From Bacillota bacterium (lineage in GTDB: Bacteria > Bacillota > Sulfobacillia > Sulfobacillales > Sulfobacillaceae): a stretch of 64,000 nucleotides of DNA. The stretch is from positions 1 through 64,000 of the forward strand of contig JAJYHT010000021.1 in the NCBI GenBank assembly GCA_021784595.1, given 5' to 3'. Every line of letters begins with the position of its first letter. The stretch's first letter is position 1. The position numbers were made by a program, and so were the translations under genes. Below are positions 1 to 64,000 of this stretch, one piece after another. The notes under the pieces were generated by a model. The model made no database searches and was not told the DNA's origin. It saw only the letters and a list, made by a program, of their open reading frames with translations.

Positions 1-68
1 CCTGGCTGAACCGTAGAACTGGCCGATACATTGGGGTTGATACTACGGAATAATTCCAAAATTAATGC

Positions 69-106
69 TTGACAGGATAAATGTATTAAAGGCATATTAG
101 TAATAC
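69..106 (+). promoter_or_regulatory. Probable promoter and operator of the GntR-led operon
   Basis: A perfect TTGACA lies at 69-74. No ideal -10 box sits 17 bases downstream; the AT-rich CATATTAG stretch at 93-100 is the best match. GTATTA at 83-88 and TAATAC at 101-106 form an inverted repeat with a 12-base gap over the core promoter. FadR/GntR-type regulators often bind such repeats autogenously, so this may be the operator of the first gene. Confidence 0.4.
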
Positions 107-136
107 TTCTTAAATATATTCAAGCGAGGTAGAGAA

Positions 137-808
137 ATGCTATCGGGTTGGGATGGGGCGGCTTCGCGGAGGCTGTCTCGAGTTGATGTGTTTGAACAGT
201 TGCGCACTCGCCTGGTTAATGGCGAATGGCACCCCGGACAGGTTGTCCAAGAACAAGTTTTAGCAGTCGAACTGAATGTTAGCAAGACGCCGGTGCGAGA
301 GGCTCTCCAATTGCTAGCCCTCCAAGGGATGGTGCGTCCTGTGAACAGAGTAGGATACGTGGTATCGCCGATCGACCTTTCGGATGTGGTGGAAGTATTC
401 CAATATCGTGTTTTGCTGGAAACCGACTTAACAGCTCAACTGGCTAGTTTGCCGTCCGCCAAATTGGAAGTGGTTCGCAAAGATGAGGAGTCTCCGGTTT
501 TGAATCACGAAACCGTTTGTTCGGAGATGGCTTTTCATCGGATGCTTTATGAGTCCTTGTCGCAACCTCGGCGGCAAGCCAATCTCTCGGTGCTGGTTGA
601 CCAAACGGCCAGGGCGATTGTGTATGTCGGACTGGCTCAAAGCTTGCTGAACTTGCTCGAAGATGAACATAAGCAGATTTATCATGCCGTCGCGGCCCGT
701 GATTCAGAATTGGCCCGCTCGTTAATGGCGGTGCATCTGAGCCACTTGCGCGATTCGGTATTGGCCAAGTTGCGCCAACAGCTGCGCGAGCAAGAAAATC
801 TCCTTTAA
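137..808 (+). CDS. GntR family transcriptional regulator (FCD subfamily)
   Basis: A 223-residue regulator with an N-terminal winged helix-turn-helix (about residues 15-80; the VSKTPVREAL recognition helix is clear). An all-alpha FCD effector domain follows, with the family metal-ligand histidine in EMAFHRML and further histidines near the end in AVHLSHL. FCD members usually sense small carboxylates or sugar acids. A ribosome site GAGGT lies before the ATG. It opens a same-strand run with an amidohydrolase, sugar kinase, GH4 glycosidase and transporter genes, so it most likely controls that operon and itself. The ligand cannot be told from sequence. Confidence 0.9.
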   Translation: MLSGWDGAASRRLSRVDVFEQLRTRLVNGEWHPGQVVQEQVLAVELNVSKTPVREALQLLALQGMVRPVNRVGYVVSPIDLSDVVEVFQYRVLLETDLTAQLASLPSAKLEVVRKDEESPVLNHETVCSEMAFHRMLYESLSQPRRQANLSVLVDQTARAIVYVGLAQSLLNLLEDEHKQIYHAVAARDSELARSLMAVHLSHLRDSVLAKLRQQLREQENLL

Positions 809-823
809 GGGAGCGAATAACGA

Positions 824-1762
824 ATGACTTCAATACGGAAATGGAAGGTCCTAGACTTCCATGTGCACTTTGCAGTAAAGAAAGGCCCTGGAGCTGAACG
901 AGCTTCAGGAGCGCCGACCGACCAACTCACTTATTCCCAGCGGCAGTACCGTTGGATGCTTGAATCATGGGAATTTCCTTCCCCTGAAGCCGAGGTTCCT
1001 GAACCCAGCGAGGTTCTTAGCCGGTGGCTCGCGGAATTAGATACCTATGCGCTTGAGGGGGTGGTGTTTGTCACGGGATCTGGTCCTGAATTTATGAGCG
1101 CCGCCCAACAACAATATCCTGAACGCATTTTCGCATTTTCCCATGTAAGCCCAGACGATCCGGCTGCGGTAGAGAAGATTCGGTACCAAATTAATGAGCT
1201 CGGATTATCAGGATTCAAAATGTTCGGCCCTCAGTTAGAAAAACCGTTTGACGATAGGACCTACTGGCCAATTTGGGAACTGTTAGCAGAAAAACGGCTG
1301 CCGCTGCTGATTCACTTCGGCGTTCTCGGAGGTGGAGGTGGGATTGTCACCCATCCTCGGATGAGCCCATTAACGGTGGATCCGATCGCTCGCAGTTTTC
1401 CCCAACTGCCGATTGTGGTTCCACATTTTGGGGCGGGCTATTGGGGGGATTTGCTGCAGCTAGGGTGGGCACACGAGAATGTTATGGTGGATACCTCGGG
1501 CTCAAATCAATGGATACGTTGGATGCCCTATCCACTAACTCTGGAAACATTACTGCAAAAGGCTTGCGAAACCTTTGGGCCGGATCGCATCATTTTCGGA
1601 TCAGATTCCAGTTACTTCCCTCGTGGGTTTGCCGAACGCTATTTGTTGGATTTAATTCGTGCAGCGCGCTATAACGGAATGCCTGACGTTGATCTTCAAA
1701 AAATTCTCTACGGCAACGCATGGGCACTCTTGCACCCCGAGGTTAAACGTCATGGACAATGA
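824..1762 (+). CDS. Amidohydrolase-2 family metal-dependent hydrolase
   Basis: A 312-residue TIM-barrel hydrolase of the amidohydrolase-2 type. The metal motif HVH lies near residue 12 (FHVHF). GFKMFGP, LLIHFG, VPHFGAGYW and the terminal metal aspartate in IIFGSDSSY follow in family order. Relatives include lactonases, decarboxylases and amide hydrolases; the substrate here is unknown. An AAGGGAG ribosome site precedes the ATG. Its stop overlaps the next gene's start by 11 bases, so translation is probably coupled to the sugar kinase. In context it may hydrolyse a sugar lactone or acyl group on the substrate of this operon, which is inference. Confidence 0.85.
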   Translation: MTSIRKWKVLDFHVHFAVKKGPGAERASGAPTDQLTYSQRQYRWMLESWEFPSPEAEVPEPSEVLSRWLAELDTYALEGVVFVTGSGPEFMSAAQQQYPERIFAFSHVSPDDPAAVEKIRYQINELGLSGFKMFGPQLEKPFDDRTYWPIWELLAEKRLPLLIHFGVLGGGGGIVTHPRMSPLTVDPIARSFPQLPIVVPHFGAGYWGDLLQLGWAHENVMVDTSGSNQWIRWMPYPLTLETLLQKACETFGPDRIIFGSDSSYFPRGFAERYLLDLIRAARYNGMPDVDLQKILYGNAWALLHPEVKRHGQ

Positions 1763-2666
1763 GAACCAGGATGTTGTGTTGGTAGGGCCTGTCTTCTTAG
1801 ATATTGTGATGGCGGGATTAGATCGTTTGCCAGCGGCTGGGGAAGAAATTCACGGAGGGAGTGCTTCTTGGGCTCCGGGAGGTTTTGCCATAAGCGCGAT
1901 TGCGTTTAGCCGATTAGGAATCAGCACCCATCTATTTACCGAAATCGGTGCCGACGAATTGGGCAGTGTCTTACGGAAGCGACTCGCGGGCGAAGGGGTG
2001 GAACTGTTCTCTCCCGCCTCGGTGGCCACCACCAACATTGCGGTCGCCCTGAACTGGAATGGGGACCGAGGCATTGTTTCTTATACGCAGCCTTTTTACG
2101 ATGCCAGCGAAGCGGCCGAGACGTTTTTAGAGAAACAACCAGGCTTGCTGGTGATGTCGGCTCGCCATCCGCATGCGAAAAAGATCGCGGAAATGGCGCA
2201 CCGGAAAGCGGTTCCCGTGGCGCTAACATTGTCGTGGCATCCCGAATTCCTTACCTCGCGGACTTTGCAGCAAATTATGCCCTTTGCAGACCACCTGCTA
2301 TGCAACGTGCCTGAAGCTCTTTTGGTAACGGGTCAAACCGACTTTCGCCGAGCTTTGGCCATTTTGAGCGAGTCCATTGATGATGTGGTGGTGACTCGGG
2401 GAGCTGAAGGATCGGTGGCATTAGTTCATGGCGAATACTTTGAAGAACCGGGCATTCCGAGTGTGATGATAGATGCTACGGGTGCGGGAGATGTATTCGG
2501 TGCAGCCTATTTAACAGCCAAACTTCGGGGCTTGCCCGTCGAACAATGGTTGCGGGTCGGGAATTGGGCGGCCGCGCAAGCGGTTGCCGCCTTGGGAGGC
2601 TGTACTGCTGCACCACGGTGGGTGGATGTGGAACGGTTCTTGAATACGGAGGTAGCTGGCCGATGA
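1752..2666 (+). CDS. PfkB family carbohydrate kinase
   Basis: About 304 residues starting at the ATG at 1752, inside the end of the upstream gene. A longer in-frame extension upstream would lie wholly in that gene and is rejected. The PfkB/ribokinase fold shows in GPVFLDIVMAGLDRLPAAGE at the start, the GG hinge (SWAPGGFAISAI), and the signature with catalytic base DATGAGDVFGAAYL near the C-terminus. It should phosphorylate a sugar, sugar acid or nucleoside with ATP. The ATGA overlap with the following GH4 gene suggests the two act in sequence, the kinase supplying a phosphorylated substrate. Confidence 0.88.
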   Translation: MDNENQDVVLVGPVFLDIVMAGLDRLPAAGEEIHGGSASWAPGGFAISAIAFSRLGISTHLFTEIGADELGSVLRKRLAGEGVELFSPASVATTNIAVALNWNGDRGIVSYTQPFYDASEAAETFLEKQPGLLVMSARHPHAKKIAEMAHRKAVPVALTLSWHPEFLTSRTLQQIMPFADHLLCNVPEALLVTGQTDFRRALAILSESIDDVVVTRGAEGSVALVHGEYFEEPGIPSVMIDATGAGDVFGAAYLTAKLRGLPVEQWLRVGNWAAAQAVAALGGCTAAPRWVDVERFLNTEVAGR

Positions 2667-4045
2667 GCGATGGAATTAAGGTCGCCATCATAGGCGGCGG
2701 AGCATTTCGCACTCCACGCCTCCTCTATGGACTGATTCGACACTCGGCCTCATTGCGAATCAATCAGATTGATCTTTATGATCCCGATGCTGAAAGATTG
2801 GACAGCATGGTTAAACTTTGCCGCCACATATCGGAAAGATTGGGGGCTCAGATACGATTGAATGCCCGGCAATCCTTAGCCTCGACGTGCCGGGATGCAG
2901 AATTTGTGCTGTTGACGTATCGGGTGGGAGGAGAAATCGGCCGGGCGTACGATGAACGAGTGGCGCTGGACCACGGGGTGCTGGGTCAAGAAACCGTGGG
3001 TCCGGGGGGATTTTTCATGGCCTTGCGGAGCTTGCCGGTGACCGTAGAGTACATCGACCAAATTCGCAACGTCGCCCCGGATGCCTGGATCATCAACTTT
3101 ACCAATCCCGCCGGGATTGTCACGGAGGCCGTCACCCGGATTGGGGAGCGCCGGTTTGTCGGAGTGTGTGATACGCCATACCACTTACAGATTGAAATTG
3201 CGGAATTTCTTCAGGTAAAGGCAGACCAAATTCGAGTGGAGTCTGTTGGTCTTAACCATTTGGGATGGTTTCAGCGAGTTTGGCACAATGGGAGCGATCA
3301 ATTGCCGGCATTAATCGCCCGGGCGGATGAATTGGCCCAGGACATACGGCCTTTGAGTTTTTTTAGTCCCGACTACCTTCGTCAAATAGGGGTGTTGCCT
3401 ACCGAATATGTTTACTTCTACCTGCACTCCCAAGATGTAGCCACCCGCATTCGCGAGCAAAAAAGTCGCGGCGAATTGATTCTTGACCAGGCGCAAACGT
3501 TCTTTCCTAGACTAAGAAACCTAATTCGAGCTGGTGAGGTAGAACAAGCGTGGGAGGACTATGGGCGTACGATTACTAACCGGTCCAATTCTTATTTGGC
3601 CACGGAAACGGACAGCCACTTTCCCCGCGGCCTTAATCCAGAGTCGTTATTTGCCAGTGAAGGCTATGAAGGGGTAGCCATTCGCGTCATGGAGGGTGTG
3701 ACTGGCATTGCGGAAAGGACAGCCATTTTAAATACCCCATCGTACGGGGTTTTACCTGGTTTGGACGTATCTGCCGTCATCGAATGCACCTGTTATGTAG
3801 ATCGCCAAGGGATCACACCATTAGCCCTCACCCGCGCCATTCCGACAGATTGTCTGGACCTGATTCAAAAAACGAAACGGTTTGAAGTACTGACTATTGC
3901 GGCAGCCCGTTCCCACCAAATGGACGATGCCGTGGTCGCACTTGCAGCCAACCCTATTCTAGGTGGCGACCAAGAGCTTGCTCTGCGCATCATCCAAGAA
4001 CGTACTCGGCGACAGGGGTCTCCAGAATTGGTGGGTACCAAGTGA
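2663..4045 (+). CDS. Glycoside hydrolase family 4 (6-phospho-glycosidase / alpha-galacturonidase type)
   Basis: A 460-residue GH4 enzyme starting at the ATG at 2663, which overlaps the kinase stop as ATGA. It has the N-terminal NAD-binding turn VAIIGGGAFRTP, then the metal-binding GVCDTP (Cys) and GLNHLGW (His) pair typical of the family. GH4 enzymes cleave glycosidic bonds by NAD- and Mn-dependent oxidation, elimination and addition, and many need a 6-phosphate on the sugar. No PTS component is in view, so the phosphate would have to come from the adjacent PfkB kinase. The alternative is a phosphate-independent member such as an alpha-galacturonidase. Confidence 0.9.
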   Translation: MSDGIKVAIIGGGAFRTPRLLYGLIRHSASLRINQIDLYDPDAERLDSMVKLCRHISERLGAQIRLNARQSLASTCRDAEFVLLTYRVGGEIGRAYDERVALDHGVLGQETVGPGGFFMALRSLPVTVEYIDQIRNVAPDAWIINFTNPAGIVTEAVTRIGERRFVGVCDTPYHLQIEIAEFLQVKADQIRVESVGLNHLGWFQRVWHNGSDQLPALIARADELAQDIRPLSFFSPDYLRQIGVLPTEYVYFYLHSQDVATRIREQKSRGELILDQAQTFFPRLRNLIRAGEVEQAWEDYGRTITNRSNSYLATETDSHFPRGLNPESLFASEGYEGVAIRVMEGVTGIAERTAILNTPSYGVLPGLDVSAVIECTCYVDRQGITPLALTRAIPTDCLDLIQKTKRFEVLTIAAARSHQMDDAVVALAANPILGGDQELALRIIQERTRRQGSPELVGTK

Positions 4046-4107
4046 CGACAAAAGATAGATAAGGGCATTTCGATCAAGAAAGGTCGATAGTCCGAATTTT
4101 AATGATT

Positions 4108-4134
4108 CCCAACCCTAGTGTGGGAGCCGTTGGG
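4108..4134 (+). promoter_or_regulatory. Intergenic stem-loop before the binding-protein gene
   Basis: CCCAAC at 4108-4113 pairs with GTTGGG at 4129-4134 around a 15-base loop. No T-tract follows, so it is not a standard terminator. It may be an mRNA-stabilising or processing hairpin that raises expression of the solute-binding protein relative to the upstream enzymes. Confidence 0.35.
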
Positions 4135-4181
4135 GGTTGTATATCTTCACCAAAAACTTATTTAAGGGAGATGAGTTAACG

Positions 4182-5738
4182 ATGATGGAACTGAAGAACA
4201 AGGTTGCGAGTGGTTTGGTAGGCCTTTTTGCTGCGTCAACCTTGGCGGCTTGCGGTACCACCGCCTCTGCCCCCGGGCCCGCTAATACGGCGGCAAATGG
4301 TCCTGCCCATGGTGGAACGCTGACCATTGGGACGTACACCAGCTATGAGACATTTGACCCTGCAACATCGCATACCTTGTTGGATTTGCAAATTATGGAC
4401 AATATTTACGGGAACTTGCTCCAGATATCGTCTAATGGGAATTTGGCTCCTGATTTAGCAACGCATGTTTCAGTCAGCGCCAATGGGCTGCAATATGTTA
4501 TCGACGTACGGCATGGTGTGAAGTTTCAAGATGGGACGCCGTTCAATGCAGCTGCCGTGAAGTATAATTGGGAGCGGATTATGAACCCGGCTACGGCATC
4601 TGTTCAAGTGTCAAATTTGGGTCCAGTGTCCAGCATTGTGGTTAACAATCCGTATCAACTGACCGTTTATTTCTCTAAGCCTTTTGCGCCGTTCATGGAT
4701 AACTTGGCTGGACCTATCGGGATGATCGCGTCGCCAACCGCTCTTCAGGCGGAAGGGTCAACTTTCGGATCGCACCCGGTCGGCGCGGGACCCTTCAAAT
4801 TCCAAAGCTGGGTCCCAAACGGGGCCGTGACGTTGGTACGGTATAGTCACTACTGGAAATCTGGAGCGCCCTACCTGAACAAAGTGGTCTTTGACCCCAT
4901 TCTCTCCGCCTCAACCTTGGTAGATGCATTGGATAATGGGCAAATTCAAATCGCGGACGTTCTGGATCCAAGTCAGATCAGCCAAGTGCAATCGTCTGCG
5001 GCGCACGTAAGTCAAGTGCCGGGATTAGGCTGGTTTGGCATGAACTTAAATTCGGCATCGGGTCCGCTCCGCAACGTGCACAATCGTCGTGCCATTCAAT
5101 ATGCCGTTGACCGTTCTGTGATCCGTAATATTGTCTTTCACGGGACCGGGACTTTGGCGTATAGTCAATTTTCTCCCTCCTCTTGGGCCTATAGTCCTAG
5201 TTTAGCGGTGCCCTTTAGCGATGCCCGGGCCAAAGCTGAGTTGGCTTCAGCCGGCAATCCAGGTGGATTTTCGTTTACGGTGCAAGCGCAGAACACCAAT
5301 AAATATATTTTGCTGACTCAGATTTTGCAGTCCGAGCTCGCCAAAGTGGGCATTACGATGCACATACAGTTGTTGGACCTGTCAACTTATATCACCAATT
5401 TGAACTCTGGCGCCTACCAAGCGGATTTTATCAATATGAGTGGTTCGTTGGATCCTAACTCGGTCTCCTATATCTTTGACGAAACATCAGCTGATGTTGT
5501 GAAGAATGGATTTAACGATCCGACGGTTAATAGCCTATTGAACGCCGCCTTGGCGACCCCTAATCAAGCGCAGCGCAAACAGGACTATCAGACTATTGCC
5601 GCACGCATGCTTAAAGATGTGCCGATGGTAAACCTGATTAATCCAGCCATCATTGTCGGAGTTGCCAACAATGTCCAAGGATTTATAAACTTTCCCACCC
5701 AGTATTTTTATCTTGGTCGGGTATCTTTGACCAAATAA
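4182..5738 (+). CDS. ABC transporter solute-binding lipoprotein, family 5 (DppA/OppA type)
   Basis: A 518-residue extracytoplasmic binding protein. The lipoprotein signal has positively charged MELKNK, a hydrophobic stretch and the lipobox LAAC, followed by a low-complexity Ala/Gly/Thr linker. The SBP_bac_5 body starts at GGTLTIGTY, with YEPFDPA-like and FQDGTPFNAAAVKYNWERI segments typical of the family. The start is placed at the ATG at 4182 because AAGGGAG lies just upstream; earlier in-frame codons would disrupt the signal peptide. Family 5 proteins bind peptides, nickel or oligosaccharides. Next to a kinase and GH4 glycosidase, an oligosaccharide is the likeliest ligand. Confidence 0.92.
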   Translation: MMELKNKVASGLVGLFAASTLAACGTTASAPGPANTAANGPAHGGTLTIGTYTSYETFDPATSHTLLDLQIMDNIYGNLLQISSNGNLAPDLATHVSVSANGLQYVIDVRHGVKFQDGTPFNAAAVKYNWERIMNPATASVQVSNLGPVSSIVVNNPYQLTVYFSKPFAPFMDNLAGPIGMIASPTALQAEGSTFGSHPVGAGPFKFQSWVPNGAVTLVRYSHYWKSGAPYLNKVVFDPILSASTLVDALDNGQIQIADVLDPSQISQVQSSAAHVSQVPGLGWFGMNLNSASGPLRNVHNRRAIQYAVDRSVIRNIVFHGTGTLAYSQFSPSSWAYSPSLAVPFSDARAKAELASAGNPGGFSFTVQAQNTNKYILLTQILQSELAKVGITMHIQLLDLSTYITNLNSGAYQADFINMSGSLDPNSVSYIFDETSADVVKNGFNDPTVNSLLNAALATPNQAQRKQDYQTIAARMLKDVPMVNLINPAIIVGVANNVQGFINFPTQYFYLGRVSLTK

Positions 5739-5863
5739 GACCAAAACTGTTCTCCCCACTTTTCAGCACACTTTTTTAGGTAGGGGTCTCTTATGCGGGA
5801 GTGTCTCACCGAAACATTTATTGCGGCACGTTTTCAAAAATCTATTTTTGGGGGCGACAGACT

Positions 5864-6808
5864 TTGGTTCAATATCTTGTGCGGCGGATATTGTTGAGCA
5901 TTCCCACTGCGTTGTTGGTTGCAACCATTGTCTTTAGCTTAGTGCACTTAGTGCCAGGCAATCCCGCGGTCGTCATCCTCGGGGTCCAGGCCAGCCCTCA
6001 GGATGTGCGGACTCTCGATCAGCAATTACATCTTAATTTGCCCTTGTGGCGCCAATATATTGACTGGCTGGGCCAGCTGATGCAGGGAAACTTGGGGAGC
6101 TCCATGATATTTAAAGAGCCCGTGACCGCATTGCTAGTGCAAAGTCTGCCGCGGACGGTGGAGCTCTCACTGGTGGCCCTTGTCTTGGCGGGCGCCATCG
6201 GAATTCCGATTGGCGTGCTTGCAGGATATCGCCCCCATAGCATATGGGATCGCCTGTCGTTAGGATTGTCGACTATGGGAGTCGTGTTGCCAGGGTTTGT
6301 CATCGCCTTGCTCTTTATATATTTATTTACCTATAAATTGCATTGGCTGGCTATTGCCGGCATAGCCCACACTGGAACAGCGGTGTGGGTGAACCCTTTG
6401 GCCTATTCAGTGCCCGGCCTTACCCTGGCCATAGGATTGGCGGGTCCGCTTATGCGCGTGTTGCGGGGTGAGGTAATGGCAGTTGCCTCCAGCGACTACA
6501 CGCGAACCATGCGGATGATGGGGATCTCCGAACGCAGGGTCCTCTGGAAGTGGGTTTTCAAAAACGCCTTGATTCCCGCCATTACATTTTTAGGAACCCA
6601 ACTCGGCTTATTAATGGGTGGAGTCGTGATCATTGAGAACATATTTTCAATTCCCGGAATGGGAAACTTAATTGTTACAGGCATTTTCAACAAAGATTAC
6701 CCGGTAGTGCAAGGGGCTGTGCTGGCCATGGCGTTTATGGTCATCGTGGTTAATTTGCTGGTGGACGCGATGTATGCAGTAATCGATCCCCGTATTTCGT
6801 ACCGATAG
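5864..6808 (+). CDS. ABC transporter permease, DppB/OppB type
   Basis: About 314 residues with six membrane helices. The N-terminal VQYLVRRILLSIPTALLVATI is a textbook DppB start and the EAA loop lies near residues 215-235. I place the start at TTG 5864 because it gives the normal family length; an in-frame GTG at 5801 would add 21 unusual residues. It follows the binding protein and precedes the DppC-type permease by 11 bases, so the three form one import unit for the operon's glycoside or peptide. Confidence 0.9.
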   Translation: MVQYLVRRILLSIPTALLVATIVFSLVHLVPGNPAVVILGVQASPQDVRTLDQQLHLNLPLWRQYIDWLGQLMQGNLGSSMIFKEPVTALLVQSLPRTVELSLVALVLAGAIGIPIGVLAGYRPHSIWDRLSLGLSTMGVVLPGFVIALLFIYLFTYKLHWLAIAGIAHTGTAVWVNPLAYSVPGLTLAIGLAGPLMRVLRGEVMAVASSDYTRTMRMMGISERRVLWKWVFKNALIPAITFLGTQLGLLMGGVVIIENIFSIPGMGNLIVTGIFNKDYPVVQGAVLAMAFMVIVVNLLVDAMYAVIDPRISYR

Positions 6809-6819
6809 GAGGCCTCAAC

Positions 6820-7686
6820 ATGGCTACAGCAAGATTGCCGCAATCTGATGAGACCCACAACGCTGGTTATGGGCCCCAACGCGCCGTGCGCCAGTTTTTT
6901 CATCGACCGATGAATGTGGTAGGTGTCGTCTTGACGGTGGGTATCTTGACTTTAGGCTTGGGTGCCCGATGGATTGCTCCTTATCAGCCTGATGCCGCCA
7001 ACTTTTCCTTGTCGCTTGCTCTGCCATCCATTCATCATTGGTTGGGTACCGATGCTTTGGGACGTGATGTGCTGAGTCGGATCATTTATGGCACCAACTC
7101 CTCGCTTCTGGCAAGTTTTGGGGCGGTATTGCTAGCGTTTGTGGGCGGGTCGGTAATTGGCCTGGTGGCGGGATATTGGCACAATTCGCTAATCGACGAG
7201 ATTTTAATGCGGATAATGGATGCCATCCTGGTATTGCCGCCCTTGGTTCTAGCGGTGGCGTTGACGTTTGTTTTGGGCCCGGGTTTGGCCAATGCGGTGG
7301 TAGCGATTGCCGTCATCTTTAGTCCCCAGTTTGCTCGAGTTGTGCGGTCCAAGGTGCTCACGGTGCGCACTCTACCCTTTGTTGAGGCGGCTCGAGCAGC
7401 GGGAAGCGGTCATGGGCGCATTCTTTTTCGTCATGTACTGCCATCGGTGGTGCAACCAGCTATCGCGTTGGCAACCTTAAACATTGGTAGCGCAATTATT
7501 GTGCAAGCATCCTTAGCGTATCTCGGTTTAGGACTACAACCACCCAATCCCAGCTGGGGCTTCATGGTGAGTTCCAACATCAATTATTTGTCGCAAGCGC
7601 CTTGGCTGATTTTTGGACCCAGCATTGCCATCGCTCTAAGCGTATTTGGCATTACCCTGGTTGGGCAAGGTCTGCAGGGCCAATAG
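6820..7686 (+). CDS. ABC transporter permease, DppC/OppC type, short C-terminus
   Basis: A 288-residue permease. The cytoplasmic N-terminus is followed by a first helix, the DppC signature HWLGTDALGRDVLSRIIYG, and an EAA-like segment VEAARAAGSGHGRILFRHVLP. The protein stops after the last helix at ITLVGQGLQGQ. Family members normally end with about ten more residues (GDGLRD...DPRLR-like), so the tail is shortened or altered. The usual ATPase genes (dppD/dppF) do not follow; a FAD dehydrogenase comes next. The transporter must borrow ATPases encoded elsewhere or be inactive. Confidence 0.88.
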   Translation: MATARLPQSDETHNAGYGPQRAVRQFFHRPMNVVGVVLTVGILTLGLGARWIAPYQPDAANFSLSLALPSIHHWLGTDALGRDVLSRIIYGTNSSLLASFGAVLLAFVGGSVIGLVAGYWHNSLIDEILMRIMDAILVLPPLVLAVALTFVLGPGLANAVVAIAVIFSPQFARVVRSKVLTVRTLPFVEAARAAGSGHGRILFRHVLPSVVQPAIALATLNIGSAIIVQASLAYLGLGLQPPNPSWGFMVSSNINYLSQAPWLIFGPSIAIALSVFGITLVGQGLQGQ

Positions 7687-7859
7687 GTCCACATAAGTTA
7701 ACCCCCATGAATTATGCCTCGATTATGAAGAGTGTTCTACGATTATTGGGGATCCTAAGCCTCCCTGTCCCGTGAAAAAATACGCTGACCCCTCGCTCGA
7801 AGCAAAAGACTTTCACCGGAATTGCGGTCCAACATACAGATGGACGCCCCACCCGTCTG

Positions 7860-7901
7860 CGGATTGGAAACAATCCGACAAGGATGCCGGTCAGGTATAA
7901 T
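7860..7901 (+). promoter_or_regulatory. Promoter with overlapping hairpin/operator before the FAD dehydrogenase
   Basis: A perfect -10 box TATAAT is at 7896-7901, with only weak -35 matches upstream. A 7-bp perfect inverted repeat, CGGATTG-gaaa-CAATCCG, spans 7860-7877, close to where the -35 region should be. It has a GNRA loop and no T-tract. That position fits a repressor or activator site better than a terminator. The dehydrogenase ATG lies about 48 bases past the -10 box. Confidence 0.5.
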
Positions 7902-7948
7902 GGCATAAATGGAAGGCAGCTGCGTTGATAAGAAAGGTGGGCCCTGAA

Positions 7949-9328
7949 ATGAGTTGGATTGATGAATTGAAACGTGTGATAGACGATGCTGACCGTATTT
8001 CCACTGGATCCTCTGTCTGTGACCTGCATGCCCAGGATTTTTCCTATCATCCCCCCCATCGTCCCGATGTTGTTGTTTTCCCCATTAACAAAGATGAGGT
8101 ATCCTCGATAATGCGATTTGCCCTTGACCGAGGCATTTCTGTGGTGGCTTATGGCCAAGGAACGGGCGTGGAGGGCCACATCATCCCTTTACAAGGAGGG
8201 ATTACGATGGACTTCGCTCAGATGTCCCGCATCGTGGCCATCCGACCTAATGATTTTGTGGTGCAGGTCGAACCCGGCATTACACGAACCGCCTTAAACA
8301 GAGTTTTGGGCCCGTATGGACTCTTTTTTCCTGTTGATCCGGGGGCCGATGCGTCGCTGGGGGGCATGGCGGCTACCAACGCGGCTGGTACCGAAGCATT
8401 GCGCTACGGTGCGATGCGGCAACAGGTTTTGGGGCTTGAGGTGGTATTGGCTGATGGACGTGTGATCCGTGTAGGCGGGGCAACGATGAAGTCGTCTGCT
8501 GGATACCAATTAGCTGGGCTCTTTGTGGGATCGGAAGGCACCTTGGGGATTTTCACAGAATTGACGCTGAAGGTCTATGCTATTCCCCAATATACTGCGG
8601 CAGCCCGCGCTACGTTTGCCGATGTTGAGTCAGCCGGTCAAGCTGCCACGAGTATTATCGCGCAAGGAGCGACCGTAACCCGATTGGAATTGATGGATGA
8701 GGAGACCATCCGTGCCGTGAATCAGGTGGAGGGCACTAACTTTCCGGTTCGGGTTACGCTATTTTTTGAGTTTGCCAGTAATCATCGATCCGCCGTGGTC
8801 GACGATTTGACCCTGAGTGCCGAAGGGGTAACCGAATATGGCGGTAAAGACTGGACAGTAGAATGGGATTCCGATGCCAGACGCCAGTTGTGGCACGCTC
8901 GTCATCGTGCGGCTTTAGCGATATTGACTGCATCGGGCGGGAAGCGTCCTTTTACTACGGACACGGCGGTGCCATTGTCAGAACTTGCAGGAGCCTTGCG
9001 TCATGCACGAGAAACCTTGAACGCCCAGGAGATCCCGGGAGCTGTGTTGGGCCATGTAGGCGATGGCAATTATCACGTGGTGATTGGGTTGGACCCAGAG
9101 CGACCTGAACACATGCAAAAAGCGCATGCCGTCAACGATGCCATTGTTCGCTACGCATGGGCTCACGGGGGTACCTGTACAGGTGAGCATGGGATCGGGA
9201 TGGGAAAAACTAGGTATCTTGGAGAAGAACGGGGCGCGGCGGGTGCGGTCCTATGGCAAATTAAAAATGCCTTGGATCCTGACCATATTTTAAATCCTGG
9301 CAAGACCTTGCCTATCCAAGAAGAGTGA
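7949..9328 (+). CDS. FAD-linked 2-hydroxyacid dehydrogenase, GlcD/D-lactate dehydrogenase family
   Basis: A 459-residue flavoprotein of the VAO/PCMH fold. Visible are the FAD-binding segment YGQGTGVEGH, the second segment GADASLGGMAATNAAG, the metal-binding HVGDGNYH, GEHGIGMGK and the terminal NPGK. Such enzymes oxidise glycolate or D-lactate and pass electrons to quinone or an electron-transfer partner. The ATG at 7949 is chosen because AAAGGTGG lies 8 bases upstream. No GlcE or GlcF partner is adjacent, so it resembles single-subunit D-lactate or 2-hydroxyglutarate dehydrogenases. It has its own promoter, so it is probably not co-regulated with the upstream transporter. Confidence 0.9.
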   Translation: MSWIDELKRVIDDADRISTGSSVCDLHAQDFSYHPPHRPDVVVFPINKDEVSSIMRFALDRGISVVAYGQGTGVEGHIIPLQGGITMDFAQMSRIVAIRPNDFVVQVEPGITRTALNRVLGPYGLFFPVDPGADASLGGMAATNAAGTEALRYGAMRQQVLGLEVVLADGRVIRVGGATMKSSAGYQLAGLFVGSEGTLGIFTELTLKVYAIPQYTAAARATFADVESAGQAATSIIAQGATVTRLELMDEETIRAVNQVEGTNFPVRVTLFFEFASNHRSAVVDDLTLSAEGVTEYGGKDWTVEWDSDARRQLWHARHRAALAILTASGGKRPFTTDTAVPLSELAGALRHARETLNAQEIPGAVLGHVGDGNYHVVIGLDPERPEHMQKAHAVNDAIVRYAWAHGGTCTGEHGIGMGKTRYLGEERGAAGAVLWQIKNALDPDHILNPGKTLPIQEE

Positions 9329-9568
9329 GAGTGCTGCGACAGCTCGAGGCCAACCCCATTCATTTGTTCTTTTGGAGGCAGGAGCCAGGCCCTGTCGTTG
9401 TGTCAGGCTATCTAGCCGTTCGTCCTGTGGCGGACTAAGCATTGACCTAGCATGAATGTGTAGTCAAGCGGTCGTGGCAAATAGAATGGTGGCCCGATTC
9501 GGTCCGTACTGACAACGAATGAATAAGGCTGTTCGAACGGTTATTATCTGGAAGGGAAGGCGAGGACC

Positions 9569-10420
9569 ATGTTTCAACATGATTTATTGAAGGGGAAAGT
9601 CGTTTTGATTACGGGAGGCGGCACCGGACTTGGAAAAGCTATGGCGACACGTTTTGGCGAGTTAGGAGCGGAAATTGCCATAATCGGTCGCCGTCTGGAA
9701 GTTTTGGAAGAGACTGCGCACGGTCTCCAACAGCAGGGGGTGAATGTCGTGTTTCGATCGTGCGATGTGAGAGACCCTGAGCAGATCGCTGCTTCTATGC
9801 AACAAATTTGGGATGCGTATGGACATCTTGACGTGCTTGTCAATAATGCCGCAGGCAATTTCATTAGTCCGACGGAACGTCTTTCGCCGCGGGCGGTTGA
9901 TGCAGTGATAAATATTGTGCTGCATGGTTCGATGTACTGCACTTTGGAAGCTGGCAAGCGCTGGATTGCCGCTGGGACTGGGGGCACGGTGCTTAATATC
10001 GTGGCCTCCTATGCTTGGACCGGGTCTGCTTACGTTGTGCCTTCGGCGGTGGCCAAGGCGGGTGTCTTGGCGATGACACGTTCTTTGGCGGTAGAGTGGG
10101 CTAAATATCGGATCCGGCAAGTTGCGATCGCGCCTGGACCGTTTCCCACCGAGGGCGCCTGGTCGCGTCTGGCCCCCACGCCGGAAATTGCCGACGCCAT
10201 GGCGGACAGAGTGCCCATGGGGCGCACAGGCAAACCTGAGGAACTAGCGAACATGGCCGCCTACCTGATTTCAGATTACGCCTCATTTATCAACGGTGAG
10301 GTGGTGACGGTTGATGGTGGAGAGTGGTTATATGGAGCGGGCGAATTCAACGGATTGACCCGACTGTCGACTGACGATTGGGACCGCATTAGCGCTCTGA
10401 TACCACGGGGCAAGAAATAG
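9569..10420 (+). CDS. 2,4-dienoyl-CoA reductase, SDR type (DECR1-like)
   Basis: A 283-residue short-chain dehydrogenase with the GGGTGLGKAMA nucleotide motif. NNAAGNFISPTERLSP and a C-terminal GEFNGL...W segment closely recall mitochondrial DECR1, recognised from memory. The usual YxxxK is replaced by SAVAK, with a tyrosine 11 residues before that serine. This is the DECR arrangement (Tyr-Ser-Lys), so the missing SDR tyrosine does not indicate a defect. It would reduce 2,4-dienoyl-CoA with NADPH during oxidation of unsaturated fatty acids. A purine-rich ribosome site GGCGAGGA precedes the ATG. No other beta-oxidation gene is adjacent. Confidence 0.88.
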   Translation: MFQHDLLKGKVVLITGGGTGLGKAMATRFGELGAEIAIIGRRLEVLEETAHGLQQQGVNVVFRSCDVRDPEQIAASMQQIWDAYGHLDVLVNNAAGNFISPTERLSPRAVDAVINIVLHGSMYCTLEAGKRWIAAGTGGTVLNIVASYAWTGSAYVVPSAVAKAGVLAMTRSLAVEWAKYRIRQVAIAPGPFPTEGAWSRLAPTPEIADAMADRVPMGRTGKPEELANMAAYLISDYASFINGEVVTVDGGEWLYGAGEFNGLTRLSTDDWDRISALIPRGKK

Positions 10421-10805
10421 CGGGGCATAGTCTGCGATTGTTTGGGTTTCATGACGATATTTCGGTGATTTAAGCTCGCTCGGTCCATACTCCGATCCGC
10501 ATCGATGGTCGAAGTTGGACAGCGGGATATGGCAGCGGGTCCTTTCCAGAACTATCCCTATCCATTTATTGGCAATTACCGACGGTTATGGCGACCACCT
10601 TGTCAGAAACAGCTTTATGACCACGGGAATGCTTGATCGGACGCAAATCCGAGGGTCATGCTGGCGTTCGGCTCGGCTTTACCATGCCCCGGACAGACCG
10701 GACGTCCAGTATATGGACGTCTCTTTCGACTAGTGCCATAAGGTGCGACTCGCGGCGCAGGGAAACTATTTGGCAAGATGATTACGACTATTGGGGACGA
10801 ATTCT
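10421..10805. other. Intergenic stretch without a convincing gene
   Basis: About 385 bases between the dienoyl-CoA reductase and the convergent ArsR-like regulator. Short open frames exist (for example 10505-10636 and 10515-10733, plus strand) but lack ribosome sites and recognisable features. I see no T-tailed hairpin and no tRNA-like fold. Confidence 0.5.
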
Positions 10806-11426
10806 TTAATCGGCGTTTGAAGGGCCGCTGGAGGCTTTAAAAATTGACGGGAACGCAGCAATTATCATCACGTGGCCGTCTGTGGGGGCATCGTGCTCGC
10901 GGTTGACGACCGATTGACGCAAAAGCGCTAGATCCTGCCGATATTGTTCGGTAGCCAGTGTGCGCAGTGACAGCATGCCTTGGGAGTCTTTTAAGACAGT
11001 GTCGTTCCATGTGTTGGCGTCCATAGCCTGGTAACGTTTGGCCGCCCGAATCATAAGTTGGCCTAGTGTCATGGCGAATGCCACCCAAAATGCTTGGCGC
11101 ATTTCCAATGACATATGTTGCTGACTGCGATCCAGCCATCCGGGTTCGTGAATTGCCGACTTAATGGTTGGATGCAGCTGGTAGTACTTTTCGACATAGG
11201 TGGGGCCGGGGACCACACGCGGTGAAGCCAACACCCCATATCCCTTAAGAATCCGCATATGGTGCAATACATTATTAACCGTCAAGTTCAGTCGTTTGGC
11301 CAACTGAGTTGCCGTAAGCTCACCCGCATCTTCCAATTCTAGCAACAAGTTTGCGCGGGTGGGTTCAGATAATGCTTCGACATAGCGTTCCAACAATTCC
11401 TGCGCGGTCTGTTCTTTTTCGTCCAT
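10806..11426 (-). CDS. ArsR-like winged-helix transcriptional regulator
   Basis: About 206 residues. The N-terminal winged helix reads like ArsR/HTH_20 proteins (LSEPTRANLLLELEDAGELTATQLAKRLNL, then VLHHMRILKGYGVL) and is followed by a helical C-terminal domain of unknown role. Metal-binding cysteines typical of ArsR are absent, so a non-metal ligand is likely. I prefer the ATG at 11426; an in-frame GTG at 11447 is possible. The perfect -10 sequence TATAAT at 11433-11438 sits only 6 bases before that ATG, which would give a leaderless or nearly leaderless message. It faces away from an MFS exporter across a large palindrome and probably represses both. Confidence 0.82.
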   Translation of the reverse strand: MDEKEQTAQELLERYVEALSEPTRANLLLELEDAGELTATQLAKRLNLTVNNVLHHMRILKGYGVLASPRVVPGPTYVEKYYQLHPTIKSAIHEPGWLDRSQQHMSLEMRQAFWVAFAMTLGQLMIRAAKRYQAMDANTWNDTVLKDSQGMLSLRTLATEQYRQDLALLRQSVVNREHDAPTDGHVMIIAAFPSIFKASSGPSNAD

Positions 11427-11457
11427 ATCTTCATTATACAGCAGCACTGAATGTTTA

Positions 11458-11497
11458 TATAATAGTGATAATAGTATATAGTACTGTCACTACTATA
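11458..11497. promoter_or_regulatory. 40-bp imperfect palindrome, probable operator
   Basis: Arms at 11458-11474 and 11481-11497 match at 13 of 17 positions around a TATATA centre at 11475-11480. It fills the short gap between the divergent regulator and exporter genes, where a dimeric or tetrameric winged-helix repressor would shut both promoters. Confidence 0.65.
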
Positions 11498-11513
11498 ACG
11501 AGGAGATGTGACG

Positions 11514-12737
11514 ATGGATCTGCGCGCCCTGCCTCGGTCTTTGCGTATCTTGTTGGTGGCCCAGTCCTTGAGCAGCCTCGGCAATCAGGTGTTGATGATT
11601 GCCGTGATTTGGTATTTGACCGGACTCACCCATTCGCCTCACATTCTGGTCTGGTTGTTTGCGGTGGCCGAAATTCCCTACTTGCTGCTTCTGTTACCCG
11701 CGGGAGTGCTGGCCGATCGGCTGCCTCGCTACCAAATGGCTGTAGTCATGACTGCTCTGCGAGTGGCGCTCGTGATCCTGCTGACGGCGTTAAATCAATG
11801 GGGATCCGTTTCATGGACCACAGTTGTGGGTTTGGTGGTTTTGGCTGAGGCGGCAGGCGCGCTCCTGCAACCCGCTTTGGGGGCTTGGATGACGAGTCTG
11901 GTGACTTTTGACGATATCGGTGTTCTCACTGGCGCCAGACAACTGAGCGGGCATGTTGCATCATTGATTGGCCCCGCCTTAGGAGGCTTTTTGTTTGGCA
12001 TCCTAGCGTTTCGTGGGACATTGTGGGCAAGTGTGTTGGGGATGGCGGCGGGTCTATTGGGTTTGGCGGGCGCGCGGCGTCTCGGCGCAACACGAGGCGA
12101 CCCGCCACAACCCAGAGAGCGGCACTCGCTCGCCGATGGATGGCACTATCTTCGCTCGCAGCCCGCAATGTTGCGCATGGTTGGATTTTTTTCGGTGACC
12201 AATGGTCTCAATAATGTTGAGGCCATATTAGTGCCCCTATTGGCACGCTACGATCTACATTTAAGCGCATGGGCATTTGGTGCGTTGTCCACCGGTTTCG
12301 GAATCGGTGCCCTGGGAGGCGCCTGGGTAGGAACTCGCCTCAGTGCTCGTAAAAAGAAAATTCCGTGGGTCCTGACTTCCATGGGGTGCTTTGGTTTGGC
12401 TATTGTGGACATGGGAATGGTACAGCGGGGATGGCAGTTGGCTGCGGCATATATCGTGGCTGGCTGTGCCTTCGCAATTGTCGAGGTGATTACGGGAACC
12501 CTATGGCAGCAAATGATTCCTTCGACAATGCGAGGACGTGTGATGAGCACCATGAGCACACTGGCACGGGTCGCCAATCCTCTTGGATATATCCTGGCTG
12601 GGGCGCTGGGGTCATGGGTTGGGGAACGTCTGGGTCTGATAGCGGGCGGGGCCGCAATTTGTCTTCTGTCAGCCGCGATGTTTTTTTCATCGGCTGTTGC
12701 CTTAGATGACGAGAAGATCACCGCATCGGCATCATGA
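11514..12737 (+). CDS. MFS transporter, drug-efflux type
   Basis: A 407-residue major facilitator protein with about 12 membrane helices. It starts RALPRSLRILLVAQSLSSLGNQVLMIAV and has the cytoplasmic loop motif AGVLADRLPRYQMAV between helices 2 and 3. The closest family flavour is macrolide/multidrug exporters (MefA/EntS-like). The ATG at 11514 has AGGAG 8 bases upstream; a GTG at 11508 is too close to that site. It is divergently transcribed from the ArsR-like gene, a common efflux-pump/repressor arrangement. Confidence 0.88.
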   Translation: MDLRALPRSLRILLVAQSLSSLGNQVLMIAVIWYLTGLTHSPHILVWLFAVAEIPYLLLLLPAGVLADRLPRYQMAVVMTALRVALVILLTALNQWGSVSWTTVVGLVVLAEAAGALLQPALGAWMTSLVTFDDIGVLTGARQLSGHVASLIGPALGGFLFGILAFRGTLWASVLGMAAGLLGLAGARRLGATRGDPPQPRERHSLADGWHYLRSQPAMLRMVGFFSVTNGLNNVEAILVPLLARYDLHLSAWAFGALSTGFGIGALGGAWVGTRLSARKKKIPWVLTSMGCFGLAIVDMGMVQRGWQLAAAYIVAGCAFAIVEVITGTLWQQMIPSTMRGRVMSTMSTLARVANPLGYILAGALGSWVGERLGLIAGGAAICLLSAAMFFSSAVALDDEKITASAS

Positions 12738-13212
12738 TTAGCCCATCTGGTCGGGAACAGTTGTGGCGACCAAAACATGACAAACATGACTTAAAAACCT
12801 TACATAAATCGCTTATAAACAATTAAATACATGACATTATATAAATTGTCTATTGATTCCTCTGACATGATAGAATAAACTTCCGGTAAGTTGGATAAAA
12901 ATTCATTGGATTTGGGGCGACTGTTGGATTGCGCCCTGGAATCATTTTTATCCTCCCTCCGTAATATCTTTACGTAAGTCTTGGGGCAAGCCCGATTCGG
13001 TGTTGAAGCCAACTGCTGGGGATTTTTCTATAGTGCGCTGAGGGAATGCTGCGATTTATTGCTTATTAGTCAGAGTGTACAGACATCACAGATAAATTCG
13101 TATCTTTGTATAAAGGGTAAAAGAACGGCGATGACTAATTTAGTCAATACAGCTTGTGGGGTTTGCGTCGGCGAAGTCTGTTGTTGGTTTTTATATGAAA
13201 GGAGAGTACGCA
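12738..13212. other. Long upstream region of the pyrimidine island
   Basis: About 475 bases upstream of the NCS1 permease. It is AT-rich at 12780-12900. I searched by eye for TPP, purine and preQ1 riboswitch cores and saw none. A 30-codon cysteine-containing frame at 13131-13223 overlaps the permease start but has a poorly spaced ribosome site. Promoter boxes are not clear. The length suggests a regulated leader, possibly a PucR target. Confidence 0.35.
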
Positions 13213-14664
13213 GTGGTCAGTGAAGTGCCTAACGAAGAGTTAATCCGCTATAACAAGGACATTGCGCCAGCCGAAGAATCCCAACGCAACTGGACATTAT
13301 ACAATTATCTTAGCCTATGGATTGGAATGGCGCACAACATTCCGACCTACCTGATGGCGGGCGGATTTATTGCTCTCGGACTTAGCTGGTGGGAAGCCAT
13401 TCTTACCGTACTGGTCGGCAACCTTATTGTGTTGGTCCCGATTTTGCTCAATTCACATCCCGGAACCAAGTATGGGATCCCATTTCCGGTATTCGCCCGT
13501 GCTTCGTTCGGGGTGGTGGGAGCGAACCTGCCTGCTTTGCTGAGGGCTTTGGTGGCTGCGGGATGGTTCGGTATTGAAACGGCCATCGGAGGGCAGGCCA
13601 TCCAGACCTTCTTATTGATCTTAATTCCGGGTTGGGCTCACTTTTCGTCCGCCTTCACGTTTATTGGAATGAATCTCGGAAACTGGATCGGGTTTATGAT
13701 CTTTTGGTTCTTAAACATCTGGATTATTTTTCATGGCATTGATGCAGTCAAACGCTTTGAAGCGTGGGCAGGCCCTCTGGTACTGGCGCTGGGCATTGGT
13801 CTTCTCATTTGGGCATATACTGCCGCCCACGGATTTGGGCCGATGTTGAGCCAACCGTCTACCGTGCATGGGGCGGCCTTGTGGGCGGTGGAAATCCCTT
13901 CACTAACCAGCGTAGTAGCGTTTTGGGCAACCTTGTCCCTCAATATTCCTGACTTCACTCGTTTTGCCAAAAGCCAAAAGGCACAGGCATGGGGCCAGGC
14001 ATTGGGTTTGCCTACAACCATGACCATTTTTTCTGGCATAGGGGTTTTGGTGACCTCGGCGACCATTGTGGTGTTTCACCACGCGATAGCCGACCCGGTG
14101 ACTTTGTTAGGACACTTTCACAATGTGTTTTTGCTGATTATTTCGCTAGGCGCCGTGGTGGTAGCCACTTTGTCAGTCAACGTAGCTGCCAACGTAGTAT
14201 CGCCAGCCTACGATTTTATCCAGCTCTTCCCTAAGCACTTAAACTTCAAACTTGGAGGCTTGATTACGGGAATCTTGGGCATTTTGATGGTGCCCTGGCT
14301 TCTGATTTCCAATCCGCACATTTATATTTTCAGTTGGCTCGATGTGTATTCGGGTTTCCTGGGGCCGATTGCTGCGATTTTGATTGCGGACTACTGGGTC
14401 TTTCGCCACCAAACCCTGGCTGTCGTCGAACTCTACGAAAAGACTGGGCGCTATTATTACGGGAAAGGCTACAACAGCTTGGCAATCTGGGCTCTAATAG
14501 CCGGCATTGTGGTGGCTCTAATCGGCAAAGTAGTCCCTGCCTTGGGTTGGTTATTCAACTATGCTTGGTTTGTGGGATTTGCGGTGTCCTTCGTGGTCTA
14601 TATTGCCCTGATGCGGTCGCGCTATCCGAACCAAGTCCACACGGTGCCGTCTGGGGATTCCTAG
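13213..14664 (+). CDS. NCS1 family nucleobase/hydantoin permease
   Basis: A 483-residue transporter with 12 predicted helices. NCS1 landmarks are clear: NWTLYNYLSLWIGMAHNIPT near the start, LLNSHPGTKYGIPFPVFAR, the first-helix asparagine region and NIPDFTRFA. The family imports cytosine, uracil, thiamine, allantoin or hydantoins with Na+ or H+. The GTG at 13213 is preferred because AAAGGAGA lies 7 bases upstream; an ATG at 13195 lies before that site. It heads the pyrimidine catabolic operon and should bring in cytosine, uracil or dihydropyrimidines. Confidence 0.9.
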   Translation: MVSEVPNEELIRYNKDIAPAEESQRNWTLYNYLSLWIGMAHNIPTYLMAGGFIALGLSWWEAILTVLVGNLIVLVPILLNSHPGTKYGIPFPVFARASFGVVGANLPALLRALVAAGWFGIETAIGGQAIQTFLLILIPGWAHFSSAFTFIGMNLGNWIGFMIFWFLNIWIIFHGIDAVKRFEAWAGPLVLALGIGLLIWAYTAAHGFGPMLSQPSTVHGAALWAVEIPSLTSVVAFWATLSLNIPDFTRFAKSQKAQAWGQALGLPTTMTIFSGIGVLVTSATIVVFHHAIADPVTLLGHFHNVFLLIISLGAVVVATLSVNVAANVVSPAYDFIQLFPKHLNFKLGGLITGILGILMVPWLLISNPHIYIFSWLDVYSGFLGPIAAILIADYWVFRHQTLAVVELYEKTGRYYYGKGYNSLAIWALIAGIVVALIGKVVPALGWLFNYAWFVGFAVSFVVYIALMRSRYPNQVHTVPSGDS

Positions 14665-14705
14665 GCGTTGCCAAGGCATCACTTTATTTCAAAAGGAGGA
14701 CCATT

Positions 14706-15593
14706 ATGAGTCATATCGTTCGAGTCGGATTAATTCAGGCACATCACGAGGTATCTGGGGACCGTCCCTTGGATGAGCATAAAAAATCGGCCATTGATAA
14801 GCATTTAGGGATGATCTATGAGGCTAAGACCAAAGGTGCCCAAGTTGTCTGCCTGCAAGAACTGTTTTATGGGCCATACTTCTGCGCGGAGCAAAATGCC
14901 CGCTGGTATGATCTGACCGAAAGAGTTCCGGATGGACCGACCACTCAATTGATGCAGTCGGTAGCCCGTGAAACGGGCATGGTGTTGATTGTTCCGATGT
15001 ATGAGGAGGAAATTACCGGTCTCTATTACAATACTGCGGCGGTAATCGATGCCGATGGCAGGTTTTTAGGAAAATACCGAAAAAACCATCTGCCGCATGT
15101 ACAGGCCGGTGAAAGCATGGCTACCGGATTTTGGGAAAAGTATTACTTTCGTCCGGGAAATTTGGGGTATCCGGTATTCGAAACAGCGGTCGGGCGGATT
15201 GGTGTCTACATCTGCTACGACCGGCATTTCCCAGAGGGGGCCCGTGCGTTGGGGCTCAACGGCGCCGAAATTGTGTTCAATCCCTCTGCGACGGTCGCAG
15301 GACTTTCCAAATATCTCTGGAAACTGGAACAGCCGGCGCATGCGGTGGCCAACGGATACTACCTGGGCGCTATCAACCGGGTAGGGGTGGAAGCGCCTTG
15401 GAACATGGGAGAATTCTACGGTGAAAGCTATTTGGTGGATCCGCGTGGGCAGTTTGTGGCTATGGGAAGCTCCGACCAGTCCGAAGTCGTGATTGGGGAT
15501 GCCGACCTGGAAGTAATTCGCGAGGTACGCAACACCTGGCAGTTCTTTCGCGACAGAAGGCCTGAAACTTACGAACGCTTGACGGACTTATAG
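14706..15593 (+). CDS. Beta-ureidopropionase (N-carbamoyl-beta-alanine amidohydrolase)
   Basis: A 295-residue nitrilase-superfamily enzyme with the full catalytic triad: Glu in CLQELFYGPYF, Lys in KYRKNHLPH and Cys in YICYDRHFPEG. It converts N-carbamoyl-beta-alanine to beta-alanine, CO2 and ammonia, the third step of reductive uracil degradation. The start at ATG 14706 has an excellent AAAGGAGGA site. A longer in-frame extension into the permease gene is not credible. N-carbamoylputrescine amidase is the main alternative family, but the operon with PreT/PreA and dihydropyrimidinase strongly favours the pyrimidine role. Confidence 0.92.
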   Translation: MSHIVRVGLIQAHHEVSGDRPLDEHKKSAIDKHLGMIYEAKTKGAQVVCLQELFYGPYFCAEQNARWYDLTERVPDGPTTQLMQSVARETGMVLIVPMYEEEITGLYYNTAAVIDADGRFLGKYRKNHLPHVQAGESMATGFWEKYYFRPGNLGYPVFETAVGRIGVYICYDRHFPEGARALGLNGAEIVFNPSATVAGLSKYLWKLEQPAHAVANGYYLGAINRVGVEAPWNMGEFYGESYLVDPRGQFVAMGSSDQSEVVIGDADLEVIREVRNTWQFFRDRRPETYERLTDL

Positions 15594-15604
15594 GGGGCGT
15601 GCCC

Positions 15605-17065
15605 ATGCGTTTATCCAACTATATTGGCGGCCAATGGATTCCGGGTGGAGGTCCTTTGACCAAAGATATCAATCCTAGCCATCCCGACCAGATTTTGGCC
15701 GAGTTGCATAACAGCGTGGCGGCCGATGTCGACTTTGCCATAAAAACGGCAGAGGCAGCCTTTCCAAATTGGGCAAACACGCCGGCGCCCGCTCGTGGAA
15801 GGGTGCTCCTGCGTTTGCATGCCATATTGGATGGCCATCGAATGGAGTATGTGAACCTGATGATGGCTGAACAAGGCAAGACTCGTAGCGAGGCGGAAGG
15901 GGAATTTCAAAAGGGCTTGAACCTGGTGGAATTTTTTGCCGGGGAAGGAATGCGACTGGACGGGCAGACCATGCCCTCGGAAATCGCACGAAACTTCACC
16001 TATACGCTAAGAGAGCCGCTAGGAACGGTGGCTATCATCACACCATGGAACTTTCCATTTGCCATTCCATTGTGGAAGATGTGTCCAGCGTTGGTGGCGG
16101 GCAATACCGTGGTTTTCAAGCCCGCGTCATACACCCCGTGGATTGGAGTGCGCCTAGTGGAAGATCTGGTGGCAGCAGAGATTCCCCAGGGCGTATGTAA
16201 TCTCATCCTAGGAGCCGGGTCGCTGGCTGGCGAAGCCTTGGCCATGGATCCACGCATCCGCGCTCTATCTTTTACTGGATCCAACGAAGTTGGTCAGCGC
16301 CTAGCCGAGCGCCTCGGAGGACGTCCTATCAAACTCACCATGGAAATGGGCGGAAAAAACGCGGTGGTGGTGTCCCCTTCCGCAGATGCGGCACTGGCTG
16401 CAGCGGGCGTGGTGCAAGGTGCTTTTGGAGCCGCTGGTCAGCGGTGTACCGCGACCAGCCGGGTTTTCGTCCACCAAAGCATATTTTCCGAGTTTCGCGC
16501 CATGTGTGTAGAAAAAGCCAGTCAGATGGTAGTAGGAGATCCCGATAGTCCAAAATCTTCGATAGGGCCCCTAATATCTGAAAATCAAGTCAAGCGCAGC
16601 CTGACTTATATCGAGGACGCTCAAGCCCGTGGCGCCCAGGTTGTTTTGGGCGGCCACCGCGTAGGACAAGGAGGGTATTTCATGGCCCCGACCATCTTGG
16701 ACGGCGTGACCCTGGATATGCCGGTGGCGAGCGAAGAGGTATTTGGTCCTGTGTTGGCAATGATTGCCTATGATTCGCTGGATGAAGCGATAGCGTGGGT
16801 CAACAGCGTTCCTTATGGCCTATCTGCGGCCATCTATACGCGAGATTTGATTGAGGCCCAGCATTTTATCCATAACGTCGCGGTGGGCATGGTGCATGTC
16901 AACAATCCTACCATAGGAGGAGAGGCGCAACTGCCGTTTGGCGGCATTAAGGCGTCGGGATTGGGGCCACGAGAGATGGGACACGAAGGCACGTTGTTCT
17001 TTACGGAGACCAAGACGGTGTTTTTCGACTACAGCGGAAGTAGCCGAACAGGAAATGTGTATTAG
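15605..17065 (+). CDS. NAD(P)-dependent aldehyde dehydrogenase (semialdehyde dehydrogenase type)
   Basis: A 486-residue aldehyde dehydrogenase. It has ITPWNFPFAIPLWKMCPAL, the catalytic Glu in TMEMGGKN and the catalytic Cys in GAAGQRCTA. It looks most like succinate-semialdehyde or related omega-semialdehyde dehydrogenases. The preferred ATG at 15605 is in frame with a GTG at 15599 that would crowd the ribosome site. Inside the pyrimidine operon it probably oxidises malonate semialdehyde, or 3-hydroxypropionaldehyde-like products from thymine or uracil, overlapping with the CoA-acylating enzyme at 24.2 kb. Confidence 0.9.
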   Translation: MRLSNYIGGQWIPGGGPLTKDINPSHPDQILAELHNSVAADVDFAIKTAEAAFPNWANTPAPARGRVLLRLHAILDGHRMEYVNLMMAEQGKTRSEAEGEFQKGLNLVEFFAGEGMRLDGQTMPSEIARNFTYTLREPLGTVAIITPWNFPFAIPLWKMCPALVAGNTVVFKPASYTPWIGVRLVEDLVAAEIPQGVCNLILGAGSLAGEALAMDPRIRALSFTGSNEVGQRLAERLGGRPIKLTMEMGGKNAVVVSPSADAALAAAGVVQGAFGAAGQRCTATSRVFVHQSIFSEFRAMCVEKASQMVVGDPDSPKSSIGPLISENQVKRSLTYIEDAQARGAQVVLGGHRVGQGGYFMAPTILDGVTLDMPVASEEVFGPVLAMIAYDSLDEAIAWVNSVPYGLSAAIYTRDLIEAQHFIHNVAVGMVHVNNPTIGGEAQLPFGGIKASGLGPREMGHEGTLFFTETKTVFFDYSGSSRTGNVY

Positions 17066-17082
17066 ACAGGGAGGCGAGAGGT

Positions 17083-18432
17083 ATGGCCATAGTGTTGAAT
17101 CAGGACCATCGTTTTGAGGAGGTGGTGCCTCCTTTTGAGCCTTCAGAGGCAATGGACGAGGCACTGCGCTGCTATTACTGCTACGATGCGCCGTGCATCA
17201 AGGCATGTCCCACCGGCATCAACATTCCGGTGTTCATTCGCCAAATCGCCAACCATGATGTGAAGGCTGCTGCCAGGACCATTATGGATGCCAATATTCT
17301 AGGCGCCACGTGCGCCAGAATTTGTCCCACGGAAGCGCTTTGCGAGGGGGGTTGCGTACGCAAGGAAGACAGCCGTCCCGTCAGCATTGGACGCTTGCAG
17401 CGGGTAGCCATGGATCATGCCATGACTTCGGACTATCTACCATTGCCGGATATTGGGGTTCACGGCCAAGGCCGGGTGGCGGTGGTGGGAGCGGGTCCCG
17501 CGGGCCTCGGGGCGGCAACTGCCCTGACTCGCATGGGATATGTTGTCGAGGTGTTCGAAGAAAAACCGGAAGGAGGGGGGTTGGATACCTATGGCATTGT
17601 CTCCTATCGCGAACCGTTGTCGGTTAGTCTATGGGAAGTGGACCTGGTCCATAAGTTGGGGACTACGTTTCACTTTGGTACGCGAATTGGGAGAGACATC
17701 GAATGGGAAGGCCTGCGTGCGCAGTTTGACGCAGTGATTATTGCGGTGGGCCTGGGCCGAGTGCCTAAGATGGGCATTCTGGGCGAAGACCTGGCCGGTG
17801 TGTGGGATGCGCTCGATTTGGTGGAAGCCACGAAAACCATGGCACTGGACGACATTGACATAGGGCGCCAGGTTGCTGTTATCGGCGCTGGCAATACCGC
17901 CGTCGATGCCGCGACCTGTGCCAAGCGTTTGGGCGCCGAGGAGGTCACCATTGTCTACCGCCGCGATCAGACGGCAATGTCCGCATACCAATACGAATAT
18001 GAATTTGCCAAACAAGATGGTGTGTCTTACAAGTGGTGGACAGTTCCTGTGCAAGTGTTGGGCAATCACCGGGTACAAGGCCTTCGATGCGCGCGCACTC
18101 AGGTGGTGGCGGGAGCGGACAAAAATAGCAGGGAAGCGGATCTGCAGCTTTTGCCTGGAAGTGAATTCGTGTTGCCTGTGGATACCGTGATACGGGCCAT
18201 TGGGCAAACAAAACCCAGTGCGCTGTGGGATGAGATTGGCGCGGAGACCCGCAATCACCGTGTGGTGGTGGATGACGAAACCTTTTCGACTTCTTTGTCT
18301 GGAGTATATGCCATCGGTGACTGCCTGGGGCGGGGTGGAGAAGCGACGGTTGTGGCAGCGGTTGCCGACGGGAAAAAGGTGGCTTGGGCGGTGCATCAAC
18401 AACTGACCCGCACTAACGAACGAAGCGTTTGA
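17083..18432 (+). CDS. preT: NAD-dependent dihydropyrimidine dehydrogenase, FAD/NAD subunit (PreT)
   Basis: A 449-residue flavoprotein of the GltD/PreT type. The N-terminal cysteine sets CYYCYDAPCIKACPTGINIP and CARICPTEALCEGGC should bind two 4Fe-4S clusters. They precede the FAD motif VVGAGPAGLGAATAL and the NAD motif VIGAGNTAVDAA. It takes electrons from NAD(P)H and passes them to PreA to reduce uracil or thymine to the 5,6-dihydro form. It sits 17 bases after the aldehyde dehydrogenase and about 100 bases before preA. E. coli PreT is somewhat shorter, at 412 residues. Confidence 0.93.
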   Translation: MAIVLNQDHRFEEVVPPFEPSEAMDEALRCYYCYDAPCIKACPTGINIPVFIRQIANHDVKAAARTIMDANILGATCARICPTEALCEGGCVRKEDSRPVSIGRLQRVAMDHAMTSDYLPLPDIGVHGQGRVAVVGAGPAGLGAATALTRMGYVVEVFEEKPEGGGLDTYGIVSYREPLSVSLWEVDLVHKLGTTFHFGTRIGRDIEWEGLRAQFDAVIIAVGLGRVPKMGILGEDLAGVWDALDLVEATKTMALDDIDIGRQVAVIGAGNTAVDAATCAKRLGAEEVTIVYRRDQTAMSAYQYEYEFAKQDGVSYKWWTVPVQVLGNHRVQGLRCARTQVVAGADKNSREADLQLLPGSEFVLPVDTVIRAIGQTKPSALWDEIGAETRNHRVVVDDETFSTSLSGVYAIGDCLGRGGEATVVAAVADGKKVAWAVHQQLTRTNERSV

Positions 18433-18532
18433 GGAGTGCCGCAAGCGATTGTCAAAGGCGATCCCGCAGGTCTTGCGGATGCGCATTCAGTCGGATGAAA
18501 AAAATTCTCTTTTTCAGAGGAGGACAACAACC

Positions 18533-19789
18533 ATGGCCGATTTATCCATTGACTTTGCAGGCATTAAGTCTCCTAATCCTTTTTGGCTGGCGTCTGGGCC
18601 TTTGACCAACACCGGATATCAAGTCAGTAAAGCTTTTGATGAAGGATGGGGGGGTGCAGTCTGGAAGACCATTGGCGATCCCGTCATCAATGTCAGTGCC
18701 AGACTGGCCTCCATCGATTATGGGGGACGTCGCATGATGGGTCTGAACAATATTGAGTTGATTTCAGATCGACCCCTTGACGACAATTTGCGGGAAATTG
18801 CGGAGGTCAAGCGACGGTTTCCCCATCACGCCGTGATTGTATCGATGATGTTTGAGTCCAACCCGCAAATTTGGGCAGAGATGGTCAAAAGGGTGCAAGA
18901 TACCGGCGCCGATGGCATCGAATTAAACTTTGGATGTCCGCATGGAATGAGTGAGCGCGGTATGGGGTCAATCATCGGGCAAGTGCCCGAATATGCTCAA
19001 ACGATTACGCGTTACGCGGCGGACGGATCTTCACTACCGGTGATTGTCAAACTCACACCCAATGTAACCGACGTGAGGCCGCCAGGCAAGGCAGCCATCC
19101 AAGGTGGGGCGGATGCGCTTTCTTTAATCAATACCATCAACAGTGTGATGGGTGTCGATATTGATTCATGGATGCCAATTCCCCAAATTGACGGACGGGG
19201 CTCGCACGGTGGCTATTGTGGTCCTGCCGTCAAGCCGATAGCGCTCCATATGCTCTCTAGCCTGTATAACGACAGAGCGGTTCGTGTGCCGCTGTGCGGA
19301 ATTGGCGGCATTGAGACCTGGCGCGACGCGGTAGAGTTCCTGCTGTTAGGTGCGGGAGCCGTGCAGGTTTGCACTGCCGCTATGCATTATGGATTTCGCA
19401 TCATAAATGATTTGACGCAAGGTTTGAACGATTATTTGGATCAGCGCGGAATTGCCCAAGTCAACCAGATCGTAGGCAAAGCAGCTATGCGGGTAGGTGA
19501 TTGGAATGATTTGCGGCTATCCTATTCCTACCAATTGGTTGCCAACATCCATGCCGACCAATGCATCGGATGCAATCTTTGCTACGTCGCCTGCGAAGAT
19601 GGGGCTCACCAATGCATTGATCGGATCCCGGGACAAAAAGCGCCGGTAGTGCGTGAAGCCGACTGTGTGGGTTGCAATCTATGTTCATTGGTCTGCCCGG
19701 TGCCCGATTGCATTGAAATGGTTCCGGTTGAGCACGCAGTCTCGGAAACCTGGCGACAACGGCAAGAACGCTTGACCAGTTTTTCTTGA
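18533..19789 (+). CDS. preA: NAD-dependent dihydropyrimidine dehydrogenase, FMN/Fe-S subunit (PreA)
   Basis: A 418-residue protein with a dihydroorotate-dehydrogenase-like FMN barrel (NFGCPHGMSERGMG, KLTPNVTDV, GIGGIETW). Two C-terminal 4Fe-4S motifs follow, CIGCNLCYVAC and CVGCNLCSLVCPVPDC. It reduces uracil or thymine with electrons from PreT. The ATG at 18533 has AGAGGAGGA upstream; an 84-base in-frame extension to 18449 has no such site. The long gap from preT is otherwise unremarkable. Confidence 0.94.
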   Translation: MADLSIDFAGIKSPNPFWLASGPLTNTGYQVSKAFDEGWGGAVWKTIGDPVINVSARLASIDYGGRRMMGLNNIELISDRPLDDNLREIAEVKRRFPHHAVIVSMMFESNPQIWAEMVKRVQDTGADGIELNFGCPHGMSERGMGSIIGQVPEYAQTITRYAADGSSLPVIVKLTPNVTDVRPPGKAAIQGGADALSLINTINSVMGVDIDSWMPIPQIDGRGSHGGYCGPAVKPIALHMLSSLYNDRAVRVPLCGIGGIETWRDAVEFLLLGAGAVQVCTAAMHYGFRIINDLTQGLNDYLDQRGIAQVNQIVGKAAMRVGDWNDLRLSYSYQLVANIHADQCIGCNLCYVACEDGAHQCIDRIPGQKAPVVREADCVGCNLCSLVCPVPDCIEMVPVEHAVSETWRQRQERLTSFS

Positions 19790-19819
19790 GGACAGATCTC
19801 ACTAAAAGGGGGTTCTAGG

Positions 19820-21202
19820 GTGAAGACATTGATTCGAAATGGCCACGTGGTGACTGCCATCGATGATTACCATGCGGATGTTCTGATTGTGGATGGCGTT
19901 ATCGAACAGATTGGCAAAACCTTGGCAGTTGAAGCCGACCGAGACATTGACGCTGCGGGATTACTGGTTATGCCGGGTGGAATTGATGCTCATACGCATT
20001 TTGACATGCCGTTTGGCGGGACTACCTCGTCTGATGATTTTTTGACTGGCACCCGTGCTGCAGCGTTTGGAGGCACTACCACCATTGTGGATTTTGCCAT
20101 TCAACAACGCGGACATTCAGTCCAAGAAGCATTTGAAACGTGGCTTGGCAAGGCAGAGGGCAAAGCGACCATTGATTATGGCTTCCACATGATTTTAAGC
20201 GAAGCTACATCCGAAACGCTGCATGATATGCAGGGCATGGTTGATCAGGGAGTCACCAGCTTTAAGATGTTTACGGCCTATCCCGGGGTCTTTATGGTTG
20301 ATGACGGGGGCATTTTCAAAGCGCTGCAACGGGCTGCAGACATAGGCGGACTGATTGCCATGCATGCTGAAAACGGCAGCGTGATTGATGTGCTGGTCGA
20401 ACAGGCGCTGGCGCGGGGGCAGAGCGCTCCTAAGTACCATGCGCTGACCAGACCGCCCGAAGCGGAAGCCGAGGCTACTCATCGCGGAATTGTTCTGGCG
20501 TCTTTGGCGAACGCACCGCTATATATTGTTCATTTATCGTCTTATCATGCGCTGGACGAGGTGGTCGCAGCCCGGGATCGAGGGCAACTCGTCTTTGCGG
20601 AAACGTGTCCGCAATATCTGTTTTTGTCCTACGACAATTATGAAGAACCTGGTTTTGAAGGCGCTAAATATGTGATGTCTCCTCCGCTTCGTCCGAAGGA
20701 GCATCAGGCCAAGTTGTGGAAAGGCTTGGGAACCAATGACCTCCAAGTGGTGTCAACCGATCACTGTCCGTTTTGCATGAAAGAGCAAAAGGCCTTGGGA
20801 GCCGACAACTTCGCCAAGATTCCCAACGGCGCACCCGGAGTAGAGACGCGCATGAGTCTGGTATATGACGGTGGCGTAGCGCAGCAGCGGCTGTCACTTA
20901 ATCGGTTCGTGGAGATTACCGCGACCGCTCCGGCCAAGCTGTTTGGTATGTTCCCCAAGAAGGGCACCATTGCGGTGGGTTCTGATGCCGACATTGTGTT
21001 GTTCGATCCGAACGGATCTACCTACTGGAGCGCAAAAACCGCCCATATGCGTGTTGATTACAATCCCTATGAGGGTCGCACCACAGTGGGTTCCGTGCGG
21101 ATGGTGTTGTCGCGCGGCGAAGTCATTGTGGATGCAGACACGTTTTATGGCCGTGATGGGCGAGGCCAATTTTTAAAGAGGAGCATTTTTAAAAATCCCT
21201 AA
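19820..21202 (+). CDS. hydA: Dihydropyrimidinase / D-hydantoinase
   Basis: A 460-residue cyclic amidohydrolase. The binuclear metal centre is complete: HTH in GGIDAHTHFDMP, the carboxylated lysine in SFKMFTAYPG, histidines in AMHAENG and IVHLSS, and Asp in STDHCPF. It opens dihydrouracil to N-carbamoyl-beta-alanine, and also acts on hydantoins. The start is GTG 19820, with an AAAAGGGGG site 8 bases before. Its stop codon overlaps the convergent PucR regulator by 4 bases, so neither gene has room for a separate terminator. Confidence 0.95.
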   Translation: MKTLIRNGHVVTAIDDYHADVLIVDGVIEQIGKTLAVEADRDIDAAGLLVMPGGIDAHTHFDMPFGGTTSSDDFLTGTRAAAFGGTTTIVDFAIQQRGHSVQEAFETWLGKAEGKATIDYGFHMILSEATSETLHDMQGMVDQGVTSFKMFTAYPGVFMVDDGGIFKALQRAADIGGLIAMHAENGSVIDVLVEQALARGQSAPKYHALTRPPEAEAEATHRGIVLASLANAPLYIVHLSSYHALDEVVAARDRGQLVFAETCPQYLFLSYDNYEEPGFEGAKYVMSPPLRPKEHQAKLWKGLGTNDLQVVSTDHCPFCMKEQKALGADNFAKIPNGAPGVETRMSLVYDGGVAQQRLSLNRFVEITATAPAKLFGMFPKKGTIAVGSDADIVLFDPNGSTYWSAKTAHMRVDYNPYEGRTTVGSVRMVLSRGEVIVDADTFYGRDGRGQFLKRSIFKNP

Positions 21203-22743
21203 ACAGTTGGCGGAATAAACGGCGTGAGACCGGTTTCTGGTTGGTGCGTGTAATGCCAGGCCGCCAGTGCGGCTTGCAGCGCCAAGCGGCGTTCGGGCTC
21301 CAAAAAGTCGTCTCCTAAAATGTGTGCCAACGTTCGCATGCGGGCATACAGAGTCTGGCGGTGGATGCCCAATTCCGCACTGGCGGCTTGCTTGGAATCA
21401 ATGTGGAATAAGAGCGCCTCAAGGGTTGAAAGCAATCGGGGGGCATCTTCTCGTTGAAGCAGGGAGCCTAACTCGGGACCAATAACCAGGCGCTCTAAGT
21501 CATGATGGCTGGTAGCCAAGATCCAGCGAAAGATGCCCATGGTGTTGTAACAGACAGGGCTTTTATGTTGGCATCGGGAGGTGGCTGCAGCGTCACTGGC
21601 CTCGGAAAAAGCTTCGTGCAAGTTGGCGGGGTCGCTGTAAGTCGTTGAAATGCCGGCCGAGGCGGTGATCTTGTGGCGCACTAGGAGAAGAGTCAGGGTG
21701 TTTGGTAAGCTCGCAATATATTTGGATCCGCCAATAACGACCAAGATGACGCGGTCCGTCTGATCCAGTTCGACGAGGGTGAGAATGGGAGTGAGCTGTC
21801 GGCGAATTCGAGATAGCAGGGCAGGAGAATTTTGATCGAATACAATAACGCGGTAGGATTGGCCGAGATTGAGGTTGAAGCGGGAGCGAAAACGTTGAAT
21901 TTGATAGGGAGCCGGAACCGCTTCAAACAATAAGTGCTCAAGCAGGGCAGCTTCCTCGCGCCGTCGCGTGCGATCCAGACTTTCGGTGCGGATAAAATCC
22001 TGCGCCAAGGCGGCGGTGGTGCGATCGACTGCTAGGTAGATGCGTTCGTCAATAGGGTTGCCAGGTTCTGCAATCAGCAGATCTCCGATGGGTTTTTCGA
22101 ATACCAGGACGGTCTGCCGAATGGCTGGATGAGGAGGTCCCAGGACGATAGGATGCAGGGCGATGTCTTCAAAGGGCCCGGGAATGGTTGGCCATGGTCC
22201 AAAGACGATAGGCGGGTCCAGGTCATCGTGGGATCGAAATATGGTGGGGCGAAGAATGCTTTCGTAGAGCAACTGCACAATTTTGGCCGCTCCCTCCGTA
22301 TTGAGCAGAGCTTGGCGAATTTTTAACGAGAGCGTTTCCAGGTCATCCATCATGCGGTGATGCTGGCTAATAACGAGACCATTGATATCCTGGGATAAAT
22401 CCAAGAACCGGACAGCTTGGGGGAAGACCACAATCGGAAACCGGTATTGATTGGCCAAGGCAATCATGTCGCTGGGAATCTGATGTAAATATCCTCCGAG
22501 CTCTATCACTAATCCTGACGCATTGGCTTCAATGAGTCCCATGAGGAATCGTGTTCTCAGTTCTCGGCTCGTCAGACCGACACCCGTGGCAAGAACGAGT
22601 TCGTGTCCTTGCAGGAAGTCCCCTAAGTTGGGGACTTCGCCCACATGAACCCAATGAATCCTGCGATCTGTGCCGTCGAGACCAGCCGCGAGGTATGCGT
22701 TCTGAAACAATGGGCGAGTGAGGACGTTTTGCACAGTAATCAT
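21199..22743 (-). CDS. PucR family transcriptional regulator
   Basis: A 514-residue regulator. An N-terminal PucR domain (MITVQNVLTRPLFQNAYLAA, HWVHVGEVPNLGDFLQGHELVL) is followed by a central GGDEF-like region and a C-terminal PucR-type helix-turn-helix (SKQAASAELGIHRQTLYARM). The family activates purine, pyrimidine or polyamine catabolism. A TAGGAGAATCTC leader precedes the ATG. It lies between the plus-strand dihydropyrimidinase and the aminotransferase genes and diverges from the latter, so it is the best candidate controller of the whole 13-27 kb island. The effector (uracil, dihydrouracil or beta-alanine) is unknown. Confidence 0.9.
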   Translation of the reverse strand: MITVQNVLTRPLFQNAYLAAGLDGTDRRIHWVHVGEVPNLGDFLQGHELVLATGVGLTSRELRTRFLMGLIEANASGLVIELGGYLHQIPSDMIALANQYRFPIVVFPQAVRFLDLSQDINGLVISQHHRMMDDLETLSLKIRQALLNTEGAAKIVQLLYESILRPTIFRSHDDLDPPIVFGPWPTIPGPFEDIALHPIVLGPPHPAIRQTVLVFEKPIGDLLIAEPGNPIDERIYLAVDRTTAALAQDFIRTESLDRTRRREEAALLEHLLFEAVPAPYQIQRFRSRFNLNLGQSYRVIVFDQNSPALLSRIRRQLTPILTLVELDQTDRVILVVIGGSKYIASLPNTLTLLLVRHKITASAGISTTYSDPANLHEAFSEASDAAATSRCQHKSPVCYNTMGIFRWILATSHHDLERLVIGPELGSLLQREDAPRLLSTLEALLFHIDSKQAASAELGIHRQTLYARMRTLAHILGDDFLEPERRLALQAALAAWHYTHQPETGLTPFIPPTV

Positions 22744-22783
22744 GAGATTCTCCTAGACAATGTGTCATATCAATCTAACGAAA

Positions 22784-22812
22784 TTGTACAAAATGACTGA
22801 TAAAATTATAAG
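22784..22812 (+). promoter_or_regulatory. Promoter for the aminotransferase and MmsA genes
   Basis: TTGTAC at 22784-22789 and TATAAG at 22807-22812 are separated by exactly 17 bases. The -35 box lies inside the palindrome TTGTACAA at 22784-22791, a possible regulator contact. The region is shared with the divergent PucR gene. Confidence 0.6.
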
Positions 22813-22872
22813 TCCCGTATTGCTACGATGAAGCTCAAGGGACAAAAATTTTGAGAAGAGAGGGAACAACCA

Positions 22873-24198
22873 ATGAGCGAAGTTGGTGATAAACAAAAGG
22901 AGTACTTGGTGCCCGGCATCTCCACCTACTACCAGGATCCCCTGATCTTGAGCCATGGCGAAGGGCGGCGTGTGGTGGACCAGGGGGGAACAAGTTATCT
23001 CGACTTTTTTGGGGGAATTTTAACGGTCTCCATTGGTCATGCCCACCCAGCTGTGACGGCCGCGGTAACAGACCAAGTAAAGCGTCTAGTCCACACCTCG
23101 ACGTTATACCTGACCGAACCTATGGTGGATTTAGCCGAGCGGCTGGCAGAAATTACGCCGGGGGATTTGCATCAAAGCTTCTTTACCACCAGCGGCACCG
23201 AAGCCAATGAAACAGCGATATCGATGGCGCAATTGGCTACCGGCCACAGTGAAATCATTGCGCTTCGTCACAGCTATTCCGGTCGCTCGCAATGGGCCAT
23301 GGGACTTACTGGGCAATCAGCGTGGAAATTGGGAGGGGCGGGCATGTCACTGCCGATCCGCCATGCCCATAACGCGTATTGCTACCGTTGCCCCTTTGGC
23401 AAGACGCCAGACCATTGTGGTTTGGAATGCGCACAGGATATGGATGAATTCATTCGCACCACGACGTCGGGACATATAGCGGCATTCATTGCCGAGCCGA
23501 TTCAAGGTGTGGGTGGGTTTATTACACCACCTGCAGCGTTTTTTCAAGAAACGGTGGGTATTGCCAAGAAGTATGGCGCACTCTTTATCGACGACGAGGT
23601 GCAAACCGGATTTGGGCGCACGGGGAAACCCTTCGGGATAGATCACTACGGCGTCAATCCGGACATCATGACTTTTGCCAAGGGTATGGCCAACGGATTT
23701 CCCATTGGGGCCACCATTGCGACTAAATCCGTGGCTCAACATTATGTTGGACCAACCATCTCCACGTTCGGTGGCAATCCCGTGTCAATGCGGGCGGCGT
23801 TGGCCACCCTCGACGTGATGGAGAACGAAAATTTGACCGAAAATGCCCGTGTCACCGGGGACCATTTGAGGCAAGGACTAGACATGTTGGCGGACCGCTA
23901 TCCCATTTTTGGAGATGTGCGCGGTAAAGGACTAATGCAAGGAGTCGAGATAGTGCGCCACGATAAGGTGCCCGCCGCTGATTTAGCGGGGGAATTTTTA
24001 GAGCGGACCAAAGCCCGTGGCTTATTGCTGGGTAAAGGTGGACTGTACGGCAATGTTATTCGCATTGCACCCCCGCTGACGGTGACCCCCAGCGAGGTGG
24101 ACGAAGCTTTGGCGATGATGGACGACGCCTTATCATCGATATATGCCGCCCATCTGGAGATTCATGACGTGCCCTCTACCCGGATTCAATATCAATAG
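22873..24198 (+). CDS. Class III aminotransferase, AGXT2 / beta-alanine aminotransferase type
   Basis: A 441-residue PLP enzyme. It has the substrate segment YLDFFGGILTVSIGHAHP, TTSGTEANETA, the cofactor region IDDEVQTGFGRTG and the Schiff-base lysine in TFAKGMANGFPIGA. It resembles alanine-glyoxylate aminotransferase 2 and the PydD-type beta-alanine aminotransferases. An unusual CYRCPFGKTPDHCGLEC segment holds four cysteines, as in some AGXT2-like bacterial members. It should turn beta-alanine into malonate semialdehyde, feeding the downstream dehydrogenase. Confidence 0.9.
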   Translation: MSEVGDKQKEYLVPGISTYYQDPLILSHGEGRRVVDQGGTSYLDFFGGILTVSIGHAHPAVTAAVTDQVKRLVHTSTLYLTEPMVDLAERLAEITPGDLHQSFFTTSGTEANETAISMAQLATGHSEIIALRHSYSGRSQWAMGLTGQSAWKLGGAGMSLPIRHAHNAYCYRCPFGKTPDHCGLECAQDMDEFIRTTTSGHIAAFIAEPIQGVGGFITPPAAFFQETVGIAKKYGALFIDDEVQTGFGRTGKPFGIDHYGVNPDIMTFAKGMANGFPIGATIATKSVAQHYVGPTISTFGGNPVSMRAALATLDVMENENLTENARVTGDHLRQGLDMLADRYPIFGDVRGKGLMQGVEIVRHDKVPAADLAGEFLERTKARGLLLGKGGLYGNVIRIAPPLTVTPSEVDEALAMMDDALSSIYAAHLEIHDVPSTRIQYQ

Positions 24199-24227
24199 GG
24201 TGGGGGAGGAAGAGGAGGACGAAAGAC

Positions 24228-25679
24228 GTGGCAGAACGACTGCAGCATGTTATTGGGGGCAGGCCAACCCCCGCTCAAGCGACCGAGTGGGATGTGGTAT
24301 ACAACCCAGCGACCGCTGAGGTGATAGGCGAAGTGCCTCTTGATGACGAAGGGGCAGTAGAGCGTGCGGTAACGGCCGCTCAAGCAGCGTTTGCATCGTG
24401 GTCCCAAACTCCGATTTTGGAGCGGGCACGGGTGATGTTTCGATATCGGGAGCTGTTGTGCACCCATCGCGAGGAACTTGCCGCTTTAGTGACCCGAGAG
24501 CATGGCAAGATTTTGTCCGACGCGTTCGGGGAAGTGGGGCGCGGCATTGAGGTGGTTGAACTGGCTGCGGGCGCGCCGAGTCTTCTCAAAGGCGAGGTGC
24601 TGCAAGAAGTAGCCCATGGCGTTGACGCGATGATGCTCCGCGTGCCGCTCGGTGTGGTGGCGGGCATTACGCCGTTTAATTTTCCCGCTATGATTCCAAT
24701 GTGGATGATCCCCCCGGCCATCGTGTCCGGAAATACATTTGTCTTAAAACCTTCCGAGCGCACACCGCTGACCTCATTGCGCCTGTTGGAACTGCTCTAT
24801 GCTGCGGGTCTTCCCCCTGGGGTGGTTAATCTGGTCCATGGAGGGCGTGTGGTGGTGGATGCGTTGCTGCAGCATCGGGGAATACGGGCCATTTCCTTTG
24901 TGGGATCTCAACCAGTGGCCGAGCATGTGTATCGCACAGCCGCGGCTTCTGGCAAACGGGTGCAGGCTTTAGGAGGCGCGAAAAATTTCCACGTTGTCAT
25001 GCCGGATGCTGACTTGGCGCGTACTGTGGAGGCCTTGGTGGCGTCGGCATACGGATCGGCGGGGGAACGCTGTTTGGCGGGATCTGTCGTGGTCGCGGTG
25101 GGAGATATTGCGGACCGGCTGGTGGAGGCAATGCGCTCCAAGGCTGAGCTCTTGCGAGTGGGATCAGGGACTATGCCGGAAACGGAAATGGGTCCCTTAA
25201 TCCGACCTGCCCACCGTCAACGGGTGGCCAACTACATCGACCGCGGAATCGGGGAGGGCGCTGCGTTGGTGGTTGATGGGCGATTGGGACGCTATCCTAG
25301 CCAGGGATTCTTTTTGGGGCCGACCCTGTTTGACCATGTCTCGCCGGAGATGGCCATAGCGCGCGAAGAGATTTTTGGCCCGGTCTTAAGCATTATGAGG
25401 CAACCTGATTTGGCTGCCGCAGTAGCTGTGGCTAACCAATCCGATTTCGGCAATACAGCGACTATTTACACGAATTCGGGCGCTGCTGCGCGGTATTTTC
25501 GCGACCACATTCAAGCTGGCATGGTAGGTGTCAACATTGGGGTGCCAGCACCTGTCGCCTGGTTTCCGTTTTCTGGTTGGAAGCATTCGTTTTACGGCGA
25601 TTTACATGCTACCGGCACAGATGCCTTCATGTTTTATACGGAGCGCCGTGTGACGACGACCCGTTGGTGGTCCGAATAA
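24228..25679 (+). CDS. mmsA: CoA-acylating (methyl)malonate-semialdehyde dehydrogenase
   Basis: A 483-residue aldehyde dehydrogenase of the MmsA branch. The usual catalytic-Glu segment is replaced by LGGAKNFHVVMPDAD, the CoA-dependent signature, and the catalytic Cys lies in GSAGERCLAG. It converts malonate semialdehyde to acetyl-CoA and CO2, or methylmalonate semialdehyde (from thymine) to propionyl-CoA. The start is GTG 24228, with GAGGAGGA upstream. It lies 29 bases after the aminotransferase and completes uracil breakdown to central metabolites. Confidence 0.93.
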   Translation: MAERLQHVIGGRPTPAQATEWDVVYNPATAEVIGEVPLDDEGAVERAVTAAQAAFASWSQTPILERARVMFRYRELLCTHREELAALVTREHGKILSDAFGEVGRGIEVVELAAGAPSLLKGEVLQEVAHGVDAMMLRVPLGVVAGITPFNFPAMIPMWMIPPAIVSGNTFVLKPSERTPLTSLRLLELLYAAGLPPGVVNLVHGGRVVVDALLQHRGIRAISFVGSQPVAEHVYRTAAASGKRVQALGGAKNFHVVMPDADLARTVEALVASAYGSAGERCLAGSVVVAVGDIADRLVEAMRSKAELLRVGSGTMPETEMGPLIRPAHRQRVANYIDRGIGEGAALVVDGRLGRYPSQGFFLGPTLFDHVSPEMAIAREEIFGPVLSIMRQPDLAAAVAVANQSDFGNTATIYTNSGAAARYFRDHIQAGMVGVNIGVPAPVAWFPFSGWKHSFYGDLHATGTDAFMFYTERRVTTTRWWSE

Positions 25680-25782
25680 CGGGATAAAAGATGCTCAATC
25701 GGCCGTGAGGCGGCGGGCACTGTGGTTCAACTGAGAGGCCTCGTGCGGGGTTGTCGTCAGCAATTGCTTTTAAGTGGACTGC

Positions 25783-25811
25783 TTGACCCAAGTGGGCAAA
25801 GGCGGTAATTT
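25783..25811 (+). promoter_or_regulatory. Promoter for cytosine deaminase
   Basis: TTGACC at 25783-25788, a 17-base spacer and TAATTT at 25806-25811. The 243-base gap after mmsA and this promoter suggest the deaminase can be expressed separately. Confidence 0.55.
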
Positions 25812-25922
25812 TAGCTTGGTTGCGGTAGCGGTTAACTGTGCACATGGGAATCCATTGGCGGTGGATCCATGCCGAACCGGAGGTGTGAAGCTACAGCAGA
25901 CGATTGGGAGGGTGGAGCAATC

Positions 25923-27233
25923 ATGTGGGATTGGAGTCACAGTCAGGAGTCTGGACCACTGCTGATCAAAAATGTCCATGTCAGTGCAGCGGACGGCCTG
26001 GTCGATGTGTTGATGGATGATGGCCTCATTGCGAAAATTGGTCCAAGCCTGACCTCAGTGAATCATGTGATTGATGCTGAGGGAGCTCTCATGGTGCCTG
26101 CGCTAGTGGACCCCCATGTCCACATGGATGCGGTGTTGACTGAAGGATTTCCCGAACCGAATCGCAGCGGCACCCTGTTGGAAGGTATTGAGCGGTGGAG
26201 CCAGCGCAAGGCGTACTTAACTGAAGAGGACATTATTTCCCGGGCAGAGGAAGGCATTCGTTGGCACATTGGCCACGGCGTTCTGAAAATTCGTTCCCAT
26301 GTTGATGTGTGCGACCCCAACTTAACAGCATTGAAAGCACTGATTAAAGTGAGGGAAAAGATCCGCCCCTGGGTTACCCTACAGTTGGTTGCTTTCCCAC
26401 AAGACGGTGTCTATTGCTTTCCCGATGGTCCTGAACTAATGGAAGAGGCGATGCGGCTGGGCGCGGATGTGGTGGGCGGAATTCCACATTATGAGTGGAC
26501 CCGCGAAGATGGCATACGCAATGTGGAATTGGCGTTTTCCTTGGCCGAGAAGTATGGCAAGCCTATTGATATCCACTGCGATGAAACGGATGATGAACAT
26601 TCGCGATTTCTGGAGACCGTGGCCAACTTGACCCGCCTCTACCAAATGGCCGGGAAGGTCACGGCCAGTCATACCACCGCAATGGGTTCGTACAACGATG
26701 CGTATGCTTTTAAACTGATTCGAATCTTGTCCAAAGCAGGAGTCAACATTGTGGCCAATCCTCTGGACAATGTGGTTCTGCAAGGGAGATTTGACACTTA
26801 TCCAAAACGGCGGGGCATGACGCGGGTCAAAGAGTTGATGACGGCGGGAGTAACAGTTGCTGCTGGGCACGACTCAATCATGGATCCGTGGTATCCGTTG
26901 GGTACCGCAAGCCAATTGTTTGTCGCGTCCATGCTCGCCCATGTAGGGCAATTAACCGGCGTCGAAGAACTTCATTGGGCCTTTGACAGTATTACCGGTG
27001 CGGGCGCCAAGGTGATGGAATTGCCGGCTTATGGCATTAGCGAAGGCAGTCGGGCCGATGTGGCGTTATTCGATGTCCCCACGACCACAGATGCCATTCG
27101 ATTGATTCCACGACCGCATTTTGTGATTGCTAATGGCATGCTGGTGGCTAAGACGCCTGTTGCAACGACAGAGGTGTGGTGGGAGCAAGAGCCAAAGGCG
27201 GTATCCTATTTGAGACCGGAATCCAATTTGTAG
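25923..27233 (+). CDS. codA: Cytosine deaminase (CodA-type amidohydrolase)
   Basis: A 436-residue amidohydrolase starting at ATG 25923 with GGTGGAG just before it. CodA landmarks are present: DPHVHMDAVLT (metal HxH), the long segment IRSHVDVCDP, QLVAFPQDG, HCDETDDEHSR, ASHTTAMGSYND and metal Asp in AAGHDSIMDPW. It deaminates cytosine to uracil, feeding the PreTA pathway, and may take isocytosine or creatinine-like substrates as relatives do. No CodB is adjacent; the NCS1 permease at 13.2 kb is the likely importer. Confidence 0.93.
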   Translation: MWDWSHSQESGPLLIKNVHVSAADGLVDVLMDDGLIAKIGPSLTSVNHVIDAEGALMVPALVDPHVHMDAVLTEGFPEPNRSGTLLEGIERWSQRKAYLTEEDIISRAEEGIRWHIGHGVLKIRSHVDVCDPNLTALKALIKVREKIRPWVTLQLVAFPQDGVYCFPDGPELMEEAMRLGADVVGGIPHYEWTREDGIRNVELAFSLAEKYGKPIDIHCDETDDEHSRFLETVANLTRLYQMAGKVTASHTTAMGSYNDAYAFKLIRILSKAGVNIVANPLDNVVLQGRFDTYPKRRGMTRVKELMTAGVTVAAGHDSIMDPWYPLGTASQLFVASMLAHVGQLTGVEELHWAFDSITGAGAKVMELPAYGISEGSRADVALFDVPTTTDAIRLIPRPHFVIANGMLVAKTPVATTEVWWEQEPKAVSYLRPESNL

Positions 27234-27307
27234 AATTTGAGTCATGAGAGGTGGGCGATCCCGGCGAACTTTTAGCCCACATTCAGTCGAGCGTAAAATG
27301 CATTAGG

Positions 27308-27349
27308 GAACATTGCCTCTCCCTCGTTGAGGGATGTCAGGCAATGTTC
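27308..27349 (+). terminator. Compound stem-loop after cytosine deaminase
   Basis: A perfect 11-bp outer stem, GAACATTGCCT at 27308-27318 with AGGCAATGTTC at 27339-27349. It encloses a second perfect 5-bp stem, CCCTC at 27321-27325 with GAGGG at 27329-27333. No clear U-tract follows, so it may be a weak terminator, an RNA-protection element or a two-sided protein site. Confidence 0.45.
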
Positions 27350-27518
27350 TCTCATGTGATGGTGCAGAGACAAGAGTCAAGATACCCAAAGCAGTAATCG
27401 ATACCTGGATGCCATTCAATCAATTTGGCGTCGACTCTCCCGCCCGGCAACAATTGGCCGGGGAGATCCGGCGTATCCAATTCGCAGATCGGTTTTACGC
27501 AGAGGACTTGACGAAGAA

Positions 27519-27553
27519 TTGGACCGGGAGCACGATGTGTGTTCCCGATCCAA
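27519..27553 (-). terminator. Probable terminator-like hairpin at the end of the MFS operon
   Basis: A 14-bp imperfect stem (12 of 14 pairs): arms at 27519-27532 and 27540-27553 around a 7-base loop. It lies 37 bases past the MFS stop codon on the minus strand. U-rich sequence is weak on that side; a T7 run lies outside it at about 27568 on the plus strand. Confidence 0.45.
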
Positions 27554-27589
27554 TCTTCTGGCGGGATTTTTTTGCAAGCGAAATAATGA

Positions 27590-28960
27590 TTACCTTGACG
27601 AGATTTCCTCTAAATTACGGCGATTGGTATAGGGACCAAATCCTCCGATGACAATTGCCACCACCAGCATGGCAAAGGATATAAATGCAAATACGCCGAC
27701 AATGCCAAACGCTTTTAACAAGGCTACGATAATGAATCCGATAAACACCGAGCTTAAGCGACTCCAACTATAGGTAAACCCAACTCCGGTGGCACGGATC
27801 CGCGTGGGATAGAGCTCTGCTTGATACGAATGAAACAAGGAGCTAAACCAGTTGTTTAGCAGGGTGATGATGATACCTACCACAATAATTAACGCGGGAA
27901 TCCGCATGAGGGAAAAGATGATGCCGAAGGTCGCAATAGCCAACGCAACCACCACAATTTGCCACTTTCTTTGCCACCGATCGGACATGATCATGCCAAT
28001 TATCGGGCCAATCGGATTAAACAAGGCGATAACGAATGTATAGAGAAGCGAGTGCAATAAGGTGATGCCTTCGCTGACCAATAACGTGGGCACCCAAGCT
28101 GCGAATCCATAAAACCCGATAGTTTGGAACAAATTGAACACCAACAGCATGATGGTGCGTGACCGGTACGGTGGTACCCAAATTTCTTCAAAGCGGCCTT
28201 TCCCTTCAACTTCTTCCACTCCGGGATGGGGATCAGGCAGCGGGCCCTGTTCTCGTTCGATAGCCGTTTCGATTTGGGTCATGACCGCGTTCGCTTTCGC
28301 CTGCTGTCCTTGATTCTCATACCATCGCGGCGATTCCGGCAATCCGATGCGAATCCACCATATCAGCACAGAACCCAATGCGCCAACCAAAACGACCCAG
28401 CGCCATCCTGCCATCAAAAAATGCGTGGGGACCAATGTGTAGGACAAAAACGCCACAACCGGGACGGCCCAATAGGTGATAAACTGACTAAAGGCAATAT
28501 AATATCCGCGTTTTGACGAGGGAGTCATTTCGCTAATGTAGGTGTCTATGATGACCAATTGGGCTCCGACTCCAAAACCGGCACATAATCTAAAAATATC
28601 TACCCACAGAGCATTGGGCGAGAATGCCATCAGCACGGTAAAAAACGAGTAGATAAGCAATGAATAGACGTAGCCATTTCTCCGACCGATCTTATCACTG
28701 ATATTTCCGAAAATTGAAGTCCCAAAAAACATGCCGAGAAATCCGGCACCGATAAAATAGGCTAGTCCGGAGACGCTGATGAACTTTGTATGCACCATAG
28801 CTGCTCCGACGGCGCCTGCCAGAAACAGCTCATAGAATTCGAAAAACCCTCCGGTCGACACCCGCGCCACCAACCGCGCAAGGTAACGTGACGGGGGCAG
28901 TCGGTTCATACGGTCCGCAATGCTAATCGATGGTTGTATCTGCGTAGCCACTGACTTCAT
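27590..28960 (-). CDS. MFS transporter, sugar-porter/metabolite-H+ symporter type
   Basis: A 456-residue carrier with 12 helices. The helix 2-3 loop motif GNISDKIGRRNGYVYS and RLCAGFGVGAQLVIIDTYISEMTPSSKRG are typical of sugar-porter and aromatic/organic-acid symporters. A long central cytoplasmic loop holds LPESPRWYENQGQ. It is the last gene of the IclR-headed minus-strand operon, so it probably imports the organic acid that the operon's CoA-transferase and lyase process. The ligand is unknown. Confidence 0.88.
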   Translation of the reverse strand: MKSVATQIQPSISIADRMNRLPPSRYLARLVARVSTGGFFEFYELFLAGAVGAAMVHTKFISVSGLAYFIGAGFLGMFFGTSIFGNISDKIGRRNGYVYSLLIYSFFTVLMAFSPNALWVDIFRLCAGFGVGAQLVIIDTYISEMTPSSKRGYYIAFSQFITYWAVPVVAFLSYTLVPTHFLMAGWRWVVLVGALGSVLIWWIRIGLPESPRWYENQGQQAKANAVMTQIETAIEREQGPLPDPHPGVEEVEGKGRFEEIWVPPYRSRTIMLLVFNLFQTIGFYGFAAWVPTLLVSEGITLLHSLLYTFVIALFNPIGPIIGMIMSDRWQRKWQIVVVALAIATFGIIFSLMRIPALIIVVGIIITLLNNWFSSLFHSYQAELYPTRIRATGVGFTYSWSRLSSVFIGFIIVALLKAFGIVGVFAFISFAMLVVAIVIGGFGPYTNRRNLEEISSR

Positions 28961-28993
28961 CCTCCTTTATAGTGGTCGACCGTACCCCATGCA

Positions 28994-29869
28994 TTATCGA
29001 ATCTCGGCGCTGGGGGTCGACAAGTGCTGGGATAATACTGTAAATAACCGTTGGCGCACGCTCTGAAGACGGTCTAGATCAACGCAAAGGTTTTCACCTT
29101 GAGCCATGAAAAACTGGACCAGGCGCTCCGTATCTAGATTGCCCGCGGCACCGGGGGCATAGGGACATCCGCCTAGTCCGCCCAAAGCAGATTCAAAGTG
29201 TCGGACGCCATATTCGAAGGCTATCGCGACGTTGGCCAAAGCCCATCCATATCGGTCATGCAGATGTAGCCCCAAGGGGACGGGACCGCACAGACTCGAA
29301 AGTGCCACTATACGTTCTTTTACCAGTGCAGGATGGGCCGTGCCCAATGTATCCGCCAACCCGATTTCATCGACGCCCATCGCTAGATACTTCTCGGCGA
29401 CAGTCATTACCGACGACAACGGCACGCGCCCCTCGAACGGGCAGTCAAACGCTGTGCTGATGGCGCCACGGACCCGGAGACCCGCGTCATGCGCCCGGGT
29501 TGTGACAATGCTTAGCAGAGCTAAGGAGTCAGCACGTGACCGATTGAGGTTTTTTTGATTATGGCTTTCACTCGCCGATACGACGAGAGTAATGGTGGTC
29601 ACACCCGCACGGATAGCCCGTTGCAACCCATAATCATTGGGAACCAGGGCAATCCATTCGGCATCCAGGTGACGCAACTGGGGAATCAGAATGTCTGCAT
29701 CCGACACTAGAGGACTCCACTTGGGATGGACGAATGCCGTCGCCTCGATGGAGGTGAGTCCCGCTTGAACCAGGCCTTCGATCAGCGCAATTTTCTCCGC
29801 TAACGGGACGTAGCCCATGGCATCTTGCAAGCCGTCACGCGGCGTCACGTCGGTAATTTGTAGACTCAT
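28994..29869 (-). CDS. HMG-CoA lyase family enzyme
   Basis: A 291-residue TIM-barrel lyase. It has DVTPRDGLQD (catalytic Arg-Asp), the metal HxH in GLHLHDRYGWALANV and the active Cys in GGLGGCPYAPGAAGN. The family cleaves 3-hydroxy-3-methylglutaryl-CoA or similar tertiary 3-hydroxyacyl-CoAs such as citramalyl-CoA to acetyl-CoA and a ketone or keto acid. The start is ATG 29869 with GAGGTGAG 5 bases before it; the in-frame GTG at 29878 lies inside that site. It follows the amidohydrolase directly, and together with the CoA-transferase it suggests activation and then cleavage of a branched hydroxy acid. Confidence 0.9.
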   Translation of the reverse strand: MSLQITDVTPRDGLQDAMGYVPLAEKIALIEGLVQAGLTSIEATAFVHPKWSPLVSDADILIPQLRHLDAEWIALVPNDYGLQRAIRAGVTTITLVVSASESHNQKNLNRSRADSLALLSIVTTRAHDAGLRVRGAISTAFDCPFEGRVPLSSVMTVAEKYLAMGVDEIGLADTLGTAHPALVKERIVALSSLCGPVPLGLHLHDRYGWALANVAIAFEYGVRHFESALGGLGGCPYAPGAAGNLDTERLVQFFMAQGENLCVDLDRLQSVRQRLFTVLSQHLSTPSAEIR

Positions 29870-29874
29870 ATTGC

Positions 29875-30954
29875 TCACCTCGCTTTGGGTTCTGGAGTCA
29901 GCCGATCCGTGACGGGGTGTCCCGCAGCCACCACCATGACAGGTTGCCAGAGACCTTCACCCTGTAAAATGACCCCTTGTGCATCCTCAAATGCCGTGGG
30001 GCTTGCGACAAAGCGCATCACCACGATCGACCGGTCAGGCAATCGAGTGCGAAGATGCCGAGTGGGATTCAAGACCACCCCTTGATACACCGCGCGCCAA
30101 TTTAGTCCGGCCGCCAGCAATTTGGAGCACACAAACGGCAAGTCATACACCGGAGGGTGTTGCCATGTGTGTTGGGTGAGGTCCGTGCTAATGGTGGTTG
30201 GAGCGATCCCTTCAGCCAAGGCCCTACCAAAAGCTTCCCATGCAAAGTGGTTTGCTCCATGACCTACATCCAAAATTACTCCCCGATCCTGTGCCTTGCC
30301 GAGCAGAGATACCGCATCAGGGTCTTTTAAGAGAGAGCCGCGTCGACCGTGAAACACATGCGTCAAGACATCACCTGCGATTAACGGTTCGAGGATTTCT
30401 TGCCAAGACAAATAGGTGCCGGTAAGGTGGATCATCAATCCGACCTGATTGGCACGAGCCTGTTTAATGCCTTCACGCAACAATGCCCGATCCTCTCCGG
30501 CATCATGCTGTCCGAGACGGATTTTCAAGCCCATGATTTGGGGATTTGAATGAAATAGGTCTCTCAGTTGAACATCTTCTGTCTCTGTGAACCCACAAAA
30601 CTTAGGCGATACGGGATAAGAGTCAAGACCATGGGGAAGCAGCGCGACCCAATATTTGCGAAAGGGTATGGGGTCAGAGGTGGGTGCAAGCGTCCAATGC
30701 ATCCAACCGTGAGTTCCCGCATCGGCCACCAGAAAGACTCCTGAGCTTGTCAGCACAGCAGGAGGTATACCGAGGGTGTTCTGGTTTCCCCGAAGGTGTA
30801 CGTGAAAATCTGCCAACCCGGGGAAAATCACATCGTCATCCCGTAGGAAAAATTCCTTATCACCGGACGACACCGTCAGGACGGTGTGTTTATGCGGGAC
30901 AAGATCCCCCAACGCAGTAAAGCCTCGTCCCCCGTACACCTGCCAGACACCCAT
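29875..30954 (-). CDS. Amidohydrolase/deacetylase family metallohydrolase
   Basis: A 359-residue metallohydrolase related to the dihydroorotase-like amidohydrolase/deacetylase group. The metal site is recognisable: HxH in GLADFHVHLRG, Lys in IMGLKIRLGQ, His in MIHLTGTYL and THVFHGRRG, and Asp in TISTDLTQHT. Relatives include acetyl-(R)-mandelate esterase-like deacetylases and N-acyl amino acid hydrolases; the substrate is unknown. The ATG at 30954 has AGGTGAGG upstream. In this operon it may release the hydroxy acid that the CoA-transferase then activates. Confidence 0.82.
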   Translation of the reverse strand: MGVWQVYGGRGFTALGDLVPHKHTVLTVSSGDKEFFLRDDDVIFPGLADFHVHLRGNQNTLGIPPAVLTSSGVFLVADAGTHGWMHWTLAPTSDPIPFRKYWVALLPHGLDSYPVSPKFCGFTETEDVQLRDLFHSNPQIMGLKIRLGQHDAGEDRALLREGIKQARANQVGLMIHLTGTYLSWQEILEPLIAGDVLTHVFHGRRGSLLKDPDAVSLLGKAQDRGVILDVGHGANHFAWEAFGRALAEGIAPTTISTDLTQHTWQHPPVYDLPFVCSKLLAAGLNWRAVYQGVVLNPTRHLRTRLPDRSIVVMRFVASPTAFEDAQGVILQGEGLWQPVMVVAAGHPVTDRLTPEPKAR

Positions 30955-30972
30955 TGTTGTCCTCACCTCTTC

Positions 30973-32178
30973 CTAACGTACAATGCCTAGCGCACGTAAA
31001 CGCTCGACGTCTTGGTCCGTCATGGACAATAGTTCCGTTAACACTTCTGCCGTGTGCTCCCCAATCCGTCCGCCGGCCCACTGGATGCGTCCGGGATTGC
31101 GGACCAGTTTTGGTACGACATTCAACATGCCGATAGGCGTGCCGGTAGGATCCGCAACTGTTTGAATCATGTTGCGTTCGCGCATTTGAGGATCATGGGC
31201 AATATCTCTGGCATTCATCACGGGCCCTGCTGGTACGCCCACGCGGTCCAATTGGTCTATGACTTCGTGGATTGTCTGGTGGGCCGTCCATTCGCCAATC
31301 ATCTGGTCTAGATCGTCCGCATGGGCCACACGTCCCGCATTTGAGGTATAACGGGCATCCTCCAACAGGTCCTGGCGATTCATCACGGTAAGGAGTTGAG
31401 CAAAGGTGGCCGTGCTATTCGCTCCAATGGCCACCCATTTCCCGTCGGACGTGGGGTAAATATTTGAAGGAGCTGACCGAAGCAGTTGGTTGCCTGTCCG
31501 TTCTTGAATGATGCCCGCGTTCAGATATTCTGGCAACAGCGCTTCAGTCATGCTAACCACAGATTCAGTCAAAGCGACATCCACGTGATCGCCGTGATGC
31601 TGGGGGTCATGGGCGCGGCGATACAGCGCAGTTAACACCCCGATGACGGCATGCAACGCCGCTACTTCATCTCCAAGGGAGATTCCAGTGCGAACAGGAG
31701 GCATCTCGGGAAATCCTGTGATATAGCGAAGTCCTCCCATCGACTCCGCGATATGTCCAAAGCCAGGTTTGTCGTGGTACGGGCCACTCAATCCGTAGCC
31801 GGAAATACTAACATAGATGAGCGACGGATTGAGTGACTCCAGATGTTCATAGTGCAAGCCCCATTCCGTAACCCGTCCTGGGCGCAGATTTTGAATGAAC
31901 ACATCTGCTTGGCGGGCCATTTCTTGGACCAATGCCTGCCCTTGGGGATCTTTAAGATTGATAGACACTAGACGTTTATTGCGACCTTGCATGGACCACC
32001 ACCAAGAAGATCCCGAGGGTGCCATATTGCCCCACGTGCGGAGTGGGTCGCCTTCAGGCGATTCGATTTTAACCACATCCGCGCCAAAATCGGCCAATAT
32101 GCGGGTGGCTGACGGCGCCGCCACTAGTTGTCCTAATTCTAATACTCTAATGCCTGAAAGCGGCAATGCAGTCGTCAT
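30973..32178 (-). CDS. Class III CoA-transferase (CaiB/BaiF family)
   Basis: A 401-residue family III CoA-transferase. It has the N-terminal LSGIRVLELGQLVAAPSATRILADFGADVVKIE, the CoA-binding GRNKRLVSINLKD and the catalytic Asp in GISLGDEVAALHAVIGVL. It moves CoA from a donor thioester such as succinyl-CoA to an organic acid. The ATG at 32178 has AAGGAGGAGAG directly upstream. A longer extension to 32262 overlaps the IclR gene end and is not needed. It is the first enzyme after the regulator. Confidence 0.92.
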   Translation of the reverse strand: MTTALPLSGIRVLELGQLVAAPSATRILADFGADVVKIESPEGDPLRTWGNMAPSGSSWWWSMQGRNKRLVSINLKDPQGQALVQEMARQADVFIQNLRPGRVTEWGLHYEHLESLNPSLIYVSISGYGLSGPYHDKPGFGHIAESMGGLRYITGFPEMPPVRTGISLGDEVAALHAVIGVLTALYRRAHDPQHHGDHVDVALTESVVSMTEALLPEYLNAGIIQERTGNQLLRSAPSNIYPTSDGKWVAIGANSTATFAQLLTVMNRQDLLEDARYTSNAGRVAHADDLDQMIGEWTAHQTIHEVIDQLDRVGVPAGPVMNARDIAHDPQMRERNMIQTVADPTGTPIGMLNVVPKLVRNPGRIQWAGGRIGEHTAEVLTELLSMTDQDVERLRALGIVR

Positions 32179-32188
32179 GCTCTCCTCC

Positions 32189-32959
32189 TTACGGTTGGAC
32201 ATCATGCGGCGATTCCCAGAATTCCGGTAATTGTTCAAGTCGGGCATGCATCGACGATGCACGCGCGACGAGGGCGATGGCCATTGTATGGATTTGCTCG
32301 TCGTTAAACCGCTCTTTCGGACCCGAAATACTTAGTGCCGCCATCACTTGATTTGAGGCGTCGAAGATCGGTACGCTGATGGAAGCCAAGGCCGGATCAC
32401 GTTCTCCAAGGGTAGCTGCCCACCCGATAGCCGCAATCTGCTGCCAATCGGGTTCGTCCGATAAGGCAGAAAGCCCCGACCACCGGCGGGATTCTGCCAG
32501 CAGACCTGCACGTTGCTCCGCAGGAAGCCATGCTAACAGTACCCGGCCCGCCGATCCTACATGCAAGGGAAACGGCACCCCAATAGGAACGTAATGCCGC
32601 AGAGGTTCCAAGCCCTCCATGCGATGCACACAGATTCGGGCAGCCCCGGTGCGGATATAAACGCTGGTCGTTTGTCGAAATTGTCCTACTAGGTCCTGCA
32701 AAATGGGGATGACAATGTCGGAAAATCCCGTATGTTGCAAGGCCTGCGAAGCCCATCGAATAAGGCGCGAACCCGGTTGATAAGTAGGCGTCACCACATC
32801 CGCCGCGACTAATGTGTGTAAAATGCGATACACAGTCGTGCGCGGCAGGTTAACGGCCCGACTAATCTCTGTGACGTTGACCGATGTACCCGATGCTATT
32901 ACGTCAAGTATGTCGGCCATCTTCGCGATGACAGCAATTTGTTCTAAATCCGTCCGCAT
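32189..32959 (-). CDS. IclR family transcriptional regulator
   Basis: A 256-residue regulator. The N-terminal winged helix (TEISRAVNLPRTTVYRILHTLVAADVV) is followed by the IclR effector domain (VGSAGRVLLAWLP, ISVPIFDASNQVMAALSISGP). ATG 32959 is used because AGGTG lies just upstream, covering the alternative GTG at 32968. It is the promoter-proximal gene of the operon down to 27.6 kb and probably acts on its own promoter, where a direct repeat is visible. Confidence 0.92.
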   Translation of the reverse strand: MRTDLEQIAVIAKMADILDVIASGTSVNVTEISRAVNLPRTTVYRILHTLVAADVVTPTYQPGSRLIRWASQALQHTGFSDIVIPILQDLVGQFRQTTSVYIRTGAARICVHRMEGLEPLRHYVPIGVPFPLHVGSAGRVLLAWLPAEQRAGLLAESRRWSGLSALSDEPDWQQIAAIGWAATLGERDPALASISVPIFDASNQVMAALSISGPKERFNDEQIHTMAIALVARASSMHARLEQLPEFWESPHDVQP

Positions 32960-32960
32960 T

Positions 32961-33024
32961 GTGAACACCTCATCCGTATGGTGAACTACGTCTTCAGATT
33001 ACTGCGGTGTCAATCATCTGTCAA
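32961..33024 (-). promoter_or_regulatory. Promoter and direct-repeat operator of the IclR operon
   Basis: On the minus strand TTGACA (33024-33019), a 17-base spacer and TAATCT (33001-32996) form a good sigma-A promoter. Between it and the start codon, GTGAAC occurs at 32961-32966 and again at 32981-32986, 20 bases apart (two helical turns). That fits IclR tetramer binding. Confidence 0.65.
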
Positions 33025-33535
33025 GCGCGATCAGTGCAATAATTCGCGCGAGTGTATCGTATTCGTCGGTGGGAATGGTCAGCCTATTTTCACGACCGCA
33101 TGATGGACTTCAGTGAATATCCTGTAGGAAGATGGCCACCAATGAAGGACACCCGTAGAAGCGGATGTTGGCGGGCAAGCCGTCTTTGGACCAGCTTAGG
33201 GGATGGTCTGCCGAAACTGGGCCGCTCTCGCCCAGAACTAAAAGAGACTGTCAACGGTCAATCCCATAATGGCATGCCTCGTGAAGACCAGGGTTCATGT
33301 CTATGGTTGATGCTATCGGTCCAGAGTCCTATGCTATGTCGCTGCCAAGTTCAGATTTTTCTTTATGTCTATCGATACCGGCGGCTTGTTCATTGTGTTG
33401 CGCGCCCGACAGATTTGACCGGGGCAGGGGCGATCCGAGATTCTCTCTCAAAAGCCCTCGGCACCCTAATATGATCGAGCGTGAGCGACTTTTAATAGCC
33501 AAATGTTAAAATGAGTGCAATGACCTGGCAGTATA
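33025..33535. other. Intergenic stretch without a convincing gene
   Basis: About 510 bases between the IclR promoter and a plus-strand hypothetical gene. Two overlapping plus-strand frames (33052-33474, 33297-33509) have odd composition rich in Arg, Trp and Cys, no ribosome site and no recognisable domain. I see no RNA gene here. Confidence 0.45.
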
Positions 33536-35569
33536 TTGAAATGGTCGAAAGGTGGAGGGATTGAGACGAAATCTAAGAAACGTCGCAAAAAACCGGCCTC
33601 TCCAGTGTCATGGGAACGTTCCGTTGCTTATCAATTTCTCGGGGTGTCACAAGCGGAGTTCGTTCGAGCGCTCACGCAAGCAGAGCATGTGCCGGGGGCT
33701 ATAGACAGCTTGGTCGATTCCATAAGGGCGTTGTTGACTCCCAATGAGATTGCGCAAGTGATTCGAGAAGTGGCGTCCATGCCCGCAGCTTTTTCTCTCA
33801 TCGGACGAATAGAGGGATTGTATCCCTCTGACTTTCGGATTCAACGGGAGATTGAACGGTTTCATCGAATCGCCATTTTGAGAGGCGAGAAGATGGTGGA
33901 TATGTGGTCTCCCAAACATTGGTATCCACCACTAGAGGATATTCAGCAAGTTTTGGTGACCCGCCACCGCATGCAAGGCTCCTCGATCTTGATCCGCATG
34001 GCATGGGGAGAAGAATACCATGGAGTCCAAGCGCTGTGGATGGTTCGCTATGACGGTACTGGCCTACCATCACTAAATTTTGTCGTCGACCAGGATTTGC
34101 TCAGTCAAGAGCCCTTGGATTGGACTCACGTTAGTCTTGACGAGGCAGTGGGTTTGATGGAAACGGCTCGTTTGATGCAGTCGATTCGATCTCCTTATAG
34201 CATTGAAGACGCGAATTGTGCGGCGGTAAACTTTTGGCGAGCCTTGACCCAAGATAAAACTCCAACCGAACTAGTCGATTGGGCATACCGGTTGGAAGGT
34301 CAAGAAATGACCCCGGAAAAAGTGGCGTTTGTTTTTGTCCATGCAAAAACGCAAGGTGACCTAGTGTTGGTTTACGACTTGTTGACGGAGAGCGAACGTC
34401 CCAAGAGTTTGAAAGAATACCTGAAAAATCAGTGGACGCAATTCGAGGGCTATGATGTGGTAAAAACCGAACTCACGGCCAGCCAAACATTGGCTGACGG
34501 AAGACGCCGGGTGATTATCACGGTATGGGATAACAATGGGCAGGATCTTGAGCAATATCAATTCACGTTGGGACTCATGCAAGACGACAGAGGCCAATGG
34601 CGCGTACATTCTGTCAAAGAGTCTATACACCGCCCAGCTGAAGGAGCAGAGAACACTCGGGCATTGACATCGCTTTCGGTACCGGTTGGGTTTTTCCCTT
34701 TGTTAAGCGCCGAAGAGTTTGATTCGGATTTGCCTGGGGCGGTGCCTGCGTATGAGTCCCCGCTGGTGGTCACTTTTGTGGCAGGCCAAGATATGGACTA
34801 CCAAATGCCATTGGATCTTTCATTGCAATGGCGTTACAGGTGGAGCGTGGTGGAGAATAGCTATGTGATTTTGATGGCCTTGACAGACGAATTATATCAA
34901 ATCGAAATGGAGCGCCTTAAAGGGATGGGGAGGATCGGAGCGCCTCTTCATGAGGATACCGTGCGTTTTTTGGACATAGAGGAATTGTTGGCTATGGCGG
35001 AAGATGGAATTGATGCGGCGCTAAAACATCTACAAATGCTGAAGACAATGGACGAAGGCTATGGCTTGTGGGACATGATGCCAGATTTTGTTGAACAAAC
35101 TCAAGGGCAATGCATGTTGTGTCATAATGTCTATTCGAAGAACGGCATGGGACGCCATTTGGATTCTTGTGCGAGTGAACGCCTGGGGACGGGTCAATAT
35201 GAACTATGGCAGATGGGCATTGAAAATGTCAAAAACCCTGGTGATTGGACTAAAATTGTTGTGAGACCGAACTTGTCACTATTCGAATTTGACCAGGCGC
35301 TACGAAATATATTTTCACTGGAGCCCGGCCGTGATGCCTTTATTTGGTACCGCGACAAAATCTACTCTCTGTCGGAAGTGCCTGCTTCTCTGGATTTGTT
35401 CCAAGAGGTGCAGCCACGCCAACTCATTGGAGAGATGCTAGTGTTAGGTAGCGAGTTCTCGTACGGACGACAAGGCATGGGAGTTGAACTGACGGTGAAG
35501 ATTGTTAAAAGAGCCAAGCAATTTGACATTGGCGAATCCTCTTTTAGGGTTTTGGCGGAATCAACCTAA
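33536..35569 (+). CDS. Large uncharacterised protein with C-terminal zinc-finger-like motif
   Basis: About 677 residues, acidic and soluble, with a very basic N-terminal tail (KSKKRRKKP). No signal peptide or membrane helix. Around residues 522-550 a CMLC...HLDSC arrangement (CxxC then H and C) looks like a zinc knuckle. The roughly 120 residues after it resemble the pRiA4b ORF-3-like fold (IVVRPNLSLFEFDQALRNIF, then a beta-rich end), a tentative match by eye. The start is uncertain: TTG 33536 has no clear ribosome site, while GGTGGAGGG at 33551-33559 would serve a start just inside. Function unknown. Confidence 0.6.
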   Translation: MKWSKGGGIETKSKKRRKKPASPVSWERSVAYQFLGVSQAEFVRALTQAEHVPGAIDSLVDSIRALLTPNEIAQVIREVASMPAAFSLIGRIEGLYPSDFRIQREIERFHRIAILRGEKMVDMWSPKHWYPPLEDIQQVLVTRHRMQGSSILIRMAWGEEYHGVQALWMVRYDGTGLPSLNFVVDQDLLSQEPLDWTHVSLDEAVGLMETARLMQSIRSPYSIEDANCAAVNFWRALTQDKTPTELVDWAYRLEGQEMTPEKVAFVFVHAKTQGDLVLVYDLLTESERPKSLKEYLKNQWTQFEGYDVVKTELTASQTLADGRRRVIITVWDNNGQDLEQYQFTLGLMQDDRGQWRVHSVKESIHRPAEGAENTRALTSLSVPVGFFPLLSAEEFDSDLPGAVPAYESPLVVTFVAGQDMDYQMPLDLSLQWRYRWSVVENSYVILMALTDELYQIEMERLKGMGRIGAPLHEDTVRFLDIEELLAMAEDGIDAALKHLQMLKTMDEGYGLWDMMPDFVEQTQGQCMLCHNVYSKNGMGRHLDSCASERLGTGQYELWQMGIENVKNPGDWTKIVVRPNLSLFEFDQALRNIFSLEPGRDAFIWYRDKIYSLSEVPASLDLFQEVQPRQLIGEMLVLGSEFSYGRQGMGVELTVKIVKRAKQFDIGESSFRVLAEST

Positions 35570-35944
35570 AACTGGCCGTCTCAAATAATGTCTTCGCCGC
35601 AGGTCGATGGCGAGTAGTGACTGCCATACTGTAGCGCCTTGAAACACTTTTCGTCGGCTGTGTGGACCACGGTAGACACTAGCCGTGGTAATTTTGGGGT
35701 CGTGAAAACGGGATCGGTCGGCAAGAAGACAATGCTCTGGCGCCATATCCGCGGGTGGCCAAAAATTCCATTCAGGTAGCCGTGCCAACAACACGATCCG
35801 GCCCAGGAGCCGACTAATTGTCGGGCCAGTGGCCTTTAATCGATGGCCGACTCTAGGTGCCTCTCGTAAATGAGGTTTGGAGTACGCCGATTAAACAGCG
35901 GCAGCAGTGCTGGGGCGCGACGGGACGGACGATTCCGATATTGC
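35570..35944. other. Intergenic stretch with one hairpin
   Basis: About 375 bases between convergent genes. A 7-bp perfect stem ACCACGG/CCGTGGT with a 10-base loop lies at 35666-35689, followed on the plus strand by AATTTT; it could be a weak terminator for the upstream gene. A minus-strand frame (35561-35794) is probably noncoding. Confidence 0.4.
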
Positions 35945-36286
35945 TCAGGGCTTAATATAGGAGAACCCTTCCTGCTGCCGCGTGACTAATCGTCCTACCG
36001 CAGAGGGGACAATGGTCAGGTTGGGCAGCAACTGCTGGGCGGAAATGTTTTTTGCTTTCATCGTATTGTGGCAAACCGCCACCGACAGCCCTCGGTCTTG
36101 AAGTGTGCGAAGTTCTTCTGCCAGTTCAGTCTCTGTTGTCACGACGAGGTTTATGGCGTCGCCTTGCACGACTAGCTCGACTGGTAAATCGGGCATTTCG
36201 GCAATTAAATTGACAATATTGCGCAATGCTGCTCGTTGTTTAGCGGCGGAAGATTCGTTGATGTGAAAGACGGCTCCTGTTATCAC
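35945..36286 (-). CDS. DsrE family protein
   Basis: About 113 residues with a DsrE/F-like alpha/beta fold. It has the N-terminal strand VITGAVFHINES, the helix region ALRNIVNLIAEMPDLPVELVVQGDAI, and VAVCHNTMKAKNISAQQLLP holding the single conserved cysteine of the persulfide-carrier group. The GTG at 36286 is preferred because GAGAGGGG lies 10 bases upstream; a TTG at 36340 gives an 18-residue extension of non-family sequence. Members carry sulfur between Dsr, Tus or rhodanese partners, which suits a sulfur-oxidising acidophile. No partner genes are adjacent. Confidence 0.82.
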   Translation of the reverse strand: MITGAVFHINESSAAKQRAALRNIVNLIAEMPDLPVELVVQGDAINLVVTTETELAEELRTLQDRGLSVAVCHNTMKAKNISAQQLLPNLTIVPSAVGRLVTRQQEGFSYIKP

Positions 36287-36447
36287 TAAATTCCATCCCC
36301 TCTCGTTTAGTATGGTATCCGTTTCGCACGGTTGTCTCAAGAGACTTCCTACACTAGGGCAAATTGAGTAAGATGATAATAGTGCTACGCGAATTGGCGT
36401 CGAAAATCACGGAATTTTAAGATATATCGGTTTAGGGAGGATGGAAC

Positions 36448-36951
36448 ATGGCGACAGTGCCGGACTTAAGCATGATACGCCACTTAAAGAGTAAAGGGCG
36501 GTTTGAAGAGGCGCGAGATCAATTAGCGATCTGGCTTGAATCAGATCCCGAGAATCCACGTTTGGTGGTGGAAATGGCTTTTACTTTGGATAATTTAGGG
36601 GACGAAGCGGCGGCCATTCCATATTACGAGAAGGCCTTGGAGCTAGGACTGGATCCCACTCAGCGACCCGATGCCTACATTGGATTAGGCAGCAGTTTAC
36701 GGGTAGTGGGACGTACCTGGGCAGCGCGTCAACTGTTGGAGAAAGGACTGGAAGAGTTTGCACAACATCCAGCTATGCGGGTCTTCTATGCGCTGGCCCT
36801 ATTTCAGGACCACAACGCTGGCGATGCATTCCGTCAACTGTTGGACGTGACATTGCGCGAGGTCAGCAGCCCAGAATTCACACCGTACCGCCGCGCGTTG
36901 ATGTATTACCGCGACCACCTCAACGAAAGCTGGCCGCGTCCTCCAAAATAG
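36448..36951 (+). CDS. Tetratricopeptide repeat protein
   Basis: A 167-residue soluble protein made of TPR-like helix pairs: RFEEARDQLAIWLESDPENP, then AFTLDNLGDEAAAIPYYEKALELG, then AYIGLGSSLRVVGRTWAARQLLEKGLEEFA. There is a good AGGGAGG ribosome site and ATG 36448. TPRs form protein-interaction scaffolds; the partner is unknown. It is similar in style to the short TPR proteins of Bacillales. Confidence 0.82.
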   Translation: MATVPDLSMIRHLKSKGRFEEARDQLAIWLESDPENPRLVVEMAFTLDNLGDEAAAIPYYEKALELGLDPTQRPDAYIGLGSSLRVVGRTWAARQLLEKGLEEFAQHPAMRVFYALALFQDHNAGDAFRQLLDVTLREVSSPEFTPYRRALMYYRDHLNESWPRPPK

Positions 36952-36978
36952 GGAATGCGCACCGGACGCCCTTCTAAT

Positions 36979-36998
36979 AAGGATGTTTGGGCATCCTT
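36979..36998 (+). terminator. Hairpin after the TPR gene
   Basis: Perfect 7-bp stem AAGGATG/CATCCTT with a 6-base loop, 28 bases past the stop. Only a short TTTC follows, so termination may be weak. Confidence 0.45.
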
Positions 36999-37180
36999 TC
37001 ATGTGTTAGACGCTGGATGCCATAGTCCTCGAGGCCAGCCTGTTTTCTAAACTCAGAGCCGAAAAAATCGAGACCAATTTCTCTTGCGATATTTCGCCAC
37101 ATGGTTATGAAAGAGTTTTCCCAGTGGATTGGTTTGCGTGTTCACCCGGGAGACAACCCTAATCTCTTAGTGTGGGCAGG

Positions 37181-39736
37181 TCACCCGGTGTTGCGCAGAC
37201 CAAGTGCGATGCCTTCCATGGTCTGCGCCAAGACCGGTAAATGCTCTTCTTGATGGCCTGCGCGGTACGCTATTAATGTCTCTATTTGTAGGTAGTTCAG
37301 CGGGTCCACCATCGGATTGCGCCAAGCAATAACTTCTTTCAATGTGGGTTGGTCGGCTAACAGTTCATCGTGTCCCGTAATGCTGAGCACAGCGTCTTTC
37401 AATTTGAGATATTCTTCGCGGATAGTGGGCCAGAACTGATCCTTCAACGCTTTGGAGGTCAGTTCTTGGTATGCTTGCGCGACATGTAAGTCAGCTTTAA
37501 CCAAGGCTAGTTCCATACTGTGCACGAGCGTGCGCCAAAATGGCCAACTTTGGTATAAGTCTTGCAACGGCCCAAAGGATGCGGACATAGCGGCCAATGC
37601 GGTGCCCGCGCCATACCACCCGGGCAGTAGTGTGCGGTTTTGGGTCCAAGAAAAAACCCAGGGAATGGCTCTCAGATCTCCCCATTGGAACTGTTCACGC
37701 CATGACGGGCGCGATCCCCAGTTGAGGGCGGCCATCTCACGGATTGGAGTCACGTCTAAGAAGTAGTCCCAAAAGCCCTCTGCATCAATTAGCGAACGAT
37801 ATTGGTTAAGGGCGCGGTGAGCCAACTGGTTGAACAAGGTCCAAACTTTAGGTCCGGGATCTGACGTGGGATATAAAAGGGACTCCACATGGGCGGTCAC
37901 CATTAATTCCATGCTACGATGGGCAAGGCCTGGCAGAAGAAATTTTTGCGACAAGACTTCACCTTGTTGGGTGACGCGGAAACGGTGGCGCAGCGACGCG
38001 GTGGGCTGTCCCATAATGGCGTACGATGTAGGCCCGCCTCCCCGGCCCAATGAGCCGCCGCGTCCATGAAACAAGCCTAGACGCAGACCTTGATGTTCAG
38101 CCCAACGGCTCAGTGAATCAGCAGCTTGGAAAATTGCCCAGGAAGCGGTCAACATGCCAGCATCTTTGGTGCTGTCTGAATACCCTAGCATCACCTCGAG
38201 ATATCCGTCGCGTTGAGTGATGTGCTCTCGCCAAGCTTTAACCTGATAGGCTTCGGCCATGATCTTGGGACACCGCTCTAAATCGTTGAGCGTTTCGATG
38301 ACGGGAATGATGTCTAACTTGACGTCGGGCGCCACGATGCGCCAGAGCAAGAGAAGCCCTACCAAATCGCTTGCTCCATGCACCATGCTGATCAAATAAT
38401 GGGATACGGCCTGGGGTCCGCTCATTTTTTGCGCATCGGCAATCACTTTAAACGTGTCCTGCAATTCTTGGCTGGCAGGGCTGTCGGAACGATAGGGCGG
38501 AAGATGGTCAAAGGCTTGGGTCAGCAGGGAAAGTTTTTCCCCTTCATTGGCATGGGCGTAGTGCTCGCCGAGAATTTCCACCAAGGCTTGAAGGTGTATG
38601 CGGCTATGCTGCCGAATATCTAATGTAGCCAAATGGAACCCAAAGGTATCAATCTGACGAGCCAAGAGTGAAAGCAACGGAGGTTGCCGAGTAGGTTCCG
38701 TGGACCAAGCTTTTTCCATTAATGCGATATCCTGCTTGAAGGCATCGGCATTCTGATAGGCGTCTTGGATCAATCGTTCTTTAATGAGATTCACCATTTG
38801 TCTGAGCGGTTCTTGTGGATAGCGGTCCTTAAGCGTTTCGGCCAGACTAGGAAATTGGTCACCTTGCACTTTGAGCCACGAAGAAATCTCTTCTTGGTTA
38901 TTGAGGTAGCGAGGATGGCTGGTGAGCACGTGTTCAAGCAGGGACAGCCTTTGGGCATACAACTCGCGTGCTACCTCATGATGACGGGTCAAGGTCCATT
39001 TAGTCACCTTGCTGTCTACAAAGGGATGTCCATCACGATCACCCCCAATCCAAGAATCTACCCGCCAGGTCACGCCTTTCATCAAGTTCGGGGTGACCAG
39101 GGTTTCGATTTCCGAGGTCATTTGCGGCACCATGTCAAATAGGCTTTCACGGATGTAATACAGGCCTAACTCGACCTCGTCGGCTACGGTGGGACGGGTT
39201 GTGCGCTGGCTGGGGGTTCGCCACAGGGCACGCAACAGTTCTAAGATCTCATGATCTTTCTGGGTGTTGGGATCTTGCTGCAACAAAAGCCCCAGTTTTT
39301 TCATGTGCTGGAGAATGGTGCGCCGCGTGCTTTCAGTGGGGTGCGACGTGAGTACAATTCGGCCATCTGCTTTAGCTGAGACCACCGTAGCGGGTTCATG
39401 GGACAATCGTTCTCTAAGGGCGGCTGTTGATCCTCGCAGAGGATCGGCGCCAGTGCGCGCTATCGAAGCCAAACGCTGGAGATCCTCGCTAAGATTTTGC
39501 AGACGGAGCCGCTCAGTTAAATAACGGGCAATGATGCCTTCTTCCACTACGCTCGACGGACTGGAAACGTGGTGAAAGGGTTCTTGGCGAAGACGCAACT
39601 CCGATGCCAGTGCAAGCCAGGCACCAGCTGACCCCACCACAAGCTCGGATTCCTCTTCGTACACTACCTGGTCCAAAAGAGGGTGCAATTGAGACCAATA
39701 TGTCTGCCACCGGGGCGACAAGAAAGAATTTGCCAT
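37181..39736 (-). CDS. ppc: Phosphoenolpyruvate carboxylase
   Basis: An 851-residue enzyme close to the usual bacterial length. Active-site motifs are intact: the catalytic His in LTSHPTESTRRTI, GYSDSTKDAG, FHGRGGSLGRGGGP, and the C-terminal LRNTG that binds aspartate/substrate. It forms oxaloacetate from PEP and bicarbonate, replenishing the TCA cycle and fixing inorganic carbon, useful for a mixotroph. A GGTAAA-type ribosome site precedes ATG 39736. It stands alone on the minus strand. Confidence 0.97.
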   Translation of the reverse strand: MANSFLSPRWQTYWSQLHPLLDQVVYEEESELVVGSAGAWLALASELRLRQEPFHHVSSPSSVVEEGIIARYLTERLRLQNLSEDLQRLASIARTGADPLRGSTAALRERLSHEPATVVSAKADGRIVLTSHPTESTRRTILQHMKKLGLLLQQDPNTQKDHEILELLRALWRTPSQRTTRPTVADEVELGLYYIRESLFDMVPQMTSEIETLVTPNLMKGVTWRVDSWIGGDRDGHPFVDSKVTKWTLTRHHEVARELYAQRLSLLEHVLTSHPRYLNNQEEISSWLKVQGDQFPSLAETLKDRYPQEPLRQMVNLIKERLIQDAYQNADAFKQDIALMEKAWSTEPTRQPPLLSLLARQIDTFGFHLATLDIRQHSRIHLQALVEILGEHYAHANEGEKLSLLTQAFDHLPPYRSDSPASQELQDTFKVIADAQKMSGPQAVSHYLISMVHGASDLVGLLLLWRIVAPDVKLDIIPVIETLNDLERCPKIMAEAYQVKAWREHITQRDGYLEVMLGYSDSTKDAGMLTASWAIFQAADSLSRWAEHQGLRLGLFHGRGGSLGRGGGPTSYAIMGQPTASLRHRFRVTQQGEVLSQKFLLPGLAHRSMELMVTAHVESLLYPTSDPGPKVWTLFNQLAHRALNQYRSLIDAEGFWDYFLDVTPIREMAALNWGSRPSWREQFQWGDLRAIPWVFSWTQNRTLLPGWYGAGTALAAMSASFGPLQDLYQSWPFWRTLVHSMELALVKADLHVAQAYQELTSKALKDQFWPTIREEYLKLKDAVLSITGHDELLADQPTLKEVIAWRNPMVDPLNYLQIETLIAYRAGHQEEHLPVLAQTMEGIALGLRNTG

Positions 39737-39830
39737 AGAATTTACCTCACACAGGGATTGATGAGAGTGTACCCGACCTGCGACAATGAGACAACATCCA
39801 ATTTGGATGAACCGTGAGGAGGCCTAACCC

Positions 39831-40154
39831 ATGAAAATGATTTTGGCCATTATCCAAAATGCTGATCGCGATCGTTTGACGACCGCATTGCTCGATGCCA
39901 AGATTGGGCATACTCGCCTTAATACGACAGGAGGGTTCTTGCGCCAGGGCAACACCACGCTGGTTATTGGGGTCGAGGATGAGGAGGTGGAACACGTTTT
40001 ACAGCTCATTGACCGAACCTGTCAGGAGCGCGAAGTGCTTCACCGCCCAGGGTCAGGCGCTCTTCATGCCGATGCCTACGTGGAACCGGTAAAAGTGACG
40101 GTAGGCGGCGCTACTATCTTTGTTTTGAATGCTGACCAGTTTCGCAAAGTGTGA
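39831..40154 (+). CDS. darA: Cyclic-di-AMP receptor, PII-like (DarA/YaaQ)
   Basis: A 107-residue PII-like protein: MKMILAIIQNADRDRLTTAL, the ligand loop with NTTGGFLRQGNTTLVIGVEDEEV, and a C-terminal GGATIFVLNADQF strand. This family (DarA/PstA, YaaQ in Bacillus) forms trimers that bind c-di-AMP; downstream targets are still poorly known. A GAGGAGG site precedes the ATG. It is usually near tmk/holB in Bacilli; here it stands alone between ppc and folE. Confidence 0.93.
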   Translation: MKMILAIIQNADRDRLTTALLDAKIGHTRLNTTGGFLRQGNTTLVIGVEDEEVEHVLQLIDRTCQEREVLHRPGSGALHADAYVEPVKVTVGGATIFVLNADQFRKV

Positions 40155-40172
40155 ACGGGCATAGGTGATGAG

Positions 40173-40205
40173 AAAGGGCGCCATTTGGGATTTCAAGCGC
40201 CCTTT
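40173..40205. terminator. Bidirectional terminator between darA and folE
   Basis: A perfect 9-bp stem, AAAGGGCGC at 40173-40181 with GCGCCCTTT at 40197-40205, and a 15-base loop. It lies between convergent genes 18 bases from each stop, and the A/T ends of the stem provide short U-tracts on both strands. Confidence 0.75.
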
Positions 40206-40221
40206 GTCCCAGCCACCGAAT

Positions 40222-40863
40222 TTAGGCTTGAAGGTGCAGCATGCGCAATACTTGCTGCTGTTTATCCATATCGGACTCATAGAGTCCGCGGGAAGCAATA
40301 GTCACGGTTTTGCTACCCGGTTTTTTAATCCCCCGCATGGTCATGCAGAGATGCTCAGCCTCTATGACCACCATGACGCCTTGTGGTTGCAACGTGTCTC
40401 GCAGGACATCCGCAATGGTATTAGTCATACGTTCCTGAATTTGCGGCTGCTTGGCCACATGATCGACGAGACGCGCCAGTTTTGACAGTCCGGTCACGGT
40501 GCCGTTGGATGGAAGATAGGCCACATGGGCCAAGCCATAAAAGGGCAGCAAATGGTGTTCGCAAGCAGAATAAAACGTGATGTCCTTAACGAGGACCAAT
40601 TCGTCATGCTCAACATGAAATCGGGCGGACAGTTCATCTGCGGGATTACTGTGAAGTCCGGAAAATATCTCTTCATACATCCGCGCAACGCGCTTGGGTG
40701 TATCAATGAGACCTTCGCGATCAGGGTTTTCTCCAATTGCTTCCAAAATCATGCGGATGGCTTGCTCTATTTTTTCATGATCCACATCCACCGTGGGTTG
40801 ATGTACGGCAGACGTAGGGTGGGCGGCAGCGCGCGTGCGATGCGCACCGGCACTTTGTGACAT
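40222..40863 (-). CDS. folE: GTP cyclohydrolase I
   Basis: A 213-residue enzyme with [20 protein letters not shown], the zinc/active-site [10 protein letters not shown] and [10 protein letters not shown]. An N-terminal extension of about 25 residues is rich in Ala and His. It makes dihydroneopterin triphosphate from GTP for folate, or for other pterin or deazapurine cofactors. The zinc ligands (Cys and His) are present, so it is the canonical Zn-dependent type. AAGGA lies before ATG 40863. The rest of the folate pathway is not nearby. Confidence 0.96.
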
Positions 40864-40927
40864 AGTAGTGTCCTTCTCTCTAGTTTAAGCCGTTTGGTTG
40901 CGCGCCACGGAGCACCCGAGCGCGGCA

Positions 40928-41689
40928 TTAGTCCAACAATTCGGGTTCCTCTTGAACAATTTTTTCCCATAAGGGTTGAAAGCTAAACCATCCTGCGATG
41001 GCGGATCCCACCTGCTGGTGGGTGGCCTTGGCGTAGTCGTGAGGAATCATGATGGGTTCAAGCCCGGTCTGGCGAACCAGTAATTCCACTTGGCAAACCC
41101 TCTCTAAAGCGATGAACCACCAGGTCGCTTCCTCGACACTGCCGCCTACCGTGAGCAATCCATGGTTTTGCAAGATGAGGGCTTTAAGAGACCCAAGGGA
41201 AGACGCAATTTTTTCTGCTTCGATGGCATCTAACACCACACCGGTATATTCGCCGAATACGGCGTGGTCTTCGTAAAACGCACAGGCATCTTGCGTGATG
41301 GGCGAAATTGGCCGACCCAAGGCAGACCAGGCTTTGCCAAACTGGGAGTGGGTATGCGCCGCCGCCACGACATCGGGCCGTGCTCGATGCACTCGGGAGT
41401 GAATGGCAAAGGCTGCTTGGTTGACTAGGCCATCGCCTTGCACTACCGCTCCCTTGTGATCGACTAGCAATAGGTCTGAGGATTTGATGTGGCCAAAATA
41501 TTTTCCGAATGGATTAACCCAAAACATCTCTGGATATTCTGGATCCCGGGCTGTCATGTGACCAGCGACACCTTCGTCATAGCCGAGCCGGGCAAAAAGA
41601 CGCAAGGCTCCCGCCAGCCGGGTCTTGCGTTCGGCGCGCAACGTCGAGAACATTTTGGAGGTCTCTGTTACAGATGTTCGGGATGACAT
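40928..41689 (-). CDS. Class II aldolase/adducin family protein
   Basis: A 253-residue protein of the class II aldolase fold. It has the metal-binding HTH in AAAHTHSQFGKAWSALG, the third His in LILQNHGLLTVGG, and GDEGVAGHMTARD-like sequence at the start. Members include fuculose-1-phosphate aldolase and, more often, decarboxylase-like proteins of unknown substrate. The length and the VHRARPDVVAAAHTHS segment are closer to the uncharacterised adducin-like group. The ATG at 41689 has AGGTGGG upstream. Confidence 0.85.
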   Translation of the reverse strand: MSSRTSVTETSKMFSTLRAERKTRLAGALRLFARLGYDEGVAGHMTARDPEYPEMFWVNPFGKYFGHIKSSDLLLVDHKGAVVQGDGLVNQAAFAIHSRVHRARPDVVAAAHTHSQFGKAWSALGRPISPITQDACAFYEDHAVFGEYTGVVLDAIEAEKIASSLGSLKALILQNHGLLTVGGSVEEATWWFIALERVCQVELLVRQTGLEPIMIPHDYAKATHQQVGSAIAGWFSFQPLWEKIVQEEPELLD

Positions 41690-41753
41690 CAGGCCCACCT
41701 CTTTCGCGTGCATTGTACTACAACGCTTAGGAGGGGTAAATCCATCGTTTGGA

Positions 41754-42437
41754 TCAGTGGTCTAAGGGGTAAGCGCGGTCGACCAAAACTCCCGCTGCCC
41801 CATCATCCTTTAGCAAGCCTGCTTCGACATCAGATTGTACTGAGCCGCCTACCCACACTTCAAACCCTTTACTGGCCAATTGTGAAATCACCTGACGGTT
41901 GGCTAAAGAAGCTACTGACTCGGGATATCGGCTGTTAATGACTACCCGGTGCAGTCCAAAGTTCTGCATCCGCTCCACCAGAAATTCGAAGGAATCCGGT
42001 TCGCCATTCACTGACAACTGACCATCGGAACAATACATGCCAACTAGGATTTGGTCGGGAGGGAATACAGAAAAGATTTGCTGCAAAGTGCTGGAGGAAT
42101 AAAACGCGGTGCTAACAACAATTTCATGAATGCCAAAAGCTTTTCGATTGCGGGCTGTCGAAACGTCGTGAATGCCTCCTGCGAGACGGATAGTAAGCGG
42201 GCGACGTCGCAATCCCATCATCAGGGCAGGTACTGTCGAGGGGCGGCCCGCGACGGCATCCAAGTCAATGATGTGAATTAACTCTATGCCTTGCTCAGCC
42301 AGTGTTAACATGAGATAGAGAGGATTGGCCGCGGGATCGCGGCGAATAGACCGACCGGAAGAATCCCACTGCACTACGCGTCCCGAGGATATGTGCAACA
42401 CCGGGACTACGGGCACTAAAGAGGGAGCCGAATTCAT
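41754..42437 (-). CDS. HisA/HisF-like TIM-barrel protein, orphan
   Basis: A 227-residue barrel protein resembling HisA: VPVLHISSGRVVQ at the start, LIHIIDLDAVAGRPS where HisA has its VVDLDGA segment, and LAGGIHDVSTARNRKAFG for GGIR. The second-half catalytic region (YPESVASLANRQVISQL...VWVGGSVQ) is poorly conserved, and no other his genes are near. It could be a repurposed isomerase or synthase; I cannot assign a substrate. It shares a strand and close spacing with the methyltransferase and aldolase genes. Confidence 0.7.
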   Translation of the reverse strand: MNSAPSLVPVVPVLHISSGRVVQWDSSGRSIRRDPAANPLYLMLTLAEQGIELIHIIDLDAVAGRPSTVPALMMGLRRRPLTIRLAGGIHDVSTARNRKAFGIHEIVVSTAFYSSSTLQQIFSVFPPDQILVGMYCSDGQLSVNGEPDSFEFLVERMQNFGLHRVVINSRYPESVASLANRQVISQLASKGFEVWVGGSVQSDVEAGLLKDDGAAGVLVDRAYPLDH

Positions 42438-42529
42438 CTTGCATCACCCCGACGTTTTCTTTCATTATGTCAGATTTATTGCCGACTGCGCAATAGATTT
42501 GTTAGGTATTTTAAAAAAGCTAACAAACA

Positions 42530-43357
42530 TTATGATTTTATGGCCCATAGCCAACCAGTGGTGCCGGGAATGTCAAACGTGCCATGCTGTGCTATGTGGC
42601 GGTTAATGGCATTTTCCACATGGCCCAATAGGCAAGAGAGGATGGCGGGATCTTCCCACTCTTTGGTTTGAAGACCGCGTTGCCAGAATCCGCTGGCGTA
42701 ATAGGCGAGAGCAGCTTCGGTATTAGGGAACCGCAGCCCGGAAGGATAACGCACTTGGAAGACTTGGTTGGGACTATTAAAGAGGACGGCGCCATTGTCC
42801 AGTGTGTAGGAGGGCTGTGGATCGGACTGAATGCTGCGTTTAAGGCAATGCTGAACAGCCTCTTGATGCAGTGCCCACAAGTTCTCCAATGTATCTTGAC
42901 CATGGGCTAGAGTGATTATGAGACCTCCTGGCCGCACCACCCGCCAAGCTTCTTGCAATGCTTTTTCTGGATTCGGCACATGGTACAACATGAAGTGCAA
43001 GCCGACCCAATCGAATTGGTCATCTTCGTAAGGTAGCATTTGAGCATCGCCCAGAGTAACGGCGGCATAGTCATCGTGCGCAGTGCGTTCGGACATTTCT
43101 GTTACCATGGCTAACGCAGCATCAATACCCCGATATTGAATTTTGGGACCCGACAAACGTCGTAAACTTTGATACCATTTGCCGGTGCCCATGCCGACAT
43201 CGAGCGCTGACCTGGCCTGAGAACGGCTCAATGCCCACTGTGTCATGGAGTCAAACAGATCATGTGGATTGATGCCATATCGTTCTTGAGCCCGGATCCT
43301 TATGGTCAGAAGGTCGGTGGTTCCATAAGCTTTTTCCAAAAAGTCTGGATTGGTCAT
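42530..43357 (-). CDS. Class I SAM-dependent methyltransferase
   Basis: A 275-residue methyltransferase: motif I ALDVGMGTGKWYQSLRRL, acidic motif II in YRGIDAALAMVTEM, GDAQMLPYEDDQFDWV and post-motif WRVVRPGGLIITLAHG. This is the UbiE/Methyltransf_11 style; the substrate is not deducible. A GGAGGATTTGT leader precedes the ATG. The C-terminal part carries an extra helical region. It is the last gene before the crcB pair on the same strand, with 30 bases between. Confidence 0.85.
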   Translation of the reverse strand: MTNPDFLEKAYGTTDLLTIRIRAQERYGINPHDLFDSMTQWALSRSQARSALDVGMGTGKWYQSLRRLSGPKIQYRGIDAALAMVTEMSERTAHDDYAAVTLGDAQMLPYEDDQFDWVGLHFMLYHVPNPEKALQEAWRVVRPGGLIITLAHGQDTLENLWALHQEAVQHCLKRSIQSDPQPSYTLDNGAVLFNSPNQVFQVRYPSGLRFPNTEAALAYYASGFWQRGLQTKEWEDPAILSCLLGHVENAINRHIAQHGTFDIPGTTGWLWAIKS

Positions 43358-43387
43358 GATACAAATCCTCCTATTATGTTTGGGCTG

Positions 43388-43792
43388 TTAAGGTGAGGAG
43401 TCTTGGTGGTTGCGCAGGGCGGACATACTGGCGCGCACTAGTCCGATGCCAAATCCGCAGGCTGCCAGGCCACCGATGATGCTGGCCACGACATAGATGG
43501 CTGCCCCAAGGTCCTTATCTGCCAGTGCTAGGTGGTAGGTGCCATACATGAACGTAGAAAATGTGGTGTATCCACCTAAGACTCCCACCGCCACGAACAA
43601 GCGAATTTCTTGCGACAGGACGGAAAAGTCTATAGCCAATGCCATAATCATGCCAATTACAAAACTTCCTGAAAGATTAATCGTTAAAAAGTTCCAAGGG
43701 AGCGCTTGACCCGGGATCCATGAGCTTAGGCTGTAGCGCAACACAGCGCCTAACCCGCCGCCCAGCCCCACCCAAAAATATGATCGCATCAT
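43388..43792 (-). CDS. crcB: Fluoride channel protein CrcB (second of pair)
   Basis: About 134 residues with four helices and the Fluc motifs GGGLGAVLRYSLS, NLSGSFVIGM (with the pore Asn) and GVLGGYTTFSTFMYGT (Phe box). Fluc channels are dual-topology dimers that expel fluoride. The ATG at 43792 overlaps the upstream crcB stop as ATGA, so the two are translated together and probably form a heterodimer of opposite orientation. This is the arrangement seen in Bacilli. Confidence 0.93.
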   Translation of the reverse strand: MMRSYFWVGLGGGLGAVLRYSLSSWIPGQALPWNFLTINLSGSFVIGMIMALAIDFSVLSQEIRLFVAVGVLGGYTTFSTFMYGTYHLALADKDLGAAIYVVASIIGGLAACGFGIGLVRASMSALRNHQDSSP

Positions 43793-44148
43793 GCCATTTG
43801 TCCTAACCAAGTGCCGACCGTCACCAACAGAAGACCAAGCACCACACTAAAGACAGGGTTGAGTGCTGCGGCCAGATATTCGCCCTGTTCCATCAAACGC
43901 CAAGTTTCATAACTAAAGGTGGAAAAGGTGGTAAATGCGCCCGTAAATCCTACATCAAGGACTAAGAGACCGTGGGTATGGAGATGGGGATTGGCAATTA
44001 AGAAGCCGATGATAAGGCAACCTAGGGTGTTGATTATGAGCGTTGCCACCGGTAGGGTGGCATTAGTCCTGGCTCCTATCCATTGGCTCAATCCGAACCG
44101 AGCCATCGCCCCAAAGCTCCCGCCAACAAATACATAAAGCCAATTCAA
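43789..44148 (-). CDS. crcB: Fluoride channel protein CrcB (first of pair)
   Basis: About 119 residues with GGSFGAMARFGLSQW, INTLGCLIIGFL and DVGFTGAFTTFSTFSYETW, all standard Fluc motifs including the Asn-bearing second helix and the Phe box. I prefer TTG 44148, with GGGGG about 9 bases upstream. The track start 12 codons earlier lies before the ribosome site. Paired with the next crcB gene; preceded by the DUF190 gene 39 bases away. Confidence 0.92.
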   Translation of the reverse strand: MNWLYVFVGGSFGAMARFGLSQWIGARTNATLPVATLIINTLGCLIIGFLIANPHLHTHGLLVLDVGFTGAFTTFSTFSYETWRLMEQGEYLAAALNPVFSVVLGLLLVTVGTWLGQMA

Positions 44149-44187
44149 ACAAACAATCCCCCTTGTTGTAGAGCAGACTGTCAATAC

Positions 44188-44526
44188 CTAGGGATGGACG
44201 TATTTATAGACGGTTACATCATCCACGGTGATTAATCCGGCGTCCACCATGGTATCGAGTACCGGCAGAAACTTCTCGATGTATTCTTTACTGTCTACAA
44301 TCTCGATAACAATCGGCAGATCGCTCGACAAGTCGAGCAAATTAGTGGTGTGAATGCGGCTTGAAGGGCCGTATCCTTCAAACGCCCGCATTACCGTGGC
44401 CCCAGCCAGACCCATTTCTCTGGCCTTAAGCACGATGGCATGGTACAACGGCTTATGATGATAGTGATCGGCTTCCCCGATAAATATTCTCAGCCTTTGG
44501 GCCTGACCCGTTAGCTTGGCAGTCAT
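44188..44526 (-). CDS. DUF190 domain protein
   Basis: A 112-residue PII-like DUF190 protein: RLRIFIGEADHYHHKPLYHAIVLKARE, GLAGATVMRAFEGYGPSSRIHT and DLPIVIEIVDSKEYIEKFLP. Members commonly accompany crcB and are suspected to sense or modulate fluoride or metal levels; biochemistry is scarce. A strong AGGAGG site precedes ATG 44526. It is first in the three-gene fluoride operon. Confidence 0.92.
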   Translation of the reverse strand: MTAKLTGQAQRLRIFIGEADHYHHKPLYHAIVLKAREMGLAGATVMRAFEGYGPSSRIHTTNLLDLSSDLPIVIEIVDSKEYIEKFLPVLDTMVDAGLITVDDVTVYKYVHP

Positions 44527-44803
44527 CTTTGTAGCCTCCTGTCTATCTCACGCGATATCGACAGTTAATGTAAAAAACCGTTTTGGTGGGTCGAGTTTGA
44601 CATGGTTCACAGTATATGTCACACACATCGATTGTACCATGAGAGCATCGGTCCACGAGAATTTGCCAGTTGCGGAATTGATTAGTGCAGTCATGACTGG
44701 GGACATAGGCCGGCCGGTTATAGGAACGCGTTTTCTAGTTTGCCACACATCTACACAGAGGGTACCGCCATATTTAGGAAAAACGAGAGTAAGCTCGCAA
44801 AAA

Positions 44804-45766
44804 ATGCCATACTATGAAACTATGGACTTCTTAAGCGGCCAACCAATTATGACTCGCGACACACCAACTTATATTGTGGTCAACCCATTTTCCCGTTCTG
44901 GACGGGATGCTTACAGCGATGTGGTACGCGCTGTCGCCGAACAGATGAACCTAGTGGGGGACTATTTGCCGACCTCCCCGGCGGAATTGACGGCAATAAT
45001 TCAGTCGGGACTATCGCGTGGTGTGGTACGGTTTCTGGTGGGAGGCGGAGATGGAACGCTGTCGTTGGCAGCCCATACTCTCCTTTTCTCCCCGGGTGTG
45101 CTGGGGGTATTACCGTTAGGTACCGGGAATACGTTTGCGTCGAGCATCGGGATTAAACCGTGGCCGCATAGTCTAGCCGCGCTTATGGCAGGCACGCCAG
45201 AGGCTTTTGATGTGGGCCAGGTAAAAACTTCTTTGGGAACCCGGACATTTTTAAACAGCGCGACATTGGGAATCAGTGAGCAATTGGTCAAATTGCTCAC
45301 GGCAGAGGAAAAGAGGCGCCTTAAATGGGGGGCCTGGCCGTTGCATGTGCGGCGTGCCCTGGCCGAAAGCTCTCCTTTTCACATCACTTTGGAGTACCAC
45401 GGACAGGTGGATTCGTTTCGCACGCGTCAGTTAGTGGTTGCCAAAGGCCGCAATTTGGCGGGGCCCATCTTTAGTACTCCTAATGCGGACCATCACGACC
45501 AAACCCTGCATGTCTTCAGTCTGGGCAGCCATGACTGGTGGTCTATGGTTCGCGTGGCCTCCCTGCTCCTGGTCGGACGGCACATTGAGGATGTCTCAGC
45601 CCATTACTGCGCCGTAAAAGAGGTGCGGGTCACTACAGATCCGCCACGAATTATTGATATTGATGGAGATTTGTGGGATTCGACGCCAGCCGTGTTTGGG
45701 GTTCTGCCACGGGCGTTGTGGGTTCTAACCGGCGCATCGGTTTCTGGTGGTCCCAAGTCAGAATAG
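44804..45766 (+). CDS. Diacylglycerol/sphingosine kinase-like lipid kinase (YegS/DagK family)
   Basis: About 320 residues. The catalytic domain starts YIVVNPFSRSGRDAY and has the signature FLVGGGDGTLSLAAHTLL and LGVLPLGTGNTFASSIG; the C-terminal lobe ends with IDIDGDLWDS (magnesium-binding). It phosphorylates a lipid such as diacylglycerol with ATP. The start is unclear: ATG 44804, 44822 or 44849 are all in frame and none has a strong ribosome site. The last would place the start 8 residues before VVNP, as in relatives. Earlier in-frame codons extend into the DUF190 promoter region and are unlikely. Confidence 0.88.
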   Translation: MPYYETMDFLSGQPIMTRDTPTYIVVNPFSRSGRDAYSDVVRAVAEQMNLVGDYLPTSPAELTAIIQSGLSRGVVRFLVGGGDGTLSLAAHTLLFSPGVLGVLPLGTGNTFASSIGIKPWPHSLAALMAGTPEAFDVGQVKTSLGTRTFLNSATLGISEQLVKLLTAEEKRRLKWGAWPLHVRRALAESSPFHITLEYHGQVDSFRTRQLVVAKGRNLAGPIFSTPNADHHDQTLHVFSLGSHDWWSMVRVASLLLVGRHIEDVSAHYCAVKEVRVTTDPPRIIDIDGDLWDSTPAVFGVLPRALWVLTGASVSGGPKSE

Positions 45767-45775
45767 GAAAAGAAG

Positions 45776-45943
45776 ATGGCCGACAAGACCAAGATGCAGG
45801 GCATAACCAAAAGAACATTGGACCGGCTGGTGACAGCGAGCGCACTTGCCGGACTGGTATTTCGCCAACAGGGTTTAAACACCTGGCTAGAGCGTAGGGG
45901 ATCAGACCAAAGCAGAATATGCGACGTAACGAATAGCGGTTAG
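45776..45943 (+). CDS. Possible small protein (55 residues)
   Basis: An open frame starting ATG 45776 ten bases after the lipid kinase stop, with GGAAAAGAAG upstream. It encodes a basic N-terminus, one amphipathic helix region (LDRLVTASALAGLVFRQQ) and a polar tail with one Cys. I recognise no family. Support is position and ribosome site only; it could be chance. Confidence 0.3.
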   Translation: MADKTKMQGITKRTLDRLVTASALAGLVFRQQGLNTWLERRGSDQSRICDVTNSG

Positions 45944-46083
45944 TCTCGCTGTAGGCCAGCAATGAAAAACCCTCACCGTGTACGTAGGTGGGAAAAGTCA
46001 AGGTGCCATAGACGCGCCATTTCTCCGGCGGCTTCTGCGTCCGCTGGTGGACTGCCGAGATTGAGACAATTGGAGGCAACGAA

Positions 46084-46422
46084 ATGCGAACGATTTACCT
46101 GATTCATGGTCTCATGGGAACAGCGCGCCATCACTTTGGCCCGCAACTTCAGGAATGGGAAACAGCAGACAATGTGATACCTCTCGATTTGCCCGGCCAC
46201 GGGGTCCGGGCGGACGAAGCCCCTCTTCCGTACTTCCAGGGCGCGTTGGCATGGGCCACTGAGCAAATCAAGCGCCACGGCCGCGGTCACATTGTTGGAC
46301 TGTCGTTAGGAGCCTCTGTGGCCATTCACCTCGCGATCGAGCATCCGGACCTTTGCGAGAGCATTGTGCTGACGGGATACGCCCCCGCGATTCCGGCGGC
46401 CATGGTTCCCCTAGGATGGTAG
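46084..46422 (+). pseudogene. Truncated alpha/beta hydrolase
   Basis: 112 residues carrying the N-terminal half of an alpha/beta hydrolase: IYLIHGLMG oxyanion region, DLPGHGVRADEA and the nucleophile elbow GLSLGAS. It ends at a stop after VPLGW, so the acid and histidine of the triad, and the cap, are missing; the full family length is about 230-260. An AGGCAACGAA leader precedes the ATG. The last 12 bases overlap the convergent gene, which suggests a deletion or rearrangement joined the two genes here. Probably inactive. Confidence 0.75.
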
Positions 46423-46902
46423 TGAAATTTTAAAGCGCTGAGGACCCACTAGGGATCGCAATTCGGCGATGAATTGCGATCCACGGGGACCATTAGTCCC
46501 GTAACTTTTGCCGTTGTAAACCAATCCACCGCAACCGGTTGCATCATAAACCACCTGCAACACGGGTGTGGAGCCATGATAAAACGAAAAATCATAGACA
46601 ATTCCCATGTCGATAGGACAATGGTAAGTCCCATTGGGAAAAGGAGGTAGTCGCAAAATGTCGTGGTAGAGGGTTGCGACGTCGCCGGGATTGGTCACCG
46701 TCATGGTGAAGTCTGGGGTATTCATGTGATTTTGGGGTATGGCACTGGTACGTGCGATGACGACCCGTGTGGGATGGGCTGCTTGCAGTGGATGTAGTAT
46801 TCTTTGAATGGCGTCACGGCCGCTATGCGGAGCTACTGCAAACCCAGTCCCCAGAACCCTTGTAAAAGCTATCCCGACGATTGCGGTTTTCTGCCAGAAC
46901 AC
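46411..46902 (-). CDS. Uncharacterised exported or membrane-anchored protein
   Basis: 163 residues. The first 25 residues (QKTAIVGIAFTRVLGTGFAVA) look like a signal peptide or signal anchor. The rest is polar with two Cys near the end of the middle region (one in CPIDMG, one in CGGLVYNG). No family recognised. Its 3' end runs into the truncated hydrolase on the other strand. It is divergent from the sigma factor gene and may be one of its targets, since a palindrome lies between them. Confidence 0.5.
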   Translation of the reverse strand: MFWQKTAIVGIAFTRVLGTGFAVAPHSGRDAIQRILHPLQAAHPTRVVIARTSAIPQNHMNTPDFTMTVTNPGDVATLYHDILRLPPFPNGTYHCPIDMGIVYDFSFYHGSTPVLQVVYDATGCGGLVYNGKSYGTNGPRGSQFIAELRSLVGPQRFKISLPS

Positions 46903-46969
46903 CTAGTACTCCTCCTTAACGCTAAGTTAGCGATGACTTCCCTATTTGAAACAACGGAGCAAAGCGATC

Positions 46970-46996
46970 AAATGTCACCGCTCTGGTGTGACATTT
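46970..46996. promoter_or_regulatory. Palindrome between divergent genes
   Basis: Perfect 9-bp arms AAATGTCAC at 46970-46978 and GTGACATTT at 46988-46996, with a 9-base spacer. It lies in the upstream region shared by the sigma factor and the divergent exported protein. It is probably an operator; the absence of a T-tract argues against a terminator. Confidence 0.55.
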
Positions 46997-47037
46997 TGGT
47001 TCTGTGCTAACGTTTCCTATATTGGAGGCCTTCATGA

Positions 47038-47541
47038 ATGGATGACCAAGAATGGATTGCTGCCTGGATTAATCAATGGGGTGACCGTATGACCCAATTG
47101 GCAGACAGCATCGTTCATGATTACATGACGGCGCAAGATGTGGCTCAGGAGGCATTTTTGCGTCTTTATCGATGGCATCAACGCTATCCCCGTCAAGAAC
47201 TGACGGTAGGTTGGCTTTATACGGTTACGCGTAATCTGGCGTTTGATGCAATTCGCCAGCGTCATGCAGTGCGGGTCGATGACGAGGTGGCCAAGGGGCA
47301 ATCGAACATGGCCGCGTTTGACACAGAGGAATCTTTGATTACCCGAATGACGGTATGGGAAGTGATGGATTCGCTGGATAGCGTGGATCAGGAATGCTTG
47401 CGCCTCTTTTATTATGCCGATTTCTCGGTGGTAGAAGTGGCCCGGCGGATGAAACTTACCTCGGGCGGTGTTCGAACCCGTTTATATCGGGCCCGCAATC
47501 GATTTGCTGAGTTGTGGAAGGAGGGCAGCCACGGTGAGTGA
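47038..47541 (+). CDS. RNA polymerase sigma factor, sigma-70 family (ECF type)
   Basis: 167 residues with region 2 (DVAQEAFLRLYRWHQRYP, VGWLYTVTRNLAFDAIRQR) and region 4 (SVDQECLRLFYYADFSVVEVARRMKLTSGGVRTRLYRARN). A minimal ECF factor with no extra domain. TTGGAGG lies before the ATG at 47038. Its end overlaps the next gene by 8 bases; that gene encodes a single-pass membrane protein and is in the usual place for the anti-sigma factor. Confidence 0.9.
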   Translation: MDDQEWIAAWINQWGDRMTQLADSIVHDYMTAQDVAQEAFLRLYRWHQRYPRQELTVGWLYTVTRNLAFDAIRQRHAVRVDDEVAKGQSNMAAFDTEESLITRMTVWEVMDSLDSVDQECLRLFYYADFSVVEVARRMKLTSGGVRTRLYRARNRFAELWKEGSHGE

Positions 47542-48220
47542 AGGACCCAAAGAAATCGACGAGGTGGCATTGCGCCGGTGGCTTGAAAAGTATGGGTTTC
47601 CCATCGCGAGTGCTGGTGCCAAATTTGACCGGGATCGATTCTATGCCGTCACAGCGATGCCGTCGCGGCCTCCGAGACGGCATATCCTATCTTGGGTAGG
47701 CGGAGCAGCGGTGTTATTGCTGACAGTCATGGGAGCCTCCGTAATGTTTCACGGCTATCCATCCGCATCGAGCGGTCCTAGTGCAACCTTCAGCGCGTTG
47801 CATCAAAGTGCTGCGGAAAAGCCGATGTCCACTAAACTCTACATGAACCCGCAATTTGGGTTTTCTCTCCAGATTCCTGAATTTTTAACATCTTATTCAG
47901 GATATCGGAATGATGGGCGGATTTGGCAAAGCACACACCCAGCGGCACATGTTTTGGCATATGGGGAATACAACACAACCCATGAAACCATAAGTTCTCT
48001 GCAACATGCTCTAGCGGCAGGCGCCCACGTCTCCTACAAACGCGGAACCGATTGGCTGGCCGTATCCCGGGTGGTTGGCGACATGGTCGATTATCAAAAG
48101 ATATTTGTCGGCACACGCTTCGAATACATACTTACAATTAGGTATCCGGAGGCTGAGCGGGTCCAAGATCAATCTTGGGTTGCTGAACTGGCCAATTCTT
48201 TCAAACCCGGTAGGCAGTGA
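47534..48220 (+). CDS. Single-pass membrane protein, candidate anti-sigma factor
   Basis: About 228 residues from GTG 47534, with GGAGGGC upstream. A short cytoplasmic N-terminus of about 50 residues is followed by one helix (ILSWVGGAAVLLLTVMGASVMF) and an extracytoplasmic domain of about 150 residues. The classic HxxxCxxC zinc anti-sigma motif is absent. Topology and overlap with the sigma gene make an anti-sigma or sensor role likely, but no domain is recognised. The outer domain (FGFSLQIPEFLTSYSGYRN) looks like uncharacterised lipoprotein-type domains in Firmicutes. Confidence 0.6.
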   Translation: MSEGPKEIDEVALRRWLEKYGFPIASAGAKFDRDRFYAVTAMPSRPPRRHILSWVGGAAVLLLTVMGASVMFHGYPSASSGPSATFSALHQSAAEKPMSTKLYMNPQFGFSLQIPEFLTSYSGYRNDGRIWQSTHPAAHVLAYGEYNTTHETISSLQHALAAGAHVSYKRGTDWLAVSRVVGDMVDYQKIFVGTRFEYILTIRYPEAERVQDQSWVAELANSFKPGRQ

Positions 48221-48361
48221 GCCGGCAACTCCAAGCGATGGGCAAGTAGGCCGATGGTCTTCGCTATCTGAAGCCCCCTGAATTAGCAAATGCTATTCTC
48301 ACAACCATCTGATTGGTTATACTTTTTTCGTTAGAGATATTTTAGAAAGGTGGGGGGACAG

Positions 48362-49141
48362 ATGCTACCGTCGTTGTTTATTGCTCATGGTTCGCCGATG
48401 CTGGCAGTGGAAAACAATTCCTACACGCAGTACTTGAGTCAGTTAGGGTCCTCGATGCCCAAGCCCGATGCGGTGGTTTTGCTTTCAGCCCACTGGACCA
48501 CAGGCGTGCAAATGGTAAGTGACACCCAGAAATATGGCACCATTCACGATTTTGGGGGATTTCCTCCAGCGTTGTATCAGATTCAATATCCAGCCTGTGG
48601 CCAACACGATGTGGCACAACGAGTGCAACGTCTCTTGCAAGATCACGGAGTGCCTTATCAAGTGGACTCCCAACGAGGATTGGATCACGGCGCCTGGGTA
48701 ATTTTGCGATTGCTTTACCCATCCTCGGATGTTCCCGTGGTGGCCATGTCGGTAACCCCTAGGTCAACTCCAGAGGATCAGTATCGAGTCGGCAAAGCAT
48801 TAGGTGAATTGAGAGCCCACAACATCCTGGTGATCGGTAGCGGCGGCACAGTGCACAATTTGGCCGCTGTTAATTTCCACGATGACGAACGGGTTGATGA
48901 CTGGGCCGTTGCGTTTGATGATTGGCTGCAAGCTCAGTTAACCGAGTGGGATCTCGATTCATTGTTTAATTATCGTAAGATGGCCCCCGGTGTCCATATG
49001 GCGGTGCCGCCCTCCCGCAATGAGCATTTTATTCCTCTGTTTTATGCCATGGGAGCGGCCGACGATTCACCTGCGGCGCAACTTTTGTATAGAGGATATC
49101 TCTATGGGAATCTGAGCCATACCGTATGGCAATTTGGATAA
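48362..49141 (+). CDS. Extradiol ring-cleavage dioxygenase, class III (LigB/DODA type)
   Basis: A 259-residue enzyme: SLFIAHGSPMLAVE with a metal-ligand His, VLLSAHWTTG with the second His, and GLDHGAWVILRLLYP and SGGTVHNL further on. This is the YgiD/DODA group, which uses Fe or Zn and cleaves catechols such as DOPA; the real substrate in bacteria is often unknown. AAAGGTGGGGG precedes ATG 48362. It stands alone. Confidence 0.9.
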   Translation: MLPSLFIAHGSPMLAVENNSYTQYLSQLGSSMPKPDAVVLLSAHWTTGVQMVSDTQKYGTIHDFGGFPPALYQIQYPACGQHDVAQRVQRLLQDHGVPYQVDSQRGLDHGAWVILRLLYPSSDVPVVAMSVTPRSTPEDQYRVGKALGELRAHNILVIGSGGTVHNLAAVNFHDDERVDDWAVAFDDWLQAQLTEWDLDSLFNYRKMAPGVHMAVPPSRNEHFIPLFYAMGAADDSPAAQLLYRGYLYGNLSHTVWQFG

Positions 49142-49904
49142 AGAGCAGGAAAGTTCTTGCCCATTACTCGAATGCCGATAATAGCATCACGATACTGAGC
49201 CCAAGTATCGCATGAAGCAAGTGTTAGCCCAAAGGTTGGTCACGTAGAGGAACATGTTGTCTCTTCACAAAGGGCACCCTTTGAGCTTTCCATTAATCTG
49301 CCAATCTTTGGTTGGTTTCGTGTCTCGAAGTCAAATGACTCAGCCTAACTGTAGTGCTATTTCGTGGACGACGACGGGTTACTCGCTAACGATGTCAAAG
49401 TGCGAAGAGTAAATACCAAAGGCCGATCGGGCTGCTGCGGCTCTCCAATAACTGCTCGCTTTCGATATATTACTTTGGGGGACAAATCCGACAGATCCTC
49501 CGCCGTCACATTGGGGCTGGCGTGTGATCCTTGGACCTCCGTCTCATACTGCAAAAGTTAAAGAACCCCATCTCCGCCGGCTCGGCGATAATTCAAAGCA
49601 ACTTGTCGCAACTTATTTGCCATTCAAGACCAAAAATCTGTAGCTTGATGTTTAGAAAATTATTGGACTTTAACTCTAGCCGATTCGGGGTCTCTTTAAG
49701 GGTTTAAATATCGTTGTTGTCTAATTAGAAGATGCATTGACTAGTTTTTTGTTATCTCTTCCAGACGCATACCAATCTGCCGTAATTCCATAAGATAGTG
49801 CAACGGCACTGAAGTCGTGGTTGGCAGCGGATCCAGTGCATCGCAATCATCGGGGCAAGATGCCATATAATATAATTAGTAGTGACATCTATTCTATCCA
49901 TTCG
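49142..49904. other. Long intergenic stretch, no gene recognised
   Basis: About 760 bases, the longest gap in the window. A 16-base palindrome CAAAGGG-ca-CCCTTTG is at 49268-49283 and a small CGCCG/CGGCG hairpin near 49573. Open frames at 49364-49561 and its antisense lack ribosome sites. The end is AT-rich with TATAAT-like sequence at 49865-49875, probably the promoter of the next gene. I see no tRNA or known riboswitch. Confidence 0.45.
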
Positions 49905-49921
49905 TAGGGAGGAGTGGCGTG

Positions 49922-52306
49922 ATGCAGGTCGCGCATGCGCATCCCAAAACAGAGCAATGGGGACTTTCTGCTTATTGGTTTTCATTGAATATGGAAGGCG
50001 CCGCCTTGCTAACCATTTTGATTCCCGTGACCTTGATTCGTTTATCGCGGGCTGGGCATATCAGCGAGTTAGCCCGATTGGCTAGTTTGGCGGCTATATT
50101 AGCGATGGGAATACCTCCTTTGGCTGGTGCTTTTTCGGATCGTCAACGTCGGCATGGCAGACGACGAAAACCATTTTTGTGGTGGGGAACTTCGGCCAAT
50201 GTCCTAGGACTTATCGCGATTCCGTATGCCAGATCAGTGTCCGCTCTCACCGCGCTATTCATCCTTGTCATTGCTGGCCAGACGGCGGCCCAAAGTGCTT
50301 ATCAGGCCATGATGCCTGAGGTGCTGCCTAAGAATCAATGGGGAAAAGCGTCAGGATATATGGGATTGGCCAGCCTTTTGGGAACGGTAGCAGGCTTGGG
50401 GTTTGCTGGATTTGCCAGGGCCGACACCAGTTATCGGACGATTGCTTTAGTCTTGTTGTTAGGAGCTTTATGCACCACGGCATGGGTGCATGAGCCGGAC
50501 AAACCGCTGAATGTGGACGCCCCCCATATTAAAGTGCGGAATCATCGGGACTTTGTGAGGGTTTTTTGGGCGCGCTTTCTCGTGCTGCTGGGACAAACTT
50601 TTCTTATGACCTTCATCTTGTATTTCTTTCGAGAGGTCCTCAAGGTTTCATCTCCCGCAACACAGACGGCTTTAGTGGCGGCCGTCGCCTTAATCGGGGC
50701 CGCAATGTCCACGGTGTTGATGGGTCGCTTTTCGGACCGTCTCAGTCGAAAGTTAATCGTATTTTTGGCAGGATTGCCCATGGCGGTGGCGGCGTTGGGG
50801 TTTGGCCTAGATCCAAAACTTTCACTGATCGCCGTGTGGGCCCTGCTCTATGGACTGGGATATGGGGCCTTTCTTTCAGTGGACTGGGCTTTGGGGCTGG
50901 AATCTATTCCAGACTTGGCTAATGTGGCGAGAGATCTAGGAATATGGGGCATCGCCTCCAACTTCCCTGCGGTCATTGCACCCACGGTGGGAGGTTGGAT
51001 TTTGCTCCATGCAGTTAATCAGCGCAGTGGGTACCAAACCCTCTTTTTGGTTGCAGGACTGACGTTCTTATTAGGGTCGGTGGCCGTGTTGGCAGTCGGC
51101 AGAAACCGGCCCAGGAAGTCATGGGCTCCCATGTTGGCCTGGGTAGTAATCGCCGTGTTAGCGCCATACATGAAACTGCGATACCGAGTAAGGGTCCTGG
51201 GCGGTCTGCCTCGGCATTCTGGGGCTGTTTTAGTGGTCGGAAACCACGGCCATGACATTGAGGGAATGGCCATTCCTCTGTTGCTGTTGAAGTCCCAGGC
51301 ATATGGTCGGCGAGTCATTTCTGCAGGTTCCCAACGATTGACTGAGCCGGGATTTTTAGCGACTCGGCTGCCTTCTCCCTGGGGACGGTGGCTGGCTCCT
51401 ATCAATCTCTTTGGCCTGCTATGGCAATTGGGGGTGAGGCCCATTGAAAACGAGCCGTTGTTCCGTCCCGTCAGTAGTTGGGCCTATGACATATATCGGC
51501 ATTATGGAAACTTGCCCGTTTCAGAAGTGTTCGTGGACGCGTTCACAGCTCAATTGTGGGATAGGACAGATTGGATGGCCCCACCACGATATCTGCGTGA
51601 TTTGTGGTCCCCCCGGCATGTGATGTGCGCGACCGAGCCGCATGCGGTGACCATATTGCAAGAGCCTTACCGAAGTTATTGCAAAACGGGAGTGCGCAAA
51701 CACATACAGCAGCAAATGGAGGACATTTTACGGGTGGTAGACCAAGGGGACATTTTATACCTCACACCGGAAGGACGCTACACCCAGGACGGAAATTTAA
51801 TGCGATTTCGGCACTTTTGGAACGAGGCGCAAAGCCGTATTTCTGATGTGGTGTTCGTGGCCACATCCTATGATTTATTACGCCCAAAACCCCTTCGCAT
51901 GTGGATACACTTTGCGCGTTGGGATCGTCTCCGAGACGCGCGTTTGGTTCTGGCGTCCCTGCGTCCTATGACTGCGAGCCATGTGGTGGCCCATGTGTTG
52001 ATGAGTCAGCAAGGGTTTGACCGGGGCCAGGTGTTGGAACGCTCTATAGAATTGCTCGGTGAATATGGCAGTGCGTTTATTTGGGCACAAGATGTGAAAA
52101 CCCGTCCACGCCAGGTCATAGCGCAGGCGTTGGAATTTGTGCGGCATGCGGGCTGGCCGGAAACGGCAGTCATTAGGGATGCACGGTTTCCCTATGTGGC
52201 GGACTTGATGACATATTACGAAAATCAGTGGCAAGAAAGTGTTGGCGCATGCCGCCAATTGCAAGCAGAGAGTGTCTCCACGGACGCCTCGAAAGTCTTG
52301 TTGTAA
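49922..52306 (+). CDS. MFS transporter fused to an acyltransferase-like domain
   Basis: About 794 residues. Residues 1-410 form a 12-helix MFS carrier whose loop motif FSDRQRRHGRRRKPFLWWG resembles glycoside/SLC45-type sucrose carriers. Residues 415-795 are soluble and resemble PlsC/lysophospholipid acyltransferases: VVGNHGHDIEG near residue 440 matches NHxxxx[D/E], and YLTPEGRYTQDG near 614 matches the FPEGTRS block. The roughly 170-residue spacing between blocks is larger than in simple PlsC proteins. The ATG at 49922 follows TAGGGAGGAG. It could couple flipping and acylation of a lipid, as in LplT-Aas fusions; the glycoside-type carrier hints at a glycolipid. Confidence 0.8.
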   Translation: MQVAHAHPKTEQWGLSAYWFSLNMEGAALLTILIPVTLIRLSRAGHISELARLASLAAILAMGIPPLAGAFSDRQRRHGRRRKPFLWWGTSANVLGLIAIPYARSVSALTALFILVIAGQTAAQSAYQAMMPEVLPKNQWGKASGYMGLASLLGTVAGLGFAGFARADTSYRTIALVLLLGALCTTAWVHEPDKPLNVDAPHIKVRNHRDFVRVFWARFLVLLGQTFLMTFILYFFREVLKVSSPATQTALVAAVALIGAAMSTVLMGRFSDRLSRKLIVFLAGLPMAVAALGFGLDPKLSLIAVWALLYGLGYGAFLSVDWALGLESIPDLANVARDLGIWGIASNFPAVIAPTVGGWILLHAVNQRSGYQTLFLVAGLTFLLGSVAVLAVGRNRPRKSWAPMLAWVVIAVLAPYMKLRYRVRVLGGLPRHSGAVLVVGNHGHDIEGMAIPLLLLKSQAYGRRVISAGSQRLTEPGFLATRLPSPWGRWLAPINLFGLLWQLGVRPIENEPLFRPVSSWAYDIYRHYGNLPVSEVFVDAFTAQLWDRTDWMAPPRYLRDLWSPRHVMCATEPHAVTILQEPYRSYCKTGVRKHIQQQMEDILRVVDQGDILYLTPEGRYTQDGNLMRFRHFWNEAQSRISDVVFVATSYDLLRPKPLRMWIHFARWDRLRDARLVLASLRPMTASHVVAHVLMSQQGFDRGQVLERSIELLGEYGSAFIWAQDVKTRPRQVIAQALEFVRHAGWPETAVIRDARFPYVADLMTYYENQWQESVGACRQLQAESVSTDASKVLL

Positions 52307-52435
52307 TGTTGAGGCCCCGGATGTTGGGGACAACCCTTGCCGCGGAACGAGAGGTGCCAGATGTCCTGGGGAAAAACCAAATCAGTTGCAATTTTATCTA
52401 ACTAGTGGCTACTTCGCGGCGTCAGTTGAGCCTAT

Positions 52436-53260
52436 CTACGCATACCAAGCCGACATGTCATAGTGGGAAAATGCGCTAGCAAAGGCAATAGCGTACGCGA
52501 TGGCCATGGAAAGGCCCATGATTAAACCGCCCAGTTGTTGGTCGGACAGTGCAGTAAGGCCGAACAAGTGAGGCATTTTCTCGTAGACGGCGTAAAAAGG
52601 CGATGTGGTGTCAATAACATATATGGTGGGAGGCATCATCAGATCAAAATTTAAAAACCAATACATCATTTGTGCTTCGAAATTTAAGGGGCCATCGATA
52701 GAATGAGCCAATAATTGGCGAGCGCCTAAAGACTTCTCGGAATTTATTCTTGCATCTCTGGGCGTGTAAATCGGCCACCACAAAAAGAATGCACTGACCA
52801 TAATCAGTAAGGTCCCCAATACATAGGGAGCGTTGTTGCGAAGCGTCCAGTCTAGAAGCACCGGGTATTGCCATGCCCACATGATCAAGTTGAAGGTAAC
52901 GAGGGCAAGAAGTGGATGCCCTGCGGTGCGCACGATGCGTCGGAATGTCGCACGTTGGTACAAGGACCCTAGCAATCCGTCAGGCAATCCACGATATACT
53001 AGAGGGGGCACCACTAAAGTAAGAAATGCCACTTGCACCATATGAGCAGAGTATAAGTCCTGCGTGGCCCAAATATTCAAGGGGCTCCCGACGCATAAAA
53101 AGTAGATCGCCAATGCCATAGCAAAGCGAGTCCGTTGCGCAGTGGTCGGAGCCTGGGACGAGGGGACCCAACGCGTGCGCAGAGAGCCAGTCAGCGTGTG
53201 GTATAGGATGCCAAGTAGCAGAACTAGTCCGAAGACCACGGGATTCCAAGACAAAAGCAT
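52436..53260 (-). CDS. ctaG: Cytochrome c oxidase assembly protein CtaG (caa3 type)
   Basis: A 274-residue integral membrane protein with seven helices: WNPVVFGLVLLLGILYHTLTG, the HMVQVAFLTLVVPPLV segment with conserved His, and HSIDGPLNFEAQMMYWFLNFDLMMPP. The caa3_CtaG family is needed for correct assembly of copper-containing oxidases. It is at the edge of the oxidase locus but is transcribed away from it. Confidence 0.9.
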   Translation of the reverse strand: MLLSWNPVVFGLVLLLGILYHTLTGSLRTRWVPSSQAPTTAQRTRFAMALAIYFLCVGSPLNIWATQDLYSAHMVQVAFLTLVVPPLVYRGLPDGLLGSLYQRATFRRIVRTAGHPLLALVTFNLIMWAWQYPVLLDWTLRNNAPYVLGTLLIMVSAFFLWWPIYTPRDARINSEKSLGARQLLAHSIDGPLNFEAQMMYWFLNFDLMMPPTIYVIDTTSPFYAVYEKMPHLFGLTALSDQQLGGLIMGLSMAIAYAIAFASAFSHYDMSAWYA

Positions 53261-53287
53261 GCTCTTTAGACCTCACTTCTCGGTTTT

Positions 53288-53339
53288 GATTGTCGATTAG
53301 CGTCGAACAATCTTGCTCCCCGCTATTTTCGGTATTATA
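53288..53339 (-). promoter_or_regulatory. Promoter and hairpin upstream of ctaG
   Basis: A perfect minus-strand -10 box TATAAT lies at 53339-53334, with a weak -35. Downstream in the leader, GATTGT at 53288-53293 pairs with ACAATC at 53307-53312. It may be an operator or leader hairpin. Confidence 0.45.
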
Positions 53340-53538
53340 GCATGGCAGGAAAACAACGAAATGGATTTGAATCTCAGTGCGGACGAATTGTCATAGAAAT
53401 CACAAAGTCTTAAAGGACATTTTCTTATAGTCTTGTGTCAATGGCCCAAATCTCATATCCTTAAATTGTCTGGAACAAATCATCACGGAAACCATTGGCC
53501 GAGTTGACAAACGATCCTGGATGGGGGGAGCGATAATT

Positions 53539-53637
53539 GTGGAATTTGTAAAAACGGTGTTTTTAACAGCGGTACCGTTGTTTGTGGTGGCGGTTGTGGT
53601 GTTGTCTATCACATTGTTGCATGATTACCAGTATTAA
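53539..53637 (+). CDS. Tiny single-helix membrane protein (32 residues)
   Basis: A GTG-started frame, too short for most gene callers. VEFVKTVFLTAVPLFVVAVV is one hydrophobic helix, ending with the polar tail HDYQY. A GGGGGGAG ribosome site lies 7-8 bases upstream. This size and topology recall the tiny accessory subunits of oxidases (CydX and CcoQ style), and it lies in the terminal oxidase locus. That role is inference; no family is recognised. Confidence 0.55.
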   Translation: MEFVKTVFLTAVPLFVVAVVVLSITLLHDYQY

Positions 53638-53653
53638 CCTGAACCGCCGTCAT

Positions 53654-53758
53654 TTAGTCATCTCGCGCATGACCATTTCGCCGCTCGCCGACAGCAACAA
53701 TGACCACCAGGATGAGGGCGACAACAAATATTAAACCTGCTACCATAGTGAAATTCAT
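53654..53758 (-). CDS. Tiny single-helix membrane protein (34 residues)
   Basis: A minus-strand ATG frame with AGAAAGGTCG about 8 bases upstream. MNFTMVAGLIFVVALILVVI is a single membrane helix followed by the charged tail GERRNGHARDD. It converges with the other tiny membrane gene, 16 bases stop to stop. No family recognised. The good ribosome site and clean helix-plus-charged-tail layout support a real gene. Confidence 0.55.
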   Translation of the reverse strand: MNFTMVAGLIFVVALILVVIVAVGERRNGHARDD

Positions 53759-53860
53759 CGAAAACCGACCTTTCTGTGCCGGAATCTCTATTCTGGCATG
53801 ATTCTGTAACATTGTAGCGGAATATCACTGGATGGGCGAGTACGGGAATTCAAGAAAGAC

Positions 53861-54100
53861 GTGAAATTTTTGGCATATTTAGTATGGACATACCTAGGCT
53901 TGCTCGCTTCGTCCGTTAGTGGCGCGTTCTTGTTCTTTGGCTTTGCCCTATTTGGCCCTCGACGACGCCGCACCAGTTCGTCAACGGTAGAGTTTAGGCG
54001 GCCCACGATACCGTTTAGTTGGGTGACGGTACATGTCTTGCTGGCAACTGTGACATTGGGACTTTTTACAATGACGATTATCCGCGGACATTTTCGATAG
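53861..54100 (+). CDS. Small two-helix membrane protein of the oxidase locus
   Basis: 79 residues from GTG 53861 (ribosome site AAGAAAG, modest). The first helix is YLVWTYLGLLASSVSGAFLF, then an arginine-rich loop GPRRRRTSSS and a second helix WVTVHVLLATVTLGLFTMTI with a His near its start. It resembles its neighbour in having two helices, a basic cytoplasmic loop and a His at the start of helix 2, so the two may be distant paralogues. Function unknown; an oxidase accessory or heme/copper role is possible. Confidence 0.6.
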   Translation: MKFLAYLVWTYLGLLASSVSGAFLFFGFALFGPRRRRTSSSTVEFRRPTIPFSWVTVHVLLATVTLGLFTMTIIRGHFR

Positions 54101-54121
54101 GCCAAAAAAGGGGGCACGAAA

Positions 54122-54448
54122 ATGGCCGACTGGATATCGGAAGCTTACGGCACCTATGTGGTGACCTATTTGACGGGTTTAACATTTTACCTTAGGTTCG
54201 ATGCAAAACGCCGCCCGTTGCGACGCAGGCTCTTAGGAATGCATTTGATTATGGCCATTATGACTTTTATTTCATTGACTTCGGCGATGGCGATATATGC
54301 ATTTCCAAGCCCTCCTGTAGTCCACCAAACGTCTAAACATTCGACGATGTGGTACTATGTTTTGCAGCATCGAGCGGAACTAAAACGCAATCAATCTAAA
54401 AACCAACTTACCCAGGTGCTGCCCGGAGCAAAGCCTGGTTCGCAATAG
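54122..54448 (+). CDS. Small two-helix membrane protein, possible paralogue of the previous gene
   Basis: 108 residues. Helix 1 is short (YVVTYLTGLTFYLRF), then the basic loop DAKRRPLRRRLLG and helix 2 HLIMAIMTFISLTSAMAIYAF starting with His, then a soluble tail of about 40 residues. AAAAAAGGGGG precedes the ATG. It lies 21 bases after the previous gene and 15 before the next, so the three are co-transcribed. No family recognised. Confidence 0.62.
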   Translation: MADWISEAYGTYVVTYLTGLTFYLRFDAKRRPLRRRLLGMHLIMAIMTFISLTSAMAIYAFPSPPVVHQTSKHSTMWYYVLQHRAELKRNQSKNQLTQVLPGAKPGSQ

Positions 54449-54463
54449 AGGAGGGGAAACCGG

Positions 54464-55240
54464 ATGAGTGAGCAATGGAGACACTCTTGGGAAAGTGTTG
54501 GAGAATATTGGCCGCTTGGGTGGAAGAGATGGCGCAATCCTTTGTTGCTTGGCATTATTTTGTTTGTTTTGTGGTCTTCGGTGAATCCTTCGGTGGTTCC
54601 CTTCGTTTTGTTTCGCATCCAGCCCTTCAACGACCCCATTATTGGGTTGACCTTTCATCACAATCTGGCCGCACTAGTCACGGCAGTACCTAAACTAGCA
54701 ATCAGTGCCGTGGTTATTGGAGGACTTTCGGTGGTTATCAGCCGGCGACTGAAGTCGCCACTATCGCCTTCGATGTTGTCTAAGGGATTCGCTGCGGCGG
54801 GAGTTCTTGCGATATTTTCTTTAGGGGTTTTAGCAATTGCGGGGGTTCCCATTGGACAGGGCAACGGGAATTTCAAACTAACCCTGAGCATTGATGGGAT
54901 TTCCATGTTATTTGTATTGCCAGTTTTTTTCTGGTGGTGGCCTTGGCAACTGAGTCATTCGAAAGAATCTTTTGGGTCTTATCTCAAGTGGCTGGTCCAT
55001 GCGCCCATTGAGAAGGTTTTTGTTGCGTTGGCTTGGTTGATTGGGTTGGCGGTCGCTGAGATGCTGGCGGCTGCCGTAGCTTGGACGACGTTTTCCCCTT
55101 TTCTGGGTATGGTCAGCTTGGCAGCGGTTGCTATTGTGGATGGAGCAGTGACGTGGAAGGCTGCCGCCTTTTATGCAGGGCGAAGCCACGCCAAGCCTCT
55201 TTCGCCAGTCCCAAGCATATCGGTTCCTCCTCTGATGTAA
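54464..55240 (+). CDS. Uncharacterised polytopic membrane protein of the oxidase locus
   Basis: 258 residues with about six helices. A short soluble N-terminus rich in Trp (WRHSWESVGEYWPLGWKRWR) comes first. A cluster FFWWWPWQLS lies in the middle. GAGGAGGGG precedes the ATG. No heme or copper motif is evident and I recognise no family. Placed between ctaG and the cupredoxin/oxidase genes and followed by a 378-base gap, it ends the first sub-operon of the locus. Confidence 0.65.
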   Translation: MSEQWRHSWESVGEYWPLGWKRWRNPLLLGIILFVLWSSVNPSVVPFVLFRIQPFNDPIIGLTFHHNLAALVTAVPKLAISAVVIGGLSVVISRRLKSPLSPSMLSKGFAAAGVLAIFSLGVLAIAGVPIGQGNGNFKLTLSIDGISMLFVLPVFFWWWPWQLSHSKESFGSYLKWLVHAPIEKVFVALAWLIGLAVAEMLAAAVAWTTFSPFLGMVSLAAVAIVDGAVTWKAAAFYAGRSHAKPLSPVPSISVPPLM

Positions 55241-55618
55241 TCGTGGATAAGTGAATGAGCATGTGGCGACAGGCGTCGGGTCGATGGTGATCTCGGCGTC
55301 TGTTGCATTGCTGCACCAAACACGTGTGAGGATAAAGAACTTTATGTGGGATAAGGGGGTTTTGGTTCCCGAGCTAGCTCTTCACAGACTTTGTCCGGTC
55401 ACCTGGGGGTAGTGCCCTGGTTCCTAGTCGATGAAATATCTTCACTTCAACACGTTGCTATAACTAACATGGACTATTGTCAAGCATATTTGATTCCAAA
55501 AAAATAAAATTTTCTTTACCAAAATGAAGGAAAAAGGGATCTCCTGTCGAATAACAACAGATGTGCCTTCTCCCAACAATGGAAGAGGAGTTCATGTGTT
55601 GAAAAGGGGGTTAACCCA
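55241..55618. other. Regulatory gap before the oxidase operon
   Basis: About 378 bases without a gene. It contains the palindromes ATAAAG-aa-CTTTAT (55332-55345) and GAGCTAGCTC (55371-55380), and a TTGTCA at 55477-55482 followed by very AT-rich sequence that may hold the oxidase promoter. The -10 assignment is not clear. Confidence 0.4.
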
Positions 55619-56260
55619 GTGGATGAGACCCTAGACAAGACTCTTGGACGGCCCGATGACGATCTGCCTAATTGGAGCCGCCGGCAGTTTTTGCTAGGAA
55701 CGACTGGACTAGCGGTGGCTGGCGCTGCTGCACTATGGGCGCGTACCCCAATCGTGGATGCGGCTCGTGGAATTTTTGGCTCGCCGGTGGACAACGGACT
55801 AGTTCATGTGTATCAGGAAGATTTTTACTTTGTGCCAAACTACATGACATGGCGTGTGGGCGACAAGATGACCATGAGGCTTCACAACATGAGTTTGACG
55901 CGGTATCACGAAATGCAACTTGGCCGCCACGTCAGCCATGAAAAGACAATCTTCGGGACGTTGACTGCGGATGGATTCACCGAGGATTTTTGGGCTGGCG
56001 TGCCGGTAACCTTCAGCAATCCGTATAAGATTGACAACTTAGTTTATAACAAAGCAATTCCCACCTTCATTGGACCGAAGTCCGATTATGCGCTGACGTC
56101 CGGTGGGGGATTCAGCCCGACTTTAAAACCCGGTGGGCATATTGATATCACCTTCGTGGTGCCTGACAAACCGGGAGTTTGGCAATATGGGTGCTTTGTG
56201 CAATACGCTGCGCATTGGCGGTTGGGGATGCGGGGCGTCTTGAACGTGATTAAAGCCTAG
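55619..56260 (+). CDS. Tat-exported blue-copper (cupredoxin) protein
   Basis: A 213-residue protein. The twin-arginine signal NWSRRQFLLGTTGLAVAGAA directs folded export. The mature part is a cupredoxin: first copper His in TRYHEMQLGRH, then the C-terminal ligand loop YGCFVQYAAHWRLGMRG with Cys, His and Met. The spacing Cys-x6-His-x4-Met is wider than in azurin or plastocyanin. One Cys only, so it is a mononuclear type-1 site, not CuA. The start is GTG 55619 with AAAGGGGG upstream. It lies directly before coxII and is the likely electron donor to the oxidase, like rusticyanin or sulfocyanin in acidophiles. Confidence 0.82.
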   Translation: MDETLDKTLGRPDDDLPNWSRRQFLLGTTGLAVAGAAALWARTPIVDAARGIFGSPVDNGLVHVYQEDFYFVPNYMTWRVGDKMTMRLHNMSLTRYHEMQLGRHVSHEKTIFGTLTADGFTEDFWAGVPVTFSNPYKIDNLVYNKAIPTFIGPKSDYALTSGGGFSPTLKPGGHIDITFVVPDKPGVWQYGCFVQYAAHWRLGMRGVLNVIKA

Positions 56261-56330
56261 CCGTTTAAACTCGGAGTTAAGACAACGAGGCAGAAAGAAC
56301 AGAAATACTGAACGGGGGGGAGTTCCTCCA

Positions 56331-57152
56331 ATGGGAAGCCTGTTGGTGTTTGGGTTGCTGTGGGTAGTATTTTCCCTGTTAGGGGAATGGGGAGCCACGG
56401 CTTGGATAAATTCTGCGCCGGATGGCACTGGACCGTATTTTGGGACTGCTTCAAATCTCGGTGTGGTGGGGGCTCATGCCTTCGACTTCCTGGTGTGGGT
56501 GGCAGTGCCGATCTTTGTATTTGTGGTCTTAATGATCATCTATGCAATGATTCGATTTCGTTCTAAGCCCGGTGAGAAAATGACTGATGCACCGCGCCAG
56601 ACACGCAACAATAAGGTGTTTGTAGGATCGTGGATCCTAATCAGCATTGTGATTAATCTATTAGTCTGGTTGCATCCTAACGCCAGTGGTCTTGAGCAGG
56701 TATTTGCGGCACAGCTTCCAAAAAACAATCCGAACCCGCTAGTGGTGGATGTTACTGCACGGCAATGGGAATGGATTTTTAGTTACCCGCAGTACAACAT
56801 TACACAGTCGTTGAATGCCAGTGGACAGGATACGTTGTATTTGCCTGTGAATCGTCCCGTTAAATTCGTGTTGCGGTCATATGACCCTTTTCACACTTAT
56901 GATACCGCGATTGATGTCATTCACGGGTTTTGGATTCCGGCGTTTGGTGTCAAGTATGACGTGATTCCGGGCGAAACTCGAATCTTATACCTGACGCCTA
57001 CCGAACTCATTTCAACAGAACAAAATCCCATGGCAAGGGTGCAATGCTCTGAGGTGTGCGGGCCTGGCCATCCTTACATGGAAGCAAACTTGCACGTGGT
57101 GACAGGCTCGGCATTTGCGGCGTGGGCCAAACAGCAGGCTTCGGGTTCTTAA
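56331..57152 (+). CDS. Cytochrome c oxidase subunit II
   Basis: 273 residues with two N-terminal helices and a periplasmic CuA domain. The CuA site is intact: His in VIHGFWIPAF, and CSEVCGPGHPYM (two Cys, bridging Glu, His, Met). No C-terminal heme c motif, so it is not caa3. The aromatic patch ARQWEWIFSYPQY for electron entry is present. The C-terminus is short. With no cytochrome c gene nearby, the cupredoxin upstream is a natural donor. Confidence 0.95.
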   Translation: MGSLLVFGLLWVVFSLLGEWGATAWINSAPDGTGPYFGTASNLGVVGAHAFDFLVWVAVPIFVFVVLMIIYAMIRFRSKPGEKMTDAPRQTRNNKVFVGSWILISIVINLLVWLHPNASGLEQVFAAQLPKNNPNPLVVDVTARQWEWIFSYPQYNITQSLNASGQDTLYLPVNRPVKFVLRSYDPFHTYDTAIDVIHGFWIPAFGVKYDVIPGETRILYLTPTELISTEQNPMARVQCSEVCGPGHPYMEANLHVVTGSAFAAWAKQQASGS

Positions 57153-57220
57153 GTTTGCGATGATGGGATTGGCAATGCACCATGAAGGATTGAGATAGCA
57201 TTTTAAGGGAGGATTAGGCG

Positions 57221-59098
57221 ATGGCACAACCCTTACCCAAAGGCGGAGCGGCACCTGTGCCAAAACGGGTTGCACCGTGGCCCCCGGTATTGCGAGCTTT
57301 CTTATGGGCTGGTATCGGGTTCGTGGTGCTGGCAGCAATGGCTGCATGGCTGGACCCCAGTCCGGTCAGTCCATATCTAACCGCTGTGGGTTCCGTGACA
57401 GGATGGTTTGGTGCATTGATTGGATGGCTTCTTGGCATCGGAGGTTACGACTACGTTGTTCGTCCGATGATGGGGTATCCAACACCTCGCATCCGCACAT
57501 CCGGATGGCGTCGTTATTTTGAATATGCAGTCGATCACAAAGTGATTGGTTTACAATACCTAGGAGCTTCAACAGGAACTTTCTTGATTGCCGGACTGAT
57601 TGCCATGGCAATGCGGTTTCAGTTAATGAATTACCGTCCCACCCTATTTCATTATCCTCAAGATTACCTAAATGCGGTGGGTATACACGGAACACTGATG
57701 ATGTTCACTGTGGCCACGGTTGCCATGGTGGGAGGCTTGGGCAACTATTTTGTGCCCCTGATGATAGGCGCGCGTGAAACCATGTTTCCCAAGGCTTCAG
57801 GGCTTTCAATCTGGCTGGTGCCAGTTGGAGTGCTTACCGTGTCAATGTCTCCATTGCTGGGTCAATGGTCGACGGGGTGGAGAGGCTATGAGCCGTTGGC
57901 GGCATCCGATGGAAGTGGCTTGCTCTATTACTACCTCGGAGTGTTTGCATTGACCACGTCGTCACTGATAGTGGCGATAAATCTGACGTCCACGATTCTG
58001 TTCAAACGTACCAAAGGGATGACCTGGAACCGTTTACCGTTGTTTGCGTGGGGCATTTTGACCGTCTCGCTGCTGAACATTATTTGGCTGCCGGAAATCC
58101 AGACCACCTTTATCTTAGGGATGATGGACAAGGTGATGCCGCTTAACTTGTTCAATGTCTTCGGCCAACCATTGGGATATGAGTATCTGTTTTGGCTGTT
58201 CGGCCATCCTGAAGTGTACATTGTGGTTATCCCTGCTCTGGCGATTTGGAACGAAATTATCCCGGTGATGGGGCGCAAGTCGTTGTTTGCCCGGCCCATT
58301 GCGGTCTTGGGTTTGGTTTTTGTGATGCTGCTGTCCGGCATGGTGTGGGCCCATCACATGTTCACCATGATGAGATTTAGCGAGATGCTCCCGTTCTCGT
58401 TTTTCACTGAGATGATCTCAATTCCCACCGGATTTGCCTACCTGGCGGTCATAGGGACGTTGTGGAATTCGCGTTTGCGACTAACCACGCCGACATTGTT
58501 AGTGCTGATGAGCATGTTCAACTTCCTGATCGGAGGGTTGACAGGACTGTTCTTAGCGGACGTGCCGGCAAACTTGCAACTTCACAACACATTCTTTGTT
58601 GTGGGACACTTCCATTTCACCATTATCGGCGGAATGGTTTTCAGCTGGATGGCGGCCATGTACTACTGGTTGCCTAAATTCTCCGGACGCACATACAGTG
58701 AATTTTGGGGAAAACTCGGAGCGATTTGGGTGTTTATCGCATTCAATGCGACATTCCTGAACTTTTTCATTCTCGGTCTGCATGGCATGAACCGATGGGT
58801 CAGCGCCTACCCCAAGTACTTGCAACCGGAGAACTTCTGGACCTCGATTGCAGCCTATCTCTTGGGAGCTGGGTTCGGTATCAACATTATTCACATTGTG
58901 TGGGCGTGGGTCAAAGGGCCTAAGGTCAAGGAAAATCCTTGGGGAGCGAAGACTCTGGAGTGGCAGACGACTTCCCCGCCACCAGCCAAGAACTTCGAGG
59001 AATTGCCAGTGGTGGTGGGAAGTTTTTACACCTATGGCAAAGATGTTCCTGATCCCGTGATGTTTCCGGTAGCGCAAGAACGGGCTCCCGGGAGCTAG
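57221..59098 (+). CDS. Cytochrome c oxidase subunit I with altered proton-channel residues
   Basis: 625 residues. Heme a and a3/CuB ligands are intact: HGTLMMF, FGHPEVYIVVIP (with the His-Tyr pair), WAHHMFT and VVGHFHFTIIGG. Helix VIII reads SIPTGFAYLAV where A-type oxidases have PTGIK, so the K-channel lysine is replaced by Ala. In the D-channel mouth, GARETMFPKASGLS replaces the usual GAPDMAFPRMNNLS, changing Asp to Glu and losing the Asn pair. The glutamate in GHPEVY remains. An N-terminal extension of about 90 residues with two extra helices precedes the core. GGGAGGA lies before the ATG. Confidence 0.93.
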   Translation: MAQPLPKGGAAPVPKRVAPWPPVLRAFLWAGIGFVVLAAMAAWLDPSPVSPYLTAVGSVTGWFGALIGWLLGIGGYDYVVRPMMGYPTPRIRTSGWRRYFEYAVDHKVIGLQYLGASTGTFLIAGLIAMAMRFQLMNYRPTLFHYPQDYLNAVGIHGTLMMFTVATVAMVGGLGNYFVPLMIGARETMFPKASGLSIWLVPVGVLTVSMSPLLGQWSTGWRGYEPLAASDGSGLLYYYLGVFALTTSSLIVAINLTSTILFKRTKGMTWNRLPLFAWGILTVSLLNIIWLPEIQTTFILGMMDKVMPLNLFNVFGQPLGYEYLFWLFGHPEVYIVVIPALAIWNEIIPVMGRKSLFARPIAVLGLVFVMLLSGMVWAHHMFTMMRFSEMLPFSFFTEMISIPTGFAYLAVIGTLWNSRLRLTTPTLLVLMSMFNFLIGGLTGLFLADVPANLQLHNTFFVVGHFHFTIIGGMVFSWMAAMYYWLPKFSGRTYSEFWGKLGAIWVFIAFNATFLNFFILGLHGMNRWVSAYPKYLQPENFWTSIAAYLLGAGFGINIIHIVWAWVKGPKVKENPWGAKTLEWQTTSPPPAKNFEELPVVVGSFYTYGKDVPDPVMFPVAQERAPGS

Positions 59099-59137
59099 CC
59101 CGGCAAACCAGACAACAGAAGAAAGGAGCAATGCGTT

Positions 59138-59704
59138 GTGGTGGTAAAGGGCGGCTCGCTTAATGAGGAGAACGGCGTCGGGATTAAGCATTACCGCGCA
59201 GGATTTATCCTCTTTCTCATCAGCCAGGCTGTGGTGTTTATGGTGTTGATTGCGGTGCGCTTTCTTATCGCTGGTGGTAAGGTTGGTCCATATAGCCAGC
59301 CGCTAGGCGTAGTGATTACAGTAGTTATGTTGCTTAGCGCGTGGCTTGCAAAAAGCTCACGCAACGCTGTGCAGGCGGGAAATAGCGAGGCAGTTCAGAA
59401 GAGGTTGGCATCGGCGATTTGGCTAGGGGTGTTGGCATTTGCTCTGGTTCTCATTATGTGGACCATGGTCAGAAACGATGGTTACAGTGTTACCATGCCC
59501 TCCCTGGAAGTTTTTTGGGTGGCTACCGGATTCTGGTTGGTCTATGTATTGCTAGGACTCTTCGTTCTATTTGCTGCACGTTCCCGTGGCAGGCTAGTCG
59601 GTTATACGCCTGACAACGATTGGGACTTGGAAGCAAGTTCGCATTTCTGGACCTTCGTCACGGTTGGGTGGATAGCGCTGTGGATCGCGTTCTTTTTTCT
59701 ATAG
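59138..59704 (+). CDS. Cytochrome c oxidase subunit III
   Basis: 188 residues with five helices and the COX3 ending DLEASSHFWTFVTVGWIALW. Length and helix count match the five-helix subunit III found in many bacterial oxidases. The start is GTG 59138 (a second GTG follows at once), with AAAGGAG about 11 bases upstream. It supports proton uptake and stability of subunit I. Confidence 0.88.
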   Translation: MVVKGGSLNEENGVGIKHYRAGFILFLISQAVVFMVLIAVRFLIAGGKVGPYSQPLGVVITVVMLLSAWLAKSSRNAVQAGNSEAVQKRLASAIWLGVLAFALVLIMWTMVRNDGYSVTMPSLEVFWVATGFWLVYVLLGLFVLFAARSRGRLVGYTPDNDWDLEASSHFWTFVTVGWIALWIAFFFL

Positions 59705-59752
59705 ACTGCGTTTGTCCATGAGCGACAAGACCCCGAGAACAGGAGGAAAGGT

Positions 59753-59974
59753 ATGAATGGTGGGTTTTTTCCGACACTGCCTTACGTTATTCCGCATTCA
59801 CCGGGAATCGCCCATTGGTTTGATATTTTCTGGTGGGTATTTCAACTTGTGGTAATGACCACACTGGTCTTGCTTTTGCGGCATTGGGCAGTAAGTTTCG
59901 ACCGGGAACGGGATTCTGATGTGAAACAAACGTCTGTGACAGCCCCCCCGCAAAATCCGGGAATACCCGGCTAG
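59753..59974 (+). CDS. Small one-helix protein, possible oxidase subunit IV
   Basis: 73 residues: an N-terminal segment with several His and Pro, a helix (FDIFWWVFQLVVMTTLVLLL) and a polar tail with Pro/Gly. AGGAGGAAAGG precedes the ATG. It lies between coxIII and ctaB, where small subunit IV genes are usually found, but I see no sequence signature of that family. Confidence 0.62.
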   Translation: MNGGFFPTLPYVIPHSPGIAHWFDIFWWVFQLVVMTTLVLLLRHWAVSFDRERDSDVKQTSVTAPPQNPGIPG

Positions 59975-59987
59975 GAGGAGGATCTTC

Positions 59988-60908
59988 ATGCAGAGCGCGC
60001 GTGCAATGCGAACAGAGGGAGTGGACATGCTGGTCAGTGTCCCAAATAGGTCATGGGCCGATATGTTTGGGGATTATTTGGCACTCACCAAACCGGGCAT
60101 TGTCCTCTGGCTCATGATTACGGCACTGTGCGCGATGGCGGTCGCGGCCAAGGGCATACCGCCGCTGGTTACAGCGGGGGCGACTCTAGTCGGACTCGCG
60201 TTGTCGGCTGGTGGTGCGCATGCTGTGAACATGTGGTATGACCGGGATATTGATCAGGTGATGGATCGAACCAAGACCCGCCCCGTGGCTGCGGGGCGGG
60301 TGTCGGCCCGCAATGCGTTAATGTTTGGCGTCATTGCAGGGCTGGTGGCATTTGGTTGGCTAGTCCTCATGGTCAATTGGCTTACGGCATGGACTTGTCT
60401 TTCAGGGTATTTGACGTATGTCTTTGTCTACACCGTATGGCTAAAGCGTCGTTCTCCGCAAAACATTGTCATTGGGGGGGCGGCTGGGGCCGTGCCTCCC
60501 ATGGTAGGTTGGGCGGCAGTGACCGATCACTTGGGACTAACTGCCTGGCTTATGTTTTCGATCATTTTTTTATGGACTCCGCCTCACTTTTGGGCTCTGG
60601 CATTATATAAGCAGGATGACTACCGCCGAGCCAATATTCCGATGATGCCGATTATCCGGGGAAAGCGTGCTACGGCCATTCAAACCGTTATCTATGCGGG
60701 ATTGGTTATTCTGGCCTCGCTGACATTATGGCGTGTTGCGCACTTGAGCTGGGCGTATTTTGGGGTGGCTGTAGTGGCCGGGGCGTGGTTTATGGTGTAC
60801 CAAGTTCGTGTGTTAGTGGACAACGACCCTAAAACCCGTTGGGCCAAAAAAGCTTTTGGATTTTCTCTCATCTATATAGCCTTATTGTTTGTCGCAATGG
60901 CTATCTAA
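59988..60908 (+). CDS. ctaB: Protoheme IX farnesyltransferase (heme O synthase)
   Basis: A 306-residue UbiA-family prenyltransferase. It has nine helices and the prenyl-PP/Mg motifs NMWYDRDIDQVMDRTKTRP and FLWTPPHFWALALYKQDDYRRA. It makes heme O from protoheme for the oxidase; the partner heme A synthase (ctaA) is not in the window. The start is ATG 59988 with AGGAGGAGGA; an ATG at 60018 is an alternative. It is the last gene of the oxidase operon. Confidence 0.95.
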   Translation: MQSARAMRTEGVDMLVSVPNRSWADMFGDYLALTKPGIVLWLMITALCAMAVAAKGIPPLVTAGATLVGLALSAGGAHAVNMWYDRDIDQVMDRTKTRPVAAGRVSARNALMFGVIAGLVAFGWLVLMVNWLTAWTCLSGYLTYVFVYTVWLKRRSPQNIVIGGAAGAVPPMVGWAAVTDHLGLTAWLMFSIIFLWTPPHFWALALYKQDDYRRANIPMMPIIRGKRATAIQTVIYAGLVILASLTLWRVAHLSWAYFGVAVVAGAWFMVYQVRVLVDNDPKTRWAKKAFGFSLIYIALLFVAMAI

Positions 60909-60924
60909 TCGTACATTGCTTACC

Positions 60925-60961
60925 ACGGTGGTGCTTTTAGCACTACCGTTTTTTTTTTTTT
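60925..60961 (+). terminator. Intrinsic terminator of the oxidase operon
   Basis: Stem ACGGTGGTGC (60925-60934) with GCACTACCGT (60940-60949), one mismatch or wobble, loop TTTTA, followed by an unbroken T-tract to 60961. It starts 17 bases after the ctaB stop. A clean strong terminator. Confidence 0.92.
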
Positions 60962-61139
60962 ATGTAAATACAGTGTATCTGAAAAAAACGATTTTGGGTA
61001 GAAATCTTCGTGTTGTGCAGGGCAACGGATGGCTTGCAGAAAAATCCCCCAACAGCAGACTTCTTACAGACCGGACAAGAGAACTAGAGTAAAGAAGGTT
61101 GTAACCGCTTGCGACAAATCTACAATTATGTCTTAGAAT

Positions 61140-61150
61140 ATGGTATAATC
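61140..61150 (+). promoter_or_regulatory. -10 box for the IS607 tnpA
   Basis: GGTATAATCC near 61142-61150 gives a perfect -10 about 20 bases before the tnpA ATG, so the leader is very short. No good -35 at the expected distance. Confidence 0.4.
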
Positions 61151-61168
61151 CTTCTTGGTGATAGTTCA

Positions 61169-61819
61169 ATGGACGAACAGTTTGTCAGTATTGGCAAAAC
61201 CGCGAAGATGCTCGGAATGAGTATTGAAGGGCTCCGGAAATGGGAACGCGAGGGACGGTTGATTCCCTTGCGCACGGTGACGAATCATCGCCGCTATCGG
61301 GTGGCGGACTTACACGCCCTGATGCACGAGGCTGTACAGAATCCCGCGCTGGACACACGGTGTATCCTCTATGCCCGGGTTTCCACGACAAAACAACAAG
61401 AGGCCGGAAATTTGGATCGCCAATTGGGCCGGCTGACGGCATTCGCGGCGGAGCAACACTGGACGGTCGTCGCCGCGCTGACCGATGTCGCCAGCGGGTT
61501 GAACGAACAGCGCCGGGGCTTGCATCAACTGCTTGATCTGGCCCGAGACCACCAGGCAAGCCTGGTGGTTGTCGAATATCGCGACCGATTAGCACGGTTC
61601 GGCTTGGGCTATCTCCAAACCTTTCTGCACGCCTTCGGCGTGCGTGTGGTCGTGATGGAGAGTCCAGTGAAGGACGATCAACAGGAACTTGTGGAGGACT
61701 TGATCGCCATCACCACGTCGTTTTCGGCCCGCATGTATGGCAAACGTGGCGGGAAAAAGATCGGCGCGACCGTGCGCCAAGCCATAGCGACCTTATCTCA
61801 AGACGGCGTCCCAGAATGA
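61169..61819 (+). CDS. tnpA: IS607 family serine recombinase (TnpA)
   Basis: 216 residues. An N-terminal MerR-like helix-turn-helix (KTAKMLGMSIEGLRKWEREG) precedes a resolvase-type catalytic domain: CILYARVSTTKQQEAGNLDRQ with the catalytic Ser, then VEYRDRLARFGLGYL. The tail KIGATVRQAIA is typical. IS607 enzymes move the element by serine-recombinase chemistry with little target specificity. The ATG at 61169 is chosen; 20 upstream codons in frame overlap the promoter. The gene appears intact. Its ATGA overlap with tnpB is typical of the family. Confidence 0.92.
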   Translation: MDEQFVSIGKTAKMLGMSIEGLRKWEREGRLIPLRTVTNHRRYRVADLHALMHEAVQNPALDTRCILYARVSTTKQQEAGNLDRQLGRLTAFAAEQHWTVVAALTDVASGLNEQRRGLHQLLDLARDHQASLVVVEYRDRLARFGLGYLQTFLHAFGVRVVVMESPVKDDQQELVEDLIAITTSFSARMYGKRGGKKIGATVRQAIATLSQDGVPE

Positions 61820-62202
61820 AAACCACGATTTTTGGAGTCTTGCTTGATGTCACGCCCGAACAAGATACGATCCTTCGTCGTCTCACGCGCAAATATGGGT
61901 TTATGCTCCGGTTTGCGTTCAATCGTTTACTCCAGGGCCTGTCCAACATTGGGGCCTTGGAGCGCCATCTAGCCAGTGACACGGAGTTGCCGCTGCGGTA
62001 CGCGAAAGATGCCCTGCAGGAAGCGCAAGACCTCATCCGTACCCGACATCAAGCGATGAAAGAGGGTCGTGATCTCTGGACGCAGCGTGTCAAAAAGACG
62101 CGAGAACGGTTGACCGCACTCCGGGCATCCCCGCATCCGAATGCCCGCCGTATGGCGGGACAAGAACGTAAGCTCGCGCAGGGCCTGACCATTGGGCGTT
62201 AG
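61816..62202 (+). pseudogene. TnpB (IS607 accessory nuclease), truncated to N-terminal part
   Basis: 128 residues resembling the start of TnpB: KTTIFGVLLDVTPEQDTILRRL, then helical sequence with FNRLLQGL and coiled Lys/Arg-rich stretches. Full TnpB is about 380-420 residues with a RuvC domain (three Asp/Glu) and zinc ribbon. All of that is missing and the frame stops after QGLTIGR. Downstream sequence belongs to a minus-strand gene, so a deletion or secondary insertion removed the rest along with the right end and its guide RNA. It cannot be an active nuclease. Confidence 0.85.
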
Positions 62203-62220
62203 ACATCTCACTCGATTGTC

Positions 62221-62798
62221 TCAAACCGGGCAAACCCGACGCGAAAGTCCCTCGGTATATCGCTGGAAAAGAAGCGGTATAGCCTGCGAGTAGGCCCCCA
62301 CGGCTTCCCGCGGGATCGCCGGCGATCTGCACCACCCCCTGCCATAATTGCCGCCAATGGCGCCAGAGCGACTGATCGGGGTCCGGCCATACAGGGCCGC
62401 GATCCATTGGATGGCGCGTGCAATCACGATTGCGGCCCCGGTCCGCCAGCGGGCCGCCCACCGTTCGAGGGTCCGCTGGTGCGCGTCGATGTGATGATCC
62501 GCGAGCCACTGATGGCAGCGAGCCCAGGTCCAGTGGTACGCCTGGGGCCAAATCCATCCGACGGCGAGCACCAAGGCCCACGTGTTGGCCGTGTACGGGC
62601 GACAATCATACGGCAAGGCACTGTAGGTGATCGCACAGGTGTGAGTCAGGACGGAAACCCCGCGTCCGTCTTCACATGACGCGTATAGGTGCCGTTCCGC
62701 ACGAGGACATGATCGGCATCGGTGGGGCACGACGGACAGGGCCCGCGATCACCCCGGAGTACTTGGCTTAATGACAGGGTTAACGCTATAATAGTCAT
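62221..62798 (-). pseudogene. DUF6431-like protein, broken by a frameshift
   Basis: The frame starts ATG 62798 and gives SLSQVLRGDRGPCPSCPTDA (CPSC zinc-binding pair, as in DUF6431-type N-termini), HVLVRNGTYTRHV, then a stop at 62646. The second frame, offset by one base, continues VLTHTCAITYSALPYDCRPY with the later Cys and a helix-turn-helix-like DAHQRTLERWAARWRT, to 62221. The two halves join around 62650-62665, near a GGGGTTT run. Family assignment is by eye and moderate. The local GC is higher than in the surroundings. It lies next to the end of the truncated IS element. Confidence 0.65.
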
Positions 62799-62859
62799 AG
62801 ATCACCGGATCTGACCGAGGGTAGGCGACCAACCTTAAAGCCCTCGGTCTTATTTTTTT
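62787..62859 (+). ncRNA. Possible short structured RNA (about 60 nt) with own promoter and terminator
   Basis: On the plus strand, -10 TATAAT lies at 62787-62792 with TTGGCT at 62763-62768 (18-base spacer). A start near 62799 would give an RNA of about 60 nt. It would contain two hairpins: AGATC/GATCT around ACCG (about 62799-62812), and a perfect 9-bp terminator stem. No coding frame fits inside. It is divergent from the DUF6431-like gene and lies opposite its upstream region. Role unknown. Confidence 0.35.
62813..62859 (+). terminator. Intrinsic terminator hairpin
   Basis: Perfect 9-bp stem, GACCGAGGG (62813-62821) with CCCTCGGTC (62841-62849), a 19-base loop, followed by TTATTTTTTTG. No plus-strand gene precedes it closely, which is why a short RNA is proposed. 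Confidence 0.75.
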
Positions 62860-62867
62860 GACAACCC

Positions 62868-63358
62868 TTATGGTACTAAAAAACCCTCCAAAAGGGGGCT
62901 ACTCAAACCCCAGCCATTAGTAAAATTCTTGCCAAAATGAATTGGCGAAAACACGCGAGCCAGATCTAGTTGGTGTCGCTCAGAAGCAGTCAGCTTACTC
63001 CAACGCAATCGGCCAAAAGCTGCCAAGGTAATGTCGCCGTCTGGTGCGAGGTGGTGATGATATGGACTACGCATTACCTGTTGTCCGACGGCAGCCAATC
63101 TATTAACAAGTGACTCGGCAAACGTATTTCTTTCATCTAGCAGTAGAAAGCTGTCTCCTAATCCCATGTGACATAGGCGCGATGCCAATGATATTCCGGT
63201 GGGCCCCCCTCCAACGATCGCAATGCGTGTGTTAGGATTCTTGGCGCATCTTGTAGGCGTATGTTTTGTGGTTCAGGTAATTTGATGGTCTCTGTAAAGG
63301 CATCCAAGCCTAGTTCGATGGACCAAATACTATCACAACGTTTGTTGTATCTTATCAT
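62868..63358 (-). pseudogene. Broken FAD-dependent monooxygenase/oxidoreductase
   Basis: The ATG at 63358 overlaps the upstream MFS stop as ATGA. Its frame gives about 40 residues (IWSIELGLDAFTETIKLPEP), then the FAD motif appears only in a different frame: RIAIVGGGPTGISLASRL, continuing DSFLLLDERNTFAESLVNRL and QQVMRSPYHHHLAPDGD. That second frame stops at 62868 after only about 120 residues, while relatives of this FAD/NAD-binding, ornithine/lysine-monooxygenase-like group have 350 or more. So it carries a frameshift (between about 63190 and 63277) and a 3' truncation. A G6 run at the FAD motif is a plausible trouble spot. Confidence 0.65.
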
Positions 63359-64000
63359 TGTTGGGTTGCTCCTGTTTTAATGATGATTTCGCTTAGGGCA
63401 GAGCGCCCATACCACACTAGAGCAAGAAGTGCCAGTCCACATAACGCGATCATTCCTAGGAGAATACGCCCATGCCACCACGCGAAAAGTAACCCCGGGA
63501 GTAGAGAACCGATCGCGCGTACCACTTGATTAGAAAACGTAATCCCAGTTCGCATGGCGACAATTTTATCTGTTGGGGTTACCATATTTCGCATGGCACC
63601 ACTCATCACAAAAACGCCCGCCATTCCCCCATCTAATACCACGTATCCCATGGCTAAACCGTAATAGGTGCCTGACGTCAAAAGCATCAAGGATCCAAGG
63701 GCGGAGACACCTGAAGCGATAAACAGCGTTTTAACAGGATGGAAATGGCGACTATACTGCAAACGGTCGAGGATGGCGACAACCATAAAGTTAGCAATAC
63801 CGGCCAGCGTAAACGCTACCCCTGTAGCCATGTCAGGAAGATGAAGGTGACGAGCGATAATCAAAACCATATCAAGAACTACAGCTATGGAGACGAAGTT
63901 TGCAAGCCAGTCGATGACCGATAACGTAAACAAGGGAGGCGCAATAAGCATTCGTAATGACTCAAACAAACGTACTGGTTCTGCGTCTCTGAGTGACCGC
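63355..64000 (-). CDS. MFS transporter, C-terminal half (cut by window end)
   Basis: The open frame runs off the end of the window; 215 residues are visible. They begin in the central cytoplasmic loop (SLRDAEPVRLFESLRML) and contain helices 7-12, ending GRSALSEIIIKTGATQQ. The apparent start at 63969 is internal. The pattern is like MFS exporters next to siderophore or drug genes. It overlaps the broken FAD monooxygenase by ATGA, so the two were once co-translated. Confidence 0.85.
   Translation of the reverse strand, partial: RSLRDAEPVRLFESLRMLIAPPLFTLSVIDWLANFVSIAVVLDMVLIIARHLHLPDMATGVAFTLAGIANFMVVAILDRLQYSRHFHPVKTLFIASGVSALGSLMLLTSGTYYGLAMGYVVLDGGMAGVFVMSGAMRNMVTPTDKIVAMRTGITFSNQVVRAIGSLLPGLLFAWWHGRILLGMIALCGLALLALVWYGRSALSEIIIKTGATQQ

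Follow-up and report, generated by a model that had tools for sequence, protein, structure and literature searches.

The window analyzed here is a stretch of 64,000 nucleotides (contig C75 of genome G000, which holds 3.79 Mb in 101 contigs), and the genes under study lie within its oxidase locus. On the forward strand, the gene of an AcoP-like cupredoxin (P0004, 55619 to 56260) is followed by those of oxidase subunit II with its CuA motif (56331 to 57152), subunit I (57221 to 59098), subunit III (59138 to 59704), a small fourth protein of the oxidase operon that has the same place in relatives (59753 to 59974), and a ctaB-like heme O synthase of the UbiA family (59988 to 60908). Upstream, ctaG (Caa3_CtaG, PF09678), which encodes an oxidase assembly factor, runs divergently on the reverse strand (52436 to 53260). 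The three open reading frames m1, m2, and m3 described in an earlier note were all found where it had put them, on the forward strand between the divergent ctaG and the P0004-II-I-III-IV-ctaB series.

P0004 was compared with AcoP (7z3b) and gave an E value of 1.3e-18, with both parts of the fold aligned and the copper ligands H, C, H, and M kept in order; the two differ at the N-terminus, where a TAT-like signal is present in P0004. The "acidophile cytochrome c oxidase partner," AcoP, is described with ligand residues H, C, H, and M, and the oxidase clusters of two Sulfobacillus species are reported to contain homologues of it (PMC4059628). Because P0004 is AcoP-like, the locus in the window is an AcoP-type oxidase locus, and the oxidase itself is of an already known kind. 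Positions 61109 to 62202 seem, to judge by eye from the translated sequence, to encode an IS607-type resolvase and, after it, a TnpB-like fragment.

The first of the three genes, m1 (53861 to 54100), starts with GTG and encodes a protein of 79 amino acids with two hydrophobic stretches, the first hairpin of a two-repeat protein, in which Gly21, Phe25, and His58 are invariant. The second, m2 (54122 to 54448, 108 amino acids; Gly19 and His41 invariant), begins 21 bases past the m1 stop in the same reading frame and encodes a hairpin as in m1, followed by a polar C-terminal tail that the structure model shows as helical. A simple hydropathy scan made only helix 2 of m2 clear, while both m2 helices are seen in the structure model. 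The layout said to be shared by the two proteins was borne out, namely two helices, a loop rich in Arg and Lys, and one His near the start of helix 2. When m1 and m2 were joined by reading through the m1 stop, the AlphaFold model reached a moderate confidence (pLDDT 70.8, pTM 0.50).

Homologous halves in split and fused genes

As single sequences, m1 and m2 do not match each other in BLASTP. Their profiles do, with a probability of 96.9% and an E value of 2e-10 when 16 m1 and 22 m2 sequences were used, and with a probability of 97.4%, an E value of 1.3e-11, and a score of 52 when the hairpin cores of half 1 and half 2 (39 rows each) were compared. In controls for the latter comparison, 60 column-permuted profiles scored at most 13.7 and a reversed profile 9.4, and the control membrane families (DUF420, CtaA, oxidase subunits I–IV, CtaG, CtaB, and m3) reached probabilities of at most 16% against the halves. 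Furthermore, several m1 sequences were matched by the m2 profile in sequence-to-profile searches (e.g., L102 at E = 2.8e-8). The paralogy that the earlier note had raised as a possibility, and that it would have given up had the two proteins proved unrelated by alignment, is therefore strongly supported. What it had missed is that m1 and m2 are the two homologous halves of one unit.

The two halves are always found together. In total, 39 copies of each half were counted, as 22 split pairs and 17 single fused genes encoding four helices. A second hairpin gene adjoins the split m2 gene in 22 of 22 cases, in the order m1-m2 in 11 loci and m2-m1 in the other 11. Twenty of these partners score well against the m1 profile (19 at E ≤ 1e-5 and L101 at 2e-4), 16 of them having themselves been used to build that profile; the remaining two (L096 and L106) were assigned only by their place, a weak score, and the motif. 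Seven pairs from genus g9 (L095, L097, L099, L100, L102, L103, and L104) show a four-base overlap between the two genes. Genome G000 itself holds a second pair, of the order m2-m1, on contig C44 (L101:5735-6242), beside genes for LUD-domain and AurF-like proteins.

Among the fused copies, two (L094 and L098) belong to the window's family, ten to the Alicyclobacillus family (8 of 41 genomes), and five more to the same class. The search of the class matched 8 of 398 genomes, of which G453 and G493 had already been counted and G515 was too weak (E = 9.9e-5 over 38 positions); G515 and a weak second match in G493 (E = 0.006) were left out of all counts. When 398 genomes of the phylum were scanned with the m2 profile, only the window's own family was matched, in three genomes, and the distant relatives of m1-m2 came from a scan of named genomes and from the Alicyclobacillus searches. 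An m2 match is also held by Sulfobacillus harzensis DSM 109850; this species, a carrier of the m1-m2-m3 set, oxidizes ferrous iron (PMC8489842). A role specific to this lineage, as suggested earlier, thus describes only part of the set: m1-m2 occurs in Alicyclobacillus and relatives as well, and only m3 was confined to the window's family among the genomes searched. In L186–L188, a divergent gene for a MerR-family regulator, confirmed by Pfam for L186 only, adjoins the fused gene on its upstream side, and in L186 and L187 a protein of about 150 amino acids lies beyond the MerR gene.

The reading frame shared by m1 and m2 in the window recurs in 9 of the 11 pairs looked at, which are related, so that no probability is given. 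Programmed read-through of the m1 stop was considered and rejected, as the stops differ among pairs and three of the gaps hold a second stop. The shared frame is read as a trace of gene splitting or as chance, not as recoding.

Conserved residues and the candidate ligand

Conservation is concentrated on a few residues that recur in both halves. Across the 39 copies, Gly, Phe, and His are each present in 39/39 in half 1, along with Pro (36/39) and Thr (37/39); in half 2, the corresponding counts are 39/39 for Gly, His, and Phe, and 38/39 for Thr. Within each half, helix 1 contains the Gly and helix 2 the His, with a median spacing of 22–23 residues, which would place both at a similar depth and should let them face each other across the hairpin. 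The number of Arg and Lys residues between Gly and His has a median of five in half 2 and two in half 1; a long basic loop occurs in half 1 only among split Sulfobacillus forms with m1 ahead of m2, and elsewhere the loop goes down to one basic residue. By the positive-inside rule, the basic turn would be cytoplasmic and the N and C termini would lie outside.

In membrane cytochromes such as bc1 cytochrome b, b561, and NarI, a bis-His heme is held by His residues on helices 2 and 4, with Gly residues opposite them on helices 1 and 3. The joined halves would reproduce this arrangement, with two helices each bearing a conserved His, at what appears to be equal depth, and a conserved Gly that, judged by the spacing, would face each of these His residues. 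By analogy, a single heme b would be the most likely ligand. The earlier suggestion that the His residues may contact heme or copper has thus gained in likelihood from the invariance of the His and from an invariant Gly at matching depth.

The arrangement may be pictured as two hairpin modules, m1 and m2, packed as a four-helix bundle. The invariant His residues would belong to helices 2 and 4 and the invariant Gly residues to helices 1 and 3, all in the inner half of the membrane. A porphyrin could then lie between the two His residues, the Gly residues of the neighboring helices making room for it and the propionates meeting the loops rich in Arg and Lys. Membrane b-type cytochromes differ from m1-m2 in having two sites rather than one; m1-m2, in addition, has no Pfam match and may be split over two genes. 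It is conceivable, if somewhat doubtful, that m1-m2 represents a minimal new kind of membrane cytochrome, in which the heme site is formed only when homologous hairpins, often separate polypeptides, pair. If so, the duplicated-hairpin state that is taken as the origin of four-helix heme proteins would survive in m1-m2, which would have been enlisted by acidophilic Bacillota, some of them iron oxidizers, to serve their AcoP oxidases. A duplication origin is disputed for heme A synthase (PMC8239418; PMC12808453), and the split and fused forms of m1-m2 bear on that origin in four-helix heme proteins generally.

The main alternative to heme is copper. The His pair and the outer tail, which bears His as well, might move or hold copper for CuB or CuA. 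Every one of the 39 copies has one or more His residues in the tail after half 2, placed in 38 of them in a pattern of an aromatic residue or Leu, two to six residues, and His. Several neighbors are also factors of the copper centers: ctaG in the window, L171, and L174, Sco in L171, L120, and L190, and CtaM in L190; CtaM has been proposed to export copper for the oxidases in B. subtilis (PMC13344008). Against these points, neither half has an invariant Met or Cys in the alignments of the 39 copies, and m1-m2 and CtaM are not detectably related in sequence. A Gly kept invariantly across from each His is, moreover, more typical of porphyrin packing. Copper is therefore seen as the less probable ligand, one that nevertheless deserves serious consideration, and heme b is preferred.

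The earlier note had recognized no family, which is right for Pfam and NCBIfam, as m1, m2, and m3 match none at the cut-offs of these collections. Two known families share features with m1-m2. CtaM (DUF420) likewise has four helices, basic cytoplasmic loops, and His residues near helix starts, and is linked to A-type oxidases; m1-m2 differs in that PF04238 matches neither m1 nor m2 nor three fused forms, and in that genomes with m1-m2 keep a separate DUF420 gene. A CtaM-like origin was rejected, the hhalign probability being at most 16% with a DUF420 set of 11 sequences from 12 loci. Half 1 had its highest control probability, at that value, with DUF420, yet the unrelated ctaB reached 12%, so the DUF420 score was given no weight. 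In heme A synthase (CtaA/Cox15), each half is a four-helix bundle of two hairpins whose second helices each bear a His, and an internal duplication is seen as well. In m1-m2, by contrast, the charge rule would place the His toward the inner rather than the outer side, and separate CtaA genes are present. A CtaA-like origin was rejected too, with no match to PF02628 and an hhalign probability below 1% (12 CtaA sequences). The E-x-x-H-R motif in helix 2, a mark of heme A synthase (PMC12808453), is absent from the m1-m2 alignments.

Comparisons of structure bear on a further possibility, that m1-m2 is a small structural subunit attached to the oxidase and works without a cofactor. Both proteins are small and, in the window, linked to the operon, and the best fold matches of the joined model include COX III (8hcr_G, Z 12.0), with 17 of 50 match rows counted as subunit III. 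However, talin and designed bundles tie with it at Z 11.9, the Pfam model of COX III (PF00510) gave no match, the profile probability to COX III is below 1%, the operon already has a canonical subunit III gene, and many copies of m1-m2 are far from any oxidase gene. The role of a bare structural subunit thus appears quite improbable. The fold search with the joined model returned no match with E below 0.001, a search of solved structures with the m2 profile gave nothing below E = 0.79, and the fold matches of the model, a mix of COX III, talin, and designed bundles, appear uninformative. In open papers on Sulfobacillus oxidases, AcoP, and CtaM/DUF420, no description of the m1-m2 family was found, a family without a name being invisible to such a search.

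Association with AcoP-type oxidases

Because of its place between ctaG and the oxidase operon, the set had been linked to the oxidase, in electron donation or assembly. The distribution of m1-m2 was compared with that of the window's type of oxidase among 34 genomes of the family, with coxB of this type called at E < 1e-50 and m1-m2 at E < 1e-20 with the m2 profile. Eighteen of the 21 genomes with this coxB also have m1-m2, against 0 of the 13 without it, three of the latter being only 59–63% complete (P = 6e-7, Fisher's exact test, with no correction for shared descent). The three genomes with coxB and no m1-m2 are G011, G019, and G024, in the last of which m3 is cut by a contig end. These counts concern coxB, as the presence of AcoP was checked in the fetched loci only and not in all 21 coxB genomes.

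Gene order was then considered for the 39 copies. Thirteen of them lie in an AcoP-type oxidase locus (the window, L082–L087, L092, L094, L098, L120, L171, and L174), with other genes intervening in L085, no cupredoxin gene mapped in L094, and the cupredoxin region beyond the fetched stretch in L174. The order in G490 (L171) is nearly that of the window: ctaG, m1-m2, a SoxE protein, AcoP, subunits II, I, III, and IV, and ctaB. Variants of this synteny are found in Alicyclobacillus sp. SP_1 (L120, with the fused gene at L120:9755-10222) and G485 (L174). In G793, the fused gene is directly followed by DUF420/CtaM and then SCO1 (the three together at L190:6378-8604, reverse strand), with no oxidase subunit gene in the stretch.

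Several other proteins were seen in these loci. Proteins with a sulfocyanin (SoxE) domain adjoin the AcoP oxidase genes at L120:12726-13307 and L171:5685-6347, and a protein of about 210 amino acids appears alike by eye in the same two loci (L120:10306-10944 and L171:7237-7860). The Alicyclobacillus-type loci also hold a protein of about 320 amino acids (L171:323-1309, L120:17756-18730, and L174:7623-8579), which sits between subunit IV and ctaB or beside ctaG and whose L171 and L174 copies match nothing in Pfam.

Within the fetched stretches, neither an oxidase gene nor one for oxidase assembly accompanies the remaining 25 of the 39 copies, two of these stretches (L088 and L089) being cut by contig ends. 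In the Alicyclobacillaceae, G471, G472, G473, G482, and G493 are genomes that carry m1-m2 with no oxidase close by. They adjoin genes for dihydroxyacetone kinase, LUD proteins, transporters, or unrelated genes, and in G008 the m1-m2-m3 set is about 115 kb from the oxidase operon. The occurrence of orthologues away from oxidase genes, which the earlier note had named as evidence against its proposal, is thus partly borne out. Under such circumstances, one could regard m1-m2 as a membrane protein with a general redox or stress function in acidophilic Bacillota, which only sometimes comes to lie by an oxidase. The co-occurrence within the family argues against this, as does the recurrent placement by an AcoP oxidase or by CtaM and Sco in distant groups, and we consider such independence from the oxidase unlikely. 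The link to the oxidase accordingly holds in part, on co-occurrence and on synteny in two distant groups, while most copies are elsewhere in the genome.

Taken together, we favor the reading of m1-m2 as a membrane protein that binds heme b, or a metal, and serves AcoP-type oxidases, most likely in their assembly, with a probability of roughly 45%. There it would take part, alongside CtaG, Sco, and CtaM, in the handling of heme or copper. Assembly is preferred over electron donation because the oxidase-related neighbors in L190 are assembly genes only; a carrier of electrons to AcoP or CuA would be the less likely role. In the family, all m1-m2 genomes except G001 and G015 have a DUF420/CtaM gene, and all except G001 have CtaA. 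As CtaM and CtaA are already present, neither of their known jobs is vacant, and m1-m2 would act beside CtaM, which has an essential but unassigned role in Bacillus according to PMC9145763. The same source expects further bacterial oxidase assembly proteins to be found, and the path of electrons from iron to the oxidase in Sulfobacillus is described as poorly understood (PMC6803676). For that path, or for the assembly of the oxidase, m1-m2 offers a defined candidate with a testable His pair.

m3 and two miniproteins upstream of m1

The third gene, m3 (54464 to 55240), encodes a protein of 258 amino acids with six hydrophobic segments and 14 Trp residues, in agreement with its earlier description as a six-helix, Trp-rich protein. 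It was found only in the window's family, in 11 of the 61 genomes searched, and directly follows m1-m2 in all ten loci where the upstream side is present. A Trp, a Y-W pair, and a Q-P-x-N motif are invariant. The top three matches of its model (pLDDT 69.6, pTM 0.65) are CysZ of three species (Z 7.7, 6.7, and 6.4; next match 5.7), and the likeness is limited by a Z under 8, an rmsd of 5–6 Å, and the lack of a Pfam match. A search of solved structures with the m3 profile gave nothing below E = 3.4. A weakly CysZ-like fold may thus be taken as a lead only.

Two unannotated genes for single-helix miniproteins, both missed in the earlier note, lie in the gap between ctaG and m1. The one on the forward strand, mini+ (53539 to 53637), encodes 32 amino acids from a GTG start, while an ATG at 53521 would give 38. 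The one on the reverse strand, mini- (53654 to 53758), encodes 34 amino acids with the conserved C-terminal end G-E-R-R/K-x-G-H-A-R-D-D. Near L088, where the m1-m2 pair lacks a recognized m3, neither miniprotein was found. Both are at the same place upstream of m1 in all nine other m1-m2-m3 loci in which the stretch is present. In tblastn searches, mini- was found at E < 1e-7 in 9/9 of these loci and mini+ at E below 1e-4 in seven; mini+ is weak in L084 and L085, where it was assigned by placement. The miniproteins are present also in G008, where m1-m2-m3 is away from the oxidase, and they therefore belong with the m1-m2-m3 set. Across the four closest loci, pN/pS is 0.31 for mini+ and 0.17 for mini-, and these conserved miniproteins are parts of the locus that ordinary gene calling missed.
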